A stretch of DNA of 64,000 nucleotides from Siphonobacter aquaeclarae. Lineage in GTDB: Bacteria; Bacteroidota; Bacteroidia; Cytophagales; Spirosomataceae. Under the pieces are notes generated by a model, which was not told where the DNA came from, did no database searches, and worked only from the letters and a program-made list of their open reading frames with translations. Of the stretch, positions 1 through 64,000 are shown one piece after another. Numbering within the stretch: position 1 is the stretch's first letter; each line of letters opens with the position of its first letter. The position numbers were made by a program, and so were the translations under genes. The stretch lies in the NCBI RefSeq assembly GCF_900103285.1, contig NZ_FNGS01000002.1, positions 660,064 through 724,063 on the forward strand. The letters run 5' to 3'.

Positions 1-468
1 GCCCTTCAGATGCATGGCGGCGGACACGAGCGCGGGCGCCGTTCCGGAACGCTCAACGTCCCGGGTATTGTCGGCTTTGGTAAAGCCTGCGAGCTGGCCG
101 ATCCGGACCTCTCAGCGCTGGCTCTGCTGCGCGACGAGCTCGAACGGGGAATCCTCTCCGCCGTACCGGGTACTCGTGTAAATGGCTCAGTGAAGTACCG
201 GCTGGCCAATGTGAGTAACCTTTCTTTTCCGGATGTCGACGGAGAAGAGCTTCTCCTGCAACTTTCCCGCATTGCCGTTTCAAATGGGTCGGCGTGTACT
301 TCGGCCTCCGTTCTGCCCTCACACGTACTCAAGGCCATGGGTATCAGCGACGAACGCGCGCATGCATCCATTCGTTTCAGCCTCGGGCGGTTTACCACGC
401 CGGAAGATATCCGCTTTACCCTCCGGTATGTGGCCGGTATCGTGGCTGATCTGCGGCGCAGCTCCTGA
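1..468 (+). CDS. Cysteine desulfurase, C-terminal part (5' end outside window)
   Basis: This is the last 155 codons of a class V, PLP-dependent cysteine desulfurase of the IscS/NifS type, which takes sulfur from cysteine for Fe-S clusters, tRNA thiolation or molybdenum cofactor. The fragment opens at GGGHERGRRSGTLNVPG, which matches the GGGQE-RSGT-N segment of the family. It carries the flexible catalytic-cysteine loop as NGSACTSASVLPSHVL at about residues 95-110. The reading frame is open from base 1, so the true start lies upstream. The next gene cluster (nudix-fdhD-ydeP) begins 92 bases later. FdhD takes its sulfur from a cysteine desulfurase, so the neighbourhood fits, but a shared transcript is inference. 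The choice between IscS, SufS and NifS cannot be made from this fragment, though the loop is IscS/NifS-like. Confidence 0.9.
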   Translation, partial: ALQMHGGGHERGRRSGTLNVPGIVGFGKACELADPDLSALALLRDELERGILSAVPGTRVNGSVKYRLANVSNLSFPDVDGEELLLQLSRIAVSNGSACTSASVLPSHVLKAMGISDERAHASIRFSLGRFTTPEDIRFTLRYVAGIVADLRRSS

Positions 469-560
469 CCGCGAAAAGCCCTCCCGGACGCTGTTATCTC
501 GGAAAATCTCCGTAAATCCGCATCGGAATCTACCGCGCCGTACCGGCGCATTCTTCCCCC

Positions 561-1106
561 ATGGAATACTTTGAACTGTTCGACGAACGGAACCTGCCGC
601 GGTGGCAGCAAAAACCGCGGCCGGAGGTTCACCGTGACGGCGACTGGCACCGCAGCTCGTGCGTATGGGTCCTGAACGAAAAGCGTGAGCTGCTCGTCAA
701 CCACCGGCATCCGGATAAGGACGTTTTCGCAGACCTCTGGGATGTCAGTATTGCCGGGCATCTCAGCCCGGGTGAGAACTTCCGGGAATCGGCGCTCCGG
801 GAGGTGCAGGAAGAGCTCGGCTACCGGCCGCTGTCGTCGGAGCTGGTTTTTATCGACGTCTGGCGAATGGATGGGTTTGACATACAGACCCGCTTGTATG
901 ACCGGGAATTTGCCGGCGTATTCTGCTGGAAAACAGATCTGCCTCTTTCGGCGTTTATCCCGCAGGAAGACGAGATTTCTGAGCTGCGGTACCTGCCGCT
1001 GGAGCAGGTAAGAAAAGAACTGCAGCACCCGGGAACAGGTCTCGCCTATATTCCGATGGAAACCGTTTTTCTCGACATATTGGAACGCATAGCCGCGATG
1101 GAATGA
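561..1106 (+). CDS. Nudix hydrolase, IPP isomerase/YfcD-like
   Basis: A 181-residue Nudix-fold enzyme. The full Nudix box is visible: G66, then E72, then REVQEELGY at residues 80-88, matching GX5EX7REUXEEXGU with the metal-binding glutamates present. The N-terminal part (MEYFELFDERN, then NHRHPDKD and DLWDVSIAGH) resembles the YfcD / isopentenyl-diphosphate isomerase-like subgroup, whose substrates are mostly unproven. The reaction is therefore best given as hydrolysis of a nucleoside diphosphate linked to another moiety. Its last codons overlap the fdhD start by four bases (ATGA), so it is probably translationally coupled to the formate dehydrogenase-type genes that follow. A role in that pathway is suggested only by this arrangement. 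Confidence 0.88.
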   Translation: MEYFELFDERNLPRWQQKPRPEVHRDGDWHRSSCVWVLNEKRELLVNHRHPDKDVFADLWDVSIAGHLSPGENFRESALREVQEELGYRPLSSELVFIDVWRMDGFDIQTRLYDREFAGVFCWKTDLPLSAFIPQEDEISELRYLPLEQVRKELQHPGTGLAYIPMETVFLDILERIAAME

Positions 1107-1903
1107 AAACCGATGAAACTGTTTCGGTCATACGCCTCGGGGAGGGCCGTCGCCGGGAAGAGGACGACTACCTCGCGCCCGAAGAGCCCCTCGAAATAAT
1201 ACTGGTCTGGCCAACGTCCGGCGGATGGGAACAGGTACCCTTGACCCTGACCATGCGCACGCCCGGAGACGACGCCGACCTGGTACGCGGACTGTTACTG
1301 ACCGAAGGGCTTGTGCGTTCGTCGGACGACATCCGGCATATCCGTGTCAATCCCTATGTCAATCAGGCACATGCGGAGCTGGCCGGTCCTGTGACGGTAC
1401 CACACCGGCACTTCTTCACCAGCGCGGCCTGCGGCGTATGCGGGAAAACCGGCGCCGACGCCCTGCTCACCCGCGTACCCGGGCCGCTTCCCCCGCCGGT
1501 CCCCGTACTCGACACCGAAATACTCTTCTCTTTGCCGGAAAAACTCCGGAGTGCACAACCGGCCTTTGATCGTACCGGCGGGCTGCATGCCGCCGCTCTG
1601 TTTGACCTCGACGGGCAACTACTTGCCGTTCGGGAAGACGTCGGCCGGCATAATGCCGTTGATAAAGTACTCGGCGCCTGTGCGGACCGGTTTCCGATGC
1701 ATGAGACTGTATTACTCCTCAGCGGGCGCGTCGGTTTCGAACTGGTTCAGAAAGCCGCGATGGCCGGTATTCCGGTCGTAGCGGCAGTCAGCGCACCATC
1801 CAGCCTGGCCGTCGAAACGGCGTCAGCCTGCGGCATTACCCTTGTCGGATTTTTGCGTGGCCGCCACGCCAATGTATACTCTTTTCCTGAGCGAATACGA
1901 TGA
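1103..1903 (+). CDS. fdhD: Sulfur carrier protein FdhD for formate dehydrogenase-type enzymes
   Basis: A 266-residue FdhD family protein. In the family, FdhD receives sulfur from a cysteine desulfurase and passes it to the bis-MGD molybdenum cofactor, which activates formate dehydrogenases. The redox CxxC pair is visible as CGVC at residues 110-113 within TSAACGVCGKTG. The conserved EDVGRHNAVDK segment follows at about residue 178, and the length matches the family. The gene overlaps the upstream nudix gene by four bases and the downstream molybdopterin oxidoreductase by four bases. This indicates a single transcript and suggests that the downstream enzyme is its client. Confidence 0.95.
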   Translation: MKTDETVSVIRLGEGRRREEDDYLAPEEPLEIILVWPTSGGWEQVPLTLTMRTPGDDADLVRGLLLTEGLVRSSDDIRHIRVNPYVNQAHAELAGPVTVPHRHFFTSAACGVCGKTGADALLTRVPGPLPPPVPVLDTEILFSLPEKLRSAQPAFDRTGGLHAAALFDLDGQLLAVREDVGRHNAVDKVLGACADRFPMHETVLLLSGRVGFELVQKAAMAGIPVVAAVSAPSSLAVETASACGITLVGFLRGRHANVYSFPERIR

Positions 1904-4191
1904 ATGCTACCCTTGCCCAACCGCCGGCTACGCATACGGGCCTGCGACTGACCGTTCCGGAAACAGCTGCCGTCGGATTTCCGGCCCTGTTTTCCGCTCT
2001 TTCCCAGATGAATCACTACATGCACTGGGCCGACGCGGTCAAAGCCTCGCTGAAAATGAACCAGAAAGGCGGGTTCGACTGCTCCGGATGCGCCTGGCCG
2101 GACCCGGACGGGCACCGCTCTTCTCTCGGAGAATATTGCGAAAACGGCATCAAGGCGCTCGCGGAAGAAGCTACCTACCTGCGTGTGACGCCGGCTTTTT
2201 TCAAAGAGCATGCGGTGGAAACGCTGGGTACCTGGAGCGATTTCGAACTCGGAAAAGCCGGGCGGTTGACAGACCCTATGGTACTCCGGCCGGGTAGTAC
2301 GCATTATGAACCGATACGCTGGGAAGAAGCCTATGCCCTCATTGCCGGTGAACTCAACGCGCTCGATTCACCGGACGAAGCGGCTTTTTATACGTCCGGC
2401 CGGACAGGCAATGAAGCGGCATTTCTGTATCAGTTGTTTGTGCGGGAATTCGGAACGAATAACCTGCCTGACTGCTCCAACCTATGCCACGAGTCCACGA
2501 GTGTGGCGCTCGCCGAAACCCTGGGCATCGGCAAGGGATCGGTGACGCTCCATGATCTGTATGATGCGGAAGTCATCCTCGTCATCGGTCAAAACCCCGG
2601 CACCAATCATCCCCGCATGCTTTCGGCGCTGGAAAAGTGCCGGGAGAACGGAGGTAAAATTGTCAGTATCAATCCGTTGCCGGAAACCGGCCTGATCCGC
2701 TTCGTCAATCCCCAGCGGCCTTTCAAACTGCTCATGGGCGGTACCGAGCTGGAAACGCTGTTTCTGCAGGTGCGGATCAACGGAGACGCTCCCCTGCTCA
2801 AGGCGGTGATGCTTCTTCTCCTGGAAGCGGAAGAACGGAACCCCGGCGCGGTCTTCGACCTGGATTTTATCCGGGATCAGACAACAGGTATAGAAGCCTT
2901 TCTGGCTGATTTGAGAAAGCAGGATTTTGCGGCGCTTGTCCACGATTCCGGCGTTCCGGAGGCGAAAATCCGGGAACTTGCAAACCTGCTGATTCCGGCT
3001 CAGCGCATCATCATCTGCTGGGCGATGGGCGTGACACAGCACCGCAATTCCGTCGATATCATCCGGGATATTGTCAACCTTCTGCTGCTCAAGGGTTCGA
3101 TCGGAAAGCCGGGGGCAGGCACCTGCCCGGTTCGCGGCCATTCCAACGTGCAGGGCGACCGCACGATGGGTATCTGGGAGCGTCCGCCGGTTGCTTTTCT
3201 GGATAGCCTGAAGGCAGTTTTCGGTTTCGAGCCGCCGCGTGATCACGGCTATACGGTCACCGAAGCCATTCAGGCTATGCACGAAGGGAAAGTCAAAACA
3301 CTGATTGGATTAGGAGGTAATTTCCTGTCCGCCAGCCCGGATACCGAATTTACCGCCGAGGCGCTCCGGCGTTGCCGGCTCACGGTCCATATTTCCACCA
3401 AACTCAACCGCAGTCACCTCATACATGGGCATACGGCACTGATCCTGCCGGCGTTGGCGCGGTCAGACCGCGACTTTCACGGAGGCGAAGAGCAGTTTGT
3501 CAGTACCGAAAATTCGACCGGCGTGGTACAAAGCTCGAAAGGTGTACTGGCGCCGCCGTCGGCACAGTTGCGAAGCGAAGTATCAATTGTAACCGGCATT
3601 GCGCGGGAAGTACTCAAGGGACGGACAGTTGTGGACTGGGATCAGCTCGCTGCCCACAACGATCATGTCCGGGAGAAAATAGAAGCGACGATTCCCGGTT
3701 TTGACCGGTACAACGAACGGGTACGCCAGCCTGGCGGCTTCTACCTTCCCAACGGCGCCCGGAATGCTGAATTCCGTACAAAAACCGGCAAAGCCCTCTT
3801 TACCATTGGTCGATACGAGCCTATCCGGACACAGCCCGGCGAGCTCCTGATGATGACCATCCGGAGTCATGATCAGTACAACACAACGATTTACGGGCTG
3901 GACGACCGCTACCGGGGCATTCACCACGAACGCCGGGTTGTCCTGATGAACGCTGAGGATATCGCCGAACAGGAACTGACCGCTGGTCAGCCCGTCACCC
4001 TTTTCAGCGACTACGAAGGTGAAAGACGGGAGGCGAAGTCGTTTCTCGTTGTCAGCTATCCTATTCCGAAAGGATGTTGCGCAACGTACTACCCGGAGAC
4101 GAATGTGCTGATTCCGGTGTGGCACCGGTCGGAAGACAGCAAATGCCCCGCATCAAAATCCGTACTCGTCCGCGTTGAAAAAGAGCGATAA
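1900..4191 (+). CDS. Molybdopterin oxidoreductase, YdeP/FdhF-like alpha subunit
   Basis: A 763-residue protein of the YdeP-type oxidoreductase alpha-subunit family, distant relatives of formate dehydrogenase H. It is close to the family length of about 760. An iron-sulfur binding region is visible near the N-terminus (CSGC at residues 61-64, a further Cys at 80 in GEYCENG). Cofactor-binding segments include VIGQNPGTNHPRML and PVRGHSNVQGDRTMG, and a C-terminal molydopterin dinucleotide-binding domain follows from about residue 640. The Cys in DCSNLCHESTS occupies the region of the FdhF selenocysteine; no in-frame TGA is needed. The substrate of this family is unsettled: E. coli YdeP is linked to acid resistance, and homologues are often called formate dehydrogenases. 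It is coupled to fdhD by a four-base overlap. Confidence 0.88.
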   Translation: MNATLAQPPATHTGLRLTVPETAAVGFPALFSALSQMNHYMHWADAVKASLKMNQKGGFDCSGCAWPDPDGHRSSLGEYCENGIKALAEEATYLRVTPAFFKEHAVETLGTWSDFELGKAGRLTDPMVLRPGSTHYEPIRWEEAYALIAGELNALDSPDEAAFYTSGRTGNEAAFLYQLFVREFGTNNLPDCSNLCHESTSVALAETLGIGKGSVTLHDLYDAEVILVIGQNPGTNHPRMLSALEKCRENGGKIVSINPLPETGLIRFVNPQRPFKLLMGGTELETLFLQVRINGDAPLLKAVMLLLLEAEERNPGAVFDLDFIRDQTTGIEAFLADLRKQDFAALVHDSGVPEAKIRELANLLIPAQRIIICWAMGVTQHRNSVDIIRDIVNLLLLKGSIGKPGAGTCPVRGHSNVQGDRTMGIWERPPVAFLDSLKAVFGFEPPRDHGYTVTEAIQAMHEGKVKTLIGLGGNFLSASPDTEFTAEALRRCRLTVHISTKLNRSHLIHGHTALILPALARSDRDFHGGEEQFVSTENSTGVVQSSKGVLAPPSAQLRSEVSIVTGIAREVLKGRTVVDWDQLAAHNDHVREKIEATIPGFDRYNERVRQPGGFYLPNGARNAEFRTKTGKALFTIGRYEPIRTQPGELLMMTIRSHDQYNTTIYGLDDRYRGIHHERRVVLMNAEDIAEQELTAGQPVTLFSDYEGERREAKSFLVVSYPIPKGCCATYYPETNVLIPVWHRSEDSKCPASKSVLVRVEKER

Positions 4192-4207
4192 CCGCAGGCT
4201 CTTTTTT
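4178..4207 (+). terminator. Intrinsic terminator of the nudix-fdhD-ydeP operon
   Basis: AAAAAGAGC at 4178-4186 pairs with GCTCTTTTT at 4198-4206, with an 11-base loop and a T run at the 3' side. The hairpin contains the stop codon (4189-4191), so the end of the coding sequence doubles as the terminator. Confidence 0.7.
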
Positions 4208-4260
4208 ACCTCATTCCGGCACATTTTTTCAAACAAGAGGCAAAACTGTCCAAAAATTTC

Positions 4261-4268
4261 TACATTTA
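4261..4268 (+). promoter_or_regulatory. Possible -7 box for the sensor kinase
   Basis: TACATTTA differs by one base from the Bacteroidota -7 consensus TAnnTTTG and lies 33 bases upstream of the kinase ATG. No -33 TTTG was identified at the expected distance. Confidence 0.35.
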
Positions 4269-4301
4269 ACCCTATTCCGTTCACTAGACAGTAGCTGCCT
4301 G

Positions 4302-5459
4302 ATGCATACCCCACCTACCTTTCCGGTTGCGCCGGACGAAGCCGCTATGCCTCCGGTCCTGGGACTGACAGGCAGAACGTTTCTCCGGAGTCCACAGCCC
4401 TGCGCTTTGCTCTGGGGTACGGAAGGGTGGTTTATTCCTAATGCCGCCTTTGCCCGGCTGTTTGCGCTGTCTCCCGGAGAGACGTATCGCCGGGAAGTTA
4501 CCCTCCCTCTTTCCTGGAACCTCGTACTTGATTCATCTTCGTCCGGTAACGCAACCGTCGCGACGGAAGAAGGTTTGTGCAGTATTACCGTGACTGTTGT
4601 TTTCGGAGAAGACGACCGGGAAGAAGGCCGGCTCCTTCAGCTTGGGCCTCCTGTACAACGGGATGAACAGGAACGGGAATTGAACAGGCTTACCCGCGAG
4701 CTGGATGAACTGCTCGCTACCCGGAACCGGGAATGGGCTGAACTCAACGACACCTGCCAGCGAATGCGGCATTACCAGGAACAATTTGCTGCCCTGGCCT
4801 CACACGATCTCCACGAGCCCCTGCGCAAGATCAAGTCCTTCAGCGAAGTACTCCGGAAACAATATATTCCGGCCTCGGATATGTATGCGCAAAATGTAGT
4901 CTCGCGCCTGCGGGGAGCCGTTCAGCGGATGCAGCAGTTGCTGGATGATCTCAGCACCTTCTCCGAGCTGGCCTTTCGGCCGGAATCGCTCCGGCGGCTG
5001 GCGCTGACCGACTTCGTCCGGGAAATTGTTCAGTCAGATACCTTCCGTGAGTATGACATCGCCGTTGAACCCCTGCCGGAAATCGACGCCGATCCGGCAC
5101 AAATGAGCCAGTTATTCGGGCAACTGCTCCGGAATGCGGTCAAGTTTACCCGGCCCGGAGAGGCACCCCGGGTCCGGATATCGGGAAAAGTATGGGAGGA
5201 AAAACGGCAGGTGCCGGAACAGCCCGCCCGGTGGGTGGCGCTTCAGGTGGAAGACGAAGGCATTGGTTTCGGGGAAGAAGACCGCGAACGGATCTTTCAG
5301 TTATTTCAGCGGCTTCACGGGCGCGAGCAATATCCGGGATCGGGAATCGGGCTTGCCGTTTGCCGGCGCATTGCCGACCTGCACGGCGGAAGCATTGAAG
5401 CGCGCGGTATTCCGGAAAAAGGATCGGTTTTTACGGTATACCTGCCATCGGTCAGTTAG
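4302..5459 (+). CDS. Sensor histidine kinase, soluble, PAS-like input
   Basis: A 385-residue kinase without membrane segments. Residues 30-115 look like a degenerate PAS domain. A coiled coil at about 120-160 leads into the HisKA dimerisation domain with phospho-acceptor H168 in ALASHDLHEPLRKIKSF. The ATPase domain has an N box (LLRNAVKFT), a G1 box (VEDEGIGFG) and a G2 box (SGIGLAVCRRI). The HDLHEPLRKIKSF form of the H box is that of phytochrome/bacteriophytochrome-related and cyanobacterial-type kinases. No receiver partner is adjacent. The end overlaps the convergent DUF779 gene by eight bases. Its stimulus cannot be deduced. Confidence 0.9.
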   Translation: MHTPPTFPVAPDEAAMPPVLGLTGRTFLRSPQPCALLWGTEGWFIPNAAFARLFALSPGETYRREVTLPLSWNLVLDSSSSGNATVATEEGLCSITVTVVFGEDDREEGRLLQLGPPVQRDEQERELNRLTRELDELLATRNREWAELNDTCQRMRHYQEQFAALASHDLHEPLRKIKSFSEVLRKQYIPASDMYAQNVVSRLRGAVQRMQQLLDDLSTFSELAFRPESLRRLALTDFVREIVQSDTFREYDIAVEPLPEIDADPAQMSQLFGQLLRNAVKFTRPGEAPRVRISGKVWEEKRQVPEQPARWVALQVEDEGIGFGEEDRERIFQLFQRLHGREQYPGSGIGLAVCRRIADLHGGSIEARGIPEKGSVFTVYLPSVS

Positions 5460-5829
5460 TGACGCCGGAGGCGACCGGCGTCAAATCTTCCAGCTCCTCT
5501 TCCGTAAACAACCGCGAGCGGATCAGAAATCGTACTCCCAGCGGAATTTCTGCTGAAAAACTCGCCCCGCGCCCGGGTACTACGTCGAGTGTCAGCTGGG
5601 TATGTTTCCAGTATTCAAACTGAAAGTCGCTCATCCAGAACCGGCAACCGTGTACCGTACCAAGCAGCACGTCGTGGCTGCCGATGCGGAAATCACTGAC
5701 CGGGAAACACATGGGCGACGAGCCGTCGCAGCACCCTCCGCTCTGGTGAAAGAGTAATTCACCGTGCTCGGCCCTGAGCCTGTCAATGATGGCTTTCGCC
5801 TCGTCTGTCACTAATACGCGTTGTACCAT
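5452..5829 (-). CDS. DUF779 protein associated with aldehyde dehydrogenase
   Basis: A 125-residue protein of the DUF779 family. The cysteine-rich core HQSGGCCDGSSPMC at about residues 28-41 and the following segments VLLGTVHGCRFWMS and YWKHTQLTLDVVPGRG are characteristic. Members are typically encoded beside acetaldehyde or alcohol dehydrogenases; their biochemical role is unknown, and the cysteines suggest metal or redox chemistry (inference). It lies 82 bases downstream of the aldehyde dehydrogenase on the same strand and so probably shares its transcript. Confidence 0.85.
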   Translation of the reverse strand: MVQRVLVTDEAKAIIDRLRAEHGELLFHQSGGCCDGSSPMCFPVSDFRIGSHDVLLGTVHGCRFWMSDFQFEYWKHTQLTLDVVPGRGASFSAEIPLGVRFLIRSRLFTEEELEDLTPVASGVTN

Positions 5830-5911
5830 CGTGTTACGATAAGAAAGCGGGACGGCGAAACGCCGCCCCGCTGTTGTGCACCTTACTCAAACTTACTCAC
5901 TGTAAATCAGC

Positions 5912-7441
5912 CTAAAAGAAACCTAACTTTTTCTTGTCGTACGAGATCAGCATGTTCTTGTTCTGCCGGTAGTGCGCCAGCATCATCTTGTGCGTCTCGC
6001 GGCCGAATCCGGACTTCTTGTACCCGCCGAACGGCGCATGCGCCGGGTAGGCATGGTAGCAGTTGACCCACACGCGACCGGCCTGAATAGCCCGGGGTAC
6101 GGTATAGAGCTCGTGCGCGTCGCGCGTCCAGACACCGGCGCCGAGGCCATAGAGTGTATCGTTGGCAATGGCGATGGCTTCTTCCGTTGTTTTGAACGTC
6201 GTCACCGACAATACCGGTCCGAAGATTTCTTCCTGGAAGATCCGCATTTTGTTATGCCCCTTCAGGATCGTCGGCTGGATGTAATAGCCGTTTTCAAGGC
6301 CGCTGTTCTGGTGGAAAGCCGCGCCGCCGCAGAGTACCTGCGCGCCTTCCTGCTTCCCGATATCGATGTAGGAAAGAATCTTTTCGTACTGATCGCGAGA
6401 GGCCTGGGCTCCCATCATCGTCTCCATGCTGAGCGGGTCGCCGAGCTTGATGGCGCGGGTACGGGCGAGTACTTTGTCGATGAATTTTTCGTAGATCGAC
6501 TCGTGCACGAGCAACCGCGACGGACACGTACAGATTTCACCCTGATTGAGAGCAAAAAGCACAGCGCCTTCGATCGTCTTGTCAAGGAAATCGTCGTCTT
6601 CGTCCATCACACTCGGGAAGATGATATTGGGAGACTTTCCGCCCAGTTCCATCGTCGCCGGAATGAGGTTTTCGGCGGTATACTGGAGGATGAGGCGACC
6701 GGTCGTGGTTTCTCCGGTGAAGGCTACCTTAGCCACCCGGTTCGATGAGGCGAGCGGTTTGCCGGCTTCCAGTCCGAAGCCGTTGACGACGTTGAGTACC
6801 CCATCCGGAAGCAGGTCTCCGACCAGTTCCATCAATACGAGGATACTGGCAGGCGTCTGTTCGGCGGGTTTTACCACTACGGTACAGCCTGCCGCAAGCG
6901 CCGGCGCGATTTTCCAGGCGGCCATCAGCAGGGGGAAGTTCCAGGGAATGATCTGCCCTACTACGCCGATCGGCTCGTGGATATTGAGCGATACGGTGTT
7001 TTCATCCAGCTCTGCTACTGAACTTTCTTCCGCCCGAATGACACCGGCATAGTAGCGGAAGTGGTCGATTACGAGCGGAATATCCGCAAACGTCGTTTCC
7101 CGAAGTGCCTTCCCGTTTTCGATGGTCTCCACCCGGGCGAGGTAATCGAGGTTCTGCTCGATCCGGTCGGCAATTTTCAGCAGTACGTTGCTCCGGGCGG
7201 CAGCGGCGGTTTTCGACCAGGCAGGAAAAGCGGCGTGCGCGGCGTCCAGGGCGAGGTCGACGTCAGCGGCGGTCGACCGCGCCACCTGGCAAAACGGCTT
7301 TCCGTCTATCGGAGAGATATTTTCGAAGTATTGTCCGTTGACAGGGGCGACCCACTTGCCTCCGATGTAGTTGTCGTAGCGTTCTTTAAAAGAGGGGCGT
7401 TTCTCCTTGGCGGGAGCTGCAAGCGTTGCTTCCATAATCAT
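5912..7441 (-). CDS. NAD-dependent aldehyde dehydrogenase (AcoD/AldB type)
   Basis: An aldehyde dehydrogenase of about 509 residues that oxidises aldehydes, probably acetaldehyde, to carboxylic acids with NAD(P)+. Visible motifs are the catalytic cysteine in [11 protein letters not shown] (about C304), the general-base glutamate in [14 protein letters not shown], the cofactor-site asparagine in [14 protein letters not shown], and the late EIFGPVLSV. The CTCPSR context and the [15 protein letters not shown] end place it with acetaldehyde dehydrogenases of the AcoD/AldB/ExaC group. Two ATGs lie close together (7441 and 7435); a TTG at 7444 is less likely. The regulator at 7530-8468 is immediately upstream and DUF779 is downstream. 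A 21-bp-spaced direct repeat lies 61 bases before the start. Confidence 0.93.
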
Positions 7442-7466
7442 CAATCGTTTACGAGGTTTACGGAAG

Positions 7467-7474
7467 CAAAGTTC
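7467..7474 (-). promoter_or_regulatory. Possible -7 box for the aldehyde dehydrogenase
   Basis: On the minus strand this reads GAACTTTG, one mismatch from TAnnTTTG. It would place the transcription start near 7461 and the proximal AraC-type half-site at roughly -41 to -50, the usual place for an activator that contacts the polymerase. The promoter itself is weakly supported. Confidence 0.3.
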
Positions 7475-7501
7475 GAGACCGGATGGCCTCGCTATTAGAA
7501 T

Positions 7502-7532
7502 GATCCTATCAAAGAATGGATCGATCCTATCA
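7502..7532 (-). promoter_or_regulatory. Candidate AraC-family operator: direct repeat at 21-bp spacing
   Basis: The 10-mer TGATAGGATC (minus strand) occurs twice without mismatch, at 7502-7511 and 7523-7532, exactly 21 bp apart start to start. Direct-repeat half-sites two helical turns apart are the classical arrangement for AraC-family activators, such as araI1-araI2. The distal copy overlaps the stop codon of the AraC-type gene and the proximal one lies 61 bases before the aldehyde dehydrogenase ATG. An outer inverted pair, GAATGAT at 7498 and ATCATTC at 7529, is also present. Confidence 0.6.
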
Positions 7533-8468
7533 TTCGCCGAGCATATGTACCGCGGCGGTATGCCGGTATTGCAGCGGCGTTGCCTGGGTCTGACGCTTGA
7601 AGAGCTTGAGAAAGTGATTGAGGTTATTGAACCCGCAGGCTACGCTGATATCGCCGACACTCCGCGTAGTGGTTTTCAGTAACTTCTGAGCCAGCAGAAT
7701 ACGCTGCTGGTTGATGTATTCCACCGGAGACATCCCCAGCTGGGCTTTGAACTGCCGGTAAAAATTCGGCTCGCTCATGCAGGCCTTGTCGGCCAGCTGC
7801 CGGATGTTGAAGTTGAGATGGAGATTCTGCTGTATATACTGAGCGATAAAAGCCAGCCGGTTCGAAGACGCGTATCGCACCGCATTATCCAGCAGCAACT
7901 GCCGGGCCTGGGTCTGTACCATCCGTACCGTCAATTCCTTGATAATCAGATCAGCAAAGAAATCTTTCGCAGGATTATTCTCCGTAAAAACAGCGACAAG
8001 CCGGTTGAGCAGGCCGTTGACGGCCGACGAATTATTGAAATAAAAACTATGGTCGGAAAGCTTCCAGCCCGTCGGCGAATCGATCAGCGGAACAGCGTCG
8101 TTGAGTTCTCCCGTCATCTGAACGATCTTCTCCTGCGACATGGCAAGGGCCAGGCACTGGGTAGGGCTCTCTTCCGTCGCATCCGGAAAATCAATGCGCA
8201 TGGTCTGGTCTCCCGGTACCAGAACTGATTCGCCCGGGAGGTAGTTAAACGCCGGCGTCTCGTCGAGGTGCATGACCTTCCGGCCGCGGATCATGCTGGT
8301 CAGGACCGGATTATGGAACGTCAGCTCTACCGATTCGGCATGGGAATGCGTTTCGTAAATATTCAGCTCCGCGGTTTCGATGGTGTAGGCCGTTCTGTTC
8401 TCGACCACCTGCTCCAGCTTGCGGTTCTTGAGATGATTCCGGATATCGAGCGAGCCATTCATAGTCAT
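7530..8468 (-). CDS. AraC-family transcriptional regulator
   Basis: A 312-residue regulator. Residues 1 to about 200 form an AraC_N-type sensor domain ([16 protein letters not shown], then [15 protein letters not shown]). The C-terminal 100 residues carry two helix-turn-helix motifs ([20 protein letters not shown] and [22 protein letters not shown]), the standard AraC/XylS layout. ATG codons at 8468 and 8462 are both possible starts. It lies directly upstream of the aldehyde dehydrogenase on the same strand and is divergent from the TonB receptor gene. By position, and by the direct repeat at its 3' end, it probably activates the aldehyde dehydrogenase in response to a small molecule such as an aldehyde or alcohol (inference). 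Confidence 0.92.
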
Positions 8469-8664
8469 TCCGATCAGGGCTAATACAGTACGATACTAAC
8501 AAAAAGTTACAATTTTTTATTGGACGGGACTAAGAATAAAACAAATTGTTAGAGGAATGTCTCCGTTTTCAGCGACAGACTTGTTCTTTTCATCGAACTC
8601 CGTTTCATCCCCGGCGGAAACGAGGCATTTTTGAGTTTCTGTTCGCTGTTCCCTCGAAACCATC

Positions 8665-10695
8665 ATGAAACCCCTTGTTGCCGCCCTTGTATTCCTTCCT
8701 GTTCTGACCTATGGCCAGGCGGACAGCCTCCGGACCCGAAACCTGGACCCGGTCGAAGTCAATGCTACCCGCCTGCATACCGCCGAAAACCGAAGCGCCT
8801 TTGCCGTGTCGGTGCTCGGTCAGCACCGCCTTCAGGTCGGGCAGCCTCAGCTTTCGCTGTATGACGCCATGGGCGCTGTACCGGGCGTATTCGCCCAAAA
8901 TCCGGATAATTTTGCGCAGGACCTCCGTATTTCCATCCGGGGTTTCGGCGCGCGGTCCTCTTTCGGAATACGCGGGCTGAAAATCCTGCTCGATGGCATT
9001 CCGGAATCCACGCCCGACGGGCAGGCGAAAGTCAATAACTTCGACGTCGGCAGTCTCGGGCAGCTCGAAGTCATCCGTGGCGCCGCGTCCGCTCTGTACG
9101 GAAATGCCTCGGGCGGTATTCTCTCTTTTACGACTGAAACACCCGCCGGGCCGTTTGCCGAAGCGCAGTTCGTCGCCGGCAGCTATGGTTTCCGGCGGTA
9201 CCAGGTGAAGGCCGGGCAGCGTTGGAAACGCTCCTCCCTCCTCCTCAATGCCGCACACAATGAGCAAAGCGGCTACCGGGATAATGCCTCGGTGAGCAAC
9301 TGGCTCGTGAACCTTAAATACCAGTATGACCTCAGTGCTACCGGAAAACTGACGTTTCTCTACAACCTGTCCAACGGTTCGGCGAATGATCCGGGCGGAC
9401 TTACCCTCCAGCAGGTCGGCGAAAACCGCCGTATGGCCCGGCCCCAGAATGTTCAGTTTCAGGCTTTTTCAGGCGCGACCCAGCACCGTACGGCGCTGTT
9501 ATATGATCAGTCCGCCGGAAAAAAACACCAGTTTCAGGCCCGCATTTTCTGGATGCGACGGGATTTCGACAACCGGCTTGCCTTCCAGGCGGGCGGGACG
9601 GTCGGGTTTATCCGCCATTTCACCGGCGGCGGCCTCAGTTACCAGTACACCGATCAGTTGGGCGCCGTCAGCTACCGCCTGAAAACCGGCGTCGACATCG
9701 AAAACCAGCAGGACGACCGCACCCGGTACGACAACCTCCAGGGCAAACAAGGTAGTCTGTCCCTCTCTCAGCTGGAAACCTTCCGGACTATCGGCACCTA
9801 CCTGCTGCAGGAAGTAGGATTGACAAAAAACCTGCTGGCGACCGTCGGTACACGCTTTGACATCATCCGGATTACTGCCGACGACCGTTTTCTGTCCGAC
9901 GGAGATCAATCCGGCAAACGCTCCTACAACCGCTTCAGCCCGACGCTCGGCCTCAACTGGGAGTTCCGCCCCCGCCGCAGCCTGTATGCTAATTTTTCGA
10001 CCAATTTTGAAACCCCGGCCCTCACCGAGCTGGGGAATAATCCGTCCAACCTTGGTGGCTTCAACCCGGAGCTTGGCCCCATGCGCGCGCGCAGCGTGGA
10101 AGTGGGTACGCGGGGTACCTTTCACCGGGTAAAACTGGACGTAGCGTTGTTTCACGTCCGGGTAGAAGGCGAAATTGTGCCGTATCAACTGGTCGATTTT
10201 CCCGGAAGAACCTTTTACCGGAACGCGGGCAACTCCCGCCGGAACGGGGTTGAAATAGGCGTGACCACCGAAGTCACCCGCGGCCTTTCCCTTTTCCTCA
10301 ATTATACCTATTCCGACTTCAAGTACCTGGCATACAGTACTATAGAAGGCTCGTTTGACGGTAAACGTCTCCCGGGCATTCCCCGTCATTTTGTCTATGG
10401 TGAAGCACGGTACTTCCTCCCCGGTGGCTTTTACGGGATCATACAGGCCAGGTATACCGGTGATTTTTATGCAAACGACGCCAATACCGTTCCGACGAAC
10501 GCGTATACGGCCGTCAACCTGCGGACAGGCTACCAGCTCAAGCTGAAGGGCTTTACGCTCGAACCTTTTGCCGGTATCAACAACCTGACCGATGCTGCCT
10601 ACTTCGCCAACGTCCAGATCAATGCGGCAGGCGGGCGGTATTTTGAACCTGCCGCCGGACGCACGTATTTTGGCGGCCTGAAACTGCGTTTGTAA
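8665..10695 (+). CDS. TonB-dependent outer membrane receptor
   Basis: A 676-residue outer membrane receptor. A signal peptide ends near residue 18 (VFLPVLTYGQADS). The plug domain follows directly, with AMGAVPGVFAQNP, RISIRGFGARSSFGIRG and LEVIRGAASALYGNASGG all typical. A 22-stranded barrel then runs to the end, with a C-terminal aromatic-rich strand ending in KLRL. Unlike SusC proteins it has no N-terminal carboxypeptidase-like domain and no SusD neighbour, so a siderophore, cobalamin or metal-chelate type substrate is more likely than a glycan (inference). It is followed after four bases by an XdhC-like gene on the same strand. A weak -7-like box, CATTTTTG, lies at 8626-8633. Confidence 0.93.
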   Translation: MKPLVAALVFLPVLTYGQADSLRTRNLDPVEVNATRLHTAENRSAFAVSVLGQHRLQVGQPQLSLYDAMGAVPGVFAQNPDNFAQDLRISIRGFGARSSFGIRGLKILLDGIPESTPDGQAKVNNFDVGSLGQLEVIRGAASALYGNASGGILSFTTETPAGPFAEAQFVAGSYGFRRYQVKAGQRWKRSSLLLNAAHNEQSGYRDNASVSNWLVNLKYQYDLSATGKLTFLYNLSNGSANDPGGLTLQQVGENRRMARPQNVQFQAFSGATQHRTALLYDQSAGKKHQFQARIFWMRRDFDNRLAFQAGGTVGFIRHFTGGGLSYQYTDQLGAVSYRLKTGVDIENQQDDRTRYDNLQGKQGSLSLSQLETFRTIGTYLLQEVGLTKNLLATVGTRFDIIRITADDRFLSDGDQSGKRSYNRFSPTLGLNWEFRPRRSLYANFSTNFETPALTELGNNPSNLGGFNPELGPMRARSVEVGTRGTFHRVKLDVALFHVRVEGEIVPYQLVDFPGRTFYRNAGNSRRNGVEIGVTTEVTRGLSLFLNYTYSDFKYLAYSTIEGSFDGKRLPGIPRHFVYGEARYFLPGGFYGIIQARYTGDFYANDANTVPTNAYTAVNLRTGYQLKLKGFTLEPFAGINNLTDAAYFANVQINAAGGRYFEPAAGRTYFGGLKLRL

Positions 10696-10699
10696 CGGC

Positions 10700-11800
10700 A
10701 TGAAAGAAATCCGAACCATTCTGGAGCGCTACGCCCAACTCGATTTTACGCAGACAAAAGCGGCGCTGGCAACGGTTGTGCGGGTCGAGGGAAGTTCCTA
10801 CCGGCGGGTAGGCGCGCGGATGCTCGTCACCGAAGACGGGCAATGGGTGGGCGGCATTTCCGGCGGATGCCTCGAAGGCGACGCCCTCAAACGGGCCCGG
10901 CTGGCCATGGCCAGCGGTGTCCCGGCATTGGTGACGTATGATACCACCGACGACGACCCCTATCAGATCGGCGTCGGGCTGGGCTGTAACGGGATTATCG
11001 ACGTATTACTTGCCCCGCTGTCTCCGGACGATGCACAAAACGCTGTCCGTCAGTTGGAAATGCTACCCGGCCGGCGCGAAAGTACGGTCGTTCTGACCGT
11101 TGTCCGGGGAGGAGCGTTGACGGGTCGGGTATTTTTATTTTCGGACGAAGCATCCTTCCGGGAGACCTTTCCACGCGCGGATTTGTCGGATACCCTCGTC
11201 GAGCATATTCATCAGCACCTGCAAAGCGGTCGTTCCGGAATCGCCGAAGCGGGTGATCTCTCCGTTTTGCTGGAAGTAGTCCCCCCGCCTATTCACCTGT
11301 TTATCCACGGCGGAAATTACGATATCTTCCCGCTGGTACGGCTGGCCAGGGAAATCGGCTGGCTGACCACTGTATTCTGCAATACCCTCAAAATCAATCA
11401 GGTAATCTTTGATTGGGCGGATGAAGTTGTTGCGAAAGATACCATCAGGCCGGTCGACGCACATACCGCCGTCCTGCTCATGGCGCATGATTTTGAGACG
11501 GACTTCCGGAATTTCGACCGGTACCGTCGCGAGGCGCTGCCCTACATCGGGCTGCTGGGACCGCGGAAACGGTTTGAGAAAATCATCAGCCGGTTGGCGG
11601 AAAACGGGGAGAAAATAGCCGACGAAAGCCATATCTACAGCCCAGTCGGCCTCGACACCGGCGCTTCTACCCCCGAAGAAATAGCGGTGGCCATTCTCGC
11701 CGAAATCCGCTCCGTCTTCTCCGGGCGGGGAGGCGGGTTACTGCGGAAACGCGTCGGACCGATTTACGGGGAAGATTACGCCGCTGCCACTCGGGAATAG
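10700..11800 (+). CDS. XdhC/CoxI family molybdenum enzyme maturation protein
   Basis: A 366-residue XdhC family protein. The N-terminal XdhC_CoxI domain shows ATVVRVEGSSYRRVGARM and GGISGGCLEGD. The C-terminal Rossmann part begins at about residue 198 with IHLFIHGGNYDIFPLVRLA. XdhC proteins bind molybdenum cofactor and promote its sulfuration before insertion into xanthine dehydrogenase-type hydroxylases. No xdhA/B or other molybdenum hydroxylase subunit is in the window, so its client is not visible. The Rossmann loop reads GGN rather than the common GAG, which may weaken nucleotide binding. It starts four bases after the TonB receptor and is probably cotranscribed with it. Confidence 0.88.
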   Translation: MKEIRTILERYAQLDFTQTKAALATVVRVEGSSYRRVGARMLVTEDGQWVGGISGGCLEGDALKRARLAMASGVPALVTYDTTDDDPYQIGVGLGCNGIIDVLLAPLSPDDAQNAVRQLEMLPGRRESTVVLTVVRGGALTGRVFLFSDEASFRETFPRADLSDTLVEHIHQHLQSGRSGIAEAGDLSVLLEVVPPPIHLFIHGGNYDIFPLVRLAREIGWLTTVFCNTLKINQVIFDWADEVVAKDTIRPVDAHTAVLLMAHDFETDFRNFDRYRREALPYIGLLGPRKRFEKIISRLAENGEKIADESHIYSPVGLDTGASTPEEIAVAILAEIRSVFSGRGGGLLRKRVGPIYGEDYAAATRE

Positions 11801-11949
11801 CAAACTGACGCCGCCTCTTCGCATAACTACTGCTTAGGTTTCCGCGCCTCTTCTCCTCAGAGCGGGCAGACACGCTGTTTCCTTTCCGGATGGTCTGTGT
11901 CGAAAGCCCGGTAAATCTGGCTTCATTATCGCGGCCAATTATTATCCGT

Positions 11950-11957
11950 TATCTTTG
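11950..11957 (+). promoter_or_regulatory. Bacteroidota-type -7 box upstream of acyltransferase
   Basis: TATCTTTG is an exact match to TAnnTTTG and lies 49 bases before the ATG at 12007. Confidence 0.55.
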
Positions 11958-12006
11958 TAACTTTTCCCCTACCCACGTATTTATTGTTGAATGATTTCAG
12001 ATCAGA

Positions 12007-13077
12007 ATGGAGCCTAAGAAATACGCGTACATTGATAGTTTGAGAGGTATTGCGATTTTGCTCGTGGTGTTGGTACATACCGGACAGCATGGTGCCCAGT
12101 TGCAGTTTATTCCCGGCCGGATCGCCGAGTTTATCCAGAATGGGAAGTACGGCGTGCAGCTTTTTTTCCTGGTCAGTGCCTACACGCTGATGTTATCGGA
12201 GAAAAGCAGGCGCGGGGAGGCGGACCACCTGACGAAGTTCCTCGTGCGCCGGATTTTCCGGGTAGCGCCGATGTATTACCTGGCGGTGTTGTACTACACG
12301 ATCTGGCGGGTAAACGGGTTTCACTTCAGCAGTTTTGACTGGCATCGTTTTCCGACAGCGCTGACGCTCTCCAATCTGTTTTTTGTGCACGGATTCCAGC
12401 CTGAATGGATCAATTCCCTGGTTCCGGGGGGCTGGTCTATTGCGGTCGAAATGACATTTTACTGCCTTCTGCCCCTGCTCATTCCCCGGATAAAAAACCT
12501 GGATCAGAGCATTATCCTGCTGCTGATTTCACTGCTGATCATGTCGGTAGCGAAGCATTTTGCCCCACCCCGCTTTCCTTTGTTCAGCTACTATTATTTC
12601 CCGAATCAATTTCCGGTATTCTGCCTCGGAATTGTGGCCTATTTCGTTACCACGACGAAGGAATCTATCCACGCTCCGGCATTGTTTTGCCTGGCTGCAC
12701 TGGCATTTACATTCAACTATACGTTTATCCCCCAGCACCTGATTCACAGTATCGCCTTCTTCCTGCTGCTACTGGCGGTGAGAAAGTATCCTGTCGGACT
12801 TCTGGTTAATCCTGCTCTGACGTACCTTGGAAAGATAAGCTTCAGCATTTACCTGCTGCATTTTATTGTTCTCCAATGGATGGGGACGTTTGGTTTCATG
12901 GATTTTCTCCCGGTGACCGGTACCTCATCCGCCCTGCTTAATTTTGCATTGAGGTATGCGGTAGTGCTGGGTATATCGGTCGTTATCGCTTCTCTGACCT
13001 ACCGGTTTGTAGAAGCCCGATTCCAGCAAACAGGCAGGAACATTCTCCGGAAAATGAACGAAAAAGCACTGGCTTAG
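12007..13077 (+). CDS. Acyltransferase 3 family membrane protein (OafA/YrhL-like)
   Basis: A 356-residue integral membrane acyltransferase. The family signature YIDSLRGIAILLVVLVHTG is at residues 8-26; the His near its end is the conserved catalytic residue. About ten hydrophobic segments follow (for example IILLLISLLIMSVAKHF and YAVVLGISVVIASLTY), and the family-typical Arg region KFLVRRIFRVAPMYYLAV is at about 75-92. Such enzymes O-acetylate or acylate surface polysaccharides, lipids or peptidoglycan precursors; the acceptor here is unknown. It is a single gene with its own promoter-like box upstream and a strong bidirectional terminator after it. Confidence 0.9.
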   Translation: MEPKKYAYIDSLRGIAILLVVLVHTGQHGAQLQFIPGRIAEFIQNGKYGVQLFFLVSAYTLMLSEKSRRGEADHLTKFLVRRIFRVAPMYYLAVLYYTIWRVNGFHFSSFDWHRFPTALTLSNLFFVHGFQPEWINSLVPGGWSIAVEMTFYCLLPLLIPRIKNLDQSIILLLISLLIMSVAKHFAPPRFPLFSYYYFPNQFPVFCLGIVAYFVTTTKESIHAPALFCLAALAFTFNYTFIPQHLIHSIAFFLLLLAVRKYPVGLLVNPALTYLGKISFSIYLLHFIVLQWMGTFGFMDFLPVTGTSSALLNFALRYAVVLGISVVIASLTYRFVEARFQQTGRNILRKMNEKALA

Positions 13078-13083
13078 GCCAAA

Positions 13084-13121
13084 GCAAAAGGGCCTCCGGA
13101 GCATTCCGGAGGCCCTTTTGC
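13084..13121. terminator. Bidirectional terminator between acyltransferase and metH
   Basis: A perfect 17-bp stem: arms 13084-13100 and 13105-13121, loop GCAT. The outer part of the stem is A-rich on one side and T-rich on the other, so it can serve both convergent genes. Confidence 0.85.
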
Positions 13122-13136
13122 TTCAGCGGAAAAAAC

Positions 13137-16100
13137 TCAGTATCCCAATGCCGGCGCCAGCCACTTTTCCGCTTCTTCGATTGTCATGCCTTTCCGGCGG
13201 GCGTAGTCTTCCACCTGGTCCTTCTGGATTTTTCCGACTGTGAAATACCGGCTGTCCGGGTGGCTGAAGTACCAGCCGCTCACGGAGCTTGCCGGGTACA
13301 TGGCATAGCTTTCGGTCAGCTCAATCCCGATTTGCTCGGCGTGCAGCAGGTCAAACAGCTTTCGCTTTTCCGTGTGCTCGGGGCAGGCCGGGTAGCCGGG
13401 TGCCGGGCGGATGCCCTGGTATTTTTCTTCGATAAGCGACTGATTATCCAGCGATTCGCCCGCGGCATAGCCCCAGAATTCCCTCCGGACACGCTCGTGC
13501 ATGAGTTCTGCAAACGCTTCCGCGAGGCGGTCGGCGATGGCTTTCACCATGATGCTGCCGTAATCGTCGAGGTCTCTGTCGTATTTCTCCAGCAGCTGCT
13601 CGACGCCGATACCGGCCGTCACCGCGAACCCTCCGATGTAATCAGGGTGTGCCGACTCCAGCGGGGCAATAAAATCAGCCAGGGAATAATTCGGCAGGTT
13701 CGCCGCTTTCAGGCTTTGCTGGCGGAGCTGGTTGAGTACGGTGAGCGTCGGCGCAGTCAGGACGTCTTCTTCTTTTGTCTGCCGGCTGATGCGGTATTCC
13801 ACATGGGTATGCGACCCGTGTCGTTCGCAGGCAACTTCCTTCGAAACTTCCTCAAACGGATGCAGGATAATATCGTCTTCGTGGCTGTTTGCCGGCCAGA
13901 ATCCGATAACTGCTCTCGCTTTGAGGGACTTATCGTGAATAATCTCCAGCAGGAGGTTATTAGCATCTTCGTACAATTTCCGGGCTTCGCTGCCGACTAC
14001 CTTGTCTTCCAGGATCATCGGGTACTTGCCATGCAGCTGCCAGGTCTGGAAGAACGGCGTCCAGTCGATGTACCGGGCGATTTCAGCCAGCGGATAGTCG
14101 TCAAACACCCGGGTACCGAGGAATGTCGGTTTGGGTGCGCGGAAGTCTGTCCAGTCGATCCTGACTTTGTTTTCCCGGGCGGTCTGAATGCTGACGAAGT
14201 TTTTGTCAGACTTGCGTTTGGCGTGATCGTCCCGCAGTTTGGCGTACTCGCGCTTGATTTCCGTAAGCACATCGGCCTGCGACTGCTCGCTTTGCGTCAG
14301 GCGGCCGGCAACGGGTACCGAGCGCGACGCGTCGAGTACGTGAATAACCGGTCCCGAATACTGGGGATCAATCTTGACAGCGGTGTGAATACGGGAGGTC
14401 GTCGCGCCGCCGATCAGCAGCGGAATCCGGAAGCCCTGCCGCTCCATTTCCTTCGCTACGCCAACCATCTCATCGAGGCTCGGCGTAATCAGACCGGAAA
14501 GGCCGATGATATCGACATTGTGCGCACGGGCTTCTTCGAGGATTCTCTCCGTCGGCACCATTACGCCCAGGTCGATGATTTCGTAGTTGTTACAGCCGAG
14601 TACGACGCCGACGATGTTCTTGCCGATGTCGTGTACGTCGCCTTTCACCGTCGCCATCAGAATTCTCCCGGCAGATGATCCGGCGGATTTTTCGGCTTCG
14701 ATGAAGGGTTGCAGGTAAGCTACGGCCTTTTTCATGACCCGCGCTGATTTCACAACCTGGGGAAGGAACATCTTGCCTTCGCCAAACAGATCGCCGACAA
14801 TGCTCATGCCGTCCATCAGCGGGCCTTCAATGACTTCGATAGGTCTGGCAAACTGCTGTCGGCATTCCTCGACGTCTTCGTCGATAAAATCGGCTATACC
14901 TTTCACCAGCGAATGTGCCAGGCGCTGATTGACAGGGAGCAGCCGCCACGAATTATCCGGGCCGCTGTCGGTCTTGCCTTTGGATTTGACAGTTTCGGCG
15001 AAGGTCACCAGGCGCTCGGTAGCGTCCGGGCGGCGGTTCAGCAGCACGTCTTCCACCAGTTCGAGGAAATCCTTCGGGATATCGTCGTAAATGGTAATCT
15101 GGCCGGCGTTGACAATACCCATGTCCATTCCCGCACGGATGGCGTGGTAGAGGAAAGCCGAGTGTATGGCTTCCCGAACCGGCTCATTCCCCCGGAAACT
15201 GAACGACACGTTGGATACCCCGCCTGATACCTTGGCATGCGGCAGGTTTTCCTTGATCCAGCGGGTGGCGTTGATGAAATCGACCGCGTAGTTATTGTGC
15301 TCCTCAATACCCGTTGCGACGGTGAGGATATTCGGGTCAAAAATGATGTCTTCTGCCGGGAAACCTACTTCGTCGACCAGAATCCGGTAAGCCCGGCTGC
15401 AGATTTCGATGCGGCGTTCGTAGTTGTCGGCCTGTCCGTTCTCGTCAAACGCCATGACTACCGCCGCCGCGCCATACCGCTTGACGGTCCGGGCGTATTC
15501 CTTGAACTTCTCTTCTCCTTCCTTAAGCGAAATGGAGTTGACAATTGCCTTTCCCTGTACGCACTTCAGGCCGGCCTCGATCACTTCCCACTTCGAGGAG
15601 TCGATCATGATGGGCACCCGGGCGATATCCGGCTCAGAAGCCAGCAGGTTGAGGAAGAGCGTCATCATCGCCACGCCGTCGATCATCCCTTCGTCCATGT
15701 TGACGTCGATGACCTGCGCGCCGGTTTCTACTTGCTCACGGGCGATGCTGAGGGCCTCCTCGAATTTGCTTTCCCGGATCAGGCGGGCGAATTTCTTCGA
15801 TCCGGTGACGTTGCACCGCTCGCCGATATTGAGGAAGAGGACTTTTTCTTTCGTGACTTCAATCGGCTCCAGCCCGGAAAGCTTCAACACCGGTTCTTCT
15901 TCAGGGAGAACGCGCGGCGCACGCTGCCCTGCCAGTTCGGCAATCCGCCGGATGTGTGCGGGCGTTGTTCCGCAGCAGCCGCCGATGATATTGATGAGGC
16001 CGTCTTTCAGGAAGCCGTCGATCGTCGCGCCCATTTGCTCGGGCGTTTCGTCGTACTCGCCCATTTCGTTGGGCAGGCCGGCATTTGGGTGCGCGGAGGT

Positions 16101-16958
16101 GAAAAACGGCGCCTTGTTGGCGAGCGTCTGCACATACGGGCGCATCAGATCCGCGCCGAGGGCACAGTTAATCCCTACCGACAGCAGCGGCAGGTGCGAA
16201 ACCGACGTCAGGAACGCTTCCGTCGTCTGGCCGGAAAGCGTCCGGCCCGAAGCATCGGTAATCGTTCCCGACACCATGATCGGGATTTCGAATTTCGTCG
16301 CTGCCGGAATATGCGCCGGCCAGGGATTTTTGCCTTCGGTGACATCCTGCAGGTAGCGGTCAATCGCAAACAGGGCTGCCTTGGCGTTGAGGGTATCGAA
16401 AATGGTTTCGACCAGCAGAATGTCGCTGCCGCCTTCTACCAGTGCTTTCGCCTGCTCATAATAAGCATCGACCAGCTGATCGAACGTAATCGCCCGGTAA
16501 CCGGGGTTATTGACGTCAGGGGAAAGGCTGGCTGTCCGGTTTGTCGGTCCCATCGACCCGGCTACATAGCGGGGCCGGTCGGGGTTCTGCCGGGTAAACT
16601 CATCTGTCACCTCCCGCGCGATACGGGCCGATTCATAATTGAGTTCATACACGAGCTCCTCCATACCGTAATCGGCCATGGCGATCCAGGTTCCTGAAAA
16701 CGAGTTCGTTTCGAGGATATCGGCGCCGGCGTCGAGGTACTCGGCATGGATGGCTTTGATGATGTCCGGGCGGGTCAGGACCAGCAGGTCGTTGTTGCCC
16801 TTGAGCGGATGGGGCCAGTCGGCAAAGCGGGCGCCCCGGTAGTCTTCTTCTTCCAGCTTGTAGCGCTGGATCATGGTACCCATCGCGCCGTCGAGGACGA
16901 GGATACGGTGGGGAAGAAGGGTTCGGATGTCAGGTTTTTGAATCGTAGTCGTCGTCAT
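13137..16958 (-). CDS. metH: Cobalamin-dependent methionine synthase
   Basis: A 1273-residue protein containing all four MetH modules, slightly longer than E. coli MetH (1227). The homocysteine domain (about 1-330) has its zinc cysteines in INCALGAD (near 264) and GGCCGTTP (near 325). The methyltetrahydrofolate domain spans about 360-620. The cobalamin cap and Rossmann domains (about 660-900) contain [11 protein letters not shown], whose His (near 775) is the lower cobalt ligand. The S-adenosylmethionine-dependent reactivation domain (about 930-1273) includes [12 protein letters not shown]. It makes methionine from homocysteine and, with ahcY at 39401-40714, covers two steps of the methyl cycle. 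It requires vitamin B12; no cobalamin riboswitch is recognisable upstream. Confidence 0.98.
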
Positions 16959-17059
16959 GTTTACGCGAAACGATGCCGGATTGGAGTCGGCGTTGTGTCC
17001 TTGGATAAAGGGGAAATAAACATACAGGCAAAAAGGTTCGACCTTGGTAGCTGAACATA

Positions 17060-17067
17060 CAAAGGTA
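17060..17067 (-). promoter_or_regulatory. Bacteroidota-type -7 box of metH
   Basis: The minus strand reads TACCTTTG, an exact TAnnTTTG match, 101 bases before the metH ATG. It would give a leader of about 95 bases. Confidence 0.5.
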
Positions 17068-17099
17068 GTAGTTTTTCCGGGAGGGATTGCGTCCGTCTG

Positions 17100-18383
17100 C
17101 TACCCAATCAGGTTGAGGGTACTTTCCAGCCCCATCCCGCGTGATCCTTTGATGAGGATATGCGTGTGCTCCATCGGGTGATCCTGCAGCCAGACATGCA
17201 GGCCGAACTTGTCCGGGAAGTAGTAGGCCCGCGGCAGGTACTTCAGCGCATTTTGCATCAGCGGACCGGCCAGGAGCACGTAATCGAAGTGCAGCGTGGA
17301 GATCAGGCGACCCATTTCGGCATGCTCTTCGGGACCTTCCTCTCCCAGTTCGAACATATCGCCGAGAATGACCATTTTCTTACCGGCCTCGAGGGCATCG
17401 AAATTCCGGAGGGCTGCGCCCATCGAGCTGGGATTGGCATTATAGGCATCCAGCCATACCGTATTGGTTCCTTTCTGAAGAATCTGGGAACGGTTATTTT
17501 CGGCTACGTACCCCGCAAGGGCAGCATGAATAGCTTCCCCGGAAACGCCAAAATAGGTACCCAGCGTCATCGCCGCCCGCATATTGATGAAGTTATAGTC
17601 GCCCATGAGGTGCGTCGTCACTTCCTTTCCATCTGCTTCATACCGGATATTCGGATTGGTAGCCAGCAGGCGGGCGTCGCTGCGGTAGGGATGTACCTTC
17701 CCGGTATCGGCTCCCCGTTCGGCAAGCATGTCCGACAGGGTTTCGTCTTCCGCATGCACAAAAATCTCCCCGCCGGTACGAACGAGGAAATCGTACAATT
17801 CCCCCTCTCCTTTCCGGACGCCTTCCAGTCCGCCGAAACCTTCCAGGTGCGATTTTCCGATATTGGTAATCAGACCGTGGCTCGGCTCGCAGATGTCGAC
17901 CAGCTCCTGAATATCTCCCTGCCGGTTGGCGCCCAGTTCGATGACGGCCAGTTCGGTATCTTCCCGGACCGACAGTACTGTCAGCGGTACCCCGATGTAA
18001 TTATTGTAGTTTCCCTGTGTCGCGAATACCTTGTATTTCTGAGACAATACGCGGTAAACCAGCTCTTTGGTCGTAGTTTTTCCGTTCGATCCGCCAATAC
18101 CAATGACAGGTATCGAAAGCGTGCGACGGTGATACAGCGCAAGTTCCTGCAAGGCGTGCAGTACGTTTTCCACCAGGAGGCAGCGTTCGTCAACCACATA
18201 CGCCGGATCGTCCATCACGACAAACGACGCACCCGCTTCCAGGGCCTTTGCCGCGAAGGTATTGGCATCGAAGCTGGCGCCTTTCAAGGCAAAAAACAGT
18301 GCGCCCGGCTCAATTTTACGCGTATCGATTGAGACACTGCGGCAAGTCAGGTATTTTTGGTGGAGTTCGGAGACGGAAATCAT
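17100..18383 (-). CDS. murF: UDP-N-acetylmuramoyl-tripeptide--D-alanyl-D-alanine ligase
   Basis: A 427-residue Mur ligase that adds D-Ala-D-Ala to the UDP-MurNAc-tripeptide, the last cytoplasmic step in making the peptidoglycan monomer. Motifs include the ATP-binding loop GGSNGKTTTKE at residues 97-107, VIELGANRQGDIQEL, LDAYNANPSSMGAAL (the MurF-specific DAYNANP) and the late IKGSRGMGLE. The length is normal for the family. It stands alone here instead of in a dcw cluster, which is common in Bacteroidota. It starts 78 bases from the divergent T9SS cargo gene. Confidence 0.96.
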   Translation of the reverse strand: MISVSELHQKYLTCRSVSIDTRKIEPGALFFALKGASFDANTFAAKALEAGASFVVMDDPAYVVDERCLLVENVLHALQELALYHRRTLSIPVIGIGGSNGKTTTKELVYRVLSQKYKVFATQGNYNNYIGVPLTVLSVREDTELAVIELGANRQGDIQELVDICEPSHGLITNIGKSHLEGFGGLEGVRKGEGELYDFLVRTGGEIFVHAEDETLSDMLAERGADTGKVHPYRSDARLLATNPNIRYEADGKEVTTHLMGDYNFINMRAAMTLGTYFGVSGEAIHAALAGYVAENNRSQILQKGTNTVWLDAYNANPSSMGAALRNFDALEAGKKMVILGDMFELGEEGPEEHAEMGRLISTLHFDYVLLAGPLMQNALKYLPRAYYFPDKFGLHVWLQDHPMEHTHILIKGSRGMGLESTLNLIG

Positions 18384-18461
18384 ACGGGGAAAATATCAAA
18401 CGCCCGATTCAAACTACCGGGTCGTTTTCTGACGTTGTGAATCTGATCCGACAAAGATGCG

Positions 18462-20711
18462 ATGAAAAAACTTTATCTGCTGGGATGGATGGCGCTCTTG
18501 TGCGGGAAGCTCTCCGCGCAGTCCTTCTCCTTCCGCTTCGATACCACCGCCCGGGTCAGCGTCAACGGACGTGTGCTGACCAATGCCTGGGCCGGCGGGC
18601 TCAATGCGCCGCAATTTTCCAGAATGCACCTCAATGCCGACGCCATCGAAGACCTCGTCGTTTTTGACCGCACCGCCGCAAAACTCTACACCTTCGTTGC
18701 CACCCCGTCGGGTACTTCCTACAAATGGACATACTCGCCTGAATACCAGACGTATTTTCCGCTTATCGACAGCTGGATGCTGCTCCGGGACTACGACGGA
18801 GACGGTCGCAAAGACCTTTTTGCCCGGACGCCGGCCGGTGTGCGGGTATTTCACAACGAAACCGTTGCGGGCGGACCGCCGATCTGGGTGAAAGTAGCCG
18901 ACCCTCTCTATACCCAGGGCTTTTCGGGCCAGGTGAATATGCAGGTGCCGTCGACCGACATACCGGGCATTGCCGATCTGGATGGCGACGGCGACCTCGA
19001 TTTTGTCATTTTCGATTCTTCCGGAAACTTCGCCGAATACCACCAGAATCAAAGCGTTGAGACATCGGGAAAAGCCGGTCTTGTTTTCAAGAAAATCGGC
19101 TACTGCTGGGGAAATTTCATCAAGGAATTTTACGGAGATGCCTGTTTCAACATCGACTGCGACTCGGGCGAGAGCAACTGCCCCGCCCGTACCTCCTCGG
19201 TTCCCGGCGGGCGGCCGCTGCACGCTGGTAATACCCTGCTGCTCTGGGACCTAAATGGCGACGGCCTCCAGGATGTACTCTTCAGCTACATCGAAGCTTC
19301 CAACGTAGCCCTGATGTACAATGAAGGAACGAAGCAGAAAGCCCGCTTCACCAAAGCCGACTACCTGTTCCCAGCCATCCAACCCGTTGACATTCACCTA
19401 TTTCCGGCGATATTCAGTGAAGACGTGACGTTCGACGGCAAACCGGATTTTCTCGCCGCACCCAATGTCTATTCCAACGATGCCCTCAAAACCAATGACT
19501 TCCGGGCAACCGCCTGGCTGTATGAAAACACCGGCACGACGGCCAAACCCGAGCTGACTTTCCGGAAAACCAACTTTTTGCAGGACGAGATGGTCGATCT
19601 CGGGGAAAACACCACTACCGCGCTGGCTGATATCGACGGAGACGGCGACATGGACCTCCTCGCCGGTTACGCAGGCATCCGGAATGCGACCGACTACCGC
19701 GCGGGAATTGCCCTCTTCCGTAATACCGGCAACGCCGCTGCCGCCCGTTTTGAGCGGGATACGCTGGATTTTATGGGTTTGACAGCCGCTATCCTCACGA
19801 AAGAAAAACAGCTCATCACCGACGTCCGGGTATTTGTCGCCGATGTGTCGGGAGACGGCGTACCCGACGTAGGCTTCGCTGCCGAAACTCCGGCAGGAAC
19901 CATCCTCCGATACCTGCCCAACAAAGGGGTCAAAGGCGGGCCTTTTCAATTGGTTACGGGTGAACTGACGTCGCTGCCCCTGCCGGCAGGCTTCCGGTAC
20001 GGCGATATTCCGCTGTATATTGACCTCGACAGGGACGGCAAAATTGACCTGCTTCGCGGCACGTATTATGGAGGCGTCCAGTACTACCGGAATACCGGCT
20101 CCAATGCGCAGCCGGTGTACCAACTGATGACCGACAGCTTCGGCGGCCTGGCTGATAACTTCCAGAACCGGGGGTTTTCGCTGCTGGCGACAGACCTCAA
20201 CGGCGACGAACGTGCCGACCTCGTCGCTGCCTATTCTGACGGATCGCTGAAGATTTTCGACGACTTTCAATCGCAGCCGTCGACGGGCTTCGTCTCCGAT
20301 ACGGCGATCGTTGCACGGCCGGCGGGCAGTATTTCCGACTGGCAGATCAGTACGGTTCCGGGCTTCAGCGCGGGTGACCTCGACGGCGACGGCCTCCCCG
20401 AACTCATTACCGGCACGGGTACCGGGGGCTTCCACCTCCTTAAAAACTACTCGAAAAAGCGGGATCCGGAACCGGGAAATGAAGACTTCAGCGTCGGCCC
20501 GAATCCGACACGCGGGCTCGTGACAGTCCGTACCAAATCTGCTGCTGAAATCGCGCTCTACTCCCTGACCGGGCAACTGCTGGGTAGCGCCAGGAGCGTC
20601 AGTAATACCGAGTATGAGCTGAATCTGAGCGCCCTGCCGGCGGGCGTTTACCTGGTCCGGACACAAAGTGCATCCCTGGGTATCCGGGTCCGGAAGATCG
20701 TCCGTTACTGA
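18462..20711 (+). CDS. FG-GAP/VCBS-repeat secreted protein with T9SS type A sorting domain
   Basis: A 749-residue exported protein. The signal peptide (MKKLYLLGWMALLCGKLSAQ) is followed by a beta-propeller-like region rich in FG-GAP/VCBS calcium loops: DYDGDGRKD, DLDGDGDLD, DLNGDGLQD, DIDGDGDMD, DVSGDGVPD, DLDRDGKID, DLNGDERAD and DLDGDGLPE. The last roughly 75 residues form a T9SS type A C-terminal domain (FSVGPNPTRG, then LSALPAGVYLVRT and RVRKIVRY), which would direct export across the outer membrane and surface attachment. A short insert with a Cys pair (CFNIDCDSGESNC) lies near residue 227. Binding partner or enzymatic function is unknown; adhesion is plausible. Confidence 0.9.
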   Translation: MKKLYLLGWMALLCGKLSAQSFSFRFDTTARVSVNGRVLTNAWAGGLNAPQFSRMHLNADAIEDLVVFDRTAAKLYTFVATPSGTSYKWTYSPEYQTYFPLIDSWMLLRDYDGDGRKDLFARTPAGVRVFHNETVAGGPPIWVKVADPLYTQGFSGQVNMQVPSTDIPGIADLDGDGDLDFVIFDSSGNFAEYHQNQSVETSGKAGLVFKKIGYCWGNFIKEFYGDACFNIDCDSGESNCPARTSSVPGGRPLHAGNTLLLWDLNGDGLQDVLFSYIEASNVALMYNEGTKQKARFTKADYLFPAIQPVDIHLFPAIFSEDVTFDGKPDFLAAPNVYSNDALKTNDFRATAWLYENTGTTAKPELTFRKTNFLQDEMVDLGENTTTALADIDGDGDMDLLAGYAGIRNATDYRAGIALFRNTGNAAAARFERDTLDFMGLTAAILTKEKQLITDVRVFVADVSGDGVPDVGFAAETPAGTILRYLPNKGVKGGPFQLVTGELTSLPLPAGFRYGDIPLYIDLDRDGKIDLLRGTYYGGVQYYRNTGSNAQPVYQLMTDSFGGLADNFQNRGFSLLATDLNGDERADLVAAYSDGSLKIFDDFQSQPSTGFVSDTAIVARPAGSISDWQISTVPGFSAGDLDGDGLPELITGTGTGGFHLLKNYSKKRDPEPGNEDFSVGPNPTRGLVTVRTKSAAEIALYSLTGQLLGSARSVSNTEYELNLSALPAGVYLVRTQSASLGIRVRKIVRY

Positions 20712-20754
20712 AAGGAAAAACCCGAACGGTAAGGCAGAACCTGAGAAATACCTC

Positions 20755-20762
20755 TATTTTTA
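20755..20762 (+). promoter_or_regulatory. Possible -7 box of lgt
   Basis: TATTTTTA, one base from TAnnTTTG, 21 bases before the lgt ATG. Confidence 0.35.
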
Positions 20763-20783
20763 CCGCCTGAAATCTGCATCTGC

Positions 20784-21635
20784 ATGTTAAACTATATTGT
20801 CTGGGACGTAAATCCCGAGATTTTTCACATCGGAAGTTTCTCGGTCCGCTGGTATGGATTACTCTTCGCGCTTGGCTTTCTGATCGGGCAGCGGATCATG
20901 GTCCATGTCTTCAAATCAGAGGGGTTGAAGGAAGATTGGGTAGATAGCCTGACGCTGTATATGGTGGTGGCGACGGTCGTTGGCGCGCGCGTCGGACACT
21001 ATGTTTTTTACGAGTATCCCCTCTTCATTGCCGATCCCTGGCGCTGGTTCAAGGAAATGCTGCTGCCGCCCTATGCCGGGCTCGCCAGTCACGGTGCTGC
21101 CATCGGTATTTTCACGGGTCTGTATCTTTTTGCCCGTTCCAAACGCATTCGCTTTTTCTGGATCGCCGACCGCGTGGCGATTACCATCGCGCTGGGTGGG
21201 TGCTTCATCCGCCTCGGCAATCTGATGAACTCCGAAATCGTTGGAAAAGCTACGGATGTTCCCTGGGCGTTTCTTTTCGCGAACAATACAGAGTTTTCGC
21301 AGGTACCCCGCCACCCGGCGCAGCTATATGAAGCGCTGTCCTGCCTGGTGCTGGCGCTCCTGCTGTTCTTTATCTGGAAGAAATACAAAACTGCACTTCC
21401 GCAGGGTATTCTGACCGGCTTTTTTATGGTGTACGTCTTTACGCTGCGGTTTTTCTACGAATTTCTCAAAGAAAACCAGGTAACCTTCGAAGACCAGATG
21501 CCGTACAACCTCGGTCAGCTCCTGAGCATACCAGCGGTGATTTTCGGTCTCATCGGAATCTGGTGGGCGCTGAACCGGAAGGAAACGCGGATTTTTACGG
21601 GAAACAATTCCCATCCGAAAGAGCATTCTCTCTAA
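20784..21635 (+). CDS. lgt: Phosphatidylglycerol--prolipoprotein diacylglyceryl transferase
   Basis: A 283-residue inner membrane enzyme that transfers diacylglycerol to the lipobox cysteine of prolipoproteins. Family motifs are SVRWYGLLFALGF, GARVGHYVFYE, PYAGLASHGAAIG (the essential His), FIRLGNLMNSEIVGK and RHPAQLYEAL. About seven membrane segments are predicted from hydrophobic runs, and the length is normal. It is a single gene ended by a strong palindromic terminator. Confidence 0.97.
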   Translation: MLNYIVWDVNPEIFHIGSFSVRWYGLLFALGFLIGQRIMVHVFKSEGLKEDWVDSLTLYMVVATVVGARVGHYVFYEYPLFIADPWRWFKEMLLPPYAGLASHGAAIGIFTGLYLFARSKRIRFFWIADRVAITIALGGCFIRLGNLMNSEIVGKATDVPWAFLFANNTEFSQVPRHPAQLYEALSCLVLALLLFFIWKKYKTALPQGILTGFFMVYVFTLRFFYEFLKENQVTFEDQMPYNLGQLLSIPAVIFGLIGIWWALNRKETRIFTGNNSHPKEHSL

Positions 21636-21650
21636 GATACTCCCAATCAC

Positions 21651-21686
21651 AAAAAAGCCGCTTCACGTACGTGAAGCGGCTTTTTT
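21651..21686. terminator. Palindromic terminator after lgt
   Basis: An 18-bp perfect self-complementary stem centred at 21668/21669, with an A run on the left and a run of T on the right (21680-21687). It can act on either strand. Confidence 0.85.
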
Positions 21687-21721
21687 TATTTCCCCTCTGC
21701 CCCATGCCCTCCGCCCCATGC

Positions 21722-21753
21722 AAAAAAAAGACAGCCAGAAGGGCTGCCTTTTT
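21722..21753 (-). terminator. Terminator of the DUF4870 gene
   Basis: On the minus strand GGCAGCC pairs with GGCTGTC (one G-U pair) across a five-base loop, followed by eight T residues. It lies just after the stop codon of the DUF4870 gene. Confidence 0.7.
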
Positions 21754-21776
21754 CTCCATTTTCTGTTGTACTTGAC

Positions 21777-22139
21777 TTACTTAATAATTCTCCAGTTGAA
21801 AGGATATTTGTAGTATTCTCCGTTGTTTGCTTTGATACCGGCTATGATATTGAAAATTACCTGTACCGCCCAGAATACCGGAGCCAGCAACCCGCCGATA
21901 CCGCAGGTCACTACGGCTACGGCGATGATGACGATATTCAGCAGGATAGTAAAATTGAGCGCCTCCTTCCCGTGGTAATCTACAAAAGCTGATTTGTCCT
22001 TGTTGATGAGCCATACGACGAGGGGTCCGACAAATCCGAAGATGATCCCACTCAGGTGGGCAAGCATCCCCCACATGCGGGCGTCGGAATCACTGAGTTG
22101 TTGTTCGGGGGGAATTGGTGGAATGTTCTGATTTTCCAT
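21777..22139 (-). CDS. DUF4870 (Tic20-like) small membrane protein
   Basis: A 120-residue protein of the DUF4870 family. A proline-rich soluble N-terminus (residues 1-20) is followed by three hydrophobic segments: about 23-44 (MLAHLSGIIFGFVGPLVVWL), 58-82 and 86-102. The conserved stretch DYHGKEALNFTI lies between the first and second. Function is unknown; Tic20-like proteins have been suggested to form small membrane channels, but nothing here tests that. It is a single gene with its own terminator. Confidence 0.85.
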   Translation of the reverse strand: MENQNIPPIPPEQQLSDSDARMWGMLAHLSGIIFGFVGPLVVWLINKDKSAFVDYHGKEALNFTILLNIVIIAVAVVTCGIGGLLAPVFWAVQVIFNIIAGIKANNGEYYKYPFNWRIIK

Positions 22140-22330
22140 GAGTTAAGGTTTGGTATGAACGACGGTTGACGGGGCAATTCTATGGATTTTCCCCCGCAAG
22201 GCCAAATCCCCGTTCTTATTTTGCCGATTAATTCACAAACGGCGTTTTTGGCCGATTATCCGGTGTTTTCAGTGTTTGATTTCGCCGGAATCCTTACGAA
22301 GAAACAGAATCCTTTTATCCGTTTGACAAC

Positions 22331-22798
22331 ATGGAAACTTCGTTCATGGAACAGGCCGTGCGCCTGTCATTCGAAGGACAGCGGGCAGGTCTCGGCGGAC
22401 CTTTCGGCGCAGTAGTGGTGAAAGACGGGCGTATTGTCGGCCGGGGGCATAATCAGGTAACCTCTACCAACGATCCGACCGCCCACGCCGAGGTAGTCGC
22501 CATCCGGGATGCCTGTCGTAACCTCGGCACATTTCAACTGACCGGGTGTGAGATTTATACCTCCTGTGAGCCCTGCCCGATGTGCCTCGGCGCTATCTTC
22601 TGGGCGCGCCCGGACGCTGTCTACTATGCTTGTACCCACGCCGATGCGAGCGATGCGGGGTTCGACGACTCCTTTATCTACGAACAGGTAGCCGTGTCCC
22701 CCGAAAAAAGAACGCTGAAAATGGTTCACCTGCCCTGGCCGGAAGCCAGAGAGGCCTTTGAAGAGTGGAAGCGCTCAGGCGGAAAAACCGACTACTGA
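22331..22798 (+). CDS. guaD: Guanine deaminase (cytidine deaminase-fold)
   Basis: A 155-residue zinc-dependent deaminase. The zinc ligands and catalytic Glu are visible as HAE (residues 52-54) and PCPMC (81-85). The sequence follows Bacillus subtilis GuaD closely, including GGPFGAVVVKDG, TSTNDPTAHAEV, YTSCEPCPMCLGAI and AGFDDSFIYEQ. The last motif, with the extended C-terminus, distinguishes guanine deaminases from tRNA adenosine deaminases (TadA). It converts guanine to xanthine. An in-frame second Met at codon 6 is an alternative start. It is convergent with the ROK gene, with three bases between stops. Confidence 0.9.
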   Translation: METSFMEQAVRLSFEGQRAGLGGPFGAVVVKDGRIVGRGHNQVTSTNDPTAHAEVVAIRDACRNLGTFQLTGCEIYTSCEPCPMCLGAIFWARPDAVYYACTHADASDAGFDDSFIYEQVAVSPEKRTLKMVHLPWPEAREAFEEWKRSGGKTDY

Positions 22799-22801
22799 CC
22801 G

Positions 22802-23731
22802 CTATTCGAAGTTATTCCGCCCCAGCTTCTGCCGCGCCATGAGCAGTGCGCCCATTGGCACGGCGTCTTCCCGCAGTTGCGCCAGCGCGACCCTCGGCAG
22901 TGGTTGAAACGCTTTCATGACGTAGGCGGCGAGCCGGGTTTCTACTTCCTGGCGCAGGGTTTCTCCGCAGAGCGAAAGGCCGCCACCGAGAACCAGAATC
23001 TCCGGATGGAACAGGTGTACCACGTGTGACAGCCCAAACGCAATGTTCTCAGCCGTATCGGTCAGAATGGTCGTGGCAATCGGGTCTTTTTCCGCGACCG
23101 CCGGAACCAGAAACCGGGCTTCCTTGTCGCCGGTAACCAACCCCGCCAGCGCACAGTCGGGATGCTGGGCAATGGTTTCGCGGATGCGGGCGTCGACTGC
23201 CCAACCGGATGCGACGGACTCGAGCGTCGTTCCCGAACGATCCATCAGCAAATGACCAACCTCCGACTCCCCCGGCCGGGCGCCGTGGTAAATCGCACCC
23301 TCCTGAATCAGGCCGCCGCCAACTCCGCTGCCAAGCGTGATGTAAAAGACCGTTTCGAAGTTTTTACCGGAGCCGATCAGGGCTTCACCCAGGGCTGCGA
23401 CATTGGCGTCGTTTTCGACGCTGACGGGACAGCGTGCGAGGTCTTCCAGCCAGTCCGCCAGATCAAACCCACCCCAGCCGTCCACCTGATGCGACTGAAT
23501 GATTTGTCCGCGCTCCCAGTCAACAGGCCCGCCAAACCCTACCCCTACCGCCGAAAATCGGTAGGCGTTCTGCAATTCGCGGATACTGGCTTCCACGCGG
23601 CTTCGGATTGCTTCTCCCGAGCGGTCAGGGGTAACATCCATGCGGATTTCTTCCAGTACCTGATTGGTTTCGTCGCCGACAAAAAGCTGGAGTTTGGTAC
23701 CTCCTATTTCTATTCCCAGAAAATACTTCAT
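22802..23731 (-). CDS. ROK family sugar kinase-like protein lacking the zinc motif
   Basis: A 309-residue ROK protein starting at MKYFLGIEIGGTKLQLFVG; an upstream in-frame ATG would add twelve residues without homology. ATP-binding motifs are present (IEIGGTK near 7; FYITLGSGVGGGLIQEG), as is the catalytic Asp in VENDANVAALGE. The usual ROK zinc-binding motif CxCGxxGCxE is absent: after EVGHLL the sequence runs MDRSGTTLESVASGWAVD with no cysteine and is several residues shorter. Some ROK kinases lack this zinc, so a glucose or N-acetyl sugar kinase remains possible. It forms a minus-strand operon with the 90-residue protein 23 bases upstream. Confidence 0.87.
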   Translation of the reverse strand: MKYFLGIEIGGTKLQLFVGDETNQVLEEIRMDVTPDRSGEAIRSRVEASIRELQNAYRFSAVGVGFGGPVDWERGQIIQSHQVDGWGGFDLADWLEDLARCPVSVENDANVAALGEALIGSGKNFETVFYITLGSGVGGGLIQEGAIYHGARPGESEVGHLLMDRSGTTLESVASGWAVDARIRETIAQHPDCALAGLVTGDKEARFLVPAVAEKDPIATTILTDTAENIAFGLSHVVHLFHPEILVLGGGLSLCGETLRQEVETRLAAYVMKAFQPLPRVALAQLREDAVPMGALLMARQKLGRNNFE

Positions 23732-23754
23732 AGATAAAGACAGACAGTCAAATG

Positions 23755-24027
23755 TTACCGGCTGCAACGGGCCGACAATACTTCTTCATAATCCTCGTAC
23801 CCGGGAAAATACACCCCGTTGAGGGCAATGATCCTGTTGAGGGGTATCCTCACACCGAGCGCCGTTTCGACAAACTCACCTTCTTCTGACTTCGCGATGC
23901 GCTTTAGCGGAGACGGAGAGGATTTATATTCCCGGTATTCATTGAAATAGTCAAGGATGACTTTCTGCCCGATCGACTGCCGGAGCAGATCGACATAGCC
24001 TTGTGCGAGTGTTTCAAACGTTTCCAT
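23755..24027 (-). CDS. Conserved-looking hypothetical protein, 90 residues
   Basis: I do not recognise this protein. It is a soluble, acidic 90-residue polypeptide (METFETLAQGYVDLL...) with an amphipathic first helix, a charged middle (YNEYR-type segment, then SPLKRIAKSEEGEF) and a beta-rich end (GVRIPLNRIIALNGVYF). The end half resembles small beta-barrel (LSm-like or Rof-like) proteins in pattern only. Codon use matches its neighbours. It sits between the CarboxypepD_reg protein (50 bases upstream) and the ROK gene (23 bases downstream), all on the minus strand, so it is probably cotranscribed. Confidence 0.65.
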   Translation of the reverse strand: METFETLAQGYVDLLRQSIGQKVILDYFNEYREYKSSPSPLKRIAKSEEGEFVETALGVRIPLNRIIALNGVYFPGYEDYEEVLSARCSR

Positions 24028-24076
24028 GATGAAAATCGATTACAGTCTGCAGAAAGCAGTAAAAAAGGGTGCTACC

Positions 24077-25222
24077 CTATTTCAGGGTCTGATAGGGCTG
24101 ATAATCAAAGGGTACCGCATCTGCCAGTTTGTCGTTTGCGAAGCTGCCGGATACCAGTACGTCCAGTGCGGGAAAAAACTGCCCGTTCGGCTGAATGCGT
24201 ACCGCCTGACCGAGCATCTCCAGAATACTGGTTTGCGGCTTCCGGACCACATTCTGACGCGAGTACATCACCGTTTCGAGTTCTTTCCGGTACAATACCT
24301 GGATCGCGCCGCTGAAACGGGTCACGCTTTCAGCCGGCGTAGATAAGCGGGTATGCAGGAGGTCTGCTTCGTTCAACCGGTCCTCCGAAACAAAATAGCG
24401 CGCATACTTCGGGAACTCCGCCTTCGACCATTTTTTCGAATCCATAATCATAGCGTTAAGCGGAGAATCGCCGGGGTCCGCCATGCGGTGTACCTCGTAG
24501 CCTTCGGCATCGAGATGCTGCGCTTTCAGACTGCGGAAGAAATGGACGAGAGAGCCGTAATAGGCCCGGTCCCGGTTTTTGTGCCAGTTTTCAGTCGTTT
24601 CCGCGCTTTGAGAAGATAGTTCTTCAAAAACCGGATAGCCGACATACGACACATACTGCTGTTTTTCGCTGTAGGCAAACACCTCCAGCTGGTATTTGAT
24701 CTGATAGCCCAGTGCTTCGTTCCGGATGAGTAGCGGCTCGCGCGCGCCGACATTCAGCCATTGCTTCGTCGAATCTTCCAGTATCCAGATCACATCGGGA
24801 TTGAGAATTTCGGTTTGCCGCGCGTTCGGGCCGGTTCCCAGAAACTGTGCCTTGAATACTTCCAGGTGCTGCCTCCAGAACTTGTCTTTCCGGGATTTGA
24901 TCTTTACCTCCGCGAGGTTGTCTGCCACGGGTTGCAGGCTGATGAGCAGGGCCTGAGCCGAATCGGTACGGATCGGCCGGGTCTGGGTCTGAAACCCGAC
25001 ATAGGAAACAACCAGCTCCTGCGTACCCGCCGGTACCTGTGTGAGGGTAAACTCTCCCTTGTCGTTGGTCACGGTGCCACGCGTGGTATTCGACAGAAAT
25101 ACGTTGGCAAACGGCAGCGGCTGTTTGTCTCCGGCGCCGATCACCCGTCCGGATACCGTATGCTGTGCCAGGGCGCCGGCTTGCCAAACCACAGAAAGGA
25201 ATACGATCTGAAGCAGTTTCAT
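24077..25222 (-). CDS. Exported protein with carboxypeptidase-like regulatory domain
   Basis: A 381-residue protein. A signal peptide ([20 protein letters not shown]) is followed by a CarboxypepD_reg-like beta-sandwich at residues 20-105 ([47 protein letters not shown]). The remaining 270 residues form a domain common after such modules in Bacteroidota and of unknown function. It lacks a TonB plug or barrel. The location is probably periplasmic or outer membrane-associated. The gene is divergent from pyrD with only 26 bases between start codons. Confidence 0.85.
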
Positions 25223-25236
25223 GGCGGCAAAGTGCG

Positions 25237-25244
25237 TATTTTTG
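25237..25244 (+). promoter_or_regulatory. -7 box of pyrD overlapping the start region
   Basis: TATTTTTG, an exact TAnnTTTG match, ends only four bases before the pyrD ATG (25249), so transcription would begin at or next to the start codon. Confidence 0.45.
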
Positions 25245-25248
25245 CGTC

Positions 25249-26286
25249 ATGTACCAAGCGCTCATTCGACCGATCCTTTTCCGATTTGATCCGGAATCTG
25301 TTCACCATTTCACGTTCAACTTTCTCAAAATCAGTCTGAAGCTGCCATTTGCCCGGTCTATTACCCGGCATTTTTTTTCCGTCAGCCACCCCTCGCTGGA
25401 GCGGGAGGTATTCGGATTACGGTTTCCCAATCCGGTCGGACTGGCCGCAGGTTTTGACAAAAACGCCGAACTGGTAGACGAACTGGCCTGCCTCGGCTTC
25501 GGCTTCATCGAAATCGGTACCGTTACGCCCAGGCCTCAGCCGGGCAACGAGCAGCCGCGGTTGTTCCGCCTGCCTGCCGACAAAGGACTCATCAACCGGA
25601 TGGGTTTCAATAACAAGGGTGCAGGACCCGCGGCGGCGCGCCTGCGGCAGCGCAAGTCCGGTGTGCTGATCGGTGGAAACATCGGCAAAAACAAGGTCAC
25701 GCCGAATGAAAACGCCGCCGACGACTACCTGGCCTGTTTTCACGATTTGAAAGATACGGTCGACTATTTCGTCGTCAACGTCAGTTCTCCCAATACCCCG
25801 AACCTGCGGGCGCTGCAGGAAAAAGAGCCTTTGACGCAACTATTGCTGCGGCTTCAGCAGGAAAACCTGCGTCAGGCGGCTCCCAAACCTATTCTGTTGA
25901 AAATCGCCCCGGACCTGACAGACAGTCAGCTCGATGACATCGTGGATATCGTGCGTGAAACCGGTATCGCCGGCGTCATTGCCACCAATACCACTATTTC
26001 CCGGGAAAACCTGCATACTCCGAAAAGCCGGATCGACGCCATCGGCGCCGGCGGATTATCGGGTAAACCGGTGACGAGCCGGTCTACCGAAGTTATCCGC
26101 TACCTGCATCAGAAATCCGGCGGTGCGTTTCCCATTATCGGAGTAGGCGGTATTCATTCTCCGGAAGACGCCCTGGAGAAACTGAAGGCCGGCGCAAGTC
26201 TGATACAAGTGTATACTGGGTTTATCTACGAAGGTCCGGCGCAGGCCAGGCGTATCTGCCGATACCTGATTGACAATCAGCAATAA
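25249..26286 (+). CDS. pyrD: Dihydroorotate dehydrogenase (quinone), class 2
   Basis: A 345-residue membrane-associated flavoenzyme oxidising dihydroorotate to orotate with quinone, the fourth step of UMP synthesis. The start is set at [20 protein letters not shown], the usual class 2 N-terminal membrane-binding helices; upstream in-frame codons lack homology. Motifs: [48 protein letters not shown], the catalytic Ser region [21 protein letters not shown] and [14 protein letters not shown]. Length is normal. Confidence 0.97.
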
Positions 26287-26324
26287 GTAAATTATTTTCC
26301 CGCCGATTGTGCTACCCGGGAGTT

Positions 26325-26332
26325 TACTTTTG
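26325..26332 (+). promoter_or_regulatory. -7 box of ftsK
   Basis: TACTTTTG, an exact TAnnTTTG match, 64 bases before the preferred ftsK ATG at 26397. Its presence downstream of the more distal in-frame ATG (26307) argues against that upstream start. Confidence 0.5.
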
Positions 26333-26396
26333 TAAATTTCCGGGGTATCTTTATTCCGGCTCTCTTGGCTCAGTTGCTTTATCTGGTATCGTATTC

Positions 26397-28985
26397 ATGG
26401 CAAAAAAGGTAGAACCTTCCAAACAATCTTCGCGTAAATCTGCCGGAAATTCGTCCAGAGGCCTGAAGACGACCCTGTTCGGTCCCAGCTCCAAACTGGT
26501 TGTCGGCGGCCTGACGTTATTATTATCCGTCCTGTTACTCTTTGCATTCTTTTCGTACCTGATTTCGGGAGAAGCCGACCAGAGCGTGGTCGGATCGGCC
26601 TTTAACGCACCCCTGCACGATTCCGGCAGTAAGGTGCAGAACTGGCTGGGTGTAACAGGTGCTGTGATTGCGCATTTCTTTATTTTCCGCTGGTTCGGGA
26701 TCGGCGCATTTCTGCTGCTTCCCCTCCTGTTTGTGACGGGCGTGAAGCTGACGTTCGCGCGGGAAATCATGCCGTTGAAACGCCTGACGTATCAGGTGCT
26801 CTTCTACATGTTCTGGCTCAGTTCGTTGTTCGGATTTCTGGTCATGTGGACCGATTCCAAAGCAAACCTGAGTACATTGAGCGGCGGTATCGGCCTGTTT
26901 ATCAACCAGTTTCTTTACAACCTCGTCGGCTGGGGCTCTATTGCCATTATCGCCGCGGCGCTCTTTGTTTTTGTTATTTATTTCTATCGGGTCGATTCGC
27001 TCGAACACGTAGCGGAGAAAGTCGAAGGGATGAAGGTCCCGCGCCCGAGTATCGGCAATCCGCTGAAAAATCTTTTCCGGGAACTGGAGGAAGAAGAGGA
27101 GCCCGAACCCGAAAAACCGGCCCCGCCGGTAAAAACCGAAACACCGAAACCCGCGAAACGGGTAGTTCCTGTTATCATAGAAGAGGACCTTCCGGAAGAG
27201 GAGGAGGAAGAAATCCTTCCCGAAGAAACCGATCAGGAGCTGGAAGAAGTCAGCCGCCTCACCGAAGATGCCCGTCAGGTACTCGCCCGGCCGGTTCCGA
27301 GGCCGGTAGAGCCGGCATATGAGCCGGTTGTTTTTGAGATGCCTGTTGTTCCGGCCAAACCGTCACGTACCGCCGCCAAAGCCGAACCGGATTTTATCAT
27401 CGAAACGGCGCCGCCGGAAGAAACGCGGAAACCGGATCCGGAACTCGATCCGGAAGATCGCCTGCAGGCCCTCGGATTGTATGACCCGACGCTGGACCTG
27501 GCCCGGTACCAATTTCCTTCCATCGACTTATTAAAGGAATATCCGGCCGATAAAGCGCAGGTCACCGAGGAAGAGCTCAAGTCGAAAAAGGACACCATCG
27601 TCCGGACGCTGAGCGACTACGGTATTTCGATTGCCAGTATTAAGGCAACTCCCGGGCCGACGGTTACGCTCTACGAAATCGTTCCGTCTGCCGGCGTCAA
27701 AATCTCCCGGATCAAATCCCTGGAAGACGATATCGCGCTCTCGCTCGCCGCACTGGGTATCCGCATCATCGCGCCCATGCCCGGGAAAGGTACTATCGGG
27801 ATCGAGGTTCCGAACAAAAACCGTGAAATGGTCAGTATCCGGACGGTGATTTCGAGCGATAAATTCCAGAAATCCGGCGCAGAATTGCCCGTGGTACTCG
27901 GCAAGACGATCTCGAATGAAATCTTCGTCACCGACCTGGCCAAAATGCCTCACCTCCTCATCGCCGGGGCAACCGGGCAGGGGAAATCAGTCGGCATGAA
28001 CGTGATCCTGGCATCGCTGCTTTACAAAAAGCACCCGGCGCAGCTCAAGTTTGTACTGGTCGATCCGAAGAAGGTAGAGCTCAGCCTTTTCAGCAAGATC
28101 GAGCGGCATTTCCTGGCAAAACTGCCCGGCACCGACGATGCCATTATCACCGACACCAAAAAGGTTATCTACACGCTCAATTCGCTTTGCGTGGAAATGG
28201 ATTCCCGGTATGAATTGCTGAAGAATGGCGGTTGCCGGAACCTGAAGGAATACAACCAGAAGTTTGTTGAGCGCCGGCTCAACCCGGAAAAAGGCCACCG
28301 GTTCCTGCCGTACATCGTGCTGGTTATTGACGAGCTGGCCGATCTGATGATGACGGCCGGAAAGGAAGTCGAAACGCCGATAGCGCGGTTGGCGCAGCTG
28401 GCGCGCGCCATTGGTATTCACCTGATTGTGGCGACGCAGCGGCCTTCTGTTGACATTATCACGGGTAAAATCAAAGCCAACTTCCCCGCTCGTCTGTCGT
28501 TCCGGGTAACGCAGAAAGTTGACTCCCGGACAATTCTCGATACAAGCGGCGCCGACCAGCTCGTCGGGCAGGGAGATATGCTCTTTTTGCAGGGTTCCGA
28601 CATGACCCGCCTCCAGTGTGCCTTTGTGGATACGCCGGAAGTGGACGCCATCTGTGATTACATTGGCGAGCAGCAGGGATACCCCGACGCCTACCTCCTG
28701 CCCGAGTTTGAAGGCGACGAGGCCGGTAATGAGGAAAAAGATGTGGATCTGGGTCAGCTCGATCCGATGTTTAAGGATGCCGCCCGTCTGATCGTGATTC
28801 ACCAGCAAGGTTCTACTTCCCTGATTCAGCGGAAGATGAAGCTGGGCTATAACCGTGCCGGGCGTATCATGGACCAGCTGGAAGCGACGGGGATCGTCGG
28901 GCCGTTTGAAGGTTCGAAAGCCCGGGAGGTACTGGTTCAGAGCGAAGAGCGGCTCGATGAGATATTCAGGGAGTTGCGGCTCTGA
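26397..28985 (+). CDS. ftsK: DNA translocase FtsK
   Basis: An 862-residue FtsK/SpoIIIE translocase that pumps chromosomal DNA at the division septum. The start is chosen at MAKKVEPSKQSSRK, because an ATG 30 codons upstream would add unrelated residues and precede the promoter box. Four membrane segments lie within residues 30-200. An acidic, Pro/Glu-rich linker spans about 215-340. The motor contains Walker A GATGQGKS at 524-531, Walker B VLVIDELADLM and VATQRPSVDIITG. The C-terminal winged-helix gamma domain, which reads KOPS-like polarity sequences, is at about 790-855 (LIQRKMKLGYNRAGRIMDQL). A terminator follows. Confidence 0.97.
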   Translation: MAKKVEPSKQSSRKSAGNSSRGLKTTLFGPSSKLVVGGLTLLLSVLLLFAFFSYLISGEADQSVVGSAFNAPLHDSGSKVQNWLGVTGAVIAHFFIFRWFGIGAFLLLPLLFVTGVKLTFAREIMPLKRLTYQVLFYMFWLSSLFGFLVMWTDSKANLSTLSGGIGLFINQFLYNLVGWGSIAIIAAALFVFVIYFYRVDSLEHVAEKVEGMKVPRPSIGNPLKNLFRELEEEEEPEPEKPAPPVKTETPKPAKRVVPVIIEEDLPEEEEEEILPEETDQELEEVSRLTEDARQVLARPVPRPVEPAYEPVVFEMPVVPAKPSRTAAKAEPDFIIETAPPEETRKPDPELDPEDRLQALGLYDPTLDLARYQFPSIDLLKEYPADKAQVTEEELKSKKDTIVRTLSDYGISIASIKATPGPTVTLYEIVPSAGVKISRIKSLEDDIALSLAALGIRIIAPMPGKGTIGIEVPNKNREMVSIRTVISSDKFQKSGAELPVVLGKTISNEIFVTDLAKMPHLLIAGATGQGKSVGMNVILASLLYKKHPAQLKFVLVDPKKVELSLFSKIERHFLAKLPGTDDAIITDTKKVIYTLNSLCVEMDSRYELLKNGGCRNLKEYNQKFVERRLNPEKGHRFLPYIVLVIDELADLMMTAGKEVETPIARLAQLARAIGIHLIVATQRPSVDIITGKIKANFPARLSFRVTQKVDSRTILDTSGADQLVGQGDMLFLQGSDMTRLQCAFVDTPEVDAICDYIGEQQGYPDAYLLPEFEGDEAGNEEKDVDLGQLDPMFKDAARLIVIHQQGSTSLIQRKMKLGYNRAGRIMDQLEATGIVGPFEGSKAREVLVQSEERLDEIFRELRL

Positions 28986-29006
28986 GAAGAAATATATCCG
29001 TTTTTG

Positions 29007-29039
29007 ATTGTGCCGGCTTTTGCGCCGGCACAATTGTTT
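29007..29039 (+). terminator. Terminator of ftsK
   Basis: Arms ATTGTGCCGGC (29007-29017) and GCCGGCACAAT (29024-29034), perfect 11 bp, six-base loop, followed by TGTTT. Confidence 0.75.
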
Positions 29040-29100
29040 AAGGACCTTTCCGTATTCACATTTTTTAACCAGGCTCCATTAAACCCGCCTCCGTAAAAAG

Positions 29101-29108
29101 TATCTTTG
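29101..29108 (+). promoter_or_regulatory. -7 box of the LolA-like gene
   Basis: TATCTTTG, an exact TAnnTTTG match, 25 bases before the ATG at 29134. Confidence 0.55.
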
Positions 29109-29133
29109 TGGCGGTTATTCAACGAAATACAGC

Positions 29134-29757
29134 ATGAACATTCGCGTTGCGGTTATTTTTAATCTATTGATTTTCAGTTTTTTCTCCTCGAATGCGCAGG
29201 ACAAACGCGCCAGCGCCATTCTGGATGCCATGAGCAAAAAATATAAGTCCCTGCAGTCTTTCAGCGCGCTGTTTACCTACGGCGCCGACGGCAATTCGAG
29301 CTACAAGGGAGACATCACCACCAAGTCCGGAAAGTACCGCCTGAAACTGGCCGGTCAGGAAGTATACAACGACGGCAAAACGGTTGCTACCTATGTGAAG
29401 GAAACGAACGAGGTAAACCTGTCGAACTACGAACCCGGCGAAGGCGACTTCAACCCGGCCAAGATCTATACGATTTACAAAAAGGGATATAAGTATTCCC
29501 TGGCGGAGGAGACGAAAGACGGAAATGCCGTCATCGAGCTGGTACCTCAAAACAAGGCGGCGAAAATTGCCAAAGTACGGATTACCGTCGGCAAGAAAGA
29601 CAGCGCTATCAAGAGCTGGCAGATTACGGAGAAATCGGGCAATAAGCAGAGCTTCCGCATCGACCGGTTTACGCCGAACGTCGCCGTCGCTGATAATTTC
29701 TTTACGTTCGACAAAAGCAAATACCCGGGCGTGGAAGTAGTCGACCTCCGGGATTAA
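29134..29757 (+). CDS. LolA-like outer membrane lipoprotein carrier
   Basis: A 207-residue periplasmic protein with a signal peptide (MNIRVAVIFNLLIFSFFSSNAQ). Residues 25-205 follow the LolA beta-sheet fold: ILDAMSKKYKSLQSFSALF at the start, GKYRLKLAGQEVYNDGKTV, then VELVPQNKA-type and IKSWQITEKSGN segments. The fold is a half-barrel that shields the acyl chains of lipoproteins in transit to the outer membrane. Bacteroidota carry several LolA-like paralogues, so this may not be the main LolA. It lies between ftsK (upstream, with terminator) and the convergent purQ. In some other bacteria lolA follows ftsK, and the same order here supports the call. Confidence 0.87.
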   Translation: MNIRVAVIFNLLIFSFFSSNAQDKRASAILDAMSKKYKSLQSFSALFTYGADGNSSYKGDITTKSGKYRLKLAGQEVYNDGKTVATYVKETNEVNLSNYEPGEGDFNPAKIYTIYKKGYKYSLAEETKDGNAVIELVPQNKAAKIAKVRITVGKKDSAIKSWQITEKSGNKQSFRIDRFTPNVAVADNFFTFDKSKYPGVEVVDLRD

Positions 29758-29769
29758 TGAGTTAACGGC

Positions 29770-29818
29770 AAACAAAAAAAGCTGTCTCCAATGAAGGGGG
29801 ACAGCTTTTTTTGTTTGT
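29770..29818. terminator. Terminator of the LolA-like gene
   Basis: AAACAAAAAAAGCTGTC pairs with ACAGCTTTTTTTGTTT across a 15-base loop, leaving a T-rich 3' arm. It also reads as a terminator on the minus strand for purQ. Confidence 0.8.
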
Positions 29819-29837
29819 ATACCTTCCAAAAAAAAAT

Positions 29838-29906
29838 TCTGTGTATTCCGTGCTTTCTGTGAGAAATCAAAAAACGGTTTCTCACAGAAAGCACAGAATG
29901 CACAGA
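29838..29906. repeat. Long hairpin built from a CTGTG/CACAG word
   Basis: Two 29-base arms (29838-29866 and 29878-29906) are inverted copies with two mismatches, both of which become G-U pairs in RNA, around an 11-base loop. The arms consist of repeated TTCTGTG-like elements (for example TGCTTTCTGTGAGAAA). The hairpin sits between the convergent LolA-like and purQ genes in addition to a normal terminator, so termination alone does not explain it. Confidence 0.85.
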
Positions 29907-29923
29907 AAGAAATTTCTTCTGAA

Positions 29924-30613
29924 TTAAGCCGTTACCGCCAGCAATTGCTCGAGCAGGATCCGGCCGTCGGTATTACCGAGGAGGGGATCAGAAGCCCGTT
30001 CAGGGTGTGGCATGAGGCCGAATACGTTACGGCCTGCGTTGCAGATACCGGCGATATTGTCGAGGCTTCCGTTCGGGTTGGCGGCCTCGGTTACCTGACC
30101 ATCGGCGTCACAGTACCGGAACAGGACCTGATCGTTGTCAATGATCTGTTTCAACGTGGCTTCGTCGGTAAAATAGCGGCCTTCCGCGTGCGCAACGGGA
30201 ACTTTGTAAGCGCGGGTAAGGTCGAGATCTCCGGTAAAGAGCGAGTGGTTGGTCGCTGCACGGAGGTACACGTTCTTGCTGTTGAATTTCTGGTGATCGT
30301 TGCGCAGGAGAACACCGGGCAGCAGGCCGGCTTCAACCAGCACCTGGAATCCGTTGCAGATACCCAGTACGTACCCACCGGCATTGGCGTGCTCGATGAC
30401 TTTGTCCATAATGGGCGAGAACCGGGCGATAGCGCCGCTTCTCAGGTAGTCGCCATAACTGAAACCACCGGGAATGATGAGAAAATCACATCCTTCGAGG
30501 TTGGTCGATTTGTGCCAGAGTTTGACGATCTCCTGACCCAAGATATGTCTGAATACGTGAACGGTATCGTCGTCACAATTCGAACCGGGGAAGACTACTA
30601 CGCCGAATTTCAT
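29924..30613 (-). CDS. purQ: Phosphoribosylformylglycinamidine synthase subunit PurQ
   Basis: A 229-residue class I glutamine amidotransferase that delivers ammonia to PurL in purine synthesis. The start is placed at [16 protein letters not shown], the canonical PurQ N-terminus; an ATG 14 codons upstream adds no homology and lies next to the promoter box. The catalytic triad is visible: C86 in GICNGFQVL and His/Glu in LMPHPERA near the C-terminus. PurQ-specific segments [13 protein letters not shown] and HAEGRYF are present. purL and purS are not in the window. Confidence 0.96.
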
Positions 30614-30642
30614 TGAATAGTGTGAAAAGCCCTTTAAAGGTG

Positions 30643-30650
30643 CAAAAATA
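30643..30650 (-). promoter_or_regulatory. -7 box of purQ
   Basis: Minus strand TATTTTTG, an exact TAnnTTTG match, 29 bases before the purQ ATG. Confidence 0.55.
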
Positions 30651-30712
30651 CACATTCGCCCGCAGGCTTTCGAATCTGACGGTCTTTATTTCGGGCAGGA
30701 AGACTGAAAAGT

Positions 30713-31090
30713 TCAGATTTTCAGCAATTTACGGACCAGCTCTACAATCTCGGCCGGATTGACCGGTTTCTCGCAGTATCCGTCTACACCGAGCTCAAAT
30801 GCCTGACGCAGATAGGGTTCCTGTCCCATGGACGTCAGGATCACTACCGGAATAGTCGGGTCGATCCGCTGCTTGACGTGGGCGAGAATTTCAAGACCAG
30901 TATAAAAAGGCATCATCAGATCGGTCAGGACAATGTCAGGTCGCCGCGTTGCCAGTACATCCAGGGCCTCTTTCCCGTTTTGCGCTGACACAACGTCGAA
31001 TCCTTCCTTTTGCAAGCGGTAGGTAAGCATTTTGAGCGTTAAACTTTCATCCTCCGCAACCAGAATTGTCGTATTACTTGGGTTGTACAT
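30713..31090 (-). CDS. Single-domain response regulator (REC)
   Basis: A 125-residue CheY-like receiver with no output domain. The acidic pocket (E13/D14), phosphorylation site D57 in DIVLTDLMMP, T86 in VVILTSMG and K108 in YCEKPV are all present, so it should be phosphorylatable. It is divergent from the large CHASE3-GAF hybrid kinase at 31342, with a 251-base gap that must hold both promoters, and so is a likely partner of that CheR/CheB-containing cluster (inference). Single-domain regulators often act in phosphorelays or by protein-protein contact. Confidence 0.92.
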   Translation of the reverse strand: MYNPSNTTILVAEDESLTLKMLTYRLQKEGFDVVSAQNGKEALDVLATRRPDIVLTDLMMPFYTGLEILAHVKQRIDPTIPVVILTSMGQEPYLRQAFELGVDGYCEKPVNPAEIVELVRKLLKI

Positions 31091-31341
31091 AAATTACCGG
31101 GTTAGAACAGAACGCGGCGGGGTACCATGATCCTATAAAATCAATCAGAGGCGAACAGGAAAGGATATTTTTGAACGAGGCGGGAAAGGAACGATTACAT
31201 AGCTGCCAGCGACGCAGCGGTATCTCTCCGCAAGTTATCGCTTTTCCCGTAATTCTGTCAAAATTTTGAGTCTTTGCCCGGAAACACTTCCTAATCCTCT
31301 TATTTTGTCGCTGATGTTTTCCCGTCACGAACCGACTGAGC

Positions 31342-34300
31342 ATGTTTATCCTGTCTGTCAGAAATAAGTTTATCATCGGATTTTCCGTCGGCCTTCTCCT
31401 GCTCATAGGTGTCGGCACGCTTACCTACCTAACGTTCCGGCGGCAGGCCGCGGATTCAGACTGGGTCAGCCATACGTATCAAACGGTGGGCGATCTGGAG
31501 AACATCCGGATTACCGTCCAGCGGATGCAGGTCGCGCAGCGGGACCGGCGGATCAACCCCGACAATCACTACGCCTCCTCCGACTATACCCATGCGCGCC
31601 AGGAACTGGTGCCGGTCATGACCCATCTGAAAGGGCTCATTGTCGACAACCTCGCCCAGACGCAGCGGCTTTCCCGCGTGAACGAATTGCTGGACGATCT
31701 CTACCTGTTCTGGGGAAAGCCTGAGCATGGTACGCACAGCATGGCGGTACTCGCTGAAGAATCGAAACGGCTGAAAGCGGTTCAGTCTCTCCTTTTCCAG
31801 ATGACGGATATCGAAAAGATTCTGCTCATTAACCGGGAAAAGGAACGACAGCTCTCCCTTACGCAGGCATCGGTCACGATTTTCGTCGGCATGGGCCTGA
31901 CACTCGCCATTGCAATTCTCCTGATCTACCTCGTTTTGAACGAGCTTACCCAACGGCAAAAGGCCCAGAAGGAGCTCAAACAACGGCTTCGGGAGCTTTC
32001 CCAGGCCAATCAGGCATCCGAACGGCAGAACGAATTGCTGGCCGGTGCCTCCCGGATCAACAATGCCCTTCAGGGACAGCACAGTATCGAAGAACTCGGC
32101 ACCGATATCATCCGCGAGCTGCTTAACCTGCTCCAGATTCCGGCGGGCGTCTTTTACGTCGCGGAGGAAGAGCGCCTTATCAAAAAGGGCGCCATCGGCC
32201 TGACGCAGGGAGATTCCGTTTCCTGGGCATTTGGAGAAGGCCTCGTCGGCCGCGCTGCCGTACGCAAGGAACTTCTGGTGGTCAGCGACGTTCCGGCCGA
32301 CTACTGGAAGCTGCGTTCGGGCGCCGGAGAAGCCCTGCCGGGGCAGGCTGCCTTTTTGCCCCTTTTGATCGACAAGGAAGTAATCGGGTTGCTGGAGCTG
32401 GTATCCTTCGGACCCTTCCGGGACGAACAACTGGACCTCCTCCGGGCCGTCAGCCATAATATTTCCCTGGCCCTGGAAACAGCTGCCGCCCAGGAAATAA
32501 ACACCCGCCTCCTGACGCGCGTCCGCGAGCACCAGGCCGCGCTGGAACGGCAGCAGGAGACGCTCCAGCAGACGAACGAAGAGCTTATCCGCCAGGCCGA
32601 AGTTCTTCAGGCCTCCGAGGAGGAACTGAAAGTCCAGGAAGAAGAACTCCGCCAGGTCAATGCCGAACTCGAAGAGCGCAACGAAGCCATGGAATCGGCG
32701 CGGCAGGCCCTTATCGCCAAGGCGCGTGAACTGGAAGTCACCAGCAAGTATAAATCGGAGTTTCTCGCCAATATGTCGCACGAACTCCGAACGCCGCTCA
32801 ACAGCGTGCTCATTCTCGCCCGGATGCTCGCCGATAACCGGACGGGCAACCTGACCGAAAAGCAGATTGAGCATGCCAAAGTTATTTTCAAATCAGGGAA
32901 CGACCTGCTCGACCTCATCAACGATATCCTCGACCTCTCGAAGATCGAAGCCGGCAAAATTGAGCTCCAGATCGAGCGCATTTCTACCCGTACGCTCGTG
33001 ACAGATATGGAAGAGCTGTTTGCAGTAGTCGGAGATGAAAAAGGCATCGAATTCCGGACGGTAATTGAAAGCGGCTCGCCGGCGATGCTGTCGACCGATT
33101 ACCACCGTGTCGAACAAATTCTCAAGAACCTCCTCTCAAACGCCTTCAAGTTTACGCCGAAAGGCGGTACTATTTCGTTGACGGTGAGCCCGGAAGAAGA
33201 CCGCATCCGCCTGGCTGTCCGCGATACCGGGATTGGCATTCCTCCCGAAAAGCAGCGCATTATTTTCGATGCTTTCCGCCAGGCAGACGGGTCTACCAAC
33301 CGCAAGTTCGGCGGTACGGGTCTCGGACTCGCTATCAGCCGGGAGCTGGCTATTCTGCTCGGCGGCGAAATTCGCCTGGAAAGCGCCGAAGGCGACGGCA
33401 GTACCTTCAGCCTGCTGCTTCCGACGTCTGCGGAAGAGTTCGTCGTTGTGGAAGAAGAGCCCGTCCTGAAAACCAGAGAGCCTCAACCCGAGCCTGCCCC
33501 TGCCGAGGACGGCAAGCGAACCCTTCTGATCATTGAAGACGATCCGGTCTTCGCCGGCGTACTTAAAGACTTGACGGAGCTGCGCGGCTACCAGGCCATC
33601 GTGGCGCTCGACGGGGAAAAGGGCCTGGAATATGCGCGCCTCTACAAGCCGGTCGCGATGCTGCTTGACATTCAGCTTCCCGGCATCAGCGGGTGGGACG
33701 TGCTCAAAGTCCTCAAAAAAGATCCCGACCTCAAACACATTCCTGTCCATATTATCTCCGGTTCGGACGAGCCCAGAAATTCGCTGAACGGCGCGGTTAC
33801 CTTCCTCAAAAAGCCGGTTTCGCAGCAAGCGCTGGATGAAGCCTTCCGCCTCATTGGCGAGGACTCTCCCCTGCCGATGAAAAAGGTACTCGTCCTCGTG
33901 GGCGACTACCTGCGCGACAGCTCCCTCAAAAACTGGCTGGCAGAGCGGGATCTGGAAATCCAGCTCCGGTATGTTTCGACGTTCCAGCAACTGGCAGAAG
34001 CATTGCCCGGAGATACGTACGACTGCATCCTGATCGACGAAGGCAGCGACGCCGAGTATGTTGCCGCAGGCCTCGAAGATCTGCGCTCGGCACTGGCTTC
34101 CCGGCCGGTCCCGGTTATTCTCTTCCTGAATCATGACCTGACGCCCAACGATGAAATCCAGCTGAAGAAAGTAACGGACGTTATCATCCGGAATTCGCAG
34201 CTGGCCAAAGACCGCCTGCTCGACGAAATGGAGCTGTTCCTTTTCAAAATCGAGAACAAGCCGGCCACGCCGCTGCCACAGGCCGAAATGCCGCAGAAAG

Positions 34301-34680
34301 ACCTCAAAGGGAAGAAAGTACTGGTCGTGGACGACGACATGCGCAATGTCTTTGCGCTCTCCACGTTGCTGGAAGAGCAGGAAATGGAGGTTGTCACGGC
34401 CGGAGACGGTCGCGAAGCCCTCGATTTGCTGAGCGCCAACCCGGATACCGATATCATTTTGATGGACATCATGATGCCGGAAATGGACGGATATGAGGCC
34501 ATGCGGCGTATCCGTTCCGACGTCCGTCATTTTCAGCTTCCGATCATCGCCCTGACGGCAAAAGCCATGCAGGGAGACCGTGAAAAATGCATCGAAGCGG
34601 GCGCTTCCGATTATATTACCAAACCGGTCGACAGCCGGCAGCTGTTCTCCCTCATGCGGGTGTGGTTGTCTCAGGTATGA
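31342..34680 (+). CDS. CHASE3-GAF hybrid histidine kinase with three REC domains
   Basis: An 1112-residue membrane hybrid kinase. TM1 (about 10-30) and TM2 (about 180-203) bracket a CHASE3-like periplasmic helical sensor. A GAF domain (about 230-385) is followed by a long Glu/Gln-rich coiled coil (about 390-475, with repeats such as EEELKVQEEELRQVNAELEE). HisKA carries H480 in ANMSHELRTPLNS, and the HATPase runs to about 700. Three receivers follow. The first (about 730-845, LLIIEDD and LLDIQLPG) and third (about 990-1110, VLVVDDD and ILMDIMMPEMDG) look intact; the middle one (about 850-965) lacks the acidic pocket and seems degenerate. It is the first gene of a four-gene operon with cheR, cheB and a REC-kinase. 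Confidence 0.93.
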   Translation: MFILSVRNKFIIGFSVGLLLLIGVGTLTYLTFRRQAADSDWVSHTYQTVGDLENIRITVQRMQVAQRDRRINPDNHYASSDYTHARQELVPVMTHLKGLIVDNLAQTQRLSRVNELLDDLYLFWGKPEHGTHSMAVLAEESKRLKAVQSLLFQMTDIEKILLINREKERQLSLTQASVTIFVGMGLTLAIAILLIYLVLNELTQRQKAQKELKQRLRELSQANQASERQNELLAGASRINNALQGQHSIEELGTDIIRELLNLLQIPAGVFYVAEEERLIKKGAIGLTQGDSVSWAFGEGLVGRAAVRKELLVVSDVPADYWKLRSGAGEALPGQAAFLPLLIDKEVIGLLELVSFGPFRDEQLDLLRAVSHNISLALETAAAQEINTRLLTRVREHQAALERQQETLQQTNEELIRQAEVLQASEEELKVQEEELRQVNAELEERNEAMESARQALIAKARELEVTSKYKSEFLANMSHELRTPLNSVLILARMLADNRTGNLTEKQIEHAKVIFKSGNDLLDLINDILDLSKIEAGKIELQIERISTRTLVTDMEELFAVVGDEKGIEFRTVIESGSPAMLSTDYHRVEQILKNLLSNAFKFTPKGGTISLTVSPEEDRIRLAVRDTGIGIPPEKQRIIFDAFRQADGSTNRKFGGTGLGLAISRELAILLGGEIRLESAEGDGSTFSLLLPTSAEEFVVVEEEPVLKTREPQPEPAPAEDGKRTLLIIEDDPVFAGVLKDLTELRGYQAIVALDGEKGLEYARLYKPVAMLLDIQLPGISGWDVLKVLKKDPDLKHIPVHIISGSDEPRNSLNGAVTFLKKPVSQQALDEAFRLIGEDSPLPMKKVLVLVGDYLRDSSLKNWLAERDLEIQLRYVSTFQQLAEALPGDTYDCILIDEGSDAEYVAAGLEDLRSALASRPVPVILFLNHDLTPNDEIQLKKVTDVIIRNSQLAKDRLLDEMELFLFKIENKPATPLPQAEMPQKDLKGKKVLVVDDDMRNVFALSTLLEEQEMEVVTAGDGREALDLLSANPDTDIILMDIMMPEMDGYEAMRRIRSDVRHFQLPIIALTAKAMQGDREKCIEAGASDYITKPVDSRQLFSLMRVWLSQV

Positions 34681-34707
34681 CGCGGTAGTGTTAACCCACC
34701 GGATGGA

Positions 34708-35535
34708 ATGAACGATACATCTGATATAACGCCCGAGGAGCTGGACGATCTTATCCAGCTTATCAAAGGACATTACGGATACGATTTCGGCGATTATTCG
34801 CGGGCGTCCCTGACACGGAGAGTCCGCCAGTGTATGGAAAAAGCGAAGATTCCGACGGTATACGACCTCCGGTTTCACCTGCTCAACGAAACGTCCTTTT
34901 TTGCCTGGTTTCTTCAGTCGCTGACGGTCAACGTCACGGAAATGTTCCGTGACCCGGCTTTCTACCGAAACCTCCGGGAAACGGTGATTCCGCGGCTTGC
35001 CTCCTATCCGCTCATCAAGATATGGCATGCCGGCTGCGCCACGGGCGAAGAGGTTTTTTCCATGGCCATTCTCCTGAAAGAAGAAGGACTCCTGGAACGA
35101 ACGCGTATCTATGCAACGGATATCAATCCGGCAAACCTCGAAAAAGCGCGGAAAGGAACCGTTCCGCTGTCAGCGATGAAAGAATACACCGCCAATTACA
35201 TCCGCTCCGGCGGAAAGGCGGAGTTTTCATCCTATTACGAAGCCCGGTACGACGAAGTAGTGATGGACCCGGCCCTGCTGGAGCGGGTACTGTTTTCCCA
35301 GCATAACCTGGTGACAGATCAGGTTTTCAACGAATTTCAGCTGATATGCTGTCGTAATGTGTTGATTTACTTTAACAAAGACCTGCAAAACCGGGTCCTG
35401 AAGTTGTTTTATGACAGCCTGGTACCGTTCGGGTATCTGGCGCTGGGGATGAAAGAATCCCTTTTGTTTATGGATGTCCGGTCGCAGTTCGAGGCCGTCA
35501 GTGAGTCCGTCAAAGTATTCAGAAGAAAAGCGTAA
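34708..35535 (+). CDS. CheR-type protein-glutamate methyltransferase
   Basis: A 275-residue CheR. An N-terminal helical domain (about 1-75, including GYDFGDYSRASLTRRVRQ) precedes the S-adenosylmethionine-binding domain with IKIWHAGCATGEEVFSMAI (about 104-122) and the late FQLICCRNVLIYF. CheR methylates glutamates on chemoreceptors, but no chemoreceptor, CheA or CheW is encoded in the window. It is flanked by two histidine kinases and overlaps or abuts cheB, so its target may be a kinase or another non-classical protein (inference). Confidence 0.93.
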   Translation: MNDTSDITPEELDDLIQLIKGHYGYDFGDYSRASLTRRVRQCMEKAKIPTVYDLRFHLLNETSFFAWFLQSLTVNVTEMFRDPAFYRNLRETVIPRLASYPLIKIWHAGCATGEEVFSMAILLKEEGLLERTRIYATDINPANLEKARKGTVPLSAMKEYTANYIRSGGKAEFSSYYEARYDEVVMDPALLERVLFSQHNLVTDQVFNEFQLICCRNVLIYFNKDLQNRVLKLFYDSLVPFGYLALGMKESLLFMDVRSQFEAVSESVKVFRRKA

Positions 35536-35539
35536 CGCA

Positions 35540-36118
35540 GTGGCAGACAAGATACCCCAAACGGATTTGGTAGTAATCGGCGGCTCGGCCGGGTGTGTGC
35601 CGGTCATCATTGACCTGCTCGACGCGCTGCCGCCCTCCTTCCCTTTTGCGGTGGTACTCGTGATTCACCGGCAAAAGTCCGTTCCCAGTGAAATGGACAA
35701 AGTATTGGGATCCAATAGCCACGTCCGGGTAATCGAGCCGAACGACAAGGATTTTATCCTGCCGGGGCGGGTGTACCTCGCCCCGCAGAACTATCACCTG
35801 CTGATCGAACAGGACCGCTCGTTCAGCCTTGACTATTCCGAACCGATCCATTACAGCCGCCCGTCGATCGATCCGACGTTTGAAAGCGCCGCCGATGTTT
35901 TCGGACGCCGTTGTACGGGTATTCTCCTCAGCGGAGCCAACCGCGACGGGGCCGACGGCCTCGCCAGTATCCTCCAGTCCGGCGGGACGGCGATTGTCCA
36001 GAACCCCGCCACGTGTGATTTTCCCGCCATGCCCCAGGCCGGCCTCGAAGCCGCACCAGAGGCGCTGATTCTGGCTCCCGCCGAAATTGCATCATTTATT
36101 TCTCCCGAAAAGCCATGA
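35540..36118 (+). CDS. CheB-type methylesterase domain protein
   Basis: A stand-alone CheB catalytic domain of 192 residues, without the N-terminal receiver found in classical CheB. The start is taken as GTG at 35540, four bases after the cheR stop, giving MADKIPQTDLVVIGGSAG; an upstream in-frame ATG (35474) lies inside cheR and adds unrelated residues. The catalytic triad is intact: S16 in GGSAG, H43 in VIHRQ and D136 in GANRDGADG. The stop overlaps the next gene's ATG (ATGA). Without a receiver its activity cannot be controlled by phosphorylation in cis. Confidence 0.92.
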   Translation: MADKIPQTDLVVIGGSAGCVPVIIDLLDALPPSFPFAVVLVIHRQKSVPSEMDKVLGSNSHVRVIEPNDKDFILPGRVYLAPQNYHLLIEQDRSFSLDYSEPIHYSRPSIDPTFESAADVFGRRCTGILLSGANRDGADGLASILQSGGTAIVQNPATCDFPAMPQAGLEAAPEALILAPAEIASFISPEKP

Positions 36119-37215
36119 ATGAACCCTTCGTGATTCTCCTGGTCGACGACCGCGAAGAGAACCTGCTGTCGCTCGAAGAAATGCTGACCCAGGAGGGTCG
36201 TTCTTTCCTCCGGGCCCTATCCGGCAACGAAGCCCTGAAGCTGGTCCTGAAAAATCCGCATATCGGGCTGATTCTGCTCGACGTTCAGATGCCGGATATG
36301 GATGGATTCGAAGTCGCCAAAATCCTGAAATCCAACCCCAGGACGAAGGATATCTCCATTATTTTCGTCACTGCCATCAACAAGGAGCAGCAATACGTTC
36401 TCAAAGGTTTTGACGAAGGCGCCGTGGATTACCTGCAAAAACCGCTGGATATCCGGGTGACGCAGGCAAAAGTGCTTGTCTTCGAGCAGCTTCACCGCTA
36501 CCAGGCCCGCCTCAAAACCACGGCCGAAGCGCTCAAACGGACCAACAAACAGCTGGAAAACTTCGTCTACATGGTGGCGCACGACCTGAAGTCGCCTCTA
36601 AACGGCATTTTCAGTATGCTGTCCATGATCGAAATGCGCGGGCAGGACGGAGACCTCGCTTCGGAAGAATTGCAGGAGTACCTCGATCTGGCAAAAAAGG
36701 CTTCTTTCCACCTTTCCGGCATGATTTCTGAAATCCTGGACTATTCCCGCAAGAGCCTGGCCGAACAGACGGTCGAGGAAGTGGATGTCCAGGAAATGGT
36801 CTCGCAGATTTTTCAGTTGCTCTTCCCGCCGAAGCATATCCGGACGGTGATCAACAACGAAATGCCGCGCTTCCGGACCCGCAAGCTGAAACTCCAGCAG
36901 GTATTCCAGAACCTGATCAGCAACGCGATCAAATACAACGACAAAGCCGGAGGCCTTGTCGAGGTCGGCTATGAAGACCCGGGCGGTGATTTTTACCGCT
37001 ATTATGTGCGGGACAACGGTCCCGGCGTCAGCATGGAAGACCGCGAAGCGCTGTTCAAGCTCTTTGCCGTGACCGAAACGCCCAGCCGGACCGAAAACAA
37101 AACCGGCGTCGGGCTGAACATCATCAAAATCCTCGTCGAAGAACAAGGCGGCAAAATCTGGGTGGAATCTACCCCCGGCGAAGGCAGTACCTTCTATTTT
37201 GAGTGGAGAAAGTAG
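36115..37215 (+). CDS. REC-histidine kinase (response regulator fused to kinase)
   Basis: A 366-residue soluble protein. An N-terminal receiver (phosphorylation site D56 in LILLDVQMPDMDG, K109 in YLQKPL) is joined by a helical linker to HisKA with H156 in VYMVAHDLKSPLNG, then HATPase with NLISNAIKYND, VRDNGPGVS and TGVGLNIIKILVE. A receiver before a kinase suggests that it takes phosphate from an upstream kinase and in turn regulates its own output. It is the last gene of the kinase-cheR-cheB operon. Its end overlaps the convergent DinB gene by 22 bases. Confidence 0.92.
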   Translation: MNEPFVILLVDDREENLLSLEEMLTQEGRSFLRALSGNEALKLVLKNPHIGLILLDVQMPDMDGFEVAKILKSNPRTKDISIIFVTAINKEQQYVLKGFDEGAVDYLQKPLDIRVTQAKVLVFEQLHRYQARLKTTAEALKRTNKQLENFVYMVAHDLKSPLNGIFSMLSMIEMRGQDGDLASEELQEYLDLAKKASFHLSGMISEILDYSRKSLAEQTVEEVDVQEMVSQIFQLLFPPKHIRTVINNEMPRFRTRKLKLQQVFQNLISNAIKYNDKAGGLVEVGYEDPGGDFYRYYVRDNGPGVSMEDREALFKLFAVTETPSRTENKTGVGLNIIKILVEEQGGKIWVESTPGEGSTFYFEWRK

Positions 37216-37643
37216 TCGTCTATCTGCCGGAGGTGATGACGCAGGTGGCGGACATAGTCTTCCGCCAGAAACGCCAGCGTTACCGGCTCCTGCCCGCCAA
37301 CGGCAACGCGATGCGCCAGCGTTGCCGGCGACAGTCCCCCGATAATCCTGGCGATATGCCGCTGATACAGCGCCCAGAAGGCAATCAGTTCGGACCAGTC
37401 AGCAGATTGGTACTGCTGGATAAATACCCAGTCGTCCTGTAAATACCCGGGAAAAGCCAGCTCCGGCGTCTGCGCCCCGCGCACGAAACGCTGGGTATTG
37501 TTGGCCGCGGAGTCGATCAGGTGTCCGATGATTTCCTTGACAGACCACCGTCCAGGTCCGGGTTGAAACGCGGCCTGTTCTGCGGATAGTTGGCGGAGCC
37601 GGGGTTCGTAGGCTTCCACGAGCAGGAGCAGTTCCTGTTGCAT
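37194..37643 (-). CDS. DinB-family protein
   Basis: A 149-residue four-helix bundle protein of the DinB/YfiT superfamily. The metal-binding histidines are visible in VKEIIGHLIDSAANN (His near 40) and in the pair HLRHHLRQIDDY near the C-terminus. Family members include thiol-dependent transferases and many of unknown role. It lies directly downstream of the M1-like gene on the minus strand, sharing one base at the junction, so the two are cotranscribed and probably coupled. Its 3' end overlaps the convergent REC-kinase. Confidence 0.85.
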   Translation of the reverse strand: MQQELLLLVEAYEPRLRQLSAEQAAFQPGPGRWSVKEIIGHLIDSAANNTQRFVRGAQTPELAFPGYLQDDWVFIQQYQSADWSELIAFWALYQRHIARIIGGLSPATLAHRVAVGGQEPVTLAFLAEDYVRHLRHHLRQIDDYFLHSK

Positions 37644-39253
37644 CAGTCTTTATAGGATAGTTGACGGGTGACGACGTAGTATTTCTCCGCCGCGACGCGG
37701 AAACGCCCTCCGTCAGGCTTGCGGAGGGTAACAGTCTGCCATTCTTTTGTAGGCTGAAGGCGCTGGAAAGTACGCCCTTCATCGAAGGTTACTTCTACCG
37801 GCATATCGAACCCCTGAGCGGCAACGGCCCACCGGAAGCTGAGCTTGTACCGGCGTGGATTTTCGACGGCTTTGAACTCCAGAATAGGCGGCGCAGCCCG
37901 AAAGAGGTACTGATTGAAAAAGGGCGTACAGTCGACGCCCAGCCGCTGATTGAGGTACCGGACTACGTCCTCTGTCCCGACCTGCTGGTAGCGGTACGTA
38001 GTCGCCAGGCCCTTCAGCGTCCCGAACCAGCGCTCGTCGTCATCGACCACATTTCGCAGCGTATGCAGCATCCAGGCGCCTTTGAATGCGATATCGGTAT
38101 CTTTCGGAGGTGTATTTTCCAGGCTGGCGATCGGGTACTCGCCAATGATTTTACGCTGTTGCTCGCGCAGGTACTGCCCGGCCACCGCATATCCATACCG
38201 GCACTCGAGGTACAGCGACTCGAGGTAGGTTGCAAACGATTCTTCAATCCACTTGTCCGATGTCATCTTCCCCGAAAGACTCAGTCCGAAGTAACTCCGG
38301 GCCATTTCGTGTATCAGCAATTGGTCAAAACCATACATCGGCACGTTCCGGTAAAAATTCCCGTAGGCAATACCTCCGGGAAACGCCCGTCCGAGGTATG
38401 GCATTTCGACCAGTGTAAAGCTTTCACGGCCAAACGGATACCGGCCCAGGTACTTTTCGCAGCAACCCAGCATCTCTTTTACCTGCTGGAAATGCGCTTT
38501 CGCCTTTTCAGCCTGATAAGGAAGGACATAGTAATCGAGCGGGATTTTGACCCCGTTTTCCGCCGAATAGCTATCCCGGATGCGGGTATAGTCGCCGACA
38601 TGCACAGAAAGGGCATTCGCGGCCATCGGATACCGTACCGACCATTCATATTCCCGGAAACCATCCGCCCGTTTCGGTGAAAGATGGCGGAGTGTACCTG
38701 CAGCGACGGCCGTCAGCCCCTCCGGAACTGCGATCCGTACGCGGACGGAATCGGCCTTGTCTGACGGATGATCTTTACAGGGCCACCATCGGCTGGCGCC
38801 GGTTTCGGAAGCGAGAAATGTTATCCAGGGTTTGCCCGTGAGGTTTTCACGCCAGTCGGCCCCGCCGTCAGCCTCCGCCGGTTCCCGCGGAGTACCGTGG
38901 TAATCGACGCGGATGGTAGCCGTTTGCCCTTCCGTCAGGTGCAGGTCGATCAGCAGTGCGTCTTTTTCCCGCGTGAACGGCAGCGGGCGGCCGTTGCGCG
39001 TGATACGCGAGGCGGTTAACTCCGCCGACAGGTCCAGCTGCATCCGGGAAAAGCCTCGGACAGCGCGCACACTAATGACATTATAGCCCTCGATCGTTCG
39101 GGTCGACGGGATGACTTTTATCGCGAGATCATAGCTGGTAACATCATAGCAGCTCCGGACGGCGGCAAGCTCTCCGGTATCAGCAACCTGTCCGGAACAA
39201 TGCGCTGCCATCAGCAGAATCGCAATCAGCCATGTGAAATGTTTGAATACCAT
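37643..39253 (-). CDS. M1 peptidase-like protein with degenerate zinc site
   Basis: A 536-residue exported protein (signal peptide MVFKHFTWLIAILLMAAHCSGQ) with the M1 aminopeptidase N-terminal beta domain and gluzincin-like catalytic domain. The expected HEXXH reads HEMAR at residues 315-319, so the second zinc His is an Arg (codon CGG at 38297-38299). The third ligand E338 in KWIEESFATYLE is retained. The GAMEN substrate loop reads GGIAY (293-297), with its glutamate replaced by Ala. Together these make normal aminopeptidase activity unlikely. The C-terminal part is short with a beta-sandwich. The codons are intact and the reading frame is whole, so this looks like a maintained pseudoenzyme and not a decaying gene. 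Confidence 0.88.
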   Translation of the reverse strand: MVFKHFTWLIAILLMAAHCSGQVADTGELAAVRSCYDVTSYDLAIKVIPSTRTIEGYNVISVRAVRGFSRMQLDLSAELTASRITRNGRPLPFTREKDALLIDLHLTEGQTATIRVDYHGTPREPAEADGGADWRENLTGKPWITFLASETGASRWWPCKDHPSDKADSVRVRIAVPEGLTAVAAGTLRHLSPKRADGFREYEWSVRYPMAANALSVHVGDYTRIRDSYSAENGVKIPLDYYVLPYQAEKAKAHFQQVKEMLGCCEKYLGRYPFGRESFTLVEMPYLGRAFPGGIAYGNFYRNVPMYGFDQLLIHEMARSYFGLSLSGKMTSDKWIEESFATYLESLYLECRYGYAVAGQYLREQQRKIIGEYPIASLENTPPKDTDIAFKGAWMLHTLRNVVDDDERWFGTLKGLATTYRYQQVGTEDVVRYLNQRLGVDCTPFFNQYLFRAAPPILEFKAVENPRRYKLSFRWAVAAQGFDMPVEVTFDEGRTFQRLQPTKEWQTVTLRKPDGGRFRVAAEKYYVVTRQLSYKD

Positions 39254-39344
39254 CGGTTAACACATTCGGTCAGACCCGCCGGGCAGATCATTCCGGGAGA
39301 AGAAAGCAACGGGAATCAGCCGCAAGGTAACGGCCATTCGGGCC

Positions 39345-39380
39345 AAAAAAAAGCCGGTTCCGAGGATGGAACCGGCTTTT
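39345..39380 (-). terminator. Terminator of ahcY
   Basis: A 13-bp stem (39349-39361 with 39368-39380) and six-base loop; on the minus strand it ends in eight T residues. Confidence 0.85.
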
Positions 39381-39400
39381 CAGCTATTCAGGAGAGAAAA

Positions 39401-40714
39401 TTAATAGCGATACAGATCCGATTTGAACGGACCTTCGACGGTTACGCCGATGTATTCAGCCTGGTCCTGATCGAGTTTTTCGAGCTTGGCGCCGATGTGG
39501 TCGAGGTGCAGGGCAGCTACTTTTTCGTCGAGGTGCTTCGGAAGCACGTATACCTTCTTCTCGTACTTATCGGCATTGGTCCAGAGTTCAATCTGTGCCA
39601 GCGTCTGGTTGGAGAAGGAGTTGGACATAACGAAAGACGGGTGGCCCATCGCAACGCCGAGGTTTACGAGGCGGCCTTCCGCGAGGACGATGATTTCCTT
39701 GCCGTCGATCTCGTACAGGTCTACCTGCGGCTTGATTTGTGACTTGGTTGAACCGTAGTTCTTGTTCAGCCACGCCATGTCGATTTCGTTGTCGAAGTGA
39801 CCGATGTTACACACCACAGCCTTGTCTTTCATGGCTTTGAAGTGGCGGTCCTTCACGATGTTGATGTTACCGGTAGCCGTTACGAAGATGTTCGCGCGGG
39901 AAGCGGCGTCATCCATCGTCACTACTTCATAACCGTCCATCGCAGCCTGCAGGGCGCAAATGGGGTCGATTTCAGTTACCAGTACCCGGCAACCGGCGCC
40001 GCGGAGGGATTCGGCCGAGCCTTTTCCTACGTCACCGTAACCGGCAACAACCGCCACCTTACCGGCGAGCATGAGATCGGTACCGCGACGAATGGCGTCG
40101 ACGAGGGATTCCTTGCAACCGTATTTGTTATCGAATTTCGACTTGGTAACCGAGTCGTTGACGTTGATGGCAGGGAGGTGAAGCGTACCTTTCCGCTGGC
40201 GTTCGTAGAGACGGTGTACGCCGGTGGTGGTTTCTTCGGAAAGACCGCGGATGCCGCCGATCAGTTCAGGGTATTCGTCGAAGACCATGTTGGTAAGGTC
40301 GCCGCCGTCATCCAGAATCATGTTGAGGGGCTGACGCTCCGGTCCGAAGAAGAGGGTCTGTTCAATGCACCAGTTGAATTCTTCTTCGTTCATTCCTTTC
40401 CAGGCATACACCGGAATACCGGCAGCAGCGATAGCCGCCGCGGCGTGGTCCTGGGTAGAAAAGATATTGCAGGAAGACCAGGTCACGTCTGCACCAAGCT
40501 CCACGAGGGTTTCGATGAGAACGGCCGTCTGGATCGTCATGTGCAGACACCCGGCGACACGCGCACCGGCCAGGGGTTTTTGCGGACCATATTCTTTCCG
40601 GATCGACATAAGGCCGGGCATTTCAGCCTCTGCCAGCCGGATTTCCTTGCGGCCCCACTCGGCCAGGGAGATGTCTTTTACTTTGTACGGGATGTACGTC
40701 TGCGTCGCTTCCAT
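39401..40714 (-). CDS. ahcY: Adenosylhomocysteinase
   Basis: A 437-residue NAD-dependent SAH hydrolase that splits S-adenosylhomocysteine into homocysteine and adenosine and so relieves inhibition of methyltransferases. Visible motifs: [33 protein letters not shown] (substrate site), [20 protein letters not shown], the NAD loop [19 protein letters not shown] and the C-terminal ending PFKSDLYRY. Its product feeds MetH, encoded 22 kb away. A monocistronic layout is suggested by the terminator and the large upstream gap. Confidence 0.98.
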
Positions 40715-41130
40715 AAATGTATCGAAGACCTAACAATAAAAAATGATAGATGGGTTTGGTTATCGGCTCTTTTCAACTGTCTAAAAATAGCCAGACAATC
40801 AGTTAATTACTTGACTTTCCGAGACTCTTGGGAGGATCGGAGAAACTAATTTTCGTACAAAACTAGCGGGAAGAAGCGGGCTTTCCAAAGCCATTTCCTA
40901 ATATTGGAGGTTGTTTACCGGAGAAGGCGGACGCCGACGTGGGATGACCGGAGCTGTAAGCAATAGGCTGTCGGCTGTCCCGTCTGAACGCGCGCCGATA
41001 CCTAAGGTTTCTTTCGCCGGGCCCGTCGCCCGTCTTCAAACCCGATACTACTTTGTTACGGAATGACCGGCTTAATGCCTATAGCGTACTGCTTATGGCC
41101 TTTTGCCATTCCAACAACCTGTTACTTTAC
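40715..41130. other. 416-base intergenic region with remnants of the repeat word
   Basis: This gap separates the divergent ahcY and ftsE-like genes. It has no coding potential that I can support. At 40958-40985 and 41072-41100 it holds degenerate pieces of the GCTGTAAGCAATAGGC / GCCTATAGC word that is perfect in the array at 47171-47626. A near-consensus -7 box for ahcY (minus strand TATTTTTA, 40782-40789) is present. Confidence 0.6.
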
Positions 41131-41832
41131 ATGGCACAACCTTCCTTTGTCTCTCAGCCCGTTGCGCAGGTAATTCATACGGACATATACCAGTTGGGAG
41201 ACCGCCTGGTGCTTGAGGACGTCAATTTTTCGATTCAGAAAGGCGAGTTCGTATACCTCATCGGGCGGACCGGAAGCGGCAAAAGCTCCCTGCTGAAAAC
41301 GCTCTATGCGGATCTTTCCCTAAAAAAAGGCTCGGTACAGGTAGCCGGATACGAACTGAATTCCATTCGCCGGTCGGATGTTCCCTATCTCCGCCGGAAA
41401 CTGGGTATTGTTTTCCAGGACTTCCAGTTGTTTATGGACCGGAACATTACCCAAAACCTGGAGTTTGTACTTCGGGCTACAGGCTGGACCGATCCCATGA
41501 AAATGAAAACGCGGATTGCGGAAGTATTGATCCGGGTAGGCCTGAGCGGGTCTTTGCAAAAGATGCCGCACCAATTGTCCGGAGGCGAGCAACAGCGGGT
41601 TGTAATCGCCCGGGCCCTGCTCAACGAGCCGGAGATCCTGCTGGCGGACGAACCCACCGGAAACCTGGACCCTGAAGTTTCCGAAGAAATCATGCGGCTA
41701 TTCCTGCAGATCAATAAATCCGGCATGGCGGTGCTGATGGCTACCCACGATTTCGATCTTATCCGGAAGTTTCCCCAGCGGGTACTCCGCTGTGAAAACA
41801 GCAAGGTGGTGGAAGTGACGACGCCGGTGTGA
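41131..41832 (+). CDS. FtsE-like ABC transporter ATPase
   Basis: A 233-residue ABC ATPase. The start is set at MAQPSFVSQP because upstream in-frame codons fall in repeat-derived sequence. Walker A is LIGRTGSGKSSLL, the Q loop VFQDFQLF, the signature QLSGGEQQRVVIARALL, Walker B ILLADEPTGNLD and the switch His ATHDFDL. The RRKLGIVFQDFQLF and DEPTGNLDP context and the small size fit FtsE, the cytoplasmic half of FtsEX, which activates septal peptidoglycan hydrolases. No ftsX is adjacent, so a LolD-like ATPase is an alternative. A strong hairpin terminator follows. Confidence 0.85.
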   Translation: MAQPSFVSQPVAQVIHTDIYQLGDRLVLEDVNFSIQKGEFVYLIGRTGSGKSSLLKTLYADLSLKKGSVQVAGYELNSIRRSDVPYLRRKLGIVFQDFQLFMDRNITQNLEFVLRATGWTDPMKMKTRIAEVLIRVGLSGSLQKMPHQLSGGEQQRVVIARALLNEPEILLADEPTGNLDPEVSEEIMRLFLQINKSGMAVLMATHDFDLIRKFPQRVLRCENSKVVEVTTPV

Positions 41833-41855
41833 GGCTGTAAGCGATAGGCTTTAGG

Positions 41856-41918
41856 CTATAAGCAAAAAAGGCTGTACGTGAGAGACACCCTCCAACGTAC
41901 AGCCTTTTTTGCTTATAG
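41856..41918. repeat. Perfect 24-bp hairpin/terminator made from the AAGCTATAG word
   Basis: Arms 41856-41879 and 41895-41918 are perfectly complementary over 24 bases around a 15-base loop, with a run of A on the left and a run of T on the right. The flanks (41832-41855 and 41919-41942) carry further copies of GGCTGTAAGC / GCATACAGC-like words in opposite orientation. It lies between the convergent ftsE-like and Wzi genes and can terminate both. Confidence 0.85.
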
Positions 41919-41955
41919 CTTATTGCATACAGCGTAAAGCCTTATATCCTGCCCC

Positions 41956-43500
41956 TCACCTAACACCAAAGAACCCACGCTTGCGGATACTCAGGAAACC
42001 ACCGATGGTGTCGTCGTACATGTCTCCCTTGTCATAGGCTACAGCGCCGGTAATTTCGCTTCCGCCCAGCCAGGGTACTTTCACGCCTACGCGCAGCATG
42101 GTCGACAGCTGGCTCAGCGTGGTCAATGCGCCATCCGGCTCGCTGACCCGGTACGGGTGATCGTAGGTACCGAGGTTATTGCTATAGGAAGCCCGTATTT
42201 CCCAGGTGGTTCGCTTCTTGTACCTCCCCTGAAGTGCAACGTTGAAAACTTGTACCCGGTTGTTCGGAAACGAATTCCATCCGCGTCGGACACCGTTTTT
42301 CAGATCTGCATCCGGTTGCACGAAAGGCGTGCCGATTGATTTGCCGAAGTACTTCCAGCCATCCTGGTACTGGCTATGATTGAAGTAGTTATCCCTTCCT
42401 CGCTGAGCCGGATCATTGATATCCAGGCGGAAAGTACTCCCACCCTGGTCGCGTGTACTCAGGTACTCCGCTGTAACCCGAAGCAGGTGAAAATCCGTTG
42501 CCTGCTGAATTTTGTTCATGTAGCGAACGCCCGATAGTCCGTCATCGACGTTGATCAGGTAAAAAAGAGACCCATCGTCGAACATACTCTGACGATAGAA
42601 GAATACGTCAAAATCACAGTGTTTCCACTGCAGGCCCATATCAATTGTACCAAGGTGATTACCGATCCGGTTGACATCAATCGAGATAAAGTCATCTATC
42701 GGGTACCCGGCATACCGACCCATGCTTTTTCCAGAAACCACTCCCCAATAAGCGAAAGCCGAACTGTTAAAATAACCATGCTTCGAAAGTATGCCCGGAT
42801 CATCTTTCAACGATGGCGCATATCCGCCCCACTGAACAAAGTGATTAAATCCACCGTGCAGAATAATCGGCCAACTGTCTTTCCCGAACCGCAGGTAAAG
42901 TCCTTTTGAGTGCAACCATACGTTTTTGGCGAAGGTACCTTCGTTTTCAAACCAACCGTGGGTAAAATAGCCTTTAACCTTTAAAATATTCCCGATAAAT
43001 GGCACGCGAATGAAATCGGATGTTCCCAACCGTATCTGCGGAATGGGCAACGCATTTCCGGACCAGGCAAGAGACCCCATTCCGGTCAGTGTGTCTGAAA
43101 GGCCGTAATACTCCCGTTTACGCCCTCCGTACAATTCCCACTTTTTGTAATTGAGTCGTAAGTACCCTTCCGTCAGAATACCCTTCACTTCCGGATTGGC
43201 TGATTGCACGATCCCTTCCACGGCACCGTCGAGTACCCATTTATTGCTATTACGTGATAACGGCAAATGGTAGTAGGCTCCTCCGGAAATCATTCCCGGC
43301 TGGGGTTTCGTCGGTATCGCTCCGTATTGATTGGTGTAAAGCCAGAAAGGCGTGCGATCCGAAGAAGATATCCCCGTACTGGCAAGTTGAACAAAATAGG
43401 TTCCGTAGGCTCCCCGCTGAAGGGTTGAATCAACTGACTGCCCTTTGGCAAACCAACTGATTCCCGCAAACAACAAAGCCGTGAAGGTAAAACAACGCAT
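41956..43500 (-). CDS. Capsule assembly Wzi family outer membrane protein
   Basis: A 514-residue outer membrane beta-barrel protein with a signal peptide (MRCFTFTALLFAGISWFAKG). The sequence is rich in alternating aromatic strands. It follows Bacteroidota Wzi homologues in DRTPFWLYTNQYGAIP, LYGGRKREYYG, HGWFENEGTFAKNVWLHSK, HGGFNHFVQWGG and the C-terminal GGFLSIRKRGFFGVR. Wzi in E. coli binds capsular polysaccharide at the cell surface; here a surface-polysaccharide role is inferred from the family. No capsule biosynthesis genes are adjacent. A 10-bp stem (43528-43556) without a T run lies between its start and the end of porX. Confidence 0.85.
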   Translation of the reverse strand: MRCFTFTALLFAGISWFAKGQSVDSTLQRGAYGTYFVQLASTGISSSDRTPFWLYTNQYGAIPTKPQPGMISGGAYYHLPLSRNSNKWVLDGAVEGIVQSANPEVKGILTEGYLRLNYKKWELYGGRKREYYGLSDTLTGMGSLAWSGNALPIPQIRLGTSDFIRVPFIGNILKVKGYFTHGWFENEGTFAKNVWLHSKGLYLRFGKDSWPIILHGGFNHFVQWGGYAPSLKDDPGILSKHGYFNSSAFAYWGVVSGKSMGRYAGYPIDDFISIDVNRIGNHLGTIDMGLQWKHCDFDVFFYRQSMFDDGSLFYLINVDDGLSGVRYMNKIQQATDFHLLRVTAEYLSTRDQGGSTFRLDINDPAQRGRDNYFNHSQYQDGWKYFGKSIGTPFVQPDADLKNGVRRGWNSFPNNRVQVFNVALQGRYKKRTTWEIRASYSNNLGTYDHPYRVSEPDGALTTLSQLSTMLRVGVKVPWLGGSEITGAVAYDKGDMYDDTIGGFLSIRKRGFFGVR

Positions 43501-43642
43501 GTATCAATGGGTGGTAGAAGAATAGCAAATAAGCTGGACTAACAGACCAGCTTATTCACAATTGCAAATTAGATATTTTATTCGTTCAGAAAGAAATGAT
43601 CTGACGGAATTGCGTTGTTTCCCGTTGTTTGTCTTTCCGAAA

Positions 43643-45217
43643 CTACTTCGCTTTCAGCTGAACCACCGGAACAATTACCTCTTCCAATGACACGCCTCCA
43701 TGCTGAAAGGTATCCTTGTAGTAATTGACGTAATAGTTGTAATTATTCGGATAGGCAAAAAAGTAATCTTCCAGTGTAAACACATACGCCGAAGACACAT
43801 TGTATTTCGGAAGACCAAAGGCTTCCGGGCGGCGGCAGACCAGCACGTGATCTTCGTCGAAATTCAGGTTTTTTCCCTGCTTGTAGCGAAGGTTGGTATT
43901 TACCGATCGATCACCGATAATACGCACCGGTTTTTGTACCCGGATCATGCCGTGATCGGTGGTAATGACTACCCGGCCGCCCTTCTCGGCGATTTTCTTC
44001 AGGAAATCAAGGAGAGGCGAGTGCTGGAACCAGGAGTTGGTCAGGCTTCGGTATCCCGATTCATCCGGCGCAAGTTCCTTGATCATCGCGGAGTCTGTCC
44101 GCGCATGAGAAAGCATATCAACGAAATTGTATACTACCGCGATCAGGTCGTTTGTCGCGATGTTGTTGAAGTTCTCAACCAGGTTCTTTCCCTGGTTGAT
44201 ATTCAGGATTTTGTGGTAAGACATCTTGATATTCCCAAGGCGGCTTTTCTGAAGCTGCATCTGCAGGAATTCCTCCTCGTGGACATTGAGCCCTTCTTCC
44301 TCGTTTTTCTGATCTCCCTCAATGTCGTGAACCCACAACCGCGGATACTGCCGCTCGATTTCCGCCGGCAGCAATCCCGAGAAAATGGAATTCCGGGCAA
44401 AGGAGGTCGTCGTAGGCAGAATGGAGTAGTAATGACTTTCTTCTTCCACCGAAAAATAATCCGTCAGCGTCCGTTCAATCACCTTCCACTGGTCAAACCG
44501 AAGGTTATCAATCAGGATGAAAAACAGGGGATTACCCTGCTGCAAATGCGGGAATACCTTCTTTCTCAGCAACATATGAGAAAGAATGGGCTTGTCAGCC
44601 TTCGGCTCGTTGATCCAGTCCTCGTAGCTTTCTTCAATGAACTTGCAGAAATTGGCGTTGGCCTCTGACTTCTGCATGTTCATGACTTCTTCCATGCTCT
44701 TGTTGGGCGTCGCGTCGATTTCCAGCTCCCAGTAAATGAGTTTTTTGTAGATATCCGCCCATTCTTCGTGTCCGATGCGGTCCTGATACTGCATCGACAA
44801 CTGCCTGAATTCCTGCTGGTAGCTCAGGTTGGTCTTTTCTTCGACGAGGCGTCTGGAATCCAGAATCTTCCGGACCGAAAGCAATATCTGATTCGGATTG
44901 AGCGGCTTGATGAGATAATCGGCGATTTTGGAGCCGATCGCGCCTTCCATGATGTGCTCTTCTTCCGACTTGGTGATCATCACCACCGGCAGATTGGGCC
45001 ATTGCTGCTTGAGCTGGGCGAGCGTTTCGAGGCCGGTAAGCCCGGGCATCATTTCGTCCAGAAAAACAAGGTCGAACGTATTGTTTTCGAGTTGTTCCAG
45101 GGCGTCGGCCCCCGAGTTGACAGGGGTGACATCGTACCCTTTCTGTCCAAGGAAAAGAATATACGGTTTGAGAAGATCTATTTCGTCGTCAGCCCAAAGG
45201 ATCGAGTATTTTTGCAT
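43643..45217 (-). CDS. porX: PorX-type response regulator with PglZ domain
   Basis: A 524-residue regulator. The start is set at MQKYSILWADDEIDLLKPYI; the frame extends upstream but without homology. The receiver (residues 1-120) has D10/D11, phosphorylation site D54 in LVFLDEMMPG, T82 and K104. The C-terminal half is a PglZ, alkaline phosphatase-like domain with FFILIDNLRFDQWKVIE, SILPTTTSFARNSIFSG, FVDMLSHARTDS and VVITTDHGMIRV, which hold metal and active-site residues. In Porphyromonas and Flavobacterium PorX regulates the type IX secretion system, and two T9SS cargo proteins are encoded in this window. The sensor PorY is not in view. Confidence 0.93.
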   Translation of the reverse strand: MQKYSILWADDEIDLLKPYILFLGQKGYDVTPVNSGADALEQLENNTFDLVFLDEMMPGLTGLETLAQLKQQWPNLPVVMITKSEEEHIMEGAIGSKIADYLIKPLNPNQILLSVRKILDSRRLVEEKTNLSYQQEFRQLSMQYQDRIGHEEWADIYKKLIYWELEIDATPNKSMEEVMNMQKSEANANFCKFIEESYEDWINEPKADKPILSHMLLRKKVFPHLQQGNPLFFILIDNLRFDQWKVIERTLTDYFSVEEESHYYSILPTTTSFARNSIFSGLLPAEIERQYPRLWVHDIEGDQKNEEEGLNVHEEEFLQMQLQKSRLGNIKMSYHKILNINQGKNLVENFNNIATNDLIAVVYNFVDMLSHARTDSAMIKELAPDESGYRSLTNSWFQHSPLLDFLKKIAEKGGRVVITTDHGMIRVQKPVRIIGDRSVNTNLRYKQGKNLNFDEDHVLVCRRPEAFGLPKYNVSSAYVFTLEDYFFAYPNNYNYYVNYYKDTFQHGGVSLEEVIVPVVQLKAK

Positions 45218-45423
45218 AGTCAGTTGAAATAAAAACAAAAGAAGCGGAGATTCTCCGACTGGCAAACAGCAGCTAACCTGCTCTTTTTCAAACAATTCAC
45301 CCGAAATAAAGCGAGTAGTTTCCGCTTTCGGCACGGGCGGATTGCCACCGGTCTCCAATATAGGTAACGACGGCCAACGCCGCAGATTGTCAAGTCAAAA
45401 TTTTGTTCCACTTTCCGTTTCCG

Positions 45424-46170
45424 ATGCTCCGGTTCACGTTCGGCCTTCCGATTTTTCACATTTTCCCCGACCCGGCAGAGCCGCTTCTGGGTGTCGAACT
45501 CCGTGACAAAGAGCAGCATTACGCCGGTTTTCAGGTCGTATCACCAGCGGACATTGAAGCGCCCGATACGCCTCTTCCGGCCCGGTTCGACCTCCCCTGG
45601 TGGTCGCATCCGTTAGGAATTTTTAACGGAATACTCCTCGCCCATCTGTTCGGCGATCCGGGCATTCCGGCGCCGACGGCATTACAAGCCTACCGGATTT
45701 CCGACGGTTCTCTTGCCTGGGAACGACCCGGCCTCGTTTGGCTACGGACAGACGGAAGTACCGTCACGACCCGGAATGACCGTTTTGAAGAACAAACGAT
45801 CGGGCTGTTTTCGGGCGAACCGGCTCAGCCACAGGCCGCTGCCGGACAATCAGTAGCCCCCGCTCATTTTCCGGAAGGCCATCCGGAACTGTATTCCCTT
45901 CACCGCCTGGTCCGGCTGTGTACCGGCCAGCAGGCAGTAGGCCCGGTCGACTACCTTGAAATACCCGGCCTCATTGTGATTTCTTTTTACTTTTACGCAT
46001 CAGAAAAGCTAAAAAACAGCTTACTTGTCGTTAACCACTCGGGAGAGGTGGTGCTGCACGAAGAGTTGTCGGCCGCCTCGGGTTCCGGGTATTCCACCTT
46101 TCTGTATTGGAGGGATTCCCTCATTTTTGTTCAAGATCAAGTTCATCTCTGCTGCTATGCGGTATCGTAA
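45424..46170 (+). CDS. DUF4905 family protein
   Basis: A protein of about 248 residues that resembles the Bacteroidota-restricted DUF4905 family. ATG codons at 45403 and 45424 (MLRFTFGLPIFHIFPDP) are both possible; the second gives a more typical start. It is soluble, has no signal peptide, and has a beta-rich pattern with repeated acidic/aromatic strands (AYRISDGSLAWERPGLVWL, VDYLEIPGLIVISFYFY), perhaps a propeller. No catalytic motif is visible. The 3' end overlaps the LysM gene by 14 bases, so the two are cotranscribed. It is divergent from porX, with a gap of about 200 bases. Confidence 0.7.
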   Translation: MLRFTFGLPIFHIFPDPAEPLLGVELRDKEQHYAGFQVVSPADIEAPDTPLPARFDLPWWSHPLGIFNGILLAHLFGDPGIPAPTALQAYRISDGSLAWERPGLVWLRTDGSTVTTRNDRFEEQTIGLFSGEPAQPQAAAGQSVAPAHFPEGHPELYSLHRLVRLCTGQQAVGPVDYLEIPGLIVISFYFYASEKLKNSLLVVNHSGEVVLHEELSAASGSGYSTFLYWRDSLIFVQDQVHLCCYAVS

Positions 46171-47158
46171 TGTTTGGCTGGCCGGAATTGCCTCGCTGGT
46201 AGCCATGGAAGTTTCAGCAAACGGCTTTCCTGTCGATTCGGTCGGTATGGACCGGAAGGGAGGCCAACCCGTTATTGTTTTCAAAGTCACCCCCGGACAG
46301 ACGCTTTACAGCTTGCTGAAGCGGTATAATGTAACGATGGACGAATTCAAGGCTGTGAATCCCGGCTTTTCCGGTAACCTGCGCTCGGAAGAAGTCGTCT
46401 ACATTCCCCGAAACGGCTACAAAGGCCCCATTACGCCTCCGGCGAAATCCGGCCAGGCGGCCAATACCCATAAAGTCGAGCCCGGTCAGACGCTTTTCAG
46501 CATTGCCCGCAAGTACGATATCGGCACCGCCGATCTGAAGAAATGGAATAACCTTCCGTCGGACGGGACCGTCCAGGCCGGCCAGGTTCTCTACCTGAGT
46601 GACCCGGGGCCGCGCGTCGCCGAAGCGCCGAAAAAACCGGAGCCGAAGCCCGCCGAACCCATCGCCAGAAACGAACCGAAAAAAGCCGAACCGAAGCCGG
46701 AAGAGCCCAAAAAAGCGGAGGAACCCAAAAAGGAAGAAGAACACCGGAAAAACGACACCACCAAGGCCAAAGCAGAAGAAGCGCCGAAGCCCGTTTTACC
46801 CGCAAAACCTGAATCGGAACCGCTTCCGCCCGCCAACAGGACTGAAAACGAGCCTGTTCCCAATGCCGGCGCCGGCGCCCGAAAGGTCGTGGAGTTGGGT
46901 CTCTGCGAACTCATCGATGCGCAGGACCGTACCGGAAAATACCTCGCCCTGCACCGTACCGCACCCGTCGGGACGATGCTGACGATCCGCAATGAAGCCA
47001 ATAACCAGAGCGTTGTCGTGAAAGTAATCGGCAAGCTGCCCGATACCGGGATGGCTGACCGCGTCATCGTCCGCCTTTCCGCCCGCGCCTTCGAGCGCCT
47101 CATGCCGACGGATCGCCGTATCCGTGCGGAGGTTAGTTACCTGGCAGCGGAGCAGTAG
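46157..47158 (+). CDS. LysM protein with C-terminal double-psi beta-barrel domain
   Basis: A 333-residue exported cell-wall protein starting at MRYRNVWLAGIASLVAMEVSA (signal peptide). Two LysM repeats follow: about 35-85 (VTPGQTLYSLLKRYNVTMDE) and 105-150 (VEPGQTLFSIARKYDIGTAD). A long Pro/Lys/Glu-rich linker spans about 155-245. An RlpA-like double-psi beta-barrel is at about 245-333 (LHRTAPVGTMLTIRNEAN, then RVIVRLSARAFERL). The RlpA His is kept, but the Asp of NDRGPF is replaced (VIGKLP), so lytic activity is doubtful and a structural peptidoglycan-binding role more likely. The start overlaps the DUF4905 gene. The tandem repeat array begins 13 bases after its stop. Confidence 0.88.
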   Translation: MRYRNVWLAGIASLVAMEVSANGFPVDSVGMDRKGGQPVIVFKVTPGQTLYSLLKRYNVTMDEFKAVNPGFSGNLRSEEVVYIPRNGYKGPITPPAKSGQAANTHKVEPGQTLFSIARKYDIGTADLKKWNNLPSDGTVQAGQVLYLSDPGPRVAEAPKKPEPKPAEPIARNEPKKAEPKPEEPKKAEEPKKEEEHRKNDTTKAKAEEAPKPVLPAKPESEPLPPANRTENEPVPNAGAGARKVVELGLCELIDAQDRTGKYLALHRTAPVGTMLTIRNEANNQSVVVKVIGKLPDTGMADRVIVRLSARAFERLMPTDRRIRAEVSYLAAEQ

Positions 47159-47170
47159 TGAGGGACGTGG

Positions 47171-47226
47171 TAGGCTGTAGGCAATAGGCTTTAGGCAATA
47201 GGCTGTAGGCAATAGGCTGTAGGCTT
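47171..47226. repeat. 14-bp minisatellite, four copies
   Basis: TAGGCTGTAGGCAA occurs at 47171, 47185 (with TTT for TGT), 47199 and, partly, 47213, head to tail with no spacer. It leads directly into the larger array. Confidence 0.9.
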
Positions 47227-47626
47227 TAAGCCGCGTAACCGGCTCGTTTTTTTGCAATAGCTTAAAGCTTATAGCCTACCGCCTATAGCTCCTGAGCAGG
47301 CTGTAGGCTTTAGCCGCGTAAACGGCTCCTTATCTTTTACAATAGCTTAAAGCTTATAGCCTACCGCCTATAGCTCCTGAGCAGGCTTTGAGCCGCGTAA
47401 CCGGCTCCTTTCTCTTACAATAGCTTAAAGCTTATAGCCTACAGCCTATAGCTCCTGAGCAGGCTTTAGCCGCGTAACCGGCTCCTTATCCTTTACAATA
47501 GCTTAAAGCTTATAGCCTACCGCCTATAGCTCCTGAGCAGGCTTTAAGCCGCGTAACCGGCTCCTTTCGTTTACAATAGCTTAAAGCTTATAGCCTAATG
47601 CTTATAGCTCACTGTATATAGCTTAC
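47213..47626. repeat. Tandem array of about 78-bp units, five copies
   Basis: The element CAATAGCTTAAAGCTTATAG begins at 47255, 47340, 47418, 47496 and 47574, giving spacings of 85, 78, 78 and 78. The second copy is longer by a 7-base CTGTAGG insert. Each unit has three small palindromes: AGCCG-CGTAAC-CGGCT, CCTGAGCAGG and TAGCTTAAAGCTTA. Units differ by only a few bases, and the last copy decays after TATAGCC. There are no unique spacers. The minus strand has an accidental open frame with AYSLLPTAYCL-like peptide repeats that should not be annotated as a gene. Confidence 0.92.
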
Positions 47627-47633
47627 AAAGTCG

Positions 47634-47641
47634 TACATTTG
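47634..47641 (+). promoter_or_regulatory. -7 box of the 59-residue membrane protein gene
   Basis: TACATTTG, an exact TAnnTTTG match, immediately after the repeat array and 56 bases before the ATG. Confidence 0.55.
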
Positions 47642-47645
47642 CAAC

Positions 47646-47680
47646 CAGGGGAACCTTTTCCGAAAAAAAAGGTTCCCCTG
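47646..47680 (+). promoter_or_regulatory. Leader hairpin, possible attenuator
   Basis: CAGGGGAACCTTTT (47646-47659) pairs perfectly with AAAAGGTTCCCCTG (47667-47680) around a seven-base loop. It begins five bases after the -7 box, so it would form the very 5' end of the transcript. It has no T run after it on the plus strand, so it is not a standard terminator there; an mRNA-stabilising or attenuating role is inference. Confidence 0.5.
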
Positions 47681-47697
47681 ACAAATAACTCACTGTT

Positions 47698-47877
47698 ATG
47701 GGACGACTGCCTGACCGTTCGCGCTACGTTACGACCGGCGCCATCATCTTTAACATTATCTTCATTCTCGCCTACCCGATTATTGCGCTGTTTTACCTGA
47801 CGTTCAATATTCTGGTATGGATTCTCTCGATTCCTTCGCGAATCTGGGCATTTGTGGCGCGGAAAATCCGCTCCTGA
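47698..47877 (+). CDS. Small membrane protein, 59 residues
   Basis: A short open frame of 59 codons. The N-terminus is basic (MGRLPDRSRYVTTG), followed by a long hydrophobic stretch from residue 14 to about 48 (AIIFNIIFILAYPIIALFYL, then TFNILVWILSIP) and a basic tail (ARKIRS): two membrane spans or one long hairpin, with both ends positive. I do not recognise the family. Support for it being real comes from the consensus -7 box, the charge distribution, and a stop that abuts the stop of the convergent kinase without a gap. Confidence 0.65.
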   Translation: MGRLPDRSRYVTTGAIIFNIIFILAYPIIALFYLTFNILVWILSIPSRIWAFVARKIRS

Positions 47878-50823
47878 TTATTCCAGCATTTGCAGGACGT
47901 CCGGATAGGTTTTCTGAAACCGGGCGTATTCCTCTTCGATCGGCGGGAATTCCTCTTCGAACGTACTGAAATTCCCTACCTTGGTTTTCAGCTCCAGGGT
48001 TTTCACGGTTTCATGCAGGCGATGAATACCCAGCGTGCCCGCATTTCCTTTGAGGGTGTGGAGGTTGGACTCTACCGTTTGCAGGTCCCGGCTTTCGTAA
48101 GCTTCTTTCGCAGCCCGGATCTGTTCTTCCGCTTCCTGTTCAAATTCCGCAAAAACCTGTTCGACCATTTCCTTACCCGCCAGGCCGGCCAGTTGCCTGA
48201 CTACGCCCAGGTCGTAAAGGTCTTCGATTCCGGCGGGCGCGGCAACAGGTTCCGGTACTTCCGGCGTCACCTCCAGTACCTCCTTCACGCGCTTCGCCGC
48301 GAGGCGATCTACCCATTCTTTTACTTTCAGGACCAGGATTTCGGCGCGGATGGGTTTTGAGACGTAATCGTTCATCCCCTGACTCAGAAACCGCTCCCGA
48401 TCCTCTTTCATCGAATACGCCGTCATCGCCAATACCGGCGGCAGCGCTTCTCCAAATTGCGCACGGAGCGCGTGAGTCGTTTCCAGCCCGTCCATATCCG
48501 GCATCTGAATATCCATCAGAACCAGGTCAAACAACTGACTGCCATCGGGATCCCCGCCGTTCCGGGCGAAGGCATCCTCCATCAGGCTGATTGCCTTCCG
48601 GCCTGAATCAGCGGTAGTTACCTCACAACCGGCCTTAATCAGAATTTCGCTGGCTACTTTCCGGTTGACAGCGTTGTCGTCGACCAATAAGATCAACGGC
48701 CGCTCGGCCGACAGGTACCCCGCGATCTGGAATTCATCCGCGTACTTTTTCTCCTGCAGCGGAGCAATCATGGTTTCCTTCAGTTCGACTGTGAACCAGA
48801 AGGTACTACCCCTTCCTACTTCCGACTCCACGCCCATTTCTCCGCGCATCAACCGGGATAGCTCCCGTGAAATGGCCAGTCCGAGGCCGGTACCGCCGAA
48901 CGACTTCCGGGTGGTATTGTCCAGTTGCTGAAACGCGCCGAAGAGTTGCTTCAGGCCTTCCGGCGGAATACCGATTCCGCTGTCTTCTACTTCTACCCGG
49001 ATCCGATGCCACTTGCCGTGCACGGAGAGGTTTTGCACCAGTACCCTGACGCTTCCTCCTTCGGTAAACTTCAACGCGTTGGACGTCAGGTTGGAAAGTA
49101 TCTGCAGCAGACGGGTTTCATCGGCGATGATGTATTTCGGCAGATTTTCACCCAGCTCGTATGTCAGCGTATTGTGGCGGTTGCGGGCCGTTTGACTGAA
49201 AAGACTGATGAGCTTGTCGAATACGCTCCGGAATTCAAACGGGGCTTCGTGCAGCACCATTTTTCCGGCTTCGATTTTCGACAGGTCCAGAATATCGTTG
49301 AGGATATTGAGCAGGGTTTCGGACGAACGTTTGATGGTATGAACGTACTCCTTCTGCTCCTGATCGAGCGCGGTACTGCCGAGAAGATCGATCATCCCGA
49401 TGACGCCGTTCATCGGCGTCCGGATTTCGTGAGACATGTTGGCGAGGAAGCGTTCCTTCACCTTCAGGGAGCGTTCAGCTTCCTCCTTCGCCTTCAGCAG
49501 TTCACGCGCGGATCGCTTCAGCGGGGTAATGTCCCGGGCAATGCCTGCGACTTCCTCGATGCTTCCGTCGGCCAGCAAAATAGGGTTCAGGTATACCTCA
49601 AACCAGATTTCGTCGCCGTGCCGGAGGTGTTCCATGTGGACTTCAAACGACTCCGCTTTCCCGCGGAAGGCCGTTTTGTATTTGTCCTCCATCACCTTCC
49701 GGTTCGCCGCATCCATGAGTTTCCAGGCAAATTGATCGGTCGATACATTGACCTGGGGAGGCATAGACAACTGTTGCTGGATCAGGTTCAGGTAGTTGTC
49801 GTTGAACGAGGTAAGCTGCAGCCGGCGGTTGACCGTCCACATCAGGTGACTCGACGATTCGAAGATGGCGTGCAGACGGGCCGTCTGTTTCCCCAGCTCC
49901 GCCTCCGCCTGCTTCCGCTCGATGGCGACTGCTACCTGCCCGGAGACGAATTCGAGCAGTTCCAGGTCCCGGATATCGAACTTATTGGTCCGCTCGTAGG
50001 ATTTAACGCCGATGATCCCCGTAATCCGGTCGCCGATCCGCAGCGGCACGCACAGCATGACCTTCGGAATCTGTCCGTAGATATACAAAATACGCTGCCG
50101 GGCCAGCTCCTGAATTTCAGACTCGGTCAGCATCAGCGGCCGGTTGGCTACAATCGCATATTCCGTCAGGCCGTTTCCAAGTTTCCGTTTGGTGAAGCGG
50201 AGGTTTCCCTTGAAGTACTCATCGACATAGTACGGAAAATACAGGTAGCTCTTCGACGGCTCATACAGAGCAATGAAGAAGTTTTTGGTATCAATGACCT
50301 TCCCCAGCTCCACGTGAATGAAGTGGTAGAGGTCGTCCAGGCTGCGGGTCGACAGCGTCGAGTTGGCAATCTGGTAATACAGATTCTGAGCGTTTTCCGC
50401 CCGGTTGCGCGCCGTCGAATCGTGAAAAATACACCGGAAAAGAATGGGCGCTCCCTGCTCGTCATACCGGCAGCTGACGGACCCGGTAAGGTATACCCGC
50501 CGGCCGTCCTTTCTCCGGTAAACCGCCTCAAAATCAGGTATCTGCTCTCCGTTTTTCACCCGGTCAAACCGGGCGAGCGTTTCCTCCATGAACTCCGGAT
50601 GAATGACATCCTGGAGCGTCATCTGGTTCAGTTCTGCCGAGCGGTAACCGATAGCATCCTTCCAGGCCTTGTTGACATACAGGAACCGGCCCTGCAGGTC
50701 GACCATCTGGATAAGGTCTGTGGTATTCCGGATGAGGTCCTGAAGTTCGGAGGAGGCTGAATTGAGGGGCAGCCCCGGAGAGGTCTGCCGAAGAGTGGGT
50801 ACGGATTCTGTCACTTTTGTCAT
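47878..50823 (-). CDS. PAS-GAF-PAS hybrid histidine kinase with REC and HPt
   Basis: A roughly 981-residue soluble hybrid kinase that starts at ATG 50823 (a TTG two codons earlier is possible). The order is PAS (about 25-145, DLIQMVDLQGRFLYVNKAW), GAF (about 160-310), PAS (about 325-450), HisKA with H467 in ANMSHEIRTPMNGVIG, HATPase (about 580-695, SGIGIPPEGLKQLFGAF), receiver (about 715-850, LILLVDDNAVNRK and LVLMDIQMPDMDG) and an HPt domain (about 870-975, NLHTLKGNAGTLGI). All phosphorelay residues are present, so a His-Asp-His relay could run inside one chain, with output through a separate regulator. None is adjacent. Confidence 0.93.
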   Translation of the reverse strand: MTKVTESVPTLRQTSPGLPLNSASSELQDLIRNTTDLIQMVDLQGRFLYVNKAWKDAIGYRSAELNQMTLQDVIHPEFMEETLARFDRVKNGEQIPDFEAVYRRKDGRRVYLTGSVSCRYDEQGAPILFRCIFHDSTARNRAENAQNLYYQIANSTLSTRSLDDLYHFIHVELGKVIDTKNFFIALYEPSKSYLYFPYYVDEYFKGNLRFTKRKLGNGLTEYAIVANRPLMLTESEIQELARQRILYIYGQIPKVMLCVPLRIGDRITGIIGVKSYERTNKFDIRDLELLEFVSGQVAVAIERKQAEAELGKQTARLHAIFESSSHLMWTVNRRLQLTSFNDNYLNLIQQQLSMPPQVNVSTDQFAWKLMDAANRKVMEDKYKTAFRGKAESFEVHMEHLRHGDEIWFEVYLNPILLADGSIEEVAGIARDITPLKRSARELLKAKEEAERSLKVKERFLANMSHEIRTPMNGVIGMIDLLGSTALDQEQKEYVHTIKRSSETLLNILNDILDLSKIEAGKMVLHEAPFEFRSVFDKLISLFSQTARNRHNTLTYELGENLPKYIIADETRLLQILSNLTSNALKFTEGGSVRVLVQNLSVHGKWHRIRVEVEDSGIGIPPEGLKQLFGAFQQLDNTTRKSFGGTGLGLAISRELSRLMRGEMGVESEVGRGSTFWFTVELKETMIAPLQEKKYADEFQIAGYLSAERPLILLVDDNAVNRKVASEILIKAGCEVTTADSGRKAISLMEDAFARNGGDPDGSQLFDLVLMDIQMPDMDGLETTHALRAQFGEALPPVLAMTAYSMKEDRERFLSQGMNDYVSKPIRAEILVLKVKEWVDRLAAKRVKEVLEVTPEVPEPVAAPAGIEDLYDLGVVRQLAGLAGKEMVEQVFAEFEQEAEEQIRAAKEAYESRDLQTVESNLHTLKGNAGTLGIHRLHETVKTLELKTKVGNFSTFEEEFPPIEEEYARFQKTYPDVLQMLE

Positions 50824-50842
50824 GTACAATACTGGATACGCT

Positions 50843-51331
50843 CTAGAATAACCAGAGCTGGCCTACGCCCGAATACCGCTGCTCGTGCTGGAGCAGCCAC
50901 CTCTTCCGCCATATCTCCCAGGCGTATCCGACAGGACGCCCGTCGGAACCGATTACCCGGTGGCAGGGCACGATCAGGGCGATGTGGTTCTTCGCATTGG
51001 CCGCTGCCACCGCGCGGGTAGCTTTTTCATCGCCCGTTTCCCGGGCAAGGGCTATGTAGGAAATGGTCCCGGCATAGGGCAGGTTCCGCAGCTGCTGCCA
51101 GACTTTCTGCTGAAAGGCTGTGCCTTCGAGCGACAGCGGCAGATCAAACGCTTTCCGCTTTCCCGCAAAATACTCATTCAGCTGAAACTGAACGTCTCCC
51201 AGCAAGGGATGAAATACCTGCTTTCCCCGTTCGGAAACAAACCGGCTTGAAGTCAGTTTCTCCGATGTAGCCCTGAGCTCCATCCAGCCCAGCGGCGATT
51301 CATAGTAGGATACGTAAGGCGGAGTTTCCAT
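50843..51331 (-). CDS. ogt: Methylated-DNA--protein-cysteine methyltransferase
   Basis: A 162-residue suicide repair protein that removes alkyl groups from O6-alkylguanine. The acceptor cysteine C123 is in VPCHRVIGSDG. The helix-turn-helix DNA-binding part is QKVWQQLRNLPYAGTISY...ATRAVAAANAKN, with the finger Arg. The usual GYAGG segment reads GYAWEIWRKRWLL, a variant also seen in other homologues. Without an Ada-type N-terminal domain it is of the Ogt class. It follows 19 bases upstream of the hybrid kinase on the same strand. Confidence 0.93.
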   Translation of the reverse strand: METPPYVSYYESPLGWMELRATSEKLTSSRFVSERGKQVFHPLLGDVQFQLNEYFAGKRKAFDLPLSLEGTAFQQKVWQQLRNLPYAGTISYIALARETGDEKATRAVAAANAKNHIALIVPCHRVIGSDGRPVGYAWEIWRKRWLLQHEQRYSGVGQLWLF

Positions 51332-51384
51332 CCCTGGAAAAGATTATCACGGCTGATTTTCGCTAAAACTACAAAAAATCAAGG

Positions 51385-51392
51385 TAATTTTG
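51385..51392 (+). promoter_or_regulatory. -7 box upstream of rsmA
   Basis: TAATTTTG, an exact TAnnTTTG match, 129 bases before the rsmA ATG; it would produce a leader of about 125 bases. Confidence 0.45.
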
Positions 51393-51521
51393 GCAGAAGT
51401 CCCTGCGGACCCGCACCCCGTTTTCTCCTGCCTCCCCGTTTCGTTTTCTCCCCTGCCCCCGGGCAGGTTGCAGCTTCCGGACAGAGCCGGAAAACCAGGG
51501 TCCCTTTTGAATAGTGATGGA

Positions 51522-52316
51522 ATGAAAGTCAAAGCAAAAAAACACCTAGGACAGCATTTTCTACGGGACCTGCATGCCTGCGAACGGATCGCCGACCTCC
51601 TGTCGGGTTTCGGCGATTACCGGTATGTACTCGAGATCGGGCCCGGCATGGGCGTGCTGACCCAGTTTCTGCTCCGGAAACCTGAATACGAAGTTCACGT
51701 TGTTGAAATCGATACCGAGTCTGTCGCCTACCTGAAGGAGCATTATCCCGATCTGACACCCCGCATTCACGGGCGAGATTTTCTCCGCTGGGACCTGTCG
51801 GATTTTGCGCCGGGCGAACGTTTCGCTGTCATCGGCAATTTCCCGTATAATATCTCCAGCCAGATCTTTTTCAAGATTCTGGAACACCGCGACCGGATTC
51901 CGGAAGTAGGTTGTATGCTCCAGAAGGAAGTAGCCCAGCGGATCGCGTCGCCTCCCGGCGGAAAGGAGTACGGTATCCTGAGCGTACTGCTCCAGGCCTT
52001 TTACGACATCAAGTACCAGTTTACCGTACCTCCGGGTGCATTCGACCCGCCGCCGAAGGTACAGTCGGGCGTGATCCGGCTTCAGCGCAACGCGACGGAG
52101 CGACTGGACTGCGACGAAAAACTCTTCTTTCAGGTCGTCAAAACCGCCTTCAACCAACGGCGGAAAACCCTCCGCAACGCGCTCAAGCCCCTGGGCGTGG
52201 TCATTGAACACCCCCTGCTCGACCTGCGTGCCGAGCGACTGGGCGTCGCGGAGTTTGTCGAACTGACCCGTCTCATTCAGAAAAACAGAGCTTCCGAGGA
52301 AGGAAATGGCGTTTGA
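51522..52316 (+). CDS. rsmA: 16S rRNA dimethyladenosine transferase
   Basis: A 264-residue KsgA/RsmA enzyme that dimethylates two adjacent adenosines near the 3' end of 16S rRNA. The start is MKVKAKKHLGQHFLRD, the canonical N-terminus; the frame is open upstream but without homology. Motifs are LEIGPGMGVLT (SAM binding, about 38-47), NFPYNIS (catalytic, 106-112), FDPPPKVQSGVIRL and NQRRKTLRNAL. It overlaps mgtE by 11 bases and heads the compact rsmA-mgtE-dtd-mazG run. Confidence 0.97.
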   Translation: MKVKAKKHLGQHFLRDLHACERIADLLSGFGDYRYVLEIGPGMGVLTQFLLRKPEYEVHVVEIDTESVAYLKEHYPDLTPRIHGRDFLRWDLSDFAPGERFAVIGNFPYNISSQIFFKILEHRDRIPEVGCMLQKEVAQRIASPPGGKEYGILSVLLQAFYDIKYQFTVPPGAFDPPPKVQSGVIRLQRNATERLDCDEKLFFQVVKTAFNQRRKTLRNALKPLGVVIEHPLLDLRAERLGVAEFVELTRLIQKNRASEEGNGV

Positions 52317-53667
52317 GCTGACGAAAGAATACGTCGAAAAACTCGCCCTGGCCGCGGAAAACCGGGATACGGAAACCGTTCGGACCGACCTGAGCGAGCT
52401 TTTCGCTGCTGATATTTCGGTTGTCCTCAAAGAACTGGACGGACCGCAGGCACACTATGTCCTGACCCAGCTGGATACCGAAAAAGGAGCCGAGGTACTG
52501 GCGGAATACGAGCCCGACGACCGCCGGGAGCTTCTCCGGTACTTTGATTCCGGGGAAATCGCCCGGTACGTCAATATTCTGGACTCGGACGATGCCGTGG
52601 ACCTGCTCAAAGAACAACCCATCCGCATCCGCGAGGAAGTAATTGCCCTGGTCGAAGACCGGGAGCAGGCCCGCTTCATCCTCGACCTCCTTCCCTATGA
52701 ACCGGATACTGCCGGCGGGCTGATGCAGAAAGAGCTCGTCCGGATCAATGTCCGCCAGACTGTCACGGAATGCGTAGAAGAAATCCGGCGCCAGGCGCAG
52801 GACGTGGAGAAAGTATATACCGTGTATGTCATTGACGACGACGAAACCCTCCTCGGTATCGTCTCGCTGAAAGACATTATCCTGGCTAAACGCGGCAGCC
52901 GGATCGAACAGGTTTATAACCAGGATGTTATTTACGCATCGACCTACGACCCGGCCGAAAACGTCGCCGAGCTCATGCGCCGGTATGACCTGGATGCCCT
53001 TCCCGTCGTCAATGTACAGAAGCGCCTGCTCGGCCAGATCACGATTGACGACGTCGTCGATGTCATCACGGAACAGGCACAGGAAGATATTGCTGCCATT
53101 ACCGGGGTATCCGAGGAAGTAGAGGAAGACGACTCCGTCTGGAAAATCACCCGCTCCCGCCTGCCCTGGCTCGGAATCGGTATGATCGGCAGCCTGATGG
53201 CGGCCAAGTTCCTCGGCATATTCGAGCATGACCTGCTGCTGATGGTTCCGGCGCTGGCGCTGTTTATTCCGATCATCGGGTCTACAGGCGGTAATGTGGG
53301 TATACAGTCCTCTTCCTTCATGGTGCAGATTCTGAGCGATAAATCCGGCATCAGCGGAGGTGAGCTCTGGCCCCGGATGCTGAAAATCCTGTCGGTATCG
53401 GTGCTGAAGGGCCTGCTGATTGCTGTTTTTGTTTTCCTGGTAACCTTTCTCCTGCTGGCGCACCCGCTCAAGCTGGCGATGGTCGTCTCGATTTCCCTGC
53501 TGGGTGTCGTGCTGCTCTCTTCGTTTACGGGTACGGTGACGCCTATTCTGCTGGATCGCTTCGGCGTGAATCCTTCCGTCGCGTCAGGACCTTTCATCAC
53601 GACTGCCAACGACTTTCTCGGGTACAGCGTCTATTTCGGGATTGCTGACTTGCTTTACCATCTGTAA
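52306..53667 (+). CDS. mgtE: Magnesium transporter MgtE
   Basis: A 453-residue Mg2+ channel-transporter. The N-terminal MgtE superhelical domain (1 to about 125, [21 protein letters not shown]) and tandem CBS domains (about 130-255, [15 protein letters not shown] and [13 protein letters not shown]) form the cytoplasmic Mg2+ sensor. A plug helix leads to five membrane segments (about 285-450) with the conserved [15 protein letters not shown] pore motif and [20 protein letters not shown]. The start codon lies inside the rsmA end. Confidence 0.96.
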
Positions 53668-53668
53668 A

Positions 53669-54121
53669 ATGATTGCTGTGATTCAACGGGTGACGGAAGC
53701 GTCCGTTACCATCGACGGAACCGTTCGCGGCGCGATCGGAACCGGATTTCTGATTCTCCTCGGGGTCACCCACGCCGACGGGCGCGAGGATCTTGAATGG
53801 CTCGCTAAAAAAATCGTGAATCTCCGGATTTTCGGTGACGACGAAGGGAAGATGAACCTCGACCTGAAAGCTGTTGACGGAGACATCCTGCTCGTCAGCC
53901 AGTTTACCCTCCATGCCAGTACCAAAAAAGGCAACCGGCCGAGCTACATCGATGCCGCGCGGCCGGAAGTAGCCATACCGCTTTACGAAGCGATGATTGC
54001 CGAACTGGCAAAAGAACTCGGCAAGCCAATTCAAACGGGTGAATTCGGAGCGGATATGAAAGTCCGCCTCCTCAACGATGGCCCCGTGACTATACTCATT
54101 GACTCCAAAAACCGGATATGA
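53669..54121 (+). CDS. dtd: D-aminoacyl-tRNA deacylase
   Basis: A 150-residue Dtd that hydrolyses D-amino acids (and glycine) mischarged on tRNA. The start at [13 protein letters not shown], one base after the mgtE stop, is the canonical N-terminus. The catalytic motifs [18 protein letters not shown] and the cross-subunit Gly-Pro loop [11 protein letters not shown] are intact. Length is exactly typical. It overlaps the next gene by four bases. Confidence 0.96.
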
Positions 54122-54456
54122 CACTCGAAGCAGCCCAGCAGACCGTCGATACCTGGATCAAAACCGTCGGCGTGCGCTATTTCAACGAACTGACGAATAC
54201 GGCTATCCTCATGGAAGAGGTCGGAGAAGTAGCCCGTATCATGGCCCGGCGGTATGGTGAACAATCCGAAAAGGAATCGGACAAGGGAAAAGACCTCGGA
54301 GACGAGCTGGCTGACGTCCTCTGGATTGTCCTTTGCCTGGCCAATCAGACCGGCGTAAACCTCACGGAAGCCTTCGCCCGGAACCTGGAAAAGAAAACCG
54401 GGCGCGATGCGACACGCCACCTGAATAATCCTAAATTGCAGTCCGGAGACGAATAA
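54118..54456 (+). CDS. MazG-like nucleotide pyrophosphohydrolase
   Basis: A 112-residue all-alpha NTP pyrophosphohydrolase-type protein. Metal-binding residues follow the MazG pattern: EEVGE (33-37) and DELAD (62-66) with an intervening basic linker. Such enzymes remove non-canonical nucleoside triphosphates or regulate NTP pools; the specific substrate cannot be read. It is coupled to dtd by the ATGA overlap. Confidence 0.88.
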
Positions 54457-54669
54457 GCTTGCATTTTTCAGGGTATTTTGCCCGTGAATGCCGTCTTAGG
54501 AGAAAAACCGGCTGCGTCCCGCACCGACCGGGAAAGGATCCGGGAGCCGGAAGAGCAGTATCCCGGCCGATCAACAGTGCAGGACAATCTCTGACATTTT
54601 TCGGGGCGGATCTATTGATTTTAGCTGTTAATTCGCCTTTATTTTCAATTCGAAACCAATTTTACGCCA

Positions 54670-55053
54670 ATGGCCTTCAAACGCGTCCTTATTGCCGAAG
54701 ACAGCTCTGTCATTCAAAACCTGGCCAAAAAAATTCTTGAGTTCCAAAATTTCGAGATCACGTCGGTGAAAAACGGCGAGCAGGTTCTGCAACTCCTCGA
54801 AAAGGAATCGTTTGATATCATCCTCCTGGACATCAACATGCCCGTCATGGACGGCATGGAGTGCGCCCGTCAGGTACGCAAGCTGGCAGACCCCGCAAAA
54901 GCGAAGACCCCGATCGTCGCCATCACGGGAAATGCCCGCAACTACTCACCCGACGAATTCAAGTCGGCCGGTTTTGACGATATCCTCATCAAGCCGCTCA
55001 ATTTCGACGCCCTCGTGGCCAAAGTCCGCGAATTCACCGGCGGCGAAGAGTAG
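54670..55053 (+). CDS. Single-domain response regulator (REC)
   Basis: A 127-residue CheY-like protein with E10/D11, phosphorylation site D54 in ILLDINMPVMDG, T86 in VAITGNA and K109 in ILIKPL. It has no output domain. It lies 213 bases after the mazG-like gene and 65 before the PhnP-like gene on the same strand, and has no adjacent kinase. It may be the target of one of the hybrid kinases whose relay ends in an HPt domain, such as the one at 47878-50823, but that is only a possibility. Confidence 0.9.
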   Translation: MAFKRVLIAEDSSVIQNLAKKILEFQNFEITSVKNGEQVLQLLEKESFDIILLDINMPVMDGMECARQVRKLADPAKAKTPIVAITGNARNYSPDEFKSAGFDDILIKPLNFDALVAKVREFTGGEE

Positions 55054-55118
55054 TTCCAGCCTTTGATTTTTCAGTAGCGGAAGCGAACTCTCCGGGGTTC
55101 GCTTCCCGTTGTTCGGGT

Positions 55119-55883
55119 ATGACGATTACCATCCTCGGTACGGGTACTTCTCAGGGCGTTCCGGTCATCGGCTGCGATTGCGATGTCTGCCGTTCGCTGG
55201 ATTTCCGGGACAAGCGCCTGCGGGTTTCCGTCCACGTCGAATCAGAAGGCCGGAGCCTGGTCATTGATACCGGTCCCGACTTCCGGACCCAGGCACTGCG
55301 CGAGCGTATCCGTCACCTGGATGCCGTCCTCTTCACCCACGCACACAAGGACCATACCGCCGGCCTGGACGATGTCCGTCCCTTCAACTTCCGGCAGAAT
55401 ACGGATATTCCACTGTATGGACAGGCTGCCGTTCTCGAACAGATTCGTGTGGAGTTCGCCTATGCGTTTGCCGAGCATAAGTACCCGGGTATTCCCCGGC
55501 TGGAACTCAACCCAATCGGTAATGAGGTTTTTTCCATCCTCGGACTGGATATTCTGCCCGTGGAAGTCATGCATCACCGGCTACCGGTATTCGGGTACCG
55601 CATTGGCGACTTCGTCTATATTACCGATGCCAACTTTATCCCCCCGGCTGAGCTTGAAAAAATCCGGGGCTGCAAAATACTCGTTCTCAATGCCTTACAG
55701 CGCGGACCGAAGCATATCTCTCATTTTACCCTTCCGGAGGCCCTTGAAGTCATCGACCAGATACGGCCGGAGGCGGCGTACCTGACGCACATCAGCCACA
55801 AAATGGGCCTCCATCAGGAGGTAGAAGCCAGCCTGCCGCCGGGCGTATACCTGGCGTACGACGGGCTGCGGTTTTCCCTGTAA
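55119..55883 (+). CDS. MBL-fold metallohydrolase, PhnP-like
   Basis: A 254-residue metallo-beta-lactamase-fold hydrolase. The metal-binding HAHKDH (residues 74-79) with VIDTGPDFR upstream and VMHHRLPVFGYR and LTHISHKMG downstream supply the binuclear site. The N-terminal CDCDVC (19-24) matches the zinc-binding cysteines of the PhnP subfamily. Members are cyclic phosphodiesterases, but no phosphonate genes are near, so the substrate here is uncertain. The Bacteroidota clade is widespread and uncharacterised. Confidence 0.9.
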   Translation: MTITILGTGTSQGVPVIGCDCDVCRSLDFRDKRLRVSVHVESEGRSLVIDTGPDFRTQALRERIRHLDAVLFTHAHKDHTAGLDDVRPFNFRQNTDIPLYGQAAVLEQIRVEFAYAFAEHKYPGIPRLELNPIGNEVFSILGLDILPVEVMHHRLPVFGYRIGDFVYITDANFIPPAELEKIRGCKILVLNALQRGPKHISHFTLPEALEVIDQIRPEAAYLTHISHKMGLHQEVEASLPPGVYLAYDGLRFSL

Positions 55884-55894
55884 TCCTTCTTTTT

Positions 55895-56566
55895 ATGACG
55901 AATGAACTGATTCCGACGGCTGCGCTCTTCGACATGGACGGAGTCATCGTCGATAACATGGCCTACCACGAAGTAGCCTGGCAGGCGTTCTGTGACGCGC
56001 ACGGCATTCCGTTCAGCCGGGAGACTTACTATTCGCAACTCAACGGAAAAAATGCCCTGGATTCCTTTACGTTTCTCCTCGGACGAACGCCTTCACCGGA
56101 AGAACTGAAAACCCTGACCGACGAAAAGGAAGAGTTGTACCGGAAGAATTACGGGCCGTTTCTGGTCCCGGCCGACGGCCTCGTCGGATTCCTGCATATG
56201 CTCCGGGACCGCGGGGTTAAAACGGCCGTCGCCACCTCCGCTCCCATCGAAAACGTCCTTTTTACGATTGACGGAACGGGTATCCGCTCGCTTTTTGATG
56301 TTGTCGTAGACGCATCCATGGTCACGAACGGCAAGCCCGCACCGGATATCTACCTCAAGGCAGCGGAGCTGGTCGGCGTACAGCACGATCGCTGCGTCGT
56401 CTTTGAAGATGCATTATTGGGTATTCAGGCCGGAAAAGCGGCAGGTATGAAAGTAGTTGGGATCGCTACCAGCCATACTCCGGAAGAACTTGCACCATTA
56501 ACCGACGGCGTCATGCACGACTTCCGGGAAATCGACTGGGAGCATTTTGAAGGCCTGCTGGCGTAG
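55895..56566 (+). CDS. HAD-family phosphatase/phosphomutase, beta-PGM-like
   Basis: A 223-residue HAD subfamily I hydrolase starting 12 bases after the PhnP-like gene. Motif I is LFDMDGVIVDN, with nucleophile D13 and acid-base D15; motif II is VATSAPIENV; motif III/IV is GKPAPDIYLKAAE and VFEDALLGIQAGKAAGM. A helical cap lies between motifs I and II. The overall pattern fits beta-phosphoglucomutase-like phosphatases that act on sugar phosphates. The terminator-like hairpin at 56571 follows directly. Confidence 0.9.
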   Translation: MTNELIPTAALFDMDGVIVDNMAYHEVAWQAFCDAHGIPFSRETYYSQLNGKNALDSFTFLLGRTPSPEELKTLTDEKEELYRKNYGPFLVPADGLVGFLHMLRDRGVKTAVATSAPIENVLFTIDGTGIRSLFDVVVDASMVTNGKPAPDIYLKAAELVGVQHDRCVVFEDALLGIQAGKAAGMKVVGIATSHTPEELAPLTDGVMHDFREIDWEHFEGLLA

Positions 56567-56570
56567 GGAC

Positions 56571-56649
56571 GTTTGAAAAAGTTTAGGGTTTAGTGTTTGG
56601 AGTTATGGGTATCCCAACTCTAAACACTAAACCCTAAACTTTTTCAAAC
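56571..56649. repeat. Long hairpin built from a GTTTAGGG word
   Basis: Arms 56571-56604 and 56616-56649 are complementary over 34 bases with a single position that becomes G-U, around an 11-base loop. The arms read GTTTAGGGTTTAGTGTTT-like and lie between the convergent HAD and glmM genes. The left arm begins four bases after the HAD stop and the right arm ends six bases before the glmM stop. Confidence 0.9.
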
Positions 56650-56655
56650 TCTCCT

Positions 56656-58047
56656 CTAAAGCGTCGCGACAACTTCTTTGATATCCTGGATAATCTTCTT
56701 GGCCAGGTTTTCGGCTTTCGTCATGAAGTCTGACTCGGAATAAATGCGGATAATCGGCTCCGTATTCGACTTCCGGAGGTGTACCCATTCGTTGCCGAAT
56801 TCGATCTTGACACCGTCTTCCGTATTGATCGGCTGCCGGGCATAGCGGCTCTGGATTTTCTCCAGAACGAGGTCTACGTTCAGTTCCGGCGTCAGCTCGA
56901 TCTTATTCTTCGAAATGTAGTAGTTCGGGTAGGTACGACGCAGGGCCGTAATGGATTTGCCAAATTTGGCCAGGTGCGTCAGGAACAGGGCGATACCCAC
57001 GAGGGCGTCGCGTCCGTAGTGCAATTCGGGGTAGATGATACCGCCGTTGCCTTCACCGCCGATGACGGCGCCGACCTCCTTCATTTTCGTTACCACGTTA
57101 ACTTCTCCAACGGGCGCCGAGAAATGCGATCCGCCAGCCTTCAGGGTCACGTCGCGCAGGGCGATGGTCGACGACAGGTTCGAAACCGTATTACCCGGCG
57201 TATGGCGCAGAATGTAATCGGCCACGGCCACCAGGGTATATTCTTCGCCGAACGTCTCTCCGTCTTCACAAACAAGAGCGAGGCGGTCTACGTCAGGGTC
57301 TACGACAATGCCAAGGTCGTGCTTGCCGTTGCGGAGTTCTTTGCGGATATCCGTGAGGTGTTCCGGCAGGGGTTCGGGGTTGTGCGCAAACAGGCCTGTG
57401 GGCTCGCAGTGCAGGCGTACGATCTTCCGGACGCCGAGGGCTTCGAGCAGCATCGGCACGGCAATACCGCCGGACGAGTTAACAGCGTCGACAACGATGC
57501 TGAAGTCGGCCGATTGCACCGCAATCTTGTCTACCAGCGGCAGTGCCAGGATCGCGTCAATGTGTTTGCGGAGATAGGTATCGTCTTCCCGGTAGCTGCC
57601 GAGTTTTTTGACGTCCACAAACGAAAAGTCTTCCGCCTCCGCCAGGGCCAGCACGGCTGCTCCTTCCGAAGCCGAGATAAATTCTCCCTTAGCGTTGAGG
57701 AGTTTCAGTGCATTCCATTGAATAGGGTTGTGACTTGCGGTGAGGATGATCCCGCCCGCAGCATTTTCAAGAGGTACGGCGATTTCGACGGTTGGCGTCG
57801 TCGAAAGACCCAGATCCACCACATCCAGTCCAAGGCCCTGCAGGGTTGCCGAAACCAGGCGAACAGCCATTTCTCCCGATAAACGGGCGTCCCGACCGAT
57901 CACAATTTTCTGGTTTTCAGGTGAATTCCGCTTGAGCCAGGTACCGAAAGCGGCAGAGAACTTCACAATGTCCACCGGCGTCAGGGCTTCACCTACGTTC
58001 CCGCCAATGGTTCCCCGTATCCCGGAGATAGATTTAATCAACGTCAC
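56656..58047 (-). CDS. glmM: Phosphoglucosamine mutase
   Basis: A 463-residue alpha-D-phosphohexomutase converting glucosamine-6-phosphate to glucosamine-1-phosphate for UDP-GlcNAc. The phosphoserine is S105 in GIILTASHNPIQWN; the metal loop is DPDVDRLALV; the sugar-specificity loop GGEGNGG and the C-terminal phosphate loop RKSNTEPIIRIYSE are present. The Bacteroidota type is sometimes annotated phosphoglucomutase/phosphomannomutase, so specificity is inferred from overall similarity. Confidence 0.9.
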   Translation of the reverse strand: MTLIKSISGIRGTIGGNVGEALTPVDIVKFSAAFGTWLKRNSPENQKIVIGRDARLSGEMAVRLVSATLQGLGLDVVDLGLSTTPTVEIAVPLENAAGGIILTASHNPIQWNALKLLNAKGEFISASEGAAVLALAEAEDFSFVDVKKLGSYREDDTYLRKHIDAILALPLVDKIAVQSADFSIVVDAVNSSGGIAVPMLLEALGVRKIVRLHCEPTGLFAHNPEPLPEHLTDIRKELRNGKHDLGIVVDPDVDRLALVCEDGETFGEEYTLVAVADYILRHTPGNTVSNLSSTIALRDVTLKAGGSHFSAPVGEVNVVTKMKEVGAVIGGEGNGGIIYPELHYGRDALVGIALFLTHLAKFGKSITALRRTYPNYYISKNKIELTPELNVDLVLEKIQSRYARQPINTEDGVKIEFGNEWVHLRKSNTEPIIRIYSESDFMTKAENLAKKIIQDIKEVVATL

Positions 58048-58088
58048 GATGCGCGCAAGTTTGAGGAAGAATTGCAGGGGTTACCCGG

Positions 58089-58096
58089 CAAAAGTA
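58089..58096 (-). promoter_or_regulatory. -7 box of glmM
   Basis: Minus strand TACTTTTG, an exact TAnnTTTG match, 41 bases before the glmM ATG. Confidence 0.55.
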
Positions 58097-58207
58097 ATAA
58101 AATATTCTGTTGTTCCTAGTCCTTAAAATGGATGGAGTAAATCAACCGGTCCTGTCCCTCCGCTTTGTCCTTTTTACTTATCTTGCGGAAAAGATCGGCC
58201 CTCAAAA

Positions 58208-58417
58208 ATGAGACAATTTTTCATTATACTGATACGAATTTATCAGGGCGCTTTGTCTCCCTATTTGGGAAATTCCTGCCGGTATACGCCCACCTGCTCC
58301 CAATACGCCGTTCAGGCCATCGATAAATACGGCCCCTGGAAAGGGAGCTGGCTGGCGCTCCGCCGGATTTCCCGCTGCCACCCCTGGGGCGGTCACGGGT
58401 ATGATCCTGTTCCCTGA
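58208..58417 (+). CDS. yidD: Membrane protein insertion efficiency factor YidD
   Basis: A 69-residue YidD family protein. The amphipathic N-terminus ([21 protein letters not shown]) precedes the conserved cysteine region [20 protein letters not shown] and [18 protein letters not shown]. It is thought to assist YidC-dependent insertion of inner membrane proteins. It is slightly shorter than most homologues because it ends right at the YDPVP motif. It is not linked to rnpA or yidC here. Confidence 0.95.
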
Positions 58418-58452
58418 TTTTTTTCCTTTTCCTGCTGCTTTCTTGTTTAAGA

Positions 58453-58492
58453 AAATATCTCCGTAGATATTTGCGTAATCAATTACGTAATT
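58453..58492 (+). promoter_or_regulatory. Palindromes before the MarR-GNAT gene, candidate operator
   Basis: AAATATCT-CCGT-AGATATTT (58453-58472) is a perfect 8-4-8 inverted repeat. AATTACGTAATT (58481-58492) is a perfect 12-bp palindrome only eight bases before the ATG, and TTGCGTAA just before it is a near copy of its half-site. MarR proteins commonly bind such palindromes and repress their own genes. Confidence 0.5.
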
Positions 58493-58498
58493 ATTTAG

Positions 58499-59440
58499 AT
58501 GGATATCCTCGCACAACTCGGACCGCTTGCGTTTGTCAGCCGGATGCGCCGGCTCGGCGATCAGATCAATACCCAGGCGGCGAATGTCTACCGGCAGTAT
58601 GGTCTGGATTTTGATCCCAAATGCTTCCCCGTTTTCTGGTCGCTTGCGGAAGTCGGCCCGATGGCTGTCACGGAACTGGCCGAGCAGCTCGGGTTTTCCC
58701 ATCCTGCCATTATTCAGATCGCGAAACAGCTGGAAACGGAAGGCCTGATCCGGTCTGAAAAATCCGATACGGACAAGCGCAAACGTATTCTCCGCCTTTC
58801 CGAAAAAGGAGAGCAACTATTACCGGAATTCCGGAAGGTATGGGAATACATCCGGTCGGTCAACGAAACGATGATTGCCGGTCGCCGGCATAACCTCCTC
58901 TGGGCCATCGAAGAGATCGAGAGCTATCTCGCCGAATGCGACTATACCACCCGCTTCAGCGACTACCTGAAAGACCGGCAACTGGAAGAAGTGGAGATTG
59001 TGGATTATCGTCCGGAATGGGCGCACCGCTTCCGGGAATTGAACCTGGAGTGGATCAGCCGGTATTTTACCGTCGAAGAGCACGACCTCGAACAGCTCGA
59101 TCATCCCGAAAAAATACGGGCAGACGGCGGCGCAGTCCTCTTTGCCCGGTACCGGGGTGAGATCGTCGGTACGGTGGCGCTCGTCGCCGATCAGCCGGGT
59201 ATCTATGAAATGGCAAAGATGGCTGTCTCACCGGCCGTTCAGGGCAAGCAAATCGGCAAGAAACTGGGCTTCGCCCTGCTGGACAAGGCCCGTTCGCTCG
59301 GCGCCCGGCAGGTATGGCTGGAATCGAATACCGCCCTCACGCCGGCGCTGGAACTGTACCGGAAACTGGGTTTTTACAAAGTGGAAATGAGCCCGTCCCC
59401 CTATCAGCGGGCCAACATCAAAATGTGCTACGATTTATGA
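58499..59440 (+). CDS. MarR-type regulator fused to GNAT acetyltransferase
   Basis: A 313-residue two-domain protein. Residues 1 to about 145 form a MarR winged helix (MAVTELAEQLGFSHPAIIQIAKQLE as recognition region, then SDTDKRKRILRLSEKG wing). Residues about 150-313 form a GNAT domain with the acetyl-CoA loop region AKMAVSPAVQGKQIGKKLG and LYRKLGFYKVEM. This fusion is known in several phyla, but the acetylation target is generally unknown. It is coupled by an ATGA overlap to a second, stand-alone GNAT gene. Palindromes just upstream may mediate autoregulation. Confidence 0.9.
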   Translation: MDILAQLGPLAFVSRMRRLGDQINTQAANVYRQYGLDFDPKCFPVFWSLAEVGPMAVTELAEQLGFSHPAIIQIAKQLETEGLIRSEKSDTDKRKRILRLSEKGEQLLPEFRKVWEYIRSVNETMIAGRRHNLLWAIEEIESYLAECDYTTRFSDYLKDRQLEEVEIVDYRPEWAHRFRELNLEWISRYFTVEEHDLEQLDHPEKIRADGGAVLFARYRGEIVGTVALVADQPGIYEMAKMAVSPAVQGKQIGKKLGFALLDKARSLGARQVWLESNTALTPALELYRKLGFYKVEMSPSPYQRANIKMCYDL

Positions 59441-59958
59441 TCATCCGACTTGCTACCGAAACCGACCTCCCGGCGTTGCTGCGCCTCGTGGAGCGGGTAG
59501 TGCCTGTCATGCGGGCATCCGGTAACCTGCAGTGGGACGCAGGCTACCCCAACGCCGGTGTCTTTCTCGCCGATATTCAGCAACAGCAGTTATGGGTAGC
59601 GGAAGCCGACGGAGAGGTCGCCGGCGTAGCTGCCCTGACCACGCAGCAGGACGAAGAATATGCCCAGTTGGGCTGGGATCTGACGGAACAGGCCATCGTC
59701 ACCCACCGGCTGGCGGTAGATCCCGGATTTCAGGGCCGCGGCATTGCAAGACGGCTACTGGAAAAGGCAGAAGAAATCGCGCTGGAACGAGGTATCTCCG
59801 TTCTCCGCGTCGATACCAACACGGAAAACAAGGCTACGCAACAGCTTTTTCCGCGGATGGGCTACCAGCCGGCAGGCGAACTAACCCTGCATTTCCGGCC
59901 GGGACTGCGTTTCCTGGGTTACGAAAAAAGGCTGTCGTCCGGAGGAAGTGCAGAATAG
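59437..59958 (+). CDS. GNAT family N-acetyltransferase
   Basis: A 173-residue GNAT protein starting at MIIRLATETDLPAL, which overlaps the MarR-GNAT stop by four bases. The acetyl-CoA binding region is VTHRLAVDPGFQGRGIARRLLEKA, followed by LRVDTNTENKATQQLFPRMGY. The substrate is unknown. Its end overlaps the convergent glycosyltransferase gene by 40 bases. Confidence 0.9.
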   Translation: MIIRLATETDLPALLRLVERVVPVMRASGNLQWDAGYPNAGVFLADIQQQQLWVAEADGEVAGVAALTTQQDEEYAQLGWDLTEQAIVTHRLAVDPGFQGRGIARRLLEKAEEIALERGISVLRVDTNTENKATQQLFPRMGYQPAGELTLHFRPGLRFLGYEKRLSSGGSAE

Positions 59959-60956
59959 GTTTTGATTCCCTGAAGAAAATACGCGCGTAAAATACTGCGT
60001 CCATACAACGGAATAACTGTGCCGTTTTCACGCAGCGGAGCCAGCGCGCGGCGCTTCCGGCGCCAGCCTGCCCAGCGGGCATAGAAAGCAAAATGCGCCC
60101 GTGCTACCGCCCAGCAGTGCTTCGGAAAGCCCGAAACGAGGAAGTAAATACCGGCGACGCCATCCAGTACCAGGCGAAGGAATATCACACCTGCCAGGCG
60201 GTTGTCGGGCAGGTTTTTGTATAACATCGCGAGGCTGTTGTGAAAGTTCAGGAAGGTTTTCCTCGGACTTTGGTAATCGAGTGTACCGCCTCCGACGTGG
60301 TAAACGACAGAATCTCCCGAAGCCCATACTTCCAGTCCTGCCAGGTGAAACCGCCAGCACAGGTCGATTTCTTCCATATGCGCGAAGAAATCGCCGTCAA
60401 ATCCGCCGAGCTGGTGATAGGCTTCGGACCGCACAATCATACACGCGCCGCTCGCCCAGAAGCATCTGATCGGCGGCGTATTGTACTGCCCTTTGTCTTC
60501 TTCGCGGGTATCGAACAAGCGTCCGCGGGTAAACGGATACCCGAGCACGTCGAGAAATCCGCCGACACCTCCGGCGTGTTCGAAGTAGTTCTGCCGGTTG
60601 TAGTCAAGGATTTTGGGCTGTACAGCGGCAATGACCGGGTTCGATTCGATGAGGTCAAGCAGCGGCGTCAGCCACCCCTCCGTTACTTCAATATCCGAAT
60701 TGAGCAGGCAGTAATACGTCGCGTTTACTTCCTTCAGCGCTTCGTTGTAGCCCTGCGCATACCCGTGATTGAGCGGGAAATGGATTTGCCGGATTTCCGG
60801 ATAATACTGATGAAGAAAATCGACGGAATCGTCCGTCGAATCATTGTCAGCCACATACACCGGGTACCCGTGCGAATGCTTCAGCACTGAAGGCAGAAAT
60901 TTCTCGAGGTACTTTTTCCCGTTGTAATTGAGGATGACGATGGCAAGCGTATGCAT
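59919..60956 (-). CDS. Family 2 glycosyltransferase
   Basis: A 345-residue GT2 enzyme. The GT-A fold begins at LAIVILNYNGKKYLEKFLPS, with the nucleotide-sugar site at YVADNDSTDDS and the metal-binding motif LLNSDIEV; GGFDGDFFAHMEEIDLCWRF holds the later catalytic Asp/Glu. A C-terminal hydrophobic segment (VIFLRLVLDGVAGIYFLVSG) suggests membrane association. The pattern resembles rhamnosyltransferase/dTDP-sugar transferases of cell-surface polysaccharide. It lies downstream of ybaB on the minus strand, after 59 bases. Confidence 0.92.
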   Translation of the reverse strand: MHTLAIVILNYNGKKYLEKFLPSVLKHSHGYPVYVADNDSTDDSVDFLHQYYPEIRQIHFPLNHGYAQGYNEALKEVNATYYCLLNSDIEVTEGWLTPLLDLIESNPVIAAVQPKILDYNRQNYFEHAGGVGGFLDVLGYPFTRGRLFDTREEDKGQYNTPPIRCFWASGACMIVRSEAYHQLGGFDGDFFAHMEEIDLCWRFHLAGLEVWASGDSVVYHVGGGTLDYQSPRKTFLNFHNSLAMLYKNLPDNRLAGVIFLRLVLDGVAGIYFLVSGFPKHCWAVARAHFAFYARWAGWRRKRRALAPLRENGTVIPLYGRSILRAYFLQGIKTYSALPPDDSLFS

Positions 60957-61015
60957 ATAATAGATTGGAACAACGGCTCTGCGTGTCCAATTCCGTCTAG
61001 AATAGGGTGAGTATA

Positions 61016-61348
61016 TTACCGACCGAACAGGCCTTCCATTCCGGGAATATTCGGCAGCAGGCCGTCTGTCGCCTGACGCAGGTGCTCGGCGGCTTTGGCT
61101 TCCACGGCCTCAAGCGCTTTGTTGGTTGCGGCGACGATCAGGTCACGCAGCATCTCGGTATCTTCGGGTTTGACCAGATCAGGGTCGATTTCCAGGCTGA
61201 CCAGCTGCTTACGGCCGTTTACGGTGGCCTTGACGAGGCCGGCGCCGGCTTCTGCCGTTTCCGTGAGCGTATGCAGTGATTCCTGGGCTTCTTTCATGCG
61301 GGCCTGAAGCTCCTTCACCTTGCCCATCATGCCTAACATATCGAACAT
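61016..61348 (-). CDS. YbaB/EbfC family nucleoid-associated protein
   Basis: A 110-residue DNA-binding protein of the YbaB/EbfC family, starting at MFDMLGMMGKVKELQARMKE; in-frame codons further upstream are not conserved-looking. The helix-strand pattern (LKATVNGRKQLVSLEIDPD, then AATNKALEAVEAKAAEHL) forms a dimeric clamp. The C-terminal GLLPNIPGMEGLFGR is a typical flexible tail. Unlike in many bacteria, it is not next to dnaX or recR. Confidence 0.94.
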   Translation of the reverse strand: MFDMLGMMGKVKELQARMKEAQESLHTLTETAEAGAGLVKATVNGRKQLVSLEIDPDLVKPEDTEMLRDLIVAATNKALEAVEAKAAEHLRQATDGLLPNIPGMEGLFGR

Positions 61349-61484
61349 TTTCGTGGCTTTTGAGAGTGATGTATGTGCGGTTCCGGCTCGGAACGGGCAT
61401 AAAGCACCTGTTCCTTCGCCCGTATTCCGGCGGGCAAAGGTAGCCAATTACGCGTGAAAAACGGGTTAACAACGCAAAAAGAGC

Positions 61485-63506
61485 TTAGCGAATGAGGCGA
61501 AAGACACCCCGCTTGGTAAAGGAATCTCCGGACGTACTCTCCACGTCAAGCCGGTAGGCGTAGTTGCCCTGCGGAGCGTCCTTGCCGTTTACCCTGCCGT
61601 TCCAGCCGTCGCTGAGTTTCTGGGTAGATATGTTGAAATCGTGCGAGGAGTAGATCGGATTTCCCCAGCTGTCAAAAACCGTCAGCTTCATTTTCGCGAC
61701 GTTCAGGACGGTAGGCTGAAAGACATCGTGCGTGTTGTCTCCGTTTGGCGTGAACGCATCCGGAACATACACCTTCATGACTTCCCGGAGTTCGACAACG
61801 TTCGACCAGCTGATCTGCCCCGATACCGATGATGCCTCCACGCGGAACCGCGCATCCGCAGGCAGGGAAGTACCAATCGCCGAAAGATCTACCTGGCGTC
61901 CCAGCCCGATATCCTGGGCAAAGATTACATTCCCGTTTCCGTCCAATACCTGGATAATGTAACGGTCAATGTCTTCCAGAAACGGGCTCGAGGCTGTCCA
62001 CGTCAGCGCGCTTCCGCTCTGCCGCAGGAATATCGTACAAACAGACCCTGATGCTTCGGAAGTATTCCCGCATTGGTTCCGGTAAACCATCTGGTAGCAA
62101 TACGACCGGGATGTTGGCTCAGCCGTGCCGTCGAGGTACGGCTGCTTCGTAATATTGTCTTCTATCTCGGAAAACCCGCCGCCGTTATCAGCGCGGCTGA
62201 TCTGAACCAGACGGGCGCGTTGACCGGCCGGTATCTCCCAATCGTACTGCACCTTCGCGTCGACGACGGATACATAAGAAGACGTCACGGCTTCCGGCTT
62301 GTCAGTACCGGTGTTACCCGGAACACAGATTTCCTGCGACAGCGAGTTCATGCTCCCGATCTTCGCCGTTACCCGGTAGCAATACTCCGTCCCGCAGGCT
62401 ACGCTGGTATCCGTATAGGTAGTGGTACCGATCGCCGTAATCGGGGGAATGGTCGTTCCGCCATTGGTAACGGTATAGGATTCAAACCCTCCGCCGGACG
62501 GATAGGCTGTCCATTTCAGCGTGTTTTTCTTGTTGGCAGACGATACCGTCAGCGGAACCGAGCAGATCTCCTGGGATTGAATCGGCGTGGCGCAGAGGCT
62601 TTTCGCGCGGACGACGAAGCAGTATTGTTTGGTATTGTCCAGGTCTGTCAGTGTCAGGGAAGAGGTATTATCTCCCGAAGAGACGCCCGTTCCGACATAC
62701 GTACCACCTGGCTCTTTCCGAAAAATTTCCTGTTCAACACCCTGCGGTCCGACGAACTGCAGCGAGGCCGTAGTAGGGCCGGTCAGCACCAGTTGGGTAA
62801 TCGACGGAGGGCCGGTAACACCCGGATTGGTTTCGCCCTGCAGGGGAAGCAGTGAACCAATGGGATTGGAACTGCAGCTGCCATCGGAATTCTGCCCCGT
62901 GATGGTGACCTCCTTCATTCCCGGGTAATTGGTATAGGTATGGGTGATGGTTGCCGGAAGCGCCGTTTGGTTAACGGAGGTGGTGCCTCCGTCAGCCCAG
63001 TCGATCACCATCACATCATAGCTGTTCCGGCTGCTTTTCGGGATATAGACGATGGCTTCTCCCGGCTTGCAGACGGCCATGGTAAACTCGGGTTCGGGCC
63101 GGGGTTTCACTTCTACGGTCTGGCAGGAATACAACCCGCCGTTTCCGCCACTGGTCGCTCCGGTCAGAATCAGCGCATAGGTTCCGGGGGCATTATAGGT
63201 GTGAGACGTGATTCGCTCCTTTCCGGGAGGCTCAGAGGTGCGTAAGTCGAACGTATCCGATTTGAATTCATAATAAAACCCCGAGAGCGATCCGTTTCCG
63301 GCCAGATCCTCCACATACAGCAGCTGACCCTGGCATACTTTCAGCACATCCGTCGATGTCCCTGTAATGACTTTCTGGCTGGCGTTGGGGTTGCCTACTC
63401 TGATACCAAGCTTTCCCGTCTGTTGCGTACCCAGCACATGGCTCGGGCACTGGGCCCAGCCATTCAACGCAATTCCGACGAACAGTATCAGGAGACGTAG
63501 GTTCAT
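61485..63506 (-). CDS. Exported PKD/Fn3-type protein with gliding/T9SS type B C-terminal domain
   Basis: A 673-residue secreted protein. After the signal peptide (MNLRLLILFVGIALNGWAQ), PKD-like domains are visible (HTYNAPGTYALILTGA, and ITHTYTNYPGMKEVTITGQN). Several fibronectin III-like repeats follow, with paired cysteines (for example TEYCYRVTAKIGS and RSYCYQMVYRNQCG). The final roughly 90 residues form the gliding motility-associated type B sorting domain (VYVPDAFTPNGDNTHDVF, MKLTVFDSWGNPIYSS, PQGNYAYRLDVE). It should be exported by the type IX system; surface adhesion is inference. Confidence 0.92.
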   Translation of the reverse strand: MNLRLLILFVGIALNGWAQCPSHVLGTQQTGKLGIRVGNPNASQKVITGTSTDVLKVCQGQLLYVEDLAGNGSLSGFYYEFKSDTFDLRTSEPPGKERITSHTYNAPGTYALILTGATSGGNGGLYSCQTVEVKPRPEPEFTMAVCKPGEAIVYIPKSSRNSYDVMVIDWADGGTTSVNQTALPATITHTYTNYPGMKEVTITGQNSDGSCSSNPIGSLLPLQGETNPGVTGPPSITQLVLTGPTTASLQFVGPQGVEQEIFRKEPGGTYVGTGVSSGDNTSSLTLTDLDNTKQYCFVVRAKSLCATPIQSQEICSVPLTVSSANKKNTLKWTAYPSGGGFESYTVTNGGTTIPPITAIGTTTYTDTSVACGTEYCYRVTAKIGSMNSLSQEICVPGNTGTDKPEAVTSSYVSVVDAKVQYDWEIPAGQRARLVQISRADNGGGFSEIEDNITKQPYLDGTAEPTSRSYCYQMVYRNQCGNTSEASGSVCTIFLRQSGSALTWTASSPFLEDIDRYIIQVLDGNGNVIFAQDIGLGRQVDLSAIGTSLPADARFRVEASSVSGQISWSNVVELREVMKVYVPDAFTPNGDNTHDVFQPTVLNVAKMKLTVFDSWGNPIYSSHDFNISTQKLSDGWNGRVNGKDAPQGNYAYRLDVESTSGDSFTKRGVFRLIR

Positions 63507-63566
63507 ATGACGTACGATAACGGGTCAAATTTGAAGGAATCCTGCCATCAATCCAAAATAGGGCAG

Positions 63567-63574
63567 TAGTTTTG
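63567..63574 (+). promoter_or_regulatory. -7 box upstream of ribB
   Basis: TAGTTTTG, an exact TAnnTTTG match, 122 bases before the ribB ATG. No FMN riboswitch core is recognisable in the leader. Confidence 0.4.
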
Positions 63575-63696
63575 GCGGACAGACCGGCAGCGAAACCTAT
63601 CGCCGCCGGAACGTGTTATCCCGGAAACTTAACGGAATCACACGTCCCTCATATATACGGCGCAAAAGAAAGTAGCGTCAGTAACTGGTGACTCTT

Positions 63697-64000
63697 ATGG
63701 AAGAAAGTCCGATCCGGCTCGATCGTATCGAAGATGCGATCGAAGATATCAAGGCCGGAAAACTGATTATCGTCGTGGACGACGAGGACCGCGAGAACGA
63801 AGGCGATATGATCTGTGCCTCAGAGCTTATCACGCCGGAAATCATCAATTTCATGACCAAGGAGGCACGTGGGCTGATCTGTACCTCCCTGACCGAAAAA
63901 CGGTGTGACGAGCTCCGCCTCAACATGATGGTGGGCCAGAATACCTCCAACCATGAAACGGCGTTTACGGTGTCTGTTGACTTGCTTGGAAACGGTTGTA
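63697..64000 (+). CDS. 3,4-dihydroxy-2-butanone-4-phosphate synthase (RibB or RibBA), 5' part
   Basis: The frame runs from ATG 63697 to the window end (101 codons). The product opens [19 protein letters not shown] and carries the diagnostic [14 protein letters not shown] (metal and catalytic acidic residues) and [15 protein letters not shown]. The enzyme makes the four-carbon unit of riboflavin from ribulose-5-phosphate. Whether a GTP cyclohydrolase II domain follows (RibBA), as is common in this phylum, lies outside the window. Confidence 0.93.

Follow-up and report, generated by a model that had tools for sequence, protein, structure and literature searches.

The extragenic palindromes known as REP, BIME and REPIN have been described as inverted doublets that form hairpins, lie mostly downstream of genes and also occur in clusters (PMC3733652, PMC3116915, PMC2817692), and a function has been hypothesised for REP/BIME elements (PMC3733652). 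TAACTGA heptamer repeats are known from Beggiatoaceae, Cyanobacteria and Bacteroidetes as direct repeats of an identical unit, with main-genome copies mostly just upstream of start codons, and heptamers are given as the commonest class of long simple sequence repeats in most genomes (PMC4679880). In the genome of Siphonobacter aquaeclarae we have observed paired intergenic arrays of a degenerate 7-bp repeat, TARGCNN (heptad; inverse form NNGCYTA). Long simple sequence repeats and the cyanobacterial STRR are described as tandem repeats and are not known as paired palindromes. Plasmid iterons, also tandem, are direct repeats that adjoin the gene of the plasmid's replication initiator, and REP sequences carry an unpaired GTAG or CGTC tag at one end. 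Among the results listed from an open-licence library, none names a family for TARGCNN palindromes; 151 papers contain one of the heptad strings, and the 15 of them that were listed are unrelated to judge by their titles, as is one further paper on fruit-fly enhancers.

The five-copy tandem array that had been read from the window, i.e., the whole 64,000-nucleotide stretch of DNA that was analysed, has been confirmed by TRF, which reports a tandem repeat at 47220-47610 with a period of 78 and 4.9 copies. The 20-mer anchor recurs at 47255, 47340, 47418, 47496 and 47574, exactly as claimed in the original prediction, and unique spacers between the units are absent, as stated there. The five units of ~78 bp (74-83 bp as cut, Table 1) share pairwise identities of 89-96%, and they are thus similar, but not nearly identical as had been described. 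The start had been placed at 47213; the array stands, but its repeat structure already begins at 47171, 12 bp past the stop codon of the LysM-like gene, with nine left-arm heptads directly upstream (47171-47231) that are oriented opposite to the heptads of the array units. Each unit thus comprises a right arm, then a loop and a shortened left arm; five such units follow a single complete left arm. The right-arm repeats of the later units have been located at 47340-47378, 47416-47458, 47496-47534 and 47575-47612. The short hairpin AGCCGCGTAACCGGCT between the arms is present in five array copies, without mismatch in four and with one mismatch in the fifth, and a search for it has returned four more matches in the window, with 3 mismatches each.

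Table 1. Positions of the array, its parts, the neighbouring genes and the other TARGC elements of the window.
Feature	Position	Strand	Remark
Upstream gene, 333 aa, LysM-like by eye	46157..47158	+	same order with next gene at four Siphonobacter loci
Left arm, nine TARGC heptads (TAGGCTG TAGGCAA ... TAAGC)	47171..47231	+	
Array unit 1, 83 bp	47219..47301	+	last left-arm heptads overlapped
Short hairpin AGCCGCGTAACCGGCT between arms	47229..47244	+	again at 47312, 47391, 47468, 47547
Right (inverse) arm of unit 1, NNGCYTA heptads	47255..47293	-	
Array unit 2, 79 bp	47302..47380	+	
Array unit 3, 77 bp	47381..47457	+	
Array unit 4, 79 bp	47458..47536	+	
Array unit 5, 74 bp	47537..47610	+	
-7-like box TACATTTG, putative promoter element	47634..47641	+	read by eye against the consensus TAnnTTTG
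Gene of a small protein, 59 aa, classed as membrane protein by eye	47698..47877	+	
Second TARGC element in window	41838..41923		terminator-like stem with A/T flanks enclosed by the arms; flanking genes convergent
Third TARGC element in window	40957..41096		between divergent genes

Identical arrays at other positions had been named as the finding that would speak against the prediction; the full 414-bp stretch has been found only here, occurring once in its own genome, where the other listed places match over only 24-67 bp (40 of 103 first-look candidates scored), and the whole array has been matched in none of the 28 relatives among the 29 genomes searched, its own included. The assembly is a draft of 19 contigs, with the array in the interior of one of 896 kb, and the copy number may therefore be wrong. 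A scan of 46900-48000 against Rfam 15 has given no family over the gathering score, the best of seven sub-threshold microRNA-model matches reaching 26.5 bits vs. 90. The -7-like box after the array and the ORF of a small membrane protein downstream of it are located where the prediction had them. The suggested iteron-like role finds no support so far: tandem repeats are common to the array and to plasmid iterons, but by eye no replication gene occurs among the neighbouring ORFs, the contig is large, and a search of plasmid records with the array has returned no match.

In four Siphonobacter loci (L108-L111), the small membrane protein shows 73-76% identity and the GGAACCTTT block near its gene is retained; the gap from the LysM-like gene to the small membrane protein gene amounts to 135, 78, 116 and 113 bp as compared to 539 bp here. 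The extra intergenic sequence has been gained at this locus or, in principle, lost in the four relatives. The leader of this small gene contains a palindrome at 47647-47679 with a 13-bp stem (AGGGGAACCTTTT/AAAAGGTTCCCCT) around the GGAACCTTT block, which the four relatives keep without the inverted half. An 18-bp coding repeat has been noted at 46698-46742, in the linker of the LysM-like gene.

The earlier reading as an amplified palindromic, structure-forming repeat is supported by these data; the dispersed intergenic family to which the building blocks belong had escaped it. Triple TARGC heptads occur 504 times in the own genome, whereas the control with the reversed pattern gives 0 there and five congeners likewise have 0, and any triple-heptad match has been found in 12 of 39 genomes, own included. 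Within a sample of 1,664,000 bases of the own genome, including the window (~4 kb of window/block overlap, free of elements, is counted twice), 38 TARGC elements with at least four heptads have been identified, which scales to an estimate of about 120 for the genome. All 38 are intergenic, the overlap with genes called by a home-made caller never exceeding 60 bp. Both arms have been seen in 32 of them, invariably with the TARGC arm first (32/32), and a single arm in six; more than two arms are present in seven of the 38. One of these seven, C7:651711, contains three units that are nearly identical, and the array locus is thus not the only one with amplification. The arms are spaced by 12-204 bp, with loops differing among the elements, and adjacent heptads vary at NN with the core kept, the free bases being seldom C (13/364 and 11/364 heptads of the sample). 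Six blocks of the sample differ in element density, with a minimum of 0.2 and a maximum of 4.7 per 100 kb, the latter in the window itself. An identical heptad run occurs on three contigs of G000 (C1:5681, C3:115, C5:134), near the start of C3 and C5, and is possibly a repeated region breaking the assembly; a tRNA gene search in L047 and L059 has found none.

The 7-bp period extends beyond the TARGC sequence. A scan for 7-base self-similarity, which makes no assumption on sequence, has detected 119 regions at lag 7 in the 1.66 Mb, vs. 2, 9, 1 and 0 at lags 8, 9, 10 and 11, and with a period so far above the others the elements belong to the broad heptanucleotide kind of simple repeat. Two related genomes show a smaller excess (25 at lag 7 vs. 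5 at lag 8, and 21 vs. 11). No TARGC pair is contained in 77 of the 119 regions, which are mostly of the GTTTTCR, GTTTAGR or GGGCA type and are referred to here as further dialects. After merging of the detections, 159 arrays have been obtained for the own sample, and their neighbours within 260 bp (n = 58) are arranged as +- in 47 cases, -- in nine, and -+ and ++ in one each. Both arms belong to the same dialect in all 47 +- pairs (30 TARGC, 17 GTTT/GTTG; these two pooled, 10 both-arm regions and one unclassified region left out), whereas shuffling of the partners has given a mean of 25 and a maximum of 35 in 2000 shuffles. The matched dialects and the fixed order of the arms indicate that the palindrome, and not merely the repeat, is the unit. 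GGGCA-type arrays have been found in a +- pair in 0 of 14 cases. The GTTTTCR dialect is matched in 9 of 24 genomes overall, and each of the six genus genomes has it (129, 1, 96, 112, 20 and 48 matches); among these six, it is therefore by the TARGC dialect that this species is distinguished. Pure arrays of great length, e.g., (GTTTTCG)n, occur as well. Such arrays of (GTTTTCG)n or (GTTTTCA)n at L079:5453, L087:19571, L151:8901 and L156:6811 are followed, by eye, by a common TTCGAGRGATT and then by a CCYTAAAA ... ACTGAAAAC stretch, and this shared loop text possibly represents an element body common to several loci. TAACTGA repeats resemble the heptad elements in their 7-bp period, intergenic position, patchy distribution and presence in Bacteroidetes, whereas the heptad elements differ by their degenerate unit, their inverted pairs and their frequent abutment on stop codons (PMC4679880). 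In the own 1.66-Mb sample, TAACTGA pairs number 0 and single occurrences 76.

Although 88% of the sample is coding, 158 of the 159 arrays are intergenic. The arrays were oriented by their G+T-rich strand; it coincides with the strand of the dialect for 137 of 157, which leaves some orientations uncertain. On this basis, 92 arrays have a gene 3' end on their upstream side and 66 have a 5' end there. The median distance to the upstream 3' end is 1 bp, with 63 of 92 arrays beginning at most 12 bp away, and that to the 5' end is 60 bp, with 14 of 66 arrays at most 12 bp away, where array edges may overlap the gene by up to 17 bp. TAG stops have been found beside arrays in 35 of 63 cases vs. 322 of 1303 genes (Fisher p 8e-8), which suggested growth of the heptads by duplication of the stop codon together with the four bases that follow it. 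Relative to the stop, however, the RG column shows no significant phase (p = 0.27, 51 of 63 arrays phaseable), and this reading has been dropped. The TAG contained in some dialects may explain the stop enrichment.

RNA folding of 20 elements with loops of at most 60 bp has resulted in a mean z of -5.5 (range -1.1 to -11.6; 60 shuffles each), and the whole array region reaches z -6.8 on the + strand and -4.7 on the other strand (40 shuffles). For a lone 78-bp unit, folding does not exceed that of its shuffled versions (z -0.9 and -0.7). The complementarity of the arms lies above the 95th percentile of cross-element pairs in only 6 of 43 elements, two of which have arms that match over 58-59 bp. 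An exact hairpin has been rejected, as the free-column identity of partner arms is 0.49 vs. 0.44 when shuffled, a value reached by 5 of 500 permutations (37 pairs). With REP/BIME/REPIN, the heptad elements have in common the extragenic inverted doublet and the predicted hairpin, given the placement, pairing and folding reported above; they are unlike them in their degenerate 7-bp units, different loops and several dialects, and in place of the conserved palindrome of 20-40 bp they share arms only.

Four consecutive TARGC heptads have been matched in 41 of 392 genomes of the phylum, with 279 matches in the own genome and 19-31 in each of six species of one large genus (g45, probably Flavobacterium) that belongs to a different order; when 61 genomes of this genus were sampled separately, 29 had at least one triple heptad. 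In some genomes, e.g., G203 and G263, the listed matches are uniform copies of one heptad, i.e., an ordinary simple repeat, and the reversed control is high in a few genomes of the phylum (up to 286 in G326), its matches in G020 and G022 being 7-bp runs such as CGAATTA. An identical TARGC run is listed at six places of G207:C1 (23903, 471739, 2143603 on the minus strand, 3568253, 3744683 and 4370691); as it adjoins tRNA-Ala and tRNA-Ile genes in L202, it probably lies within ribosomal RNA operons. Between two g45 genomes, eight collinear stretches, 85-92% identical on average, have yielded nine alignments, six of which entered the rate count: L219/L227 was dropped because the second genome is without a TARGC element, L225/L233 because its units are poorly alignable, and L221/L229 because the dialect differs between the two genomes. 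In these six orthologous elements, a count that by its design covers only sites where both genomes still have the element, the core is conserved, with mismatches in 3/160 and 4/163 core columns of the arms (each genome as reference) as compared to 7/40 and 7/41 at R and 6/60 and 8/62 at NN. Loops mismatch in 29/188 and flanks in 118/1954 columns, both directions pooled and most columns thus counted twice. The orthologue L228 has decaying cores. At L221/L229, a TARGC palindrome (L221:6483-6637) and an AGTTGAT-type palindrome (L229:14255-14342) occupy the same site after orthologous stop codons. Conserved cores together with poorly complementary spacers suggest that core pairing or recognition matters in any register.

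Regarding the origin of such elements, a neutral by-product is conceivable, in which replication slippage by 7 nt and inverted duplication fill intergenic space that is free of selection, the array being a recent functionless expansion. The presence of several dialects within one genome, the long pure arrays, the decayed cores of L228 and the stronger avoidance of gene starts than of stops are consistent with it, yet the core columns of surviving orthologous elements show far fewer changes than R, NN and loops, neighbouring heptads vary at NN with the core kept, unlike in plain slippage, and the arms of all 47 pairs are of one dialect, so that we regard this origin as rather unlikely. The conserved core could instead be the site of a putative DNA- or RNA-binding protein, repeated every 7 bp, which would agree with the constant core, the free spacers, the fixed spacing and the uneven density of the elements among the six blocks; this is improbable in our view, because unrelated cores follow the same paired architecture in one genome.

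Equally improbable appears a bidirectional transcription terminator or insulator. Of the 38 TARGC elements, 13 lie between convergent genes; for comparison, 201 of 1297 pairs of adjacent genes are convergent, and 42 of 397 when only pairs separated by more than 150 bp are counted. By eye, several loops include A/T-flanked terminator-like stems, but six of the 38 elements lie between divergent genes and many short loops are, again by eye, without a T-run. The selfish repeat of the original prediction is conceivable, and to a copy-and-paste mobile element such as a MITE or REPIN we assign a low probability. The TARGC dialect is abundant in one of six genus genomes, nearly shared arms with different loops have been found at C7:169931, C7:609296 and C16:12650, and four GTTTTC-dialect loci have some loop text in common, so that copying between loci may have occurred; against this, the TARGC loops look unrelated between loci by eye, and a REP tyrosine transposase flanked by repeats has not been found, the single Y1_Tnp match of the genome having 0 heptad pairs within ~1.5 kb on each side.

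That the array belongs to the heptad family and has been amplified locally is, as a joint claim, highly probable. The best reading of the heptad palindrome is a REP/BIME-like hairpin element of another sequence kind, which has been tandemly amplified here, and as an overall explanation we give this about an even chance. In such an element, a left array of TARGCNN units and a right array of the inverse units enclose a loop that differs from locus to locus, and the five-copy array is most probably one intergenic palindrome that has been amplified in tandem, presumably via unequal recombination or slippage between like heptads. The paired cores may fold into a hairpin at gene borders, in mRNA or in single-stranded DNA, and the function that would fit best is the one hypothesised for REP/BIME, in which the hairpins would shield the 3' end of the upstream message and separate neighbouring genes. 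We infer both function and spread of the family, and the REP-like function in itself is proposed tentatively. A pure 3'-end role does not explain the 66 of 158 arrays after gene 5' ends and the six elements between divergent genes. Further counting against a REP/BIME-like hairpin are the imprecise arm complements, the unit folding like shuffled sequence, the unpaired GGGCA arrays and the decaying cores of L228.

More generally, and with somewhat less than even confidence, one may postulate that Bacteroidota carry intergenic palindromes of a class not yet described, which arise, lengthen and are exchanged in steps of 7 bp, with several dialects per genome, matched arms and a pairing core under selection, in which one dialect could take the site of another in related species. 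Two known and poorly explained features, heptamer repeats and extragenic palindromes, would thereby be joined in one element, and its dialects, matched arms and orthologous pairs would open selection, spread and function to comparative genomics and simple deletions.
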